Part shown: piece by piece, positions 1 to 27,176 of the stretch
Position numbering within the stretch: the first letter of the stretch is position 1
How the letters are laid out: each line of letters opens with the position of its first letter
Source of the DNA: DATDCY01 sp031406795 [NCBI: Candidatus Rokuibacteriota bacterium]
GTDB lineage: Bacteria; JAUVQV01
Reading direction: 5' to 3'
Assembly (NCBI GenBank): GCA_031406795.1
Contig: JANOHV010000093.1
Coordinates: 1 to 27,176 of the forward strand
DNA length: 27,176 nt
Position numbers and translations under genes: made by a program
The notes under the pieces: model-generated
The model's database searches: none
Seen by the model: only the letters and a program-made list of their open reading frames with translations
What the model was told of the DNA's origin: nothing

Positions 1-2292
1 AAGGTCGCCTGGATCCAGTGCGTCGGCTCGCGCGACCCGCACAACGCCAACCCCTGGTGTTCCTCGGTCTGCTGCATGTACGCGACCAAGCAGGCGATCA
101 TCGCCAAGGAGCACGACGCGCGGATCGAGCCGAAGATCTTCTTCATGGAGATGCGCGCCTTCGGCAAGGACTTCGACAAGTACGTCGAGCGGGCGAAGAA
201 CGAATACGGGGTGAAGTACCAGCGTGCGATGGTTTCGGCGATCCGCGAGGAGCCGGGGACCGGCAACCTGGTGCTGCGCCACGCGCTCGAGGACGGGAAG
301 CTGGTCGACGAGGTCTTCGACATGGTCGTGCTCTCGGTCGGCTTCGAGCCGCACAAGGACGCGGCGCGGTTCGCGGAGATTTTCGGCATCGAGGCGAACG
401 ACTACCGCTTCGCGAAGACCTCGGGGTTCGCCCCGGTCGAGACCTCCCGGCCCGGCGTGTTCGTCACGGGCACCTACCAGGGCCCCAAGGACATCCCCGA
501 CACGGTGACGCAGGGCAGCGCCGTGGCCGGGGGCGCGATGGCGCTGCTCGCCGAGGCGCGCGGGACCGAGGTCGTGAAGAAGGAGCTGCCGCCCGAGACC
601 GACGTTTCGGGACAGGCGCCGCGGATCGGCGTCTTCGTCTGCCACTGCGGCACGAACATTTCCTCGACCGTCAAGATCGACGACGTCGTCGCGGCGGTCA
701 AGGATCAGCCCGGCGTGGCGTTCGTCACCAACACGATCTACGCCTGCGCTCAGGACAGCCAGGAGGCGATGAAGCAGATCATCAAGGACAACAATCTCAA
801 CCGCATCGTCGTCGCCTCGTGCACGCCGCGGACCCACGAGCCGCTCTTCCAGGAGACGATCCGCGAGGCGGGCCTCAACAAATACCTCTTCGACCTGGCC
901 GACATCCGCGAGCAGTGCTCCTGGTGCCACAAGGGGCAGAACGCCGCGGCGACGAAGAAGGCGATCGGCATCGTGAAGATGGCGGTTGCGAAGTCCCGTC
1001 TCCAAGAGCCGCTGACCAGCGAGACAGTCGGCGTGACCCCCGCCTGCCTGATCATCGGGGGCGGCGTCGCGGGAATGACCGCCGCACTTTCGATTGCGGA
1101 TCAGGGGTTCCAGGTCCACCTCGTCGAAATGGACCCGGAGCTGGGCGGCCTGGCGCGCGGCCTGCGCTACACGCTCGAGGGCGGGGACGTCCCGGCGTTC
1201 GTCGCCGGCAGGATCGCCGCCGTCTCAACGCACCCGCGCATCACGGTGCACACCGGCGCCGAGGTTGCCGCGACCGAGGGCTATGTCGGCAACTTCGTCA
1301 CGACGCTCACCACCGGCGCCAGGGTCGAACATGGCGCAATCGTGCTGGCGACCGGCGGCGTGGAGTACGCGCCGACGGAGTATCTCTTCGGGACGAACGA
1401 CCGCGTGATCACCCAGCGCACGCTGGAGCAGCGGCTGGCCGCGGGCGAGGTGGCGAAGGACGGCGCGACCACCGTGATGATCCAGTGCGTCGGCTCGCGC
1501 GAGGAGCCGAACCAGTACTGCTCGCGGGTCTGCTGCCAGGACGCGGTCAAGAACGCCATCCGGATCAAGCAGGCCGATCCGCGGGCGAAGGTCTTCATCC
1601 TCTACCGCGACGTGCGCACCTACGGCCTGCGCGAGGACTACTACCGCAAGGCGCGCGAGCTCGGCGTGCTCTTCGTGCGCTACGACGTCGAGCGCAAACC
1701 GGTGGTCGAGCCGGCGGGCGCAGGGCTGACCGTGAAGGTCTTCGACCCGATGCTCGACCGGGAAACCGAGATCGCCGCCGACCGGGTCGTCCTCTCCGTG
1801 GGCCTGCGCCCGCACCCGACGACCGACGCGGTCGGCGCGCGCTACAAGGTGACGCGCAACCCCGACGGCTACTACCTCGAGGCGCACGTGAAGCTGCGGC
1901 CGGTCGATTTCCCGAGCGAGGGGCTTTTCGTCTGCGGTCTCGGGCACGCGCCGAAGAACCTCGACGAGACGATCGGCCAGGCGCAGGCGGCCGCCGGACG
2001 CGCCGGGGTCATCCTCTCGCACGAGCGGCTCGCGGTCTCGGGGATCATCGCCAAGCACAAGCGCGCGCTGTGCATGTCCTGCCTGAGCTGCCTGCGGGTC
2101 TGTCCGTTCGGCTCGCCGTACATCGACAAGGACGGGATGATCTCGCACAACGAGGTCAAGTGCATGGGCTGCGGGATCTGCGCCGGCATCTGCCCGGCCA
2201 AGGCCTTCCAGGTGAACAACTTCCGCGACGATCAGATCTTCGCGATGATCGACGCCGCCGCCGAGACCGAACCGGGTTTGGTGGAAGCGTGA
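1..2292 (+). CDS. hdrA: HdrA-like flavoprotein with duplicated HdrA module, 5' end outside window
   Basis: The reading frame is open from base 1, so the gene starts upstream; 763 codons are visible. It resembles subunit A of heterodisulfide reductase, the FAD and iron-sulfur protein that bifurcates or relays electrons in cytoplasmic Hdr complexes. Two copies of the HdrA C-terminal signature are present: IQCVGSRD followed by CSSVCCMYATK near codons 5-29, and IQCVGSRE followed by CSRVCCQDAVK near codons 495-520. The second module begins near codon 207 (GVFVCHCG), carries an FAD-binding GGGVAGMTAAL near codon 350, and ends with two 4Fe-4S motifs, CxxCxxCxxxCP near codon 691 and CMGCGICAGICP near 721. 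The protein is therefore a fused double HdrA. The neighbours mvhD, metV and metF suggest it feeds electrons to methylene-THF reductase. hdrB and hdrC are not visible and may lie upstream. The duplication is seen; the partner enzyme is inferred. Confidence 0.9.
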   Translation, partial: KVAWIQCVGSRDPHNANPWCSSVCCMYATKQAIIAKEHDARIEPKIFFMEMRAFGKDFDKYVERAKNEYGVKYQRAMVSAIREEPGTGNLVLRHALEDGKLVDEVFDMVVLSVGFEPHKDAARFAEIFGIEANDYRFAKTSGFAPVETSRPGVFVTGTYQGPKDIPDTVTQGSAVAGGAMALLAEARGTEVVKKELPPETDVSGQAPRIGVFVCHCGTNISSTVKIDDVVAAVKDQPGVAFVTNTIYACAQDSQEAMKQIIKDNNLNRIVVASCTPRTHEPLFQETIREAGLNKYLFDLADIREQCSWCHKGQNAAATKKAIGIVKMAVAKSRLQEPLTSETVGVTPACLIIGGGVAGMTAALSIADQGFQVHLVEMDPELGGLARGLRYTLEGGDVPAFVAGRIAAVSTHPRITVHTGAEVAATEGYVGNFVTTLTTGARVEHGAIVLATGGVEYAPTEYLFGTNDRVITQRTLEQRLAAGEVAKDGATTVMIQCVGSREEPNQYCSRVCCQDAVKNAIRIKQADPRAKVFILYRDVRTYGLREDYYRKARELGVLFVRYDVERKPVVEPAGAGLTVKVFDPMLDRETEIAADRVVLSVGLRPHPTTDAVGARYKVTRNPDGYYLEAHVKLRPVDFPSEGLFVCGLGHAPKNLDETIGQAQAAAGRAGVILSHERLAVSGIIAKHKRALCMSCLSCLRVCPFGSPYIDKDGMISHNEVKCMGCGICAGICPAKAFQVNNFRDDQIFAMIDAAAETEPGLVEA

Positions 2293-2313
2293 TCGTGCGC
2301 CTAGTGGCACCCG

Positions 2314-2388
2314 CCGTAGGGGAGGGGTTCACCCCCTCCCGATATCTGCCAGGCCCGGACCGGGCGGGGATCAACCCCGCCCCTACGG
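2314..2388. repeat. Paired hairpin repeat (BIME/REP-like) in hdrA-mvhD spacer
   Basis: Two 27-base units, 2314-2340 and 2362-2388, are inverted copies matching at 23 of 27 positions. Each unit is itself a hairpin (GGGAGGGG/CCCCTCCC on the left, GGGCGGGG/CCCCGCCC on the right). The A-T to C-G change between units keeps the stem paired. This looks like an extragenic palindromic repeat lying just after the hdrA stop. It could act as a transcription pause, an mRNA stabiliser, or simply as a mobile repeat. Confidence 0.7.
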
Positions 2389-2469
2389 ACCTCCATCGGC
2401 CTCGCTTCGCTCCCCCGCTGGAGGCCTCCCCTCCGCGCCACCCCTCCGCCGTGACTGTCACGCAAGCCG

Positions 2470-2664
2470 GGCGTGGGCGTGTCGGTGACGGGCGGGCGCA
2501 TGGCGGAGCGCGAGGGAACCGCGGCGTCCGCACCGGAGCGTCCCCGCAGGGGCGAAACGCACTGTTTGAGCCCGCAGGGCGAGTTGTGCGTTTCGAGCGC
2601 AGGGGCGGATATGCCGCGGTCGAGCGCGCAGCTGGCGACCGCACGGCACCGACATGCCCACGCC
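2470..2664. repeat. Long imperfect inverted repeat between hdrA and mvhD
   Basis: The arm 2470-2562 pairs imperfectly with 2586-2664. The outer 30 bases match at about 26 positions, and the inner ends are GAAACGCAC at 2554-2562 and GTGCGTTTC at 2586-2594, enclosing a loop of about 23 bases. Together with the paired hairpins at 2314-2388 it fills most of the 427-base gap between hdrA and mvhD. I see no convincing coding sequence in this gap. It may be a repeat family or the remains of a small mobile element. Confidence 0.6.
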
Positions 2665-2719
2665 TTCACACGGGCAGAACTCCACCGATCAGTGACCGTG
2701 CCGAAAGGAGAACCGCCGT

Positions 2720-3220
2720 ATGACGACTGCTGTCGAGGCTACGGAACCCGTCGCCTCAACGATCGAGGAGCGGCAACCGATACCGGTCGGCTGGGAGCCG
2801 AACGTCATCGCGTTCGCCTGCCATTACTGCGCTTTCGCGGCGGCGGATCTGGCGGGGGTGATGCGCCTCTCGTACCCGCCGAACGTCAAGGTGATCCGCC
2901 TGCCCTGCACCGGCAAGCTCGACCACATGCACCTGCTGCGGGCTTTCGAGAAGGGGGTCGACGGCGTTTTCGTCGCCGGCTGACTACGCGGACAATGCCA
3001 TTACCTGGAGGGTAATGCGTTCGCGGCGAGAAGGATCACGTACGTGAAGCAGCTTCTGGCGAAGCTCGGGATCGATCCGGAGCGCCTGGAGATGTACAAT
3101 CTTTCAGCGGCCATGGGGCCGCGCTGGGCGGAGATCTGCACGCAGTTCGTCGAAAAGATGCGGTCCTTCGGACCGACGCCGATCCATGCGGCGCAACTTC
3201 AACAGAAGTGTTCCTCATAG
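2720..3220 (+). CDS. mvhD: MvhD-type [2Fe-2S] electron-transfer subunit, selenoprotein (TGA at 2981-2983 read as Sec)
   Basis: MvhD carries a [2Fe-2S] cluster and passes electrons between a hydrogenase or other donor and HdrA. A conventional call stops at TGA 2981-2983 after 87 residues, inside a conserved motif. Reading through that TGA gives VAG-U-LRGQCHYLEGN and then the full family C-terminus (KLGIDPERLEMYNLSAAMGP, about 80 more residues) ending at TAG 3218-3220, 166 residues in total. Residue 88 aligns with the conserved Cys of the family motif AGCxxGxCHYxxGN. Other likely cluster cysteines are in ACHYC and LPCTGK. A SECIS-like hairpin lies directly downstream (2994-3021). AAGGAG at 2705-2710 precedes the ATG. 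Known context: Methanococcus VhuD, an MvhD homologue, is a selenoprotein. A nonsense mutation is the alternative, but frame and homology are uninterrupted after the TGA. Confidence 0.92.
2994..3021 (+). promoter_or_regulatory. Bacterial SECIS element for mvhD
   Basis: Starting 13 bases after the first base of the UGA is a stem-loop. CATTACC (2999-3005) pairs with GGTAATG (3011-3017) around the five-base loop TGGAG, and the stem extends downward through 2994-2997 and 3018-3021 with one bulged C. The apical loop, with G at its second and third positions, begins 25 bases after the first base of the UGA. That fits known bacterial SECIS elements, which lie inside the coding sequence and bind SelB. 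The structure was folded by eye, without an energy calculation. Confidence 0.82.
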
Positions 3221-3235
3221 GAATTGGAGTACCTC

Positions 3236-3388
3236 ATGACAGGGGCAGGTTGCTCAAAAGGGTCCAGGTGCAAGGCGCGCGAAATCCTGAGGAATGAGGC
3301 GTACGAGCAGTACGCCGCAGTGACGAGGGGTGAGTGCAACGCCGCAGATGGGCCGTTTTCGGCAACCTGCAGCGGGAGAGACGCATGA
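3236..3388 (+). CDS. Small four-cysteine protein coupled to metV (unrecognised)
   Basis: This is a 50-codon ORF lying between mvhD and metV. It starts at ATG 3236, preceded by TTGGAG at about the right spacing, and its TGA overlaps the metV start codon in an ATGA arrangement, as expected for translational coupling. The predicted protein has Cys at residues 6, 12, 34 and 45, a basic N-terminal third and a small central helix-like stretch (REILRNEAYEQYA). There is no signal peptide or membrane segment. I do not recognise a family. Four cysteines in an operon of iron-sulfur, zinc and flavin proteins suggest metal or cluster binding, but that is inference. It could instead be a chance ORF in a 164-base spacer. 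Confidence 0.5.
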   Translation: MTGAGCSKGSRCKAREILRNEAYEQYAAVTRGECNAADGPFSATCSGRDA

Positions 3389-4077
3389 TCGTCGGTACGC
3401 AGAAACCGTTCCCGGAACTCTGGGAGATGGTCCAAGGCTTCAAGAAGGTGCTGGTGCTCGGCTGCAACACCTGTGTCGCGATCTGCCACGCCGGCGGCGG
3501 CAAGGAGGCGGAAATCATCGCGACGATGCTGCGGATGAAGGCCACCGAAGCGGGCGTCGCGCTCGAGGCCGACCACGACGCGGTGCAGCGGCAGTGCGAG
3601 CCCGAGTACTTCGAGCCCCTGCTCGAACGGGCGCGCGGCTACGACCTGGTCATCTCGACGGCCTGCGGCGTCGGCGTGAACTTCCTGACGCAGCTCATCG
3701 GCAAGACGCCGGTCTACCCGGGGGTCAACACTTCGTTCTACGGCGCAGTGCCCAAGGCCGGGGTGTTCGTCGAACTCTGCGCGGGGTGCGGCAACTGCAT
3801 CCTGCATCTCACCGGGGGTATCTGCCCGATCGCGCGTTGCTCAAAATCGCTGATGAACGGCCCGTGCGGCGGCACCGACAAGGGCAAGTGCGAGGTCAGC
3901 AAGGACATCGATTGCGCCTGGTACCTGATCGTCGAGCGGATGAGGGAGCTCGGCACCCTGGACAAGCTCGGCGAGATCCAGCCGCCGCGCAACTGGGCGA
4001 CGGCCCGGGACGGCGGTCCCAGGCGCATCGTGCTCGAGCACATCGCGGATCTCGAAGAGACTGAGGCGAAGAAATGA
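3385..4077 (+). CDS. metV: MetV, methylene-tetrahydrofolate reductase C-terminal/accessory subunit
   Basis: MetV partners MetF in the methylene-THF reductase of the Wood-Ljungdahl pathway and carries iron-sulfur and zinc-binding cysteines. I chose ATG 3385 because GGGAG lies six bases upstream and the family begins MIV; an in-frame ATG at 3334 is an unlikely extension. The 230-residue product shows the cysteine-rich family pattern: LGCNTCVAICHAGG near residue 26, ACGVGVNF near 93, and ELCAGCGNCILHLTGGICPI followed by NGPCGG and GKCEVS in the second half. It overlaps the preceding small ORF by four bases and metF by four bases (ATGA at 4074), so the three are probably translated together. Length and domain layout look normal. 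Confidence 0.93.
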   Translation: MIVGTQKPFPELWEMVQGFKKVLVLGCNTCVAICHAGGGKEAEIIATMLRMKATEAGVALEADHDAVQRQCEPEYFEPLLERARGYDLVISTACGVGVNFLTQLIGKTPVYPGVNTSFYGAVPKAGVFVELCAGCGNCILHLTGGICPIARCSKSLMNGPCGGTDKGKCEVSKDIDCAWYLIVERMRELGTLDKLGEIQPPRNWATARDGGPRRIVLEHIADLEETEAKK

Positions 4078-5066
4078 CGACGACGATGAAAAGTGGCAGT
4101 AATCTGGAGAAAGTCCTGGCGAGCGGCCAGCCGGCCGTCACCGGCGAACTCGGGCCGCCGATGTCCGCCGACCCGGCTGAGGTCGTGCACAAGGCCCACG
4201 TGCTCAAGGGCTTCTGCGACGCCGCGAACATCACCGACTGCCAGACCGCGGTCGTACGCATCTCGAGCGTCGCGGCGGCCGTCATCGCGCAGCGCGAGGG
4301 ACTCGAACCGGTGATGCAGATGACCTGCCGCGACCGCAACCGCATCGCGATGCAGGCCGACCTGCTCGGCGCCTCGGCGCTCGGCGTCAAGAACTGCCTC
4401 TGCATCGCCGGCGACCACCAGTCCTTCGGCAAGGCCGGCAAGCTCCAGGGCCACCCCGGCGCGAAGAACGTCTACGACGTCGACACCGTCCAGCTGGTCG
4501 GCATCATGAAGAAGATGCGCGACGAGGGGCTGCAGCAGGGCGGCGACAAGCTCCAGGTCGCGCCGAAGTTCCTGATCGGCGCCTCCTGGACGCCGATGGG
4601 GGACCCGATGGACTTTCGGCCGGTCAATCTGAAGAAGAAGGTCGCCGCCGGCGCGGACTTCATCCAGACGCAGGGGATCTACGACGTCGAGCAGTTCCGC
4701 TCGCAGATGAAGAGGGCCGCCGACCTCGGGTGCTTCGAGCACACGGCGATGCTGGCCGGGATCATCGTCCCCAAGAGCGCGATGATGCTCAAGTACATGG
4801 ACGGCAACGTCTCCGGGATCACCGTGCCGCCGGCGCTGATCGCGCGCATGGCCAAGGCCAGGGAGGCCGCCGGCGACGACAAGAAGCAGATGAAGGAACT
4901 CCAGGAGGCCGAGGGGATCAAGATCGCCATCGAATTGATCAAGCAGGTCCTCGACATCCCGGGCGTCAAGGGAGTGCACGTCATGGCGATCGAGTGGGAG
5001 AGCGCACTGGAGCCGATCGTCAAGGGGGCCGGGCTCTTCCCGCGGCCGACTTTCGCGAACGCGTAG
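4074..5066 (+). CDS. metF: 5,10-methylenetetrahydrofolate reductase
   Basis: This is the FAD-dependent TIM-barrel enzyme that reduces methylene-THF to methyl-THF, 330 residues long. Recognisable elements are the N-terminal TGELGPPMSADP segment, the central QMTCRDRNR motif near residue 82, the following LGVKNCLCIAGDH strand and loop, and GADFIQTQGIYD near residue 193. The first two ATGs (4074 and 4086) are both possible starts; 4074 is preferred because it overlaps the metV stop. With MetV, MvhD and HdrA it forms the MetVF-Hdr type reductase known from acetogens such as Moorella, which could use NADH, hydrogen or ferredoxin through the Hdr/Mvh relay. A strong hairpin follows the stop. Confidence 0.95.
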   Translation: MTTTMKSGSNLEKVLASGQPAVTGELGPPMSADPAEVVHKAHVLKGFCDAANITDCQTAVVRISSVAAAVIAQREGLEPVMQMTCRDRNRIAMQADLLGASALGVKNCLCIAGDHQSFGKAGKLQGHPGAKNVYDVDTVQLVGIMKKMRDEGLQQGGDKLQVAPKFLIGASWTPMGDPMDFRPVNLKKKVAAGADFIQTQGIYDVEQFRSQMKRAADLGCFEHTAMLAGIIVPKSAMMLKYMDGNVSGITVPPALIARMAKAREAAGDDKKQMKELQEAEGIKIAIELIKQVLDIPGVKGVHVMAIEWESALEPIVKGAGLFPRPTFANA

Positions 5067-5071
5067 CGGTT

Positions 5072-5105
5072 CCCCCGGCGCGACGTTGGCCCGCCGCGCC
5101 GGGGG
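5072..5105 (+). terminator. Hairpin terminator after metF
   Basis: Six bases past the metF stop, CCCCCGGCGCG (5072-5082) pairs perfectly with CGCGCCGGGGG (5095-5105), an 11-bp stem with a 12-base loop. Only a weak T-rich stretch (ATGTCTTCTG) follows. Its position fits the end of the hdrA-mvhD-metVF transcript. Confidence 0.65.
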
Positions 5106-5161
5106 ATGTCTTCTGTCCACGTCCGCCCTCGGGGTCGGCGTGCAGCGAAGGGAGATTGGCC

Positions 5162-5683
5162 ATGAGGAAGATCTTGCTGGTTGCAGCGGTGGCGTTCGGT
5201 TTCGCCTGGCTGGCGTCGGCTCCGGTTTCGCTGGCCGCCACCCACCGCCTCGGGGCCGGAGCGAATTACTGGAAGACGCTCAGTGACCTCGAGCCTCAGG
5301 ATGTCACCGACATCGACGAGAGCGGGCTCTCCTGGCTGGCGAGCTACCAGTTCGTCCCCGCGGGAATCTTCAAGCTCGAAGTGGACCTGGAGTACTACCC
5401 GAACCTCGCCGGCGAACCGAAAGCGCTGTGGTCTCCCGAGGCCTTCGTGCTGGTCGGCGGCACGCTCTACGCCGGGGCGGGAATCGGCGTCTACTACAAC
5501 GGCGAGATCTTCAGCAATCAGCCCTTCTTCATGCTGCGTGCCGGGGTCGACTTCCTCATTCTCCCGTTTCTCTCCCTCGATATCAACGCGAACTACCGCT
5601 TCAACGACTGGAACACGCTGGAGACGAACGATCTCGACACGGACACGATCCGCCTCGGCGCGGCCTTGCGTTTTGCGATGTAA
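5162..5683 (+). CDS. Predicted outer-membrane beta-barrel protein
   Basis: The 173-residue product begins with a clear signal peptide (MRKILLVAAVAFGFAW..., likely cleaved after ...SLAA). The remainder alternates hydrophobic and polar residues in short strands separated by acidic turns: LGAGANYWK, LSWLASYQFV, FKLEVDLEYYP, TLYAGAGIGVYYNG, FMLRAGVDFLI, LDINANYRF and IRLGAALRFAM. This pattern is typical of small OmpW/OmpA-like barrels with about eight strands. AGGGAG precedes the ATG. The nearest neighbour downstream is a small lipoprotein, so both concern the cell envelope. The exact family and substrate cannot be told from sequence alone; a cluster of acidic residues (DLEPQDVTDIDES) may form an exposed loop. 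Confidence 0.75.
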   Translation: MRKILLVAAVAFGFAWLASAPVSLAATHRLGAGANYWKTLSDLEPQDVTDIDESGLSWLASYQFVPAGIFKLEVDLEYYPNLAGEPKALWSPEAFVLVGGTLYAGAGIGVYYNGEIFSNQPFFMLRAGVDFLILPFLSLDINANYRFNDWNTLETNDLDTDTIRLGAALRFAM

Positions 5684-5734
5684 CCTCAGCACTACTCCAG
5701 CCCAGACCCGGATGCCGGGAGAAAGAGGTGCCTC

Positions 5735-5866
5735 ATGAAAAAGTCGATGGTTCTCTTCGTTGCGATGATCGTGCTGCTCAGCGCCGTGCTTACCGGCTGT
5801 CCGCCGCCGTTCGGCAGACGCGGGCATCTGCCGCGGCCGCCTCACCCGCCGATCCCGCACCGGTAG
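5735..5866 (+). CDS. Small Pro/His-rich lipoprotein
   Basis: This is a 43-codon gene with a good ribosome site (AGAGG) and a lipoprotein signal peptide: MKKSMVLFVAMIVLLSAVLTGC. The lipobox LTGC puts the lipidated cysteine at residue 22. The mature part is only about 22 residues, rich in proline, arginine and histidine (PPPFGRRGHLPRPPHPPIPHR), so it is a cationic tail tethered to the membrane, perhaps binding metal or peptidoglycan. It follows the barrel protein by 51 bases and could share its transcript. No family is recognised, but the signal, lipobox and ribosome site make it a credible gene. Confidence 0.65.
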   Translation: MKKSMVLFVAMIVLLSAVLTGCPPPFGRRGHLPRPPHPPIPHR

Positions 5867-5880
5867 ACTCCCCCTCGCCC

Positions 5881-5930
5881 GGGCGCGCATCCAGGCCGAC
5901 CCCCCTCTCGGTCGGCCCGGCCGTGCGCCC
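5881..5930 (+). terminator. Nested hairpin downstream of the lipoprotein gene
   Basis: An outer stem GGGCGC (5881-5886) with GCGCCC (5925-5930) encloses an inner stem GGCCGAC (5894-5900) with GTCGGCC (5911-5917). It starts 14 bases after the lipoprotein stop and has no T-run. A second short palindrome, GCGCCGGC-T-GCCGGCGC, lies at 6029-6045 just before the serA ribosome site. Nothing else is evident in 5867-6080. Confidence 0.4.
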
Positions 5931-6080
5931 GGCGCTTTCACGGTCCGGCCACCAGGTTCTTGACAGGAAGGCCCCGGAGCCCGAAAATCCTCCGGCCGGA
6001 AGCGGCTGGGGATGGGGGTTCATGGACGGCGCCGGCTGCCGGCGCGACGCGGGTAGTTTTCTTCAACTGACGGAGGTTCC

Positions 6081-7658
6081 ATGAAGGTTCTGATCAGCGA
6101 TAACCTCTCGCCCCGCGGCGTGGAGATTCTGAAGCAGGCCGGGTTCGACGTGGACTTCCGGAGCAAGACGCCGGTCGAGGAAATCGAACAGATCATCGGC
6201 GACTTCGACGCGCTGATCATTCGATCCGCGACCAAGGTCACGGCCGCGCTGCTCGAGAAGGCGTTGAAGCTCAAGGTCATCGGCCGCGCCGGCAGCGGCC
6301 TGGACAACGTGGACATCCCGGCGGCGACCAAGAAGGGCATCGTCGTGATGAATACCCCGGGCGGAAACACGGTCACGACTGCCGAGCACACGATCGGCAT
6401 GCTCTTCGCGTGCGCCCGGATGATCCCCCAGGCCTACGCCTCGATGAAGGCCGGCAAGTGGGAGAAGAAGAAGTTCGAGGGCGTGGAACTCTGGGACAAA
6501 ACGCTCGGCGTGGTCGGCCTCGGCGCGATCGGCGGCGTGGTCGCCAGCCGCTGTGCGGCGCTGGGCATGAAGGTGCTGGCCTACGATCCCTTCATCTCGA
6601 CCGAGAAGGCCCGGGCCCTCGGCGTCGAGCTCGCCGACCTGGAGACGATCTGGAAGCGCGCCGACTTCATCACCGTGCACACGCCGAAGACCAAGGAGAC
6701 GGCGAACCTGATCAACACCGCCACGATCGCCAAGATGAAGGATGGCGTGCGCATCATCAACTGCGCCCGCGGCGGCATCGTCAACGAGCAGGACCTCTAC
6801 GAGGCGCTCAAGAGCGGCAAGGTCGGCGCCGCCGCTTTCGACGTCTTCGAGAAGGAGCCGCCGGAGAACCACCCCCTGCTGTCCCTGGACAACTTCATCG
6901 CCACGCCGCATCTGGGCGCATCGACGCAGGAGGCGCAGGAGAACGTCGCCACCGCGGTGGCCGAGCAGGTCGTGGATTATCTCGTTTCCGGCACCGCGCG
7001 CAACGCGGTCAACGTCCCCTCTGTCCCGGCGGATCAGCTGACGACGCTTTCGCCCTACATCAACCTCGCCGAGCGCATGGGCCTGTTCCAGGCGCAGCTC
7101 TGTGAGTGCGGGCTGACGGAGGTCCAGGTGGAATACAGCGGCGAGGTCGCCTCCCTCAAGCTCGAGCCGCTCACCCTCGCGGCGCTCAAGGGCCTGCTGA
7201 CCCCGATCCTCGAGGAGAACGTGAACTACGTCAACGCGCCGCTGATCGCCAAGGACCGGGGGATCGAGGTCAAGGTTTCGACCTCCTCGGGCGGTAGCGA
7301 GTACACGAGCCTGATGACGATCAGGATCAAGGCCGGCGGGAAGGAGCTCTCCGTCGCGGGGACCCTGAACAGCAAGAAGGAGCCGCGGATCGTCCAGGTC
7401 GACAACTTCCCGATGGAAGCCGTCCCCGAGGGCAACATGCTCGTGGTGATGAACAACGACAAGCCCGGCGTCATCGGCGGGATCGGCATGCTGATGGGCG
7501 AGAACGGCATCAACATCGCCCGCATGCAGTTCGGCCGCGAGACGGCCGGCGGCCGCGCGATGTCCGTCGTGAGCGTCGACAGCCCCGTGTCCGAGGCGAT
7601 CATGGCGAAGGTCAGGAAGCTGCCAAACGTGCTTTCGGCGAAGCAAGTCAAGGTCTAG
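6081..7658 (+). CDS. serA: D-3-phosphoglycerate dehydrogenase
   Basis: SerA oxidises 3-phosphoglycerate to phosphohydroxypyruvate, the first step of serine synthesis. The 525-residue product is the long type, with substrate- and nucleotide-binding domains, an intervening domain (about 320-440) and a C-terminal ACT domain (about 450-525, LVVMNNDKPGVIGGIGMLMG) that normally senses serine. The NAD-binding GLGAIG is at residues 146-151. The catalytic trio is visible as Arg230 (NCARGG), Glu259 (EKEP) and His277 (TPHLGAST). The start is well placed after CGGAGG at 6071-6076. It stands alone behind a hairpin-containing spacer, though serine is a C1 donor to the folate pool handled by the upstream metVF genes. 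Confidence 0.97.
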   Translation: MKVLISDNLSPRGVEILKQAGFDVDFRSKTPVEEIEQIIGDFDALIIRSATKVTAALLEKALKLKVIGRAGSGLDNVDIPAATKKGIVVMNTPGGNTVTTAEHTIGMLFACARMIPQAYASMKAGKWEKKKFEGVELWDKTLGVVGLGAIGGVVASRCAALGMKVLAYDPFISTEKARALGVELADLETIWKRADFITVHTPKTKETANLINTATIAKMKDGVRIINCARGGIVNEQDLYEALKSGKVGAAAFDVFEKEPPENHPLLSLDNFIATPHLGASTQEAQENVATAVAEQVVDYLVSGTARNAVNVPSVPADQLTTLSPYINLAERMGLFQAQLCECGLTEVQVEYSGEVASLKLEPLTLAALKGLLTPILEENVNYVNAPLIAKDRGIEVKVSTSSGGSEYTSLMTIRIKAGGKELSVAGTLNSKKEPRIVQVDNFPMEAVPEGNMLVVMNNDKPGVIGGIGMLMGENGINIARMQFGRETAGGRAMSVVSVDSPVSEAIMAKVRKLPNVLSAKQVKV

Positions 7659-7730
7659 CCGCGAAGGATCACATCGCTTCGGCCTGACGGGGCGTGCCGG
7701 TACTTCCCACCACAACGACGGAGGCGCGGG

Positions 7731-8084
7731 ATGGCAGAGATCGAGGAATGCATTTTCTGCAAGGTGGCGCACGGGAAGCTCCCGGCGTACATCCTCCACA
7801 AGGACGACCACGTCGTGGCTTTCCACGACATCAACCCCCAGGCGCCCGTGCACGTGCTGATCGTGCCGATCAAGCACATCGCCGACCTCGAAACCGCCGC
7901 GGAGGAAGACGCGGACGTTGTCGGGCGGATGTTCCAGGTGGCGACCAGGATAGCCGGCGAGCTGCGATTTTCCAAGAACGGTTACCGGATGGTTCTCAAC
8001 AATGGCGCCGGCGCGGGGCAGATCGTGCCCCACCTGCACCTGCATGTGATGTCGGGACGCCGGTTCGCCTGGCCGCCCGGGTAG
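7731..8084 (+). CDS. HIT-family (histidine triad) nucleotide hydrolase
   Basis: This 117-residue HINT-type protein hydrolyses adenosine phosphoramidates or related purine nucleotide conjugates in the cytosol. It has the N-terminal CIFCKVA pair (Cys7 and Cys10) that often helps bind zinc, the central AFHDINPQAPVHVLIVPIKH segment, and the triad HLHLHV at residues 101-106 with the expected GQIVPH lead-in. It follows serA by 72 bases; GGAGG precedes the ATG. Nothing about it is unusual. The cellular substrate of bacterial HINT proteins is generally not known. Confidence 0.95.
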   Translation: MAEIEECIFCKVAHGKLPAYILHKDDHVVAFHDINPQAPVHVLIVPIKHIADLETAAEEDADVVGRMFQVATRIAGELRFSKNGYRMVLNNGAGAGQIVPHLHLHVMSGRRFAWPPG

Positions 8085-8159
8085 GCGCCCGGCCCATTCG
8101 CCCGCAGCGTCTTCCCGCCCGCCGGCGCTTCAGGCGGGGCCGCCGCGGCGGGAGGGCCG

Positions 8160-9158
8160 ATGTTCGTGGAGCAACAGGGGATGACTTCCGGCTCGTCGGT
8201 GGTTGAAGCCGGGGAGCAAGGGGGGAGAGCCGTCGCCCGGGTGCGCCTCTTCCTCGGGTTGTTCGCCGCGCTTTTTGGCGTTGCCCTGGCCCTCTCGCTG
8301 TTCTTCAGCATCAGGGGTGCGGCGCGGGAGTATGAGGATCTCGCCCATTTCACCGCCCGTTCGTTCTTCCAGCAGGTGGTGGCCACGAGGCGCTGGAACG
8401 CGCTGCACGGCGGCGTCTACGTGCCGATCACGGCGATCGCTCAACCCAACCCCTACCTCGAGGACCCCCAGCGGGACATCGTCACCACCGACGGGCTGCG
8501 ACTCACGAAGCTCAACCCCGCCTATATGACCCGCCTCATTTCCGAGGTGATGCGGCAGGAGCGCGGGACGCAGCTGCACATGACCAGTCTCAAGCCGCTT
8601 CGCCCGGAGAATGCCCCCGACGATTGGGAGCGCAAGGCGCTGGAGTCCTTCGAGCGCGGCGCAACGGAGAGCGCGGCGGTGATCGGGACGGGCGAAACGG
8701 CGATCTACCGCTACATCGCTCCGCTGACCACGGAGGAGTCCTGCCTGAAATGCCACGCCGGGCAGGGATACCAGGTGAACGACATTCGCGGCGGGATCGG
8801 CGTGAGCTTCCCCTACCAGCCCTTCAACGAGGGACTCTCCCGGCGGCAACGCGGGATCTATTCCAGCCACGTGCTCCTCTTTGTCATCGGCCTCGGGTAC
8901 ATCTACTTTCTCGGGCACCTGCTGTTGACGCGGGTCCGCGAGCTGCAGGCAGCGGCCAGCCGCATCCGCAGGCTGGAGGGGCTGCTGCCGATCTGCGCCG
9001 GCTGCAAGAAGATCCGCGTCGCGGGCGGCGATGCCAAGGAGCAAAGCGACTGGGAGCCGATCGAGTCATACATCCGGGACCGCACGGATGCAACTTTCAC
9101 CCACGGCATGTGCCCGGAGTGCGTGCAGGAATATTTCGGCAACCTGACCAAGCGTTGA
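8160..9158 (+). CDS. Membrane-anchored DUF3365 (Tll0287-like) haem protein with C-terminal CxxCKKIR zinc-ribbon-like tail
   Basis: The 332-residue protein has a transmembrane helix at about residues 28-52, a periplasmic DUF3365 domain with a c-type haem motif CLKCH at 195-199, a second helix at about 236-257, and a cytoplasmic tail. The tail has a short coiled-coil stretch (LQAAASRIRRLEG) and then LLPICAGCKKIR with Cys279 and Cys282, WEPIESYI, and a second pair CPEC at 318-321. Four cysteines in this spacing look like a metal site. The same tail ends the protein at 25727-26308. DUF3365 domains occur as sensory domains of kinases and cyclases; here there is no kinase, so output through the tail is inferred. 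It is convergent with the HPP gene, only 16 bases apart. Confidence 0.85.
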   Translation: MFVEQQGMTSGSSVVEAGEQGGRAVARVRLFLGLFAALFGVALALSLFFSIRGAAREYEDLAHFTARSFFQQVVATRRWNALHGGVYVPITAIAQPNPYLEDPQRDIVTTDGLRLTKLNPAYMTRLISEVMRQERGTQLHMTSLKPLRPENAPDDWERKALESFERGATESAAVIGTGETAIYRYIAPLTTEESCLKCHAGQGYQVNDIRGGIGVSFPYQPFNEGLSRRQRGIYSSHVLLFVIGLGYIYFLGHLLLTRVRELQAAASRIRRLEGLLPICAGCKKIRVAGGDAKEQSDWEPIESYIRDRTDATFTHGMCPECVQEYFGNLTKR

Positions 9159-9174
9159 AGCCGGGGCGGGCCCG

Positions 9175-9714
9175 TCAGAACCAGAACTCGGGGTAGCGGC
9201 GGTGCTTCGGGATGTTGTTCACGAGCAGGGCGACGACGAGGAGCAGCAGGGCGCCACCGCCCACCGGGAACAGCGCGTACGAGAAACCGAGGCTGTGGAT
9301 CTTCTCGCCGCCGATGACCGCGATCAGCGCGGTTGCGCCACCCGGCGGATGAAGCGTTCTTGTCGCATGCATGACCGCAATCGCCGTCGAAACGGCCAAC
9401 GCGGCCGCAATCCAGAGAGTGGAAGGAAACAGCTGCTGGCAGGCCACGCCGACGAGCGCCGACAGAATGTGCCCTCCCAGGAGGTTTCTCGGCTGTGCCA
9501 GCGGGCTCTTGATCGCGCCATAGATCAGTACGGCCGAGGCGCCGAAAGACCCGACGATCATCAGCAGGTCGATCTTGTCGAAGAGCCGGTAATTGGCAAA
9601 CGAAATGAAACCGATGCCGAGGAAGGCGCCAAGCCAGGACCAGCCGATCTCCGACAGGCTGACGCGGGGAGGGCTCTTGGTCGTACCCCGCATCTTGTTG
9701 AAATAGGCGTTCAT
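9175..9714 (-). CDS. HPP-family integral membrane protein
   Basis: The 179-residue product has about four to five hydrophobic helices and the family motif LHPPGGATAL (HPP at 122-124). ATG 9714 is preferred over the GTG at 9717 because it overlaps the last base of the upstream CBS gene (TGATG), implying translational coupling. HPP proteins in chloroplasts and cyanobacteria have been described as nitrite transporters. With norCB divergently adjacent, a role in nitrite or nitrogen-oxide handling is possible here, but this is inference from context. The C-terminus is charged and ends EFWF. Confidence 0.85.
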   Translation of the reverse strand: MNAYFNKMRGTTKSPPRVSLSEIGWSWLGAFLGIGFISFANYRLFDKIDLLMIVGSFGASAVLIYGAIKSPLAQPRNLLGGHILSALVGVACQQLFPSTLWIAAALAVSTAIAVMHATRTLHPPGGATALIAVIGGEKIHSLGFSYALFPVGGGALLLLVVALLVNNIPKHRRYPEFWF

Positions 9715-10325
9715 CACGCTATTCCCGCAGGGCCGGCTGCGCGGAGGAGGTCGGCGCGCGAGACCAGACCGACGAGCTTGCCCGCGTGGTCGAGCACCGG
9801 CACCCGGTTGATGCTCTCCGTGGAGAGAAGCTCCCTGATCTCGAGGGACGAGGTGTCTTCACGCACGGTGATCACGGGCGCGGCCATGATGTCCGAGGCC
9901 ACGCCGCCGACGATCGGTGCCGCCACGCATTCCTTGCCTCCCAGGCAAGCTGCGATGACGCCCATGACCCGCGTCGTGTCTCCCGCGCCCATGCGGCTGA
10001 GGAAGTCCTTTTCGGAGATCATCCCGGCCACCCGGCCCGCCTCGTCGAGGACCGGCACCCCGGAGATGCTCCGGCGGGCCATGAGCTCGGCGACTTCCTT
10101 CAGCGGGGTGTCAATCCTGACATGGTGGACGCTCCGGGTCATGATCTGCGCCGCGCTGACCGGGCGCCCGACGCGTGCGAGGGCGTGACGGAAGGCGTGG
10201 CGGTAGATATCCTTCAGGTCGGCGGGGGTGACGTCCAGGTAGCCCGGGATATCCTTCATCGCCTCGTAGATGTCGCTGTCGGAGAGGTCGGGACACTGCC
10301 CGCCCGGCGGATCGTTTGTCGGCAT
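9714..10325 (-). CDS. CBS-pair regulatory protein coupled to HPP protein
   Basis: This is a 203-residue soluble protein. I chose the ATG at 10325 because AAGGA lies a proper distance upstream; an in-frame upstream start at 10400 has no such site. After an N-terminal helical segment (DSDIYEAMKDIPGYLDVTPADLKDIYRHAF) there are two CBS motifs: ITMR-like IMTRSVHHVRID...SGVPVLDEAGRV near residues 61-108, and SDIMAAPVITVRED...NRVPVLDHAGKL near 145-200. Such pairs bind adenine nucleotides and gate transporters or enzymes. Its stop overlaps the HPP start, and HPP and CBS domains are fused or adjacent in many genomes, so it probably regulates that membrane protein. Confidence 0.88.
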   Translation of the reverse strand: MPTNDPPGGQCPDLSDSDIYEAMKDIPGYLDVTPADLKDIYRHAFRHALARVGRPVSAAQIMTRSVHHVRIDTPLKEVAELMARRSISGVPVLDEAGRVAGMISEKDFLSRMGAGDTTRVMGVIAACLGGKECVAAPIVGGVASDIMAAPVITVREDTSSLEIRELLSTESINRVPVLDHAGKLVGLVSRADLLRAAGPAGIA

Positions 10326-10687
10326 GGCTGTCCTTTCGACGTGCGCTGCTGCTGGTTCGGGAGACGGCAACGATTCTCCGGACATCCGATAGTTTGTCAA
10401 GGACGGGCGAGGCGGCGGGCGCTGCGTATTGACGAAGCGGGGTCATTCGGCCTATGCTTCATGAACACTTCTTCACAAGATTCGGTTCGCAGGGTCATGG
10501 TCACGTTGCTCCTCCGGGCAGGAGGGGTTGAACAGCGCGGCCATTGATTGCATCAGGTGGGAAAGCGGGGCCTAGCCTTCTCATCAACCTCGCGGTTCTT
10601 GATGCAGGTCAAAGACGGGAGGCGGGAAAACGCGGATGCTGTCCGGCATAAACCCGGCACGAACGCCGGAGAGAAAGGGGATGTGAG
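10326..10687. other. Divergent intergenic region between CBS-HPP and norCB
   Basis: This 362-base non-coding stretch serves as the promoter region for both divergent transcripts. It holds an FNR/Dnr-like box at 10599-10612 near norC, a small GC hairpin (CCTCC at 10511-10515 with GGAGG at 10521-10525) and no convincing ORF. I could not assign -35/-10 elements for the leftward CBS gene. Confidence 0.6.
10599..10612 (+). promoter_or_regulatory. FNR/Dnr-type operator upstream of norC
   Basis: TTGAT-GCAG-GTCAA matches the CRP/FNR-family consensus TTGAT-N4-ATCAA at all but one position. It lies about 75 bases before the norC start. Regulators of this family (FNR, DNR, NnrR) control nor genes in response to anaerobiosis or nitric oxide, so induction of norCB by NO is likely. 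Confidence 0.7.
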
Positions 10688-11383
10688 ATGACATCGGGGA
10701 GTGCGAAGACCATCTTCTGGGTGGGGACGCTCTCGTCGGCGCTGATCTTCATTGCGCTGACGGTGGATTTCCACCGGCGTGAACCGGAGTTCGCGCACAA
10801 CGAACGCATCACGGACCAGGTGGTGAACGGAAAGAAGGTGTGGCACAAGTACAACTGCAACGACTGCCACACGATCCTCGGCTTCGGGGCGTACTACGCG
10901 CCGGACATGACAAAGGCCTACTACCGGCTGGGCGAGGGGAACATCATCCACGTCGTGATGAACCCCGAGAAAGTCTACAAGAACTCCTTCCGCAAGATGC
11001 CGAAGCTCGGGGTGACGCCGGAGGAGGCCAAGGACCTCGTGGCCTTCCTGAAGTGGACGGCCGAGATCGAGAACCGCAAGTGGCCGCCGCAGGATGAGAA
11101 GTACGTGAAGGCGGCACGCGCCAAGGAGGCCCAGGCGAAGGAGGTGCCGCGAACCGATCTCGTGCTCGGTTCCTGCGGCGGGTGCCACAGCTTCGCGAAC
11201 CAGGGGCGGGACGTCGCCGGCGACCTCGCGGACCTGGCCCGCTCGAGCACCTTCGACCGCGAGACGATGATCCGCTTCATGCTCGACCCGGCGGCGGTGA
11301 GCCCCGGCAGCGGCATGCCCCCCCAACAACTCTCCCGGGAGAAGGCCGAGCTGATCGCGGACTTCGTCCTCGGTCTCCGGTAA
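10688..11383 (+). CDS. norC: Nitric oxide reductase cytochrome c subunit with extra C-terminal cytochrome c domain
   Basis: The 231-residue protein is anchored by one N-terminal helix (residues 8-27). The first domain matches NorC: haem motif CNDCH at 57-61, the TILGFGAYYAPDMTKAY stretch, and a probable axial methionine in FRKMPKLG (Met104). Classical NorC is about 150 residues with one haem. Here a second cytochrome c domain follows, with CGGCH at 163-167 and a probable methionine ligand in GSGMPP (Met210), joined by an Ala/Lys/Glu-rich linker near 140-155. The protein would therefore carry two c haems on the periplasmic side and may take electrons directly from a different donor. norB starts 12 bases downstream. 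Confidence 0.9.
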   Translation: MTSGSAKTIFWVGTLSSALIFIALTVDFHRREPEFAHNERITDQVVNGKKVWHKYNCNDCHTILGFGAYYAPDMTKAYYRLGEGNIIHVVMNPEKVYKNSFRKMPKLGVTPEEAKDLVAFLKWTAEIENRKWPPQDEKYVKAARAKEAQAKEVPRTDLVLGSCGGCHSFANQGRDVAGDLADLARSSTFDRETMIRFMLDPAAVSPGSGMPPQQLSREKAELIADFVLGLR

Positions 11384-11395
11384 GGGAGGCGCGCC

Positions 11396-12727
11396 ATGAT
11401 CAAGTATGAAAGTCAGAAGGTCGCCCTGTACTACATCAAACTCTCGCTGCTGCTCCTGCCCCTGCAGGTGCTGATGGGGCTCTGGCTCGCCGTCAACTAC
11501 GGGTTCACGCTCCCCCAGGCCCTGATCGACGTCTTCTCCTTCGCCACCGCGCGCGCGCTGCACACGAACCTGCTCGTGGCCTGGCTGCTCCTCGGGTTCA
11601 TGGGCGGGACCTATTTCATTCTCCCCGAGGAGTGCGAGACCGAACTCTTCAGCGTCAAACTCGCCTGGTTGCAGCTGGTGCTCTTCGCCGGCGCGGCCGT
11701 GACCGCCGTCGTCGGCTTCCTGTTCGGCTGGACGCAGGGCAAGCCGCTGCTCGAGATCCCGGTCCCGCTGGATCTGGTGATCGTCGTCTCGGCGCTGATC
11801 TTCATCGCGAACGTCGTGCTGACCATCGTCAAGGCCAAGCAGCGCTCGCTGATCCAGTACATGCTCGCCGCGGGCGTCATCTTCCTCGCGCTGCTCTACC
11901 TGATCGGCATCCCCTTCTTCAAGAACCTGAACACCGACTACTACTACTGGTGGTGGGTGATCCACCTCTGGGTCGAGGGCGCCTGGGAGCTGATCACGGC
12001 GTCGATCGTCGCGTTCATCATCCTCAAGGCGACCGGCGTCGAGCGCAAGGTCGTCGAGAAGTGGCTCTATGTCGAGACCGGGCTCTTCCTGTTCACCGGG
12101 CTCGTCGGCACCGGGCACCACTACTACTGGATCGGCGCGCCGGACTACTGGCTCTGGTGGGGCGGGTTCTTCAGCGCCCTGGAGCCGCTGCCGATCGCGC
12201 TGATGGTCGCCGACACCTGGCTGCATGTGCGCGAGCGCAAGGACAAGACCGTGAACCCGCTGCTGTGGACCTACATCGTCGGCATGGCGATCTACCACTT
12301 CTTCGGCGCGGGCGTCTGGGGCTTCTTCCACACGCTGCCGCCGATCAACTACTACACCCACGGCAGCCAGATCACCGTGTCGCACGGGCACATGGCCTTC
12401 TTCGGCGCCTACGCGCTCGTGAACCTGACGATCTACTACTACGCCCTGCCGCAATTCAAGGGGATCAAGCGCTACAAGGAGACGCTGGGGCAGTGGGGCT
12501 TCTGGAACATGTGCCTCTCGATGTTCTTCCTCTGCCTGATCTTCCTGATCGCGGGCGTGCTCCAGACCTACCTCGAGCGCTTTCTCGACATCGGCTACAT
12601 GACCGCGCACAGCGTGATGATGTTCTGGTTCAAGATCGCGCTCGGTCTCGGCGTGTGGTTCTTCGCCGGGGTGCTGATGACGGTCTGGCACCTCTTCACG
12701 CTGAAGCCGGAGTTGGAGAAGGCTTAG
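11396..12727 (+). CDS. norB: Nitric oxide reductase large subunit (cNOR type)
   Basis: NorB reduces two NO to N2O at a haem b3-FeB centre in the cytoplasmic membrane. The 443-residue product has about 12 helices and every catalytic residue at a constant offset of 17 from Pseudomonas aeruginosa numbering as I recall it: His190 and Glu194 in HLWVEGAWE, His241 and His242 in GTGHHYYW, Glu263 in ALEPLPI, His330 and His332 in SHGHMAF. The low-spin haem ligand His56 lies in ALHTNLL. It lacks the N-terminal extension of quinol-dependent qNOR, and a cytochrome subunit is encoded just upstream, so it is the cNOR type. norD, norQ and norE are not nearby. Confidence 0.97.
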   Translation: MIKYESQKVALYYIKLSLLLLPLQVLMGLWLAVNYGFTLPQALIDVFSFATARALHTNLLVAWLLLGFMGGTYFILPEECETELFSVKLAWLQLVLFAGAAVTAVVGFLFGWTQGKPLLEIPVPLDLVIVVSALIFIANVVLTIVKAKQRSLIQYMLAAGVIFLALLYLIGIPFFKNLNTDYYYWWWVIHLWVEGAWELITASIVAFIILKATGVERKVVEKWLYVETGLFLFTGLVGTGHHYYWIGAPDYWLWWGGFFSALEPLPIALMVADTWLHVRERKDKTVNPLLWTYIVGMAIYHFFGAGVWGFFHTLPPINYYTHGSQITVSHGHMAFFGAYALVNLTIYYYALPQFKGIKRYKETLGQWGFWNMCLSMFFLCLIFLIAGVLQTYLERFLDIGYMTAHSVMMFWFKIALGLGVWFFAGVLMTVWHLFTLKPELEKA

Positions 12728-12747
12728 GCGACTGCTGCGATCAAGAC

Positions 12748-12774
12748 CCTCCTCCGGCATGGTGCCGGGGGAGG
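12748..12774 (+). repeat. Hairpin repeat copy 1 (downstream of norB)
   Basis: A 12-bp stem with a TGG loop, CCTCCTCCGGCA / TGCCGGGGGAGG, lies 20 bases after the norB stop. A near-identical hairpin occurs at 13488-13514 after the next gene. It may be a transcript-end or stabilising element; there is no T-run. Confidence 0.6.
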
Positions 12775-12831
12775 ACTTTGCCGCTGCCCGCGCAGCCAGC
12801 CAGTCAGGCTGGAAGAAGGAGGAAACTGGTC

Positions 12832-13449
12832 ATGGAAACGGTGAAAATCTCTCTCGGTGCCGTGGGGCTGCTGGTCACCTTTCTGCTCGCGCTGCCGCCG
12901 CTCGCCTGGGGCCACTGCGACACGCTGGAGGGTCCCGTGGTTGTCGACGCCAAGGCCGCCCTTGCCAAGGGCGACCTCACCCCCGTTCTGAAGTGGATCC
13001 CGGCGAAGGAGGAGGCGGAGATCCGCGACGCGTTCGCCAAAACCCTCGTCGTGCGTGGCAAGGGGAAGGAGGCGCAGGAACTGGCGGACAATTACTTCTT
13101 CGAGACGCTGGTGCGGGTTCACCGGGCGAGCGAAGGCGCACCATACACCGGGCTGAAGTCGGGAGGCGTCGAGGAAGAGACGATCATTGCTGCCGACCAG
13201 GCACTCGCCGCCGGGAAGGGCGACGGTTTGGTGAGGTTGGTGGGCGAAGCAGTCGAGAAGGGCATCCGCCACCGCTTCGAGGAGGCCGTGACGCGCAAGA
13301 AGCACGCCGATCACGACGTGGAGCACGGCCGGGCGTACGTCGCCTCCTACGTCGAGTTCATCCACTACGCGGAGAGGATCTACCAGGACGCCGTCCACCC
13401 GCCGTCGCACCACGCGGAGGGAGCAGCGCCCGCGGTGCATGCACACTAG
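12832..13449 (+). CDS. DUF6448-type secreted protein, possible metal site at mature N-terminus
   Basis: This is a 205-residue protein with a signal peptide (METVKISLGAVGLLVTFLLA...). Cleavage after LAWG would leave a mature N-terminus beginning His-Cys-Asp (HCDTLEGPVVVDA). The HCDTxxGPVV start, followed by ALAKGDL, KWIPAKEEAEI, ADNYFFETLVRVHRASEGAPYTGLK and HGRAYVASYVEFIHYAER, is the pattern I recall for DUF6448 proteins of unknown function. The C-terminus is histidine-rich (HPPSHHAEG and AVHAH). AAGGAGG at 12816-12822 precedes the ATG. It lies between norB and a thioesterase and is flanked on both sides by the same hairpin, so it may be a separately stabilised transcript. Metal binding is inference from the histidines. 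Confidence 0.8.
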   Translation: METVKISLGAVGLLVTFLLALPPLAWGHCDTLEGPVVVDAKAALAKGDLTPVLKWIPAKEEAEIRDAFAKTLVVRGKGKEAQELADNYFFETLVRVHRASEGAPYTGLKSGGVEEETIIAADQALAAGKGDGLVRLVGEAVEKGIRHRFEEAVTRKKHADHDVEHGRAYVASYVEFIHYAERIYQDAVHPPSHHAEGAAPAVHAH

Positions 13450-13487
13450 AAAGACGAAAGGCGTAGACTCTCCGGCGCGCCCGCAAC

Positions 13488-13514
13488 CCTCCCCCGGCGT
13501 GGTGCCGGAGGAGG
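13488..13514 (+). repeat. Hairpin repeat copy 2 (downstream of DUF6448 gene)
   Basis: CCTCCCCCGGCG-TGG-TGCCGGAGGAGG repeats the hairpin at 12748-12774 with the same loop and most of the stem. It has one C-A mismatch, and the purine-rich arm is changed. It sits just before the thioesterase ribosome site. Confidence 0.55.
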
Positions 13515-13539
13515 CGCCGGCCGCGCAGGGGGAGGGACG

Positions 13540-14013
13540 ATGAACGACAAGACCGTCAAAGAGACGAGCGTCACCATGGCACAGGTCATGCTGCCGCAGG
13601 ACGCCAACCCGGCCGGGAACGTGCACGGCGGGGTGATCATGAAACTGATCGACACTGCGGCCGCGGTCGTCGCGGGCCGGCACGCTCGCGCGAACACCGT
13701 CACGGCGTCCATCGACCGTCTGGACTTCCACTGCCCGGTCTTCGTCGGGGATCTGCTGTTCCTGAAGGCCAGCATGAACCAGGTCGGCAAGTCGTCGATG
13801 GAGCTGGGTGTCCGGGTGGAGGCCGAGAATCTCGTCACCGGCGTGGTCAGGCACACCGCCTCGGCGTACCTGACCTTCGTCGCGCTCGACGAAAACGGCA
13901 AGCCCAGGCCGGTGCCCGCGTTGGTCGTCGAAACCGCCGACGAGCGGCGCCGAAACGAGGACGCGCTGCTGCGAAGAAAAATGCGGCTCGATCTGCGAAA
14001 CGCGCGCACCTGA
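13540..14013 (+). CDS. Acyl-CoA thioesterase, hotdog fold (YciA/BACH type)
   Basis: The 157-residue protein has the hotdog-fold thioesterase signature of the acyl-CoA hydrolase group: MLPQDANPAGNVHGGVIMKLID near residues 17-38, where the Asn/His/Gly stretch binds the CoA ester and the following Asp is catalytic. IDRLDFHCPVFVGDLL comes next, near 59-74. It probably hydrolyses short or medium acyl-CoAs in the cytosol, and the family forms hexamers. The C-terminal 30 residues are basic and low-complexity (DERRRNEDALLRRKMRLDLRN), longer than in YciA. A purine-rich ribosome site (GGGGGAGGG) precedes the ATG. I see no functional link to the nor genes. Confidence 0.92.
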   Translation: MNDKTVKETSVTMAQVMLPQDANPAGNVHGGVIMKLIDTAAAVVAGRHARANTVTASIDRLDFHCPVFVGDLLFLKASMNQVGKSSMELGVRVEAENLVTGVVRHTASAYLTFVALDENGKPRPVPALVVETADERRRNEDALLRRKMRLDLRNART

Positions 14014-14063
14014 AGCTGGCCCACCGCGGCGGGGCGGTTCCCCGCAACGAAAAGGGGGGGAGC

Positions 14064-14447
14064 ATGGACAAGAAGCTGCTGAAACACGGAATGTTCAGTT
14101 GGTTCGAATTGCTGACCTCGGACGTCAAGGGTGCGAAGAAGTTCTACAAGTCGCTCTTCGGCTGGAAGATTGCCGACGTGAAGATGCCGGGCATGAAATA
14201 CACCGCCATCTCGGTGGGTGAGGAGCAGGTCGCCGGCATGATGTCGCTGCCCCCCAACGCGAAGAAAATGCCGCCGATCTGGGGCGCGTACGTCACGGTG
14301 GACGACGTGGACGCCACCGCGGAGAAGGCCGTGAAACTTGGCGGAAAGATTCTCGTGCCGCCCCAGGATATTCCGGGCGTGGGGCGCTTCTGCGTGTTCC
14401 AGGATCCTCAAGGGGCGATGCTCTCGGTCATCACCTACACGGGCTGA
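14064..14447 (+). CDS. VOC-superfamily (glyoxalase/bleomycin-resistance-like) protein
   Basis: The 127-residue single-domain protein has the VOC pattern: FSWFELLTSDVKGAKKFYKSLFGW at residues 11-34, YTAISVG, GAYVTVDDVDATAEKAVKLGGKIL near 74-97, and FQDPQGAMLSVI at the C-terminus. Its closest resemblance is to the small hydroxylase-like group (CFP30/YdeM type). Enzymes of this superfamily bind a metal through two such halves, here probably as a dimer, but the substrate cannot be read from sequence. A strong AAAGGGGGG ribosome site precedes the ATG. The gene is convergent with glnK, with an 82-base GC-rich gap and no clear terminator. Confidence 0.88.
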   Translation: MDKKLLKHGMFSWFELLTSDVKGAKKFYKSLFGWKIADVKMPGMKYTAISVGEEQVAGMMSLPPNAKKMPPIWGAYVTVDDVDATAEKAVKLGGKILVPPQDIPGVGRFCVFQDPQGAMLSVITYTG

Positions 14448-14529
14448 GCGGCGGCGGCCGCGCCGAGAGAGCCGCGGGGCCGCGAACGGAGCCACCCGCT
14501 CAGCGGCGTCGGGGCCATCCACCCGCGTT

Positions 14530-16462
<1,933 letters not shown>

Positions 16463-16599
16463 GGTGCTCGTCTCCCTCTGTGAAGAATCATGTTCGTTGT
16501 CAGGTGCGGAAGACCTGTTCACCGTGGCGGAGCGACCCGCCCTCGCTCGTCCTGTTTCTTCAAACATCCCTCCTTCCGTTTGTTCATTGGCTGGGCCGC

Positions 16600-16615
16600 A
16601 GCATTTTTAGTGCCA
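16600..16615 (-). promoter_or_regulatory. Sigma-54 (RpoN) promoter for amt-glnK
   Basis: On the minus strand, TGGCACTAAAAATGCT matches the -24/-12 consensus TGGCACG-N4-TTGCW at all but two positions, with GG and GC correctly spaced. It lies about 140 bases before the chosen amt start. Transcription would need an enhancer-binding activator such as NtrC; I did not find its sites. Confidence 0.8.
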
Positions 16616-16770
16616 TGACTGTATGTAACTGATAATGCACTGTTTATTTCTATCTTAAAGCAGTGAGAGTAATTAAATGGTACTAATAGGTCTGTATGTA
16701 AATATATTGATACTTAATGGTACTTAATATATTTGATGAGTTACGCAAATAGCATTTTTCAGCAACTGCC
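16616..16770. other. AT-rich island with short repeats between amt and modC
   Basis: This is a sharply AT-rich block inside GC-rich DNA. It contains TACTAAT at 16681-16687 and TACTTAAT at 16711-16718 and 16721-16728. AAATATAT at 16700-16707 can pair with ATATATTT at 16727-16734. It separates the amt promoter from the end of the nif-mod operon, both on the minus strand. No ORF is credible. It may include the nif-mod transcript end and activator sites for amt. Confidence 0.5.
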
Positions 16771-16820
16771 GCATTCGACGCTGTATCCCGGCAACCTGAC
16801 GTACTTCTCGCCCAAACAAA

Positions 16821-17531
16821 TCACCCGAGCGCCCGCCGTGGCTCCCGAGCCCCGGGCTTGACCTCCAGTGTCTCCCCCGGAGGGCCTTGACGGATGACGC
16901 ACCCGCCGTCATAACAGATAACGGTGTCGGCAAGCCTCATCGCCTCCCCGGCGTCATGGGTGACCAAGATCGTGGGGAGCCGCATCTCACGTTGAACCTC
17001 CCGGAGCAACTCGCCCATGTCGTAACGCAGGCGTGCATCGAGTGCCGAGAAAGGCTCGTCGAGAAGCAAGACCGCTGGTCGGCGCAGCAGCGCGCGGGCG
17101 AAGGCCACGCGCTGCCGCTGGCCACCGGAAATCTCGTCCGGACGGTGCTGCTGGAGACCGGCGAGGCCGAAGCGCTGGACGAGGTCCCGTGCCCGTGCGC
17201 CGCGCTCCTCACGCTCGAGGCCATGGCCCCCGTAGAGCACGTTCTCAAGGACCGTCATGTGCGGGAAGAGCGCAAGGTCCTGGAAGACGTAGCCGATGGA
17301 CCGCCGCTGCGGCGGCAGACACACCGCGCGAACTGTGTCGAACAGGATGGCATCTCCCGCTGCGACGCGGCCGGATTCCGGTCGTGCGAGCCCCGCAATC
17401 ATCCGCAGCGTCAGGGACTTGCCGGCGCCCGAGGGCCCGAAAAGAACAGCCAAATCCGCGCCGATCTCCCAGGAGACGTCGAGTTCGAAGCCGGGCAGCC
17501 GCTTCCGCAGCGCCACGGCGAGCCCGTTCAC
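16821..17531 (-). CDS. modC: Molybdate ABC transporter ATP-binding protein, short form
   Basis: This is the ATPase subunit of the molybdate importer. GTG 17531 is the start because it overlaps the modB stop (GTGA). The 236 residues contain Walker A GPSGAGKS at 32-39, Q-loop FQDLALFP, the signature ISGGQRQRVAFARAL, Walker B LLLDEPFSALD and the switch histidine in VTHDAGEA. ModC is usually about 350 residues with a C-terminal TOBE/Mop domain that binds molybdate and allows feedback inhibition. Here the protein ends shortly after the ATPase core, so that control is missing. It is the last gene of the nif-mod operon. The same fold serves tungstate or sulfate importers, but the nif context favours molybdate. 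Confidence 0.9.
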   Translation of the reverse strand: MNGLAVALRKRLPGFELDVSWEIGADLAVLFGPSGAGKSLTLRMIAGLARPESGRVAAGDAILFDTVRAVCLPPQRRSIGYVFQDLALFPHMTVLENVLYGGHGLEREERGARARDLVQRFGLAGLQQHRPDEISGGQRQRVAFARALLRRPAVLLLDEPFSALDARLRYDMGELLREVQREMRLPTILVTHDAGEAMRLADTVICYDGGCVIRQGPPGETLEVKPGAREPRRALG

Positions 17532-18196
17532 GGCGTGCTCCGGGTCAGCCGGTTCGCGCCGAATAGCGCCAGCGCGGAGATGCCGGTGAAGAGCAGGACG
17601 AGGAGGTGTGCGCGTCCCCACTCGCCGCTGGCGACCGCCCCGTAAATCTCCAGCGGCATAGTGCTCGTCCGGCCCGGGATGTTCCCGGCGAGCATCAGCG
17701 TCGCGCCGAACTCCCCCATCGCCCGGGCGAAGGAGAGGACCGCGCCCGCGGCGATCCCGCGGCGTGCAAGGGGGAGCGTGACCCGCAACACCGTCCAAGG
17801 CTCGGAATGACCGAGCGTGTACGACGCATCGACGAGCGTGCGATCCACGGCCTCGATCGCGGCGCGGCTCGTCTTGATCATGAAGGGGAGGGCGACCACG
17901 AAGGACGCCACAACCGCCGCCTGCCAGGTGAACATTACGCTCCAGCCGGTCCACCGGTACAAAGGCGCGCCAAGCAGACCATGCCGGCCGAGCAGCAGAA
18001 TCAGGTAGTAGCCGACGACCGTCGGCGGCAAAACGAGAGGCAGGGTGACGAGCGCGTCAATCAACTCGCGCCCGAAAAAAGCGCGCCGCGCGAGCAGATA
18101 ACCGGCGGGGATGCCGACGAGCGCGACCAGCGTCGTGGCGATGGCGGCGACCCGAACGGAAAGGGCGAGGGCTTCCAAGGCAGCCGTATCGAACAT
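17528..18196 (-). CDS. modB: Molybdate ABC transporter permease
   Basis: The 222-residue inner-membrane protein has five to six helices and the features of ModB: the N-terminal LALSVRVAAIATTLVALVGIPAGYLLARR, VTLPLVLPPTVVGYYLILLLGR, and the EAA-type coupling loop VDASYTLGHSEPWTVLRVTLPLARRGI, with ARAMGEFGATLMLAGNIPGRTSTMPLEIY after it. That last segment is highly typical of molybdate permeases. The ATG is preceded by GGGAGGGG. It overlaps modC by four bases and follows modA by 45 bases. Molybdenum uptake is needed for the FeMo cofactor made by the upstream nif genes. Confidence 0.95.
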   Translation of the reverse strand: MFDTAALEALALSVRVAAIATTLVALVGIPAGYLLARRAFFGRELIDALVTLPLVLPPTVVGYYLILLLGRHGLLGAPLYRWTGWSVMFTWQAAVVASFVVALPFMIKTSRAAIEAVDRTLVDASYTLGHSEPWTVLRVTLPLARRGIAAGAVLSFARAMGEFGATLMLAGNIPGRTSTMPLEIYGAVASGEWGRAHLLVLLFTGISALALFGANRLTRSTP

Positions 18197-18241
18197 ATTC
18201 CCCTCCCTCCCGGATTGCCGCCTGCCGGCTTGGTCGCAACG

Positions 18242-19030
18242 TCAGCGCGCGGCCGAAACCGGCGTGAACCCGTACCGGGCAAGAATGGCCTGGCCAGCTT
18301 CGGAGCGAACCGTTGCCACGAAGGCTTTCGCGGCTTCCCGCTGCGTTGAAGCTTTGAGGATGGCGATCGGGTAGATCACCGGGCGGTGGCTGCCGGGGGG
18401 CGCAACGGCGGCGATTTTTACCTCGCGGGGCCGCAATGCGGCGTCGGTTGCGTAGACCACGGCTGCGTCGACTTCGCCGCGCGCCGCATAGTCCATCGCC
18501 TGCCGGACGTTCTCCGCAAGGATGAGTTTTGGCCGGATGGCCTCGGTAATCCCGACGCTCGAGAAGACTTCCTCGGCGTACCGCCCGGCCGGGCCGGTCT
18601 TCGGGTTGACGATCGCGATCCGGGAGATCCCCGGTGTCGCGAGGTCCGCAAAGGACAAGACCCTGGAGCCGGATGCGGAAGGAACAACCAGCACTATTTC
18701 GTTGGCGGCGATGTCGGCGCGGGTCTCCGGCAAGAGTGCGCCTTGCGCCTCAAGGCCGTCCATGTCCTTTGCGGCCGCGGCGGCAAAAACATCCACCGGC
18801 GCCCCGCCCCGGATCTGCGCCACCAACTCCCCCGAAGCGCCGAAGTTAAAGGATGGCCGCGGCGCGGTGGCCCCGGCGGTGATGAGCACCCCGATTTCCT
18901 CGAAGGCGCTCTTGAGGCTCGTCGCTGCCGAGACCACGATGGCATCGGCGGCCGCCGCCGGGACCGGCAGCAGGGCGAGGGGCGCGATAAGCGTAGCAAC
19001 CGCGCACAGGATGGCGAGTGTCTCTCTCAT
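18242..19030 (-). CDS. modA: Molybdate-binding periplasmic protein
   Basis: The 262-residue solute-binding protein has a signal peptide (MRETLAILCAVATLIAPLAL..., cleaved near PAAAADA). The mature part shows the ModA pattern: VVSAATSLKSAFEEIG near the mature start, FNFGASGELVAQIRGGAPVDVFAAAA, IAIVNPKTGPAGRYAEEVF, VRQAMDYAARGEVDAAVVYATDA, and YPIAILKAS near the C-terminus. The serines in AATS and GASG and the tyrosine in VVYATDA are positions that contact the oxyanion in known ModA proteins. It starts 15 bases after the nifB stop, so it is transcribed with the nif genes. Confidence 0.95.
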   Translation of the reverse strand: MRETLAILCAVATLIAPLALLPVPAAAADAIVVSAATSLKSAFEEIGVLITAGATAPRPSFNFGASGELVAQIRGGAPVDVFAAAAAKDMDGLEAQGALLPETRADIAANEIVLVVPSASGSRVLSFADLATPGISRIAIVNPKTGPAGRYAEEVFSSVGITEAIRPKLILAENVRQAMDYAARGEVDAAVVYATDAALRPREVKIAAVAPPGSHRPVIYPIAILKASTQREAAKAFVATVRSEAGQAILARYGFTPVSAAR

Positions 19031-19045
19031 GGTGTCATCTCCCGC

Positions 19046-19927
19046 TCAAACATTGTCGCAATATTCTTCGCCGACCTGTGCGAGAACCGCTTCGGTCTCC
19101 ATGTCGCGGTCTTCGCCGAGCAGGCCGCAGGCATCTGAACGGCACTGTCGGCAGTGGTTGATGAGCGGCAGGTGCGGTCCGCAGCGCGTGCGCATGGCGT
19201 GGATCTGCGCTGGCGTCGGCGGCGCCACGCTGGCGAACTCCCCCTGCGCGATCAGCGGCGTGATGTTCATGACATTGACGCCGCAGGCCGCGGCGCGCGC
19301 GGCGATCAGCGGGATCTCGGTCTCGTTGACGCCGGGAACGAAGACACTGTTGACCTTGACGACGATGCCGGCCTCGTCCGCCCGTCGCAGTCCTTCCCAC
19401 TGGCGTTCGACCATCAGGCGCCCCGCGTCGTGGCCGAAGAAGGTGGTTCCGCCGTAGCGGGCCCAGCGGTAGATCTTCGCGGCGGTCTGCGGCAGAAGCG
19501 CGTTCACCGTGACGGTCAGCGTCAGCCGGTGCAGCCGCTTCAGTTCGTCGATGACCTCGGGGAGCATCAAGCCGTTCGTCGAGAGGCAGAGCGTGACCTC
19601 CGGGAACTCGGCGTCGACCATCCCGAGCACCTGGAGCGTCTCGGGGTTGGCCAGCGGGTCGCCGGGTCCGGCGACGCCGATCACGCCGAGACGGCCGTCG
19701 CGCTCGACGACCGCGCGGACCCGCTCCATTGCCTCCGCGGCGCCGAGCACCACCGAGGCCACGCCAGGTCGCGACTCGTTGACGCAGTCGAACTTGCGGA
19801 CGCAGTAGCGGCACTGGATGTTGCACTTGGGCGCCACCGGCAGGTGAATGCGTCCGTACTTGCGGTGCGCGCCGACATTAAAGCAGGGGTGTCGCTCGAT
19901 GACGCTCAGATCCTTGTGCACCGCCAT
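19046..19927 (-). CDS. nifB: NifB, radical SAM FeMo-cofactor (NifB-co) synthase, short form
   Basis: NifB fuses two 4Fe-4S clusters around a carbide to form the 8Fe core of FeMoco. I chose ATG 19927 because GGAG lies eight bases upstream; a frame extension to 19996 is basic and atypical. The 293 residues contain the N-terminal HPCF (13-16), the radical SAM motif CNIQCRYC (Cys35, 39, 42) followed by KFDC (Cys48), GVAGPGDPLANPETL, and the C-terminal CRQCRSDACGLLGED pattern. Azotobacter NifB is about 500 residues with a NifX-like C-terminal domain; this one lacks that domain, as in methanogens and many anaerobes. A separate nifX lies earlier in the operon. Confidence 0.96.
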   Translation of the reverse strand: MAVHKDLSVIERHPCFNVGAHRKYGRIHLPVAPKCNIQCRYCVRKFDCVNESRPGVASVVLGAAEAMERVRAVVERDGRLGVIGVAGPGDPLANPETLQVLGMVDAEFPEVTLCLSTNGLMLPEVIDELKRLHRLTLTVTVNALLPQTAAKIYRWARYGGTTFFGHDAGRLMVERQWEGLRRADEAGIVVKVNSVFVPGVNETEIPLIAARAAACGVNVMNITPLIAQGEFASVAPPTPAQIHAMRTRCGPHLPLINHCRQCRSDACGLLGEDRDMETEAVLAQVGEEYCDNV

Positions 19928-19958
19928 GACCCTTCTCCTTCGTCCCGGGCGCGTCGAA

Positions 19959-20243
19959 TTACGCCGCCGGCGCGTGCGTATAGCACTTCTTGGCACAGAT
20001 GCGCGCGCAGGCCTCGCAGCCGATGCAGTCGCCGCGGTCCTTCACGCTCATCACCTTGTTGCCCATGCGGTCGCCGAACTCGTCGTCATCGTCGCCTGCG
20101 AACGGCTTCTCCACGAGCGCGAGGACTGCGCGCCCGCAGGCCTTGTAGCACCGGCCGCAGCCGATGCAACGCTCGGGGTCGACGGAGACGACGAACCGCG
20201 GTGTCCATTCCCGTCCGCCACAGGTCACCGGCATTTCGTTCAC
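19959..20243 (-). CDS. fdxB: Nif-specific 2[4Fe-4S] ferredoxin (ferredoxin III type)
   Basis: This is a 94-residue ferredoxin with two clusters. The motifs are CIGCGRCYKAC (Cys26, 29, 32, 36) and CIGCEACARIC (Cys73, 76, 79, 83), with an extra Cys87. They are separated by an acidic insert (DDDDEFGDRM) typical of the nif-specific ferredoxin III family, as is the lead-in REWTPRFVVSVDPERC. GTG 20243 is chosen because AGGAG lies six bases upstream; an ATG three codons later is too far from it. It may deliver electrons to NifB or to nitrogenase reductase. It sits between nifI2 and nifB with small gaps. I use the symbol fdxB; some genomes call it fdxN. Confidence 0.88.
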   Translation of the reverse strand: MNEMPVTCGGREWTPRFVVSVDPERCIGCGRCYKACGRAVLALVEKPFAGDDDDEFGDRMGNKVMSVKDRGDCIGCEACARICAKKCYTHAPAA

Positions 20244-20256
20244 GGCGGCTCCTCTC

Positions 20257-20679
20257 CTAGGCGATAGCTGCGTCGCCGCGTTCGCCGGTGCGGATGCGCA
20301 CGGCGTCCTCGATCGGCAGCAGGAAGATCTTCCCGTCGCCGTAGCGGCCACTGCGGTTGATCCCGACCACGGTCTCGACGACCCGCTCTGCCGGGACCTC
20401 GGAGACCACGATGTCGAGCAGGCTTTTCGGGACCCAGCAGACCGGCTTGGTCAGCGTCGATGCGCCGGCCATGCTCGACGGGGTCGGGAATTTCCAGATC
20501 TTCGAGACCGACTCGATGTTGCCGCGCATCAGCGGGTCGACGACCTCCATGATGTTTCCGCCCTGCTTGCCGCGCCCGTGCACGGTGTGCACGGTGACCG
20601 AGTCGACGCCGACGCCCGAGAGCGCCTCGAGCGTCTCCTTGACTTTGTCCTGCCGGATGATGGCGAAGATCTCTCTCAC
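20257..20679 (-). CDS. nifI2: NifI2, PII-type nitrogenase regulator
   Basis: NifI2 forms a complex with NifI1 that binds the MoFe protein and blocks NifH access when ammonium is present; 2-oxoglutarate and ATP relieve this. The 140-residue product starts at GTG 20679, overlapping the nifI1 stop (GTGA). It shows the NifI2-type T-loop region, HGRGKQGGNIMEVVDPLMRG, rather than the GlnB pattern, an expanded middle segment (ASTLTKPVCWVPKSLLDIVVSEV), and the conserved GDGKIFLLP and [11 protein letters not shown] near the C-terminus. In most genomes nifI1-nifI2 lie between nifH and nifD; here they lie after nifX. Confidence 0.94.
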   Translation of the reverse strand: MREIFAIIRQDKVKETLEALSGVGVDSVTVHTVHGRGKQGGNIMEVVDPLMRGNIESVSKIWKFPTPSSMAGASTLTKPVCWVPKSLLDIVVSEVPAERVVETVVGINRSGRYGDGKIFLLPIEDAVRIRTGERGDAAIA

Positions 20680-20990
20680 AGCCCTGCCCCCGTGCGGACG
20701 GTGACGGCCTCGTCGATGGCGCTGACGAAGATCTTCCCGTCGCCGATGAAGCCGGTCTTCGAGACGTCGGTGATCACGCCGAGCACCTTGGTAACGTCGT
20801 CGTCGTTGACGACGAGCAGCAGCAGAATCTTTGCCAGCATGTCGTAGTGCACCGGGCCGACCTGCAGCCCCTTCTGCTTGCCGCGGCCGAAGACGTGGGC
20901 CTTGGTCATCGCCGGGAAACCCGCCCCTTCGAGGGCGAGGACGACATCGTGCTCCTTCTCGGGCCGGATGATTGCTCGGACCATCTTCAT
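20676..20990 (-). CDS. nifI1: NifI1, PII-type nitrogenase regulator
   Basis: This 104-residue PII-like protein is the partner of NifI2 in ammonium-induced switch-off of nitrogenase. It is recognised by the GRGKQKGLQVGPVHYDMLAK region replacing the usual T-loop start, by LLLVVNDDDVTKVLGVITDVSKTGFIGDGKIF, and by the shortened C-terminus (EAVTVRTGAGL). There is no uridylylation tyrosine in the loop, as expected for this class. Its ATG overlaps the nifX stop (ATGA), and its stop overlaps the nifI2 start. The nifX-nifI1-nifI2 overlaps imply coordinated translation. Confidence 0.94.
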   Translation of the reverse strand: MKMVRAIIRPEKEHDVVLALEGAGFPAMTKAHVFGRGKQKGLQVGPVHYDMLAKILLLLVVNDDDVTKVLGVITDVSKTGFIGDGKIFVSAIDEAVTVRTGAGL

Positions 20991-21418
20991 CGCGCTTCTC
21001 CTTTTGTTTCGTGCGTTGCGTTGGCATGCGGCTTCAAAGCGAGGCGGAGCCAGGGCGGCGGCGCCGTACGGATCTGTTCCATGAGGCGTTCGGCAGACTC
21101 GAGAATGACGGTCCGCTCGGGGACCTTGACCGGCATGATCCCCAGCCGGGCCATGCGGGCTGCGGCGGGGCCGCCGATCGCCGTCATGTAGACCAGGCGG
21201 CAGTCGCGGAGCCGCTCGACCTTCTGCACGATGGCGTTATCGTGCGCGTCGCCCTGGCCGCGCGTGCCCTCGACGGCCGCGTCCCGACCTTCGGCGAAAA
21301 CCAGATCCGGGAGCGGCGTGTAGCCCGCCATCGTGAAATCTAGGATCGCGAAGCGGCCGGCCCGGCCGAAGTGTTCATCGATCAGGCAGCCGTCCGTGGT
21401 CGCGAAAGCAACTTTCAT
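20987..21418 (-). CDS. nifX: NifX/NafY-family iron-molybdenum cofactor carrier
   Basis: This 143-residue protein has the dinitrogenase iron-molybdenum cofactor-binding fold: the opening VAFATTDGCLIDEHFGRAGRFAILDF, then the VERLRDCRLVYMTAIGGPAAARMARLGIMPVKV segment. NifX binds NifB-co or the VK cluster and shuttles it during FeMoco assembly on NifEN. The central region (AAVEGTRGQGDAHDNAIV) and the proline-rich C-terminus are less conserved. It overlaps nifEN by four bases (ATGA) and nifI1 by four. The exact paralogue (NifX, NafY or NifB-tail-like) cannot be settled from sequence alone, but nifEN adjacency favours NifX. Confidence 0.9.
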   Translation of the reverse strand: MKVAFATTDGCLIDEHFGRAGRFAILDFTMAGYTPLPDLVFAEGRDAAVEGTRGQGDAHDNAIVQKVERLRDCRLVYMTAIGGPAAARMARLGIMPVKVPERTVILESAERLMEQIRTAPPPWLRLALKPHANATHETKGEAR

Positions 21419-23991
21419 GGGGCACCTCCGTTCATGGCGTTGCCGATGTCGTTGACGAGGCCGAGGGTGCCCCGATAGCCGATATTGACGCGCTGGCAGT
21501 GACCGAGTCGCTCGAAGACCGGAAATCCCCAGACAAAATGTGCGGCATGCAGGTCGCGCGCCGGGAGCTCCCCGTGGGAGCCGGCAACGAGCAGGTCGAC
21601 GCCCTGTTCGAGAGTGGCGTAGTCGCCGACGTCGACGCGCCGCGCGTTGATGGTGCCCAGAGCGGGCGATCTTGTAGGAACGACCGCCTGGTTCACCATG
21701 GCGTTCATCTCCGCAAGCAGCCCGGCGATAGCGACCGCCGCATCTGTTTCCAGCGCGAGGGCCGCGCGCCGGCCGCCGAACGCGGTCATGGCATCGCGCA
21801 TGCAGTCGACAACGATTCGACGCTCTCGCAAGAAGCGCTGGGGGGTGGGGATCCCCCCGGCGCTCGCGAGTAGTTCGAAAAAGGCATCAACTGTGGCGAG
21901 GCCGATCGGGTAGGGCAGAACCTTGAACGGCACGCCGCAAGTCTGTTCCAGGTAGGCTGCGGCACCGGCGAGGCTCGCGCCGAGCGCAATCGTCAGGCCG
22001 GCGCTACCCATGGCGCGGATCGCGGCAAGCGGCGTGCCGCCCGAGGCGAGTGCGGAGTAATCACTGCGGCCGCCCTCGAGAGCCGAAAGATCAGGGAGGA
22101 TGGTCGCCGTCAGACCGAAGGCGTCGGCTATCGCGCGCAACTCACGGCAGTCTGCGGGAGTCAGGCCGGGGCCGGCGAGGATGTTCACGCGCCGTTCGTG
22201 CCGGCTGCCTGGGGTTGCCAGTCCCACCAACGCCTTGACCGCGGCGGCGAATCCCTCCTCAAGGCCTCCCGTGTAGTCAGGCGTCGAGATGGGGAGTATG
22301 ACGGCCGATCCCGTGTCGATCCCGCGTAACGCGGAAACCGGCTCGTCCCCCTTGACCTCGGAGAGGCCGGAGGAGAGCGTGGCGACAAGGTCGGGCTTCT
22401 GATTTTCGAGCGCGCTGCGCACCGCGGCGGCGAGCAACTCCGGACCGCCGAGCACGAGGTCCTCCGAAAAGACTTTCGTCGATACAAGCGCGATCGGCTC
22501 GTGGAAGTGCTTCGTCAGCAGCACTTTCCCGAGAAAGGAGCAGCCTTGTGCGCCGTTGTGGACGACGGCGGCACGGTCGACGCCCTGCAGCGCCATCGCG
22601 GCACCGATGGCGGGCGAGTGGCGCAGCGGGTTGGTGCTCAGGGAGCGCTTGGATGCAGGGGTCACCCGCGGGGCGGGGGCTGCGACGCCCTCGCGGCCGA
22701 TGCGGTAGAACTCGATCGCCTCGGTCATCCGCTGGGCAAGGTTCACGAGGCCTTCGTATCCGGCATACGCCGTGTGCCGCTCCTGGTTGGCATCGATGAA
22801 GGGGAAGCCCTCCTTGATCGCCAGGTACTGATTACGGCCGCCGGCGACCAGAATGTCCGCGCCGCTCTCGGCCATCAGGGTGCGGATCTTCGCCGGCGAC
22901 ATGTTTTCGTGCAGCGGGGCGTCGGGTCCGAGGATCGCGCGCATCTTCTGCTCGTCCTCGTACGTGGCCTTCTTCGTGCCGACCGCGGCCAAGCTCAGTC
23001 CCAGGTCCTGGAGCGCGGAGATGAATGACCAGCTCTTGACGCCGCCGGTGTAAAGGACAGCCTTCTTTCCCGTCAGCGCGGCGTAGGGAGCAAGACGCTC
23101 GGCGAGGCGGTCCTCCTCCTCGCCGATGAGCGCCTCGACGCGGGCCGGCAGCAATGGGTCGCGCGAAACGAGAGCGGCGGCCATCGCTCGCAACGATCGG
23201 GCGATCTGCGTGCGGCCGAAGAAGGAGGCCTCGACGTACGGGACGCCCCAGCGCCGCTGCATCCCGCGAGCGACGTTGATCAGTGCCCGGCCGCAGACGA
23301 CAACATTCAGATGTGCCCGGTGCGCGCCGCGGATCTCCTCGAAGGCGGCGTTGCCGGTGAGCCGGGCGTGGACGGTGATGCCCGCGCGCTCGAGCAGCGG
23401 CTCGATGAGGTCCTGATCGCCGGCAATGTTGTACTCGCCGACCAGGTTCACCGCGAGCGGTGCGACGGCGTCCGGTTCGGCCGTCCCGATCACGCGCTCG
23501 AGAAGCACCTCCCCGGCCATGCGGTTGCCGAGGTTCTTCGGACCGACAAAGCCCGGCGCGTCAACCGGGAGCACCGGGAGCCCCAGCTCGGCTTCGGCCT
23601 CGCGGCAGGCGGCGTGGATGTCCTCGCCGATCATGCCGGTGACGCAGGTTGCATAGACGAAGATCGCCCGCGGGCGGGCATCGCGCGCCGTCTCACGAAT
23701 CGCTGCGCGCAGCTTTGCGGCCGCGCCGTAGACGATGTCCAGCTCCGAAAGGTCGGTCGTGTACGCCCGGCGGTGCAGTTCGCCCTTGGTCGTGCGTGTC
23801 CCGCGCGACTCCCAGGAGTTGCCGAGGCAGGCGATCGGGCCGTGCACCAGGTGTGCGGCATCCGCAATGCAGCCGAGCACGATCATCGCGCCGTCGAACG
23901 CGCACGACTCCCCCCCGCGCTGGCGGCAGACGCCGTTCATGGCGTCCGGCCGGCACGCGTCGGTAAACAATCGCTCCGTGGTGGCGGTCAT
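21415..23991 (-). CDS. nifEN: Fused NifE-NifN, FeMo-cofactor assembly scaffold
   Basis: The 858-residue protein joins NifE (residues 1 to about 440) and NifN (about 450 to the end) in one chain. NifEN is the scaffold on which NifB-co matures before transfer to NifDK. The NifE half has ESCAFDGAMIVLG (Cys30), HGPIACLGNSWESRG (Cys55) and YATCVTGMIGEDI (Cys116), equivalent to the cluster-ligating Cys37, 62 and 124 of Azotobacter NifE. The linker is short (GVAAPAPRVTPASKR). The NifN half begins STNPLRHSPAIGAAMALQG, has HNGAQGCSFLGKVLLTKHFHEPI, and ends with ERLGHCQRVNIGYRGTLGLVNDIGNAM. The gene starts 30 bases after nifK and overlaps nifX. Fused NifEN or VnfEN proteins are known in some cyanobacteria, so the fusion is uncommon rather than new. 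Confidence 0.94.
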   Translation of the reverse strand: MTATTERLFTDACRPDAMNGVCRQRGGESCAFDGAMIVLGCIADAAHLVHGPIACLGNSWESRGTRTTKGELHRRAYTTDLSELDIVYGAAAKLRAAIRETARDARPRAIFVYATCVTGMIGEDIHAACREAEAELGLPVLPVDAPGFVGPKNLGNRMAGEVLLERVIGTAEPDAVAPLAVNLVGEYNIAGDQDLIEPLLERAGITVHARLTGNAAFEEIRGAHRAHLNVVVCGRALINVARGMQRRWGVPYVEASFFGRTQIARSLRAMAAALVSRDPLLPARVEALIGEEEDRLAERLAPYAALTGKKAVLYTGGVKSWSFISALQDLGLSLAAVGTKKATYEDEQKMRAILGPDAPLHENMSPAKIRTLMAESGADILVAGGRNQYLAIKEGFPFIDANQERHTAYAGYEGLVNLAQRMTEAIEFYRIGREGVAAPAPRVTPASKRSLSTNPLRHSPAIGAAMALQGVDRAAVVHNGAQGCSFLGKVLLTKHFHEPIALVSTKVFSEDLVLGGPELLAAAVRSALENQKPDLVATLSSGLSEVKGDEPVSALRGIDTGSAVILPISTPDYTGGLEEGFAAAVKALVGLATPGSRHERRVNILAGPGLTPADCRELRAIADAFGLTATILPDLSALEGGRSDYSALASGGTPLAAIRAMGSAGLTIALGASLAGAAAYLEQTCGVPFKVLPYPIGLATVDAFFELLASAGGIPTPQRFLRERRIVVDCMRDAMTAFGGRRAALALETDAAVAIAGLLAEMNAMVNQAVVPTRSPALGTINARRVDVGDYATLEQGVDLLVAGSHGELPARDLHAAHFVWGFPVFERLGHCQRVNIGYRGTLGLVNDIGNAMNGGAP

Positions 23992-24021
23992 GATCGTGTT
24001 GTCCTGTCGCGTCTTCGTTCG

Positions 24022-25452
24022 TCAGCGCAGCAATTCGAAATGCGCGTCGTCGCAGGTGCGGTCGACCTGCTCGATCAGCGCGTTGGCGATCCAGGTGATC
24101 AGGTTGATCGTCCCGCGGTAGCCGATCGTCGCATAGCGGTGCAGGTTCACCCGATCGACAATCGGGAAGCCGATGCGCACGTGCGGGATGCCGGCATCGC
24201 GTGCCGCGTACTTGCCGTGGCTGTTGCCGATCAGCAGGTCCACCGGCTCGGTCATCAGCAGCGAGCGCAGGTGCCAGAGGTCGCGGCCGGCGTGCACCTG
24301 GCCTTCCGTGCCGAACGGCGAGGAGGCGAGCAGCGCCTGCATCTGGGCCGCCCACTTCTTCGTCCCGTTCGTCGAGACGATGTGTACCGGTTCGGCGCCC
24401 ATCTCGAGGAGAAAGCTCACGAGGCCGAGCAGCGGGTCGGGATCGCCGAAGAGGGAGATGCGCTTGCCGTGGAAGTAGGGGTGGGCGTCGGTCGCGGCAT
24501 CGACCGCGCGGCCGCGCTCGGCCCGGATTGCTGCCGGTATCGGGCGCCCGGACATCTCGGAGAGCGTGGTGAGGAACCCGTCGAATGCGCCGATGCCCAT
24601 CGGGGAGTGGAAAGCCTTCGTCTTCTGCCCCCACGTGCCTGAGAAGGCGGCGAGCGTCTTGGTCGTCGCGTAGGCCTGCAGCGAGATCGTCGCCGCGGCG
24701 TTGACGCACTCGGCGGTTTCTTCGAGAGTCGTGCCGCCGTGATACATCGTGTACTCCCCGGAGAGCGGCGAGTCGAAGGACTCGCTGTTGTCGGCGAGCA
24801 CCGTGACCGGGGCGCCCATCAGCGCGGCATAGCGGCGCAGTTCGCGGATGTTCTCCACGTGGGGGTCGAAGCCGGGAATGAGGTTCACTGTTGCCGTGCG
24901 CTCGCCCTCGCGGTACTGCCCGGCGGAAAGCGCCTCGACGATGCCGAGCAGCATGCTGTCGTAGCCGGTGATGTGCGAACCGATGAAGCTCGGCGTGTGC
25001 GCGAGCGCCACCGGGAAACCCTTCGGCACCGATCCGGCTTCGCGCGCTCCGTCGAGGAAGGCCTTGAGATCGTCGCCGATGACCTCCGCCATGCACGAGG
25101 TGCAGACCGCGATCATCGCGGGCTTGTAGATGTCGTGGGCGTTCTTCAGCCCCTCGACCATGTTCGCGCGCCCGCCGAAGACCGCCGCATCCTCGGTCAT
25201 CGAGTCGGAGACCGCGGGAAACGGCTCGCGGTAGTGCCGCGAGAGGTTGTTCCGGAAATACGCCGTGCAGCCCTGCGAGCCATGCTCGTAGGGGAGCGTT
25301 CCCTCGAAACCGGCCGCCGCGAAGAAGGCGCCGAGGGGCTGGCAGGCCTTCGTCGGGTTGATCACCAGGGCCTTGCGCGCGAAGTTCAGGTCCTTGTACT
25401 CGACGGTGTTGATCCACGCCGCCGTTGCCATCGTCGTGCTTACGTCGCTCAT
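24022..25452 (-). CDS. nifK: Nitrogenase MoFe protein beta subunit
   Basis: This is the beta chain of dinitrogenase, which holds the P-cluster with NifD. ATG 25452 is chosen because AAGGAGGG lies six bases upstream; a few extra in-frame codons to 25479 are excluded. The 476-residue product has all P-cluster ligands at a constant offset of 33 from Azotobacter: Cys37 (KACQPLGA), Cys62 (HGSQGCTAYFR), Cys120 (CTSCMAEVIGDD) and Ser155 (TPSFIG). SDSMTEDAAVFGG and RIGFPIVDR are also intact. The N-terminus is shorter than in Azotobacter, as in group II enzymes. It is the first gene of its operon, with its own sigma-54 promoter, and nifH and nifD do not precede it. A broken nifD tail lies about 0.9 kb upstream. 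The protein looks functional. Confidence 0.97.
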   Translation of the reverse strand: MSDVSTTMATAAWINTVEYKDLNFARKALVINPTKACQPLGAFFAAAGFEGTLPYEHGSQGCTAYFRNNLSRHYREPFPAVSDSMTEDAAVFGGRANMVEGLKNAHDIYKPAMIAVCTSCMAEVIGDDLKAFLDGAREAGSVPKGFPVALAHTPSFIGSHITGYDSMLLGIVEALSAGQYREGERTATVNLIPGFDPHVENIRELRRYAALMGAPVTVLADNSESFDSPLSGEYTMYHGGTTLEETAECVNAAATISLQAYATTKTLAAFSGTWGQKTKAFHSPMGIGAFDGFLTTLSEMSGRPIPAAIRAERGRAVDAATDAHPYFHGKRISLFGDPDPLLGLVSFLLEMGAEPVHIVSTNGTKKWAAQMQALLASSPFGTEGQVHAGRDLWHLRSLLMTEPVDLLIGNSHGKYAARDAGIPHVRIGFPIVDRVNLHRYATIGYRGTINLITWIANALIEQVDRTCDDAHFELLR

Positions 25453-25497
25453 CTCGAATCCCTCCTTGCGGGGTTGCATTCCGTTGTCACCGCAATC

Positions 25498-25512
25498 GCA
25501 ATGCCCGTGCCA
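25498..25512 (-). promoter_or_regulatory. Sigma-54 (RpoN) promoter for the nifK-nifEN-nifX-nifI-nifB-mod operon
   Basis: The minus-strand sequence TGGCACGGGCATTGC is a perfect match to TGGCACG-N4-TTGC. Its -12 GC lies about 46 bases before the nifK ATG, giving a short 5' leader. No TGT-N10-ACA NifA site is found between it and 25726; the closest is TGT-N9-ACA at 25599-25613. An activator other than NifA, or a more distant site, is likely. Confidence 0.9.
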
Positions 25513-25726
25513 GATGCCGTAAAAGCGAAATACACTGTGATGGCAAATGGTTGCGAATATCGCTGCCGATTGTGCGCTGCGCTGATGTCCGACACGAATG
25601 TGGTGTTACGACAAAGATGTGCGTTGCGGGCAAGATCGGGAAGTCGTCGCGCAATGGTCTCGACGCCGCGGAAATGATATTATATTAGTAGTGAATCGGC
25701 AACAGGCGTAATGAGAGGAGGGTCTT

Positions 25727-26308
25727 ATGGACGAATCCTCGGTGCAAAGCGTCATCGACAACCTGCGGGCCATGATCGAGCTCTCGAACCTCGAAAAAGA
25801 GGTGCCATGGCAGCAATGGATCGAGTCCACGGTCCATAAGCGCGAGATTCGTTGCTGGGAGAAAACCAACTGCGGGAAGACCACGTGCCCCGCCTATCAG
25901 AGCGAATGCGGGCGCTGCTGGCTGATCGCCGGCACGCTCTGTGCCTGCGAGGTGACCGGCGAGAAGGCTCGGAAGATCGAAAGTTGTCTCAAATGCGAAG
26001 TATTTCAGGGCGCTATCGCAGCCGATCCTGCGGTCGAATTGCAGGAACTCCTGATCATCCTCGTGTACAACCTGCGCGAAAATCGTCGCCGTCTGGCCGA
26101 GACGCGCAAGGAGGTCAGATTACTCGAGGGGCTGCTGCCGATCTGCGCCGCCTGCAAGAAGATCCGCGACAGCGAACAGCGCTGGCACCCGCTGGAATCG
26201 TACATCCACGACCATTCGATGGCGGAATTCAGTCATGGTCTCTGCCCCGATTGCCTGCCGATCTATTTCACGCCCGAAGGGGAGCCCCCGAACAAGAAAA
26301 CGGAATGA
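25727..26308 (+). CDS. Two-CW domain protein with C-terminal CxxCKKIR metal-binding-like module
   Basis: The 193-residue cytosolic protein has 13 cysteines. An N-terminal helical region (residues 1-40) is followed by a two-CW-type domain at about 43-90, with Cys43-Trp, Cys49, 54, 61, Cys64-Trp, 72, 74, 87 and 90. A coiled-coil stretch (about 103-133, LQELLIILVYNLRENRRRLAETRKEV) follows. The last domain has LLPICAACKKIRD (Cys140, 143), LESYIHDHS and CPDC (173, 176). That module closely matches the end of the haem protein at 8160-9158. Such modules sit at the ends of signalling proteins in Deltaproteobacteria. AGGAGG precedes the ATG. It is divergent from nifK, occupying the space where nifD should be, and may be redox or metal sensing; its target is unknown. 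Confidence 0.75.
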   Translation: MDESSVQSVIDNLRAMIELSNLEKEVPWQQWIESTVHKREIRCWEKTNCGKTTCPAYQSECGRCWLIAGTLCACEVTGEKARKIESCLKCEVFQGAIAADPAVELQELLIILVYNLRENRRRLAETRKEVRLLEGLLPICAACKKIRDSEQRWHPLESYIHDHSMAEFSHGLCPDCLPIYFTPEGEPPNKKTE

Positions 26309-26378
26309 CGGTTTCGCGCCCGCTCAGCCGCCGTCAGGGGTACCCGCGTGCAGGCGTTCGGGGCGCAGGTGGCAGGCC

Positions 26379-26472
26379 CTACGCGGCGAAGGGGTCCTTG
26401 ACCAGTTTCCAGGCCGGGGAATTGATGGCCATGTCCATGTCGCGGGCGAAGATCGGGAAACCCGTCGTACCC
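26379..26472 (-). pseudogene. nifD: Remnant of nifD 3' end with a one-base frameshift
   Basis: The minus strand encodes the C-terminal signature of the MoFe alpha subunit in two frames. GYDGF is read from 26472 down to 26458, then one extra base at 26457 (within a GGG-AAA run), then PIFARDMDMAINSPAW and KLVKDPFAA from 26456 to a TAG at 26381-26379. NifD normally reads HSWDYSGPYHGYDGFxIFARDMD near its end, so only about 30 residues remain. The preceding residues (ACKGTEDEVEEPI) do not look like NifD, so the homology breaks just before GYDGF. The fragment has the same orientation as nifK and lies beyond a + strand gene. A sequencing error could explain the frameshift but not the missing upstream NifD sequence. 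The rest of 26309-26598 shows no gene. Confidence 0.8.
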
Positions 26473-26598
26473 GATGGGTTCCTCCACCTCGTCCTCGGTG
26501 CCCTTGCAGGCTGCTAAAGAGCGGAGTCTGGCGTAGAATGCGCAATGAGTGGCAATGGCTCAGGATTAAGAAGCAGCCTACTTGAGGAGAGGTGCAGC

Positions 26599-27176
26599 AT
26601 GTCAGCGAAAAACCGAGATTCCGCCATGATCCACCCCGACGCGGGTCTGGCGGAAGGCATCACCGAGGTTCGACGCCAGGAGGCTTTGCTGAAGACCGGG
26701 GCCTTGCAGAACGCGATTTTGAACAGTGCCAACTTTTCAAGTATCGCCACCGACGAGAAGGGGGTCATTCAGCTGTTCAATGTCGGCGCCGAGCGCATGC
26801 TGGGCTACACGGCCGCCGATGTGGTGAACAAGATCACCCCGGCCGACATTTCCGATCCTCAGGAATTGATTGCGCGCGCAATGTCGTTGAGTGTCGAGCT
26901 CGGCACCCCGATTACGCCGGGCTTCGAGGCCCTGGTGTTCAAGGCCTCGCGCGGCATCGAGGACATTTACGAGCTGACCTATATCCGTAAAGACGGCAGC
27001 CGCTTCCCGGCCATCGTGTCGGTCACGGCGCTGCGCGACGCGCAGGACGCCATCATCGGCTATCTGCTGATCGGCACGGACAACACCGCCAGCAAGCGGG
27101 CCGAAGAGGCGCTTCTCAAGGCGGGAGCGCTTCAGAGCGCGATCTTCAACAGCGCCAACTTCTCGAGCATCGCCAC
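26599..27176 (+). CDS. Multi-PAS sensor protein, 3' end outside window
   Basis: An open frame runs from ATG 26599 (after GAGGAGAGG) past the window end, 192 complete codons visible. A short N-terminal helix leads into a PAS domain, with FSSIATDEKGVIQLFNVGAERMLGYTAADV near residues 45-75, then IYELTYIRKDGSRFPAIVSVTALRD and IIGYLLIGTDNT, typical PAS core and PAC strands. The start of a second, nearly identical unit follows: EEALLKAGALQSAIFNSANFSSIA repeats QEALLKTGALQNAILNSANFSSIA. Such tandem PAS arrays usually precede histidine kinase or diguanylate cyclase output domains, which would lie beyond the window. There is no membrane segment in the visible part, so it is probably cytoplasmic. Its 5' flank runs into the nifD remnant. 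Confidence 0.85.
   Translation, partial: MSAKNRDSAMIHPDAGLAEGITEVRRQEALLKTGALQNAILNSANFSSIATDEKGVIQLFNVGAERMLGYTAADVVNKITPADISDPQELIARAMSLSVELGTPITPGFEALVFKASRGIEDIYELTYIRKDGSRFPAIVSVTALRDAQDAIIGYLLIGTDNTASKRAEEALLKAGALQSAIFNSANFSSIA

Follow-up and report, generated by a model that had tools for sequence, protein, structure and literature searches.

Results

The window analyzed here comprises 27,176 nt (positions 1–27,176 of contig JANOHV010000093.1, assembly GCA_031406795.1, Candidatus Rokuibacteriota bacterium), in which hdrA, mvhD, metV and metF lie adjacent to each other, all on the plus strand. hdrA is represented by its 3' part (1–2292), the 5' end being located beyond the window; it ends with TGA as an ordinary stop codon and scores 574 bits against NF040770, i.e. 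under the cut-off of 1100, as expected because only a part of the gene is in the window. The gap of 427 nt between hdrA and mvhD (2293–2719) contains two long imperfect inverted repeats (2314–2341/2361–2388 and 2470–2499/2635–2664), with arms of 28 and 30 nt, respectively; in L004, one of the related loci described below, the hdrA–mvhD gap has a length of ~160 nt. AAGGAG at 2705–2710 was assigned by eye as the likely ribosome-binding site of mvhD. The mvhD gene itself (2720–3220), a member of the FlpD family, is followed by metV (3385–4077), which encodes the partner of MetF (PF12225, E-value 7.2e-36 for the frame read from 3334; start codon assigned by eye), and by metF (4074–5066), which encodes methylene-tetrahydrofolate reductase (PF02219, E-value 5.2e-34).

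The reading frame of mvhD starts with ATG at 2720, ends with TAG at 3218–3220, and contains an in-frame TGA codon at 2981–2983, in the context VAG-*-LRGQCHYLEGN, after which 78 more residues follow. The mechanical listing of open reading frames reports mvhD as 2720–2983, with the end at residue 87, and a standard annotation would therefore cut it short. If the TGA is read as selenocysteine (Sec), the product is 166 residues long and has Sec as residue 88, as well as the conserved Cys34, Cys37, Cys63 and Cys93. The read-through sequence matches PF02662 along the whole profile (E-value 3.4e-47, 159.9 bits with a cut-off of 22.3, profile positions 1–123 of 123), as well as six distinct MvhD-like sequences with solved structures, including 7bkb_F (E-value 1.5e-39) and 5odc_D (E-value 4.7e-35).

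The search of a genome-contig collection yielded 113 confirmed relatives, and the best 80 were taken for all locus counts. TGA was given no advantage in this search, because residue 88 was left out of the search patterns and U was handled as Cys. The codon aligned with the TGA of the window is TGA in 80/80 loci (best 80 of 113). The corresponding records carry labels such as Nitrospirota, Desulfobacterota or Deltaproteobacteria, and represent mostly metagenome bins and a few isolates; among the named isolates with the TGA-containing mvhD are Desulfopila aestuarii DSM 18488 (L076) and Desulfoprunum benzoelyticum DSM 28570 (L058). In addition, 395 Nitrospirota genomes were searched, and 118 of them gave a match with an E-value no higher than 1e-20. 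TGA is present in all of the 26 best-scoring matches, each from a different genome (at least 245 bits, 67–77% identity), and is found at position 88 in 26/26 of their loci; the next match scores 149 bits. Among the lower matches listed, most are without TGA and seven possess one.

Among 57 FlpD loci, taken from the search of the Nitrospirota genomes and from that of the G007 class described below, position 88 is occupied by TGA in 30 (which include four genomes twice) and by Cys in 26, and one partial row stops short of it. Positions 34, 63, 88 and 93 are Cys, with TGA possible at position 88, in 56/56 covering rows, some of which repeat a genome, while position 37 is variable in pairwise alignments (Cys, Asp, His, Ala or gap). 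The residue aligned with position 88 is Cys also in the PDB homologues 7bkb_F, 5odc_D, 8rvu_F, 8rvv_F and 9sw2_D. An earlier note, made from the letters of this DNA, had placed the TGA at the codon of a conserved cysteine and had let the frame run on for about 78 residues to TAG 3220. Both statements are borne out, the former by the Cys of the FlpD homologues without TGA and by the alignment with MvhD homologues that the note had proposed as a check, in which every covering row has Cys or TGA at position 88, and the latter by the count of 78 residues and by the match along the whole length of PF02662. The codons that follow the TGA are under purifying selection, with mean pN/pS against the window of 0.28 for codons 1–14 and 0.30 for codons 15–66; for the 62 codons before the TGA the mean value is 0.12 (80 comparisons against the window).

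The neighborhood of mvhD is conserved as well. Among the best 80 of 113 relatives, HdrA is encoded at most 1.5 kb upstream of the TGA-containing mvhD in 80/80 loci, metV was found downstream in 79/80 and metF in 72/80, and all three genes were seen around mvhD in 72/80. In the 8 loci without all three genes, the contig ends less than 2 kb from the TGA in 6 cases, and does not in L031 and L039. Upstream of hdrA, L004 possesses an ORF with the Fe-S dicluster (HdrC-like) and an ORF with the CCG domain (HdrB-like); in L002 the dicluster ORF upstream of hdrA was confirmed by a scan, and the HdrB-like ORF was identified by eye only. A small ORF between mvhD and metV (3236–3388) was considered as a gene and rejected: its best E-value among the 80 loci was 0.67, i.e. 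it has no significant relative.

The remaining part of the window encodes functions of other types. The region 19046–25479 contains nitrogenase genes on the minus strand, including nifK (24022–25479) and a fused nifE–nifN (21415–23991), both halves of which score above the cut-offs, together with a nifX-like ORF (20987–21418) and a nifB-like ORF (19046–19996), also on the minus strand and both below the cut-offs. Close to the nitrogenase genes, the window also encodes an ammonium transporter and a P-II protein. A gene for a COX1-type oxidase subunit (11396–12727) is located ~6 kb from metF, beside the otherwise anaerobe-type cluster.

The window DNA between 4074 and 7655 is matched by all 14 genomes of a class that we refer to as the G007 class, with 75–84% identity in the best stretches. 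The TGA-type mvhD is present in 4/14 genomes of this class (G001, G004, G007 and G039). In 8/14 (G030–G033 and G035–G038; loci L113 and L119–L125), the FlpD domain encoded at most 4 kb from metF belongs to a protein that looks GltD-like by eye, and has Cys at the position of Sec. Such an arrangement suggests that the electron-input module for MetF may have been swapped.

The genes for selenocysteine insertion were surveyed in 29 genomes that carry loci (within the best 80) taken as Nitrospirota, with 30 genomes in the case of SelD. SelB scores above the curated cut-off in 26/29 of these relatives' genomes, SelA in 27/29 and SelD in 29/30, while a tRNA-Sec match above the gathering score is present in 25/29, including G016, which has only a gene with the GCA anticodon. 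Matches above the cut-off are absent for SelA in G018, for full SelB in G011 and G024, and for SelD in G012; among the 29 genomes searched, the tRNA-Sec match above the gathering score is absent from G001, G003, G011 and G019. G016 has the TGA-containing mvhD and SelD, neither SelA nor SelB above the cut-off (the completeness of this genome is not stated), and a single tRNA-Sec match above the gathering score, identified as tRNA-Cys (GCA). Within the G007 class, SelA is above the cut-off in 11/14 genomes, and all four genomes with the TGA-type mvhD possess SelA, SelB and SelD above the cut-offs; three of these four were searched for tRNA-Sec, which scores above the gathering threshold in G004 and G007 and not in G001. 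The survey also revealed an in-frame TGA within selD in 28/30 genomes, which makes the selenophosphate synthetase itself a selenoprotein candidate there, and several selB matches above the cut-off per genome (two in G028, three in G025 and two in G039).

A hairpin is predicted at 3000–3016 of the plus strand, 17–33 nt downstream of the UGA, with the stem ATTACCT/GGGTAAT (3000–3006 with 3010–3016) and the apical loop GGA (3007–3009). Each of the seven stem pairs is kept in 78–81 of 81 sequences (the window and the best 80 of 113 relatives), and one of them (+20/+30) switches between A-U, found in 30 sequences, and U-A, found in 51. A lower extension of the stem (+16/+34 and +15/+35) was dropped, as these pairs are kept in only 7 and 2 of the 81 sequences, respectively. 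The fold of 50 nt has a minimum free energy of -18.3 kcal/mol (z -2.42), with 4/200 dinucleotide shuffles equally good, which is a moderate result, and resampling of synonymous codons gave p of 0.085 for the window and p of at most 0.05 for 8/81 sequences, with a mean z of -0.66. Folding energy alone is weak evidence for the hairpin, and not convincing.

The decisive evidence for a SECIS element comes from the conservation of codons across species rather than from energy. Codon variation was analyzed in the 81 sequences from 64 codons before to 67 codons after the TGA, for the 63 columns with the same residue in at least 95% of sequences and more than one possible codon. The four least codon-variable of these columns are all in or at the hairpin, namely His94 (CAT in 81/81), Leu96 (CTG in 81/81), Asn99 (AAT in 80/81) and Glu97 (GAA in 74 and GAG in 3). 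In addition, the codons of residue 95 and Gly98 are coupled: Tyr TAC occurs with GGT in 30/30 cases and Phe TTC with GGA in 51/51, hence the stem stays paired because the codon swap at residue 95 is matched by a synonymous change of Gly98 on the opposite side. On the MvhD tree, which was built without the hairpin codons (123 columns, many unresolved forks), the TAC/TTC switch requires about 2 changes, a single one of which is forced, therefore the +20/+30 exchange cannot be counted as many events. In the window, whose G+C content is 65%, the hairpin uses CAT, GGT and AAT, although in three other genes of the window these codons account for 2/27 His, 3/143 Gly and 4/54 Asn, respectively.

Bacterial SECIS elements are located just downstream of the UGA codon, inside the coding region, and have a G in the apical loop. 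The mvhD hairpin agrees with this placement in that it lies downstream of the UGA, within the coding sequence, with G in the apical loop, and the frozen codons make its prediction as a bacterial SECIS convincing. No SECIS family is claimed from Rfam, as no match was found in the window at the gathering thresholds. The earlier note's proposal of a SECIS-like hairpin with a G-containing loop at the expected place is thus upheld, with the GGA loop and the frozen codons at 3000–3016; as for the folding of the sequence downstream of the TGA, which the note had suggested as a check, a hairpin does appear 17–33 nt on, and its energy is only moderate. The note's central claim, of mvhD as a selenoprotein gene liable to be cut short by annotation, is supported by the TGA in the best 80 of 113 relatives, by the codon-frozen hairpin, and by the Sec machinery in most relatives. 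As for its suggestion that selenium may tune the electron relay, what the sequence shows is Sec88 at one of the four invariant Cys positions of FlpD.

Discussion

We regard it as very probable (roughly 0.94) that the gene at 2720–3220 encodes a selenocysteine form of MvhD, a small [2Fe-2S] protein predicted to hand electrons to HdrA, in a cluster of the hdrA–mvhD–metV–metF type, which the analysis ascribes most likely to an uncultured bacterium of Nitrospirota. According to the proposed mechanism, SelB with Sec-tRNA(Sec) would bind the hairpin 17–33 nt past the UGA at 2981–2983, Sec would be inserted at residue 88, and the ribosome would go on to the TAG at 3218–3220. Sec88 would then stand in place of the Cys of other FlpD proteins, and the [2Fe-2S] cluster with Sec88 would pass electrons to HdrA and, beyond it, to the methylene-tetrahydrofolate reductase MetVF. 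Four ligands hold a [2Fe-2S] cluster, and Sec88 occupies one of the four Cys positions (34, 63, 88 and 93) that are invariant in the FlpD sequences compared, thus it is probably one of these ligands. Sec insertion in the window's own organism, as well as the direction and the partners of the electron flow, are what we infer from the sequence.

Could the UGA of mvhD be decoded wholly or partly as Cys, by a selC* tRNA-Cys, when selenium is short? A selC*-type tRNA-Cys can put Cys at UGA with the help of SelB, so where such a tRNA is present, the mvhD UGA could be read as Cys by a part of the ribosomes. Among ten tRNA-Sec-like matches chosen for the analysis with ARAGORN, six turned out to be tRNA-Cys with the GCA anticodon, and four were tRNA-Sec. 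The tRNA-Sec-like genes with the Cys anticodon (L091–L096) belong to five Nitrospirota genomes (G025, at two places, G028, G002, G023 and G016), and those in L091–L095 end in T before CCA. In both copies of G025 and in G028 (L091, L092 and L093) selB follows directly after the GCA tRNA, while in G002 (L094), whose MvhD is the nearest to that of the window by tree path, the tRNA precedes yedF, a selenium gene. According to the available text of PMC7609411, selC* tRNA-Cys has been described in Nitrospirae, with selB* adjoining in two deltaproteobacterial groups. On the other hand, all five genomes with the GCA tRNA carry the TGA-containing mvhD, and four of them (not G016) possess SelA above the cut-off and a higher-scoring tRNA-Sec match. 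We therefore consider the decoding as Cys unlikely. Also unlikely is a more elaborate variant, in which the mvhD UGA of Nitrospirota would be a selenium-responsive dual codon, read as Sec by tRNA-Sec and SelB in the presence of selenium, and as Cys by the selC* tRNA-Cys (and its partner selB, where present) in its absence. If this were true, the [2Fe-2S] relay into HdrA–MetVF would have a selenolate or a thiolate ligand, and the potential for the reduction of methylene-THF would thus have two settings.

Or perhaps the TGA is a true stop codon, which separates two proteins or marks a decayed gene? The mechanically called ORF does stop there, and candidate start codons are available in frame within the first 150 nt downstream (GTG at 3044, ATG at 3092 and ATG at 3113). 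However, the stretch from the TGA to the conserved Cys93 contains no in-frame start codon, the TGA is present in the best 80 of 113 relatives with the sequence conserved on both sides, the codons that follow it are under purifying selection, and the frozen codons of the hairpin would serve no purpose, all of which makes a true stop highly improbable. A sequencing or assembly error is a negligible option, since although in the source record the TGA rests on a single window, it recurs at the same codon in 80 other contigs, including those of the isolates L076 and L058. Hardly any weight can be given either to a global reassignment of UGA, e.g. to Trp or Gly: it would account for an in-frame UGA in a coding gene, but hdrA of the window stops at a TGA in place of the TAA or TAG of the four relatives checked, the stop codon of metV is a TGA overlapping the metF start, and the FlpD homologues without TGA have Cys at this position.

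The reading of mvhD as a selenoprotein gene has precedents, as selenoproteins of this kind have been found before in sulfate reducers and methanogens, and for bacteria Sec-MvhD has been in print since 2009: the available part of PMC2702500 describes selenoproteins encoded by mvhD1, 2, 3 and 5 in Desulfobacterium autotrophicum HRM2, beside hdrA or hdrL. These bacterial MvhD selenoproteins resemble that of the window in adjoining hdrA/hdrL, and differ in the phylum and in that the same part of PMC2702500 does not tie them to metF or metV. A metagenome-assembled genome assigned to Desulforapulum autotrophicum, which is the present name of Desulfobacterium autotrophicum (L070), has hdrA, metV and metF around a TGA-containing mvhD, and its MvhD exhibits 61% protein identity to that of the window. 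In mvhD of Desulfococcus multivorans, according to the available text of PMC5109826, the UGA is located upstream of a SECIS element; here the likeness to the window lies in the combination of UGA and SECIS, and the difference again in the phylum. A 2026 review (PMC13188914), in its available part, lists MvhD/VhuD among the prokaryotic selenoprotein families, and gives for the VhuD/FrhD family the motif CxxU and the figure 2, which is probably the number of Sec residues.

The archaeal VhuD/FrhD proteins (Methanococcales and Asgard archaea) are likewise FlpD selenoproteins with electrons going to HdrA. The solved chain 9sfi_K has the non-standard residue X at two positions, one of them at the aligned position 88, and we infer that this X is Sec. 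In contrast to the archaeal proteins, with the CxxU motif (as far as the available text of the review goes) and X twice in 9sfi_K, MvhD of the window keeps Cys37 and would have Sec at position 88 only. The location of the SECIS element differs as well, as in Asgard and methanococcal archaea it was sought in the 3' UTR (PMC11227280, available part), whereas in mvhD of the window it is predicted inside the coding sequence. For methanogens, the available text of PMC6019823 describes electron transfer from the [2Fe-2S] cluster of MvhD to the HdrA flavin.

With respect to the arrangement of genes, the closest description is that of the Hdr-type MetVF of Moorella thermoacetica and Sporomusa ovata, where hdrCBA and mvhD are located upstream of metVF, and pull-downs with S. 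ovata show an interaction of MvhD with HdrA, HdrB and MetF (PMC9430772, available part). The likeness to the window, drawn from the published descriptions, concerns the order hdrA–mvhD–metV–metF, and the difference is that the main text of PMC9430772 is without any word that begins with 'selen'. Similarly, the available text of PMC11328732 and PMC5039349 mentions selenocysteine of Moorella for formate dehydrogenase, and mentions mvhD without it. The open-licence literature, in so far as its text was available, gave no account of a Sec-MvhD encoded together with metVF, or of one from Nitrospirota, which is a weak kind of absence.

Conclusions

The predicted Sec form of MvhD, encoded in every one of the best 80 of 113 relatives, in Nitrospirota as well as in lineages of sulfate reducers, corrects how a subunit for electron transfer, split in two by mechanical ORF calling, is annotated in uncultured bacteria that possess the MetVF-type enzyme of the methyl branch. 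If Sec88 is indeed a ligand, as its position among the invariant cysteines suggests, the family would provide a natural system for the study of a selenolate-ligated [2Fe-2S] cluster. The same gene is present in some cultured sulfate reducers, in which these predictions may be tested.
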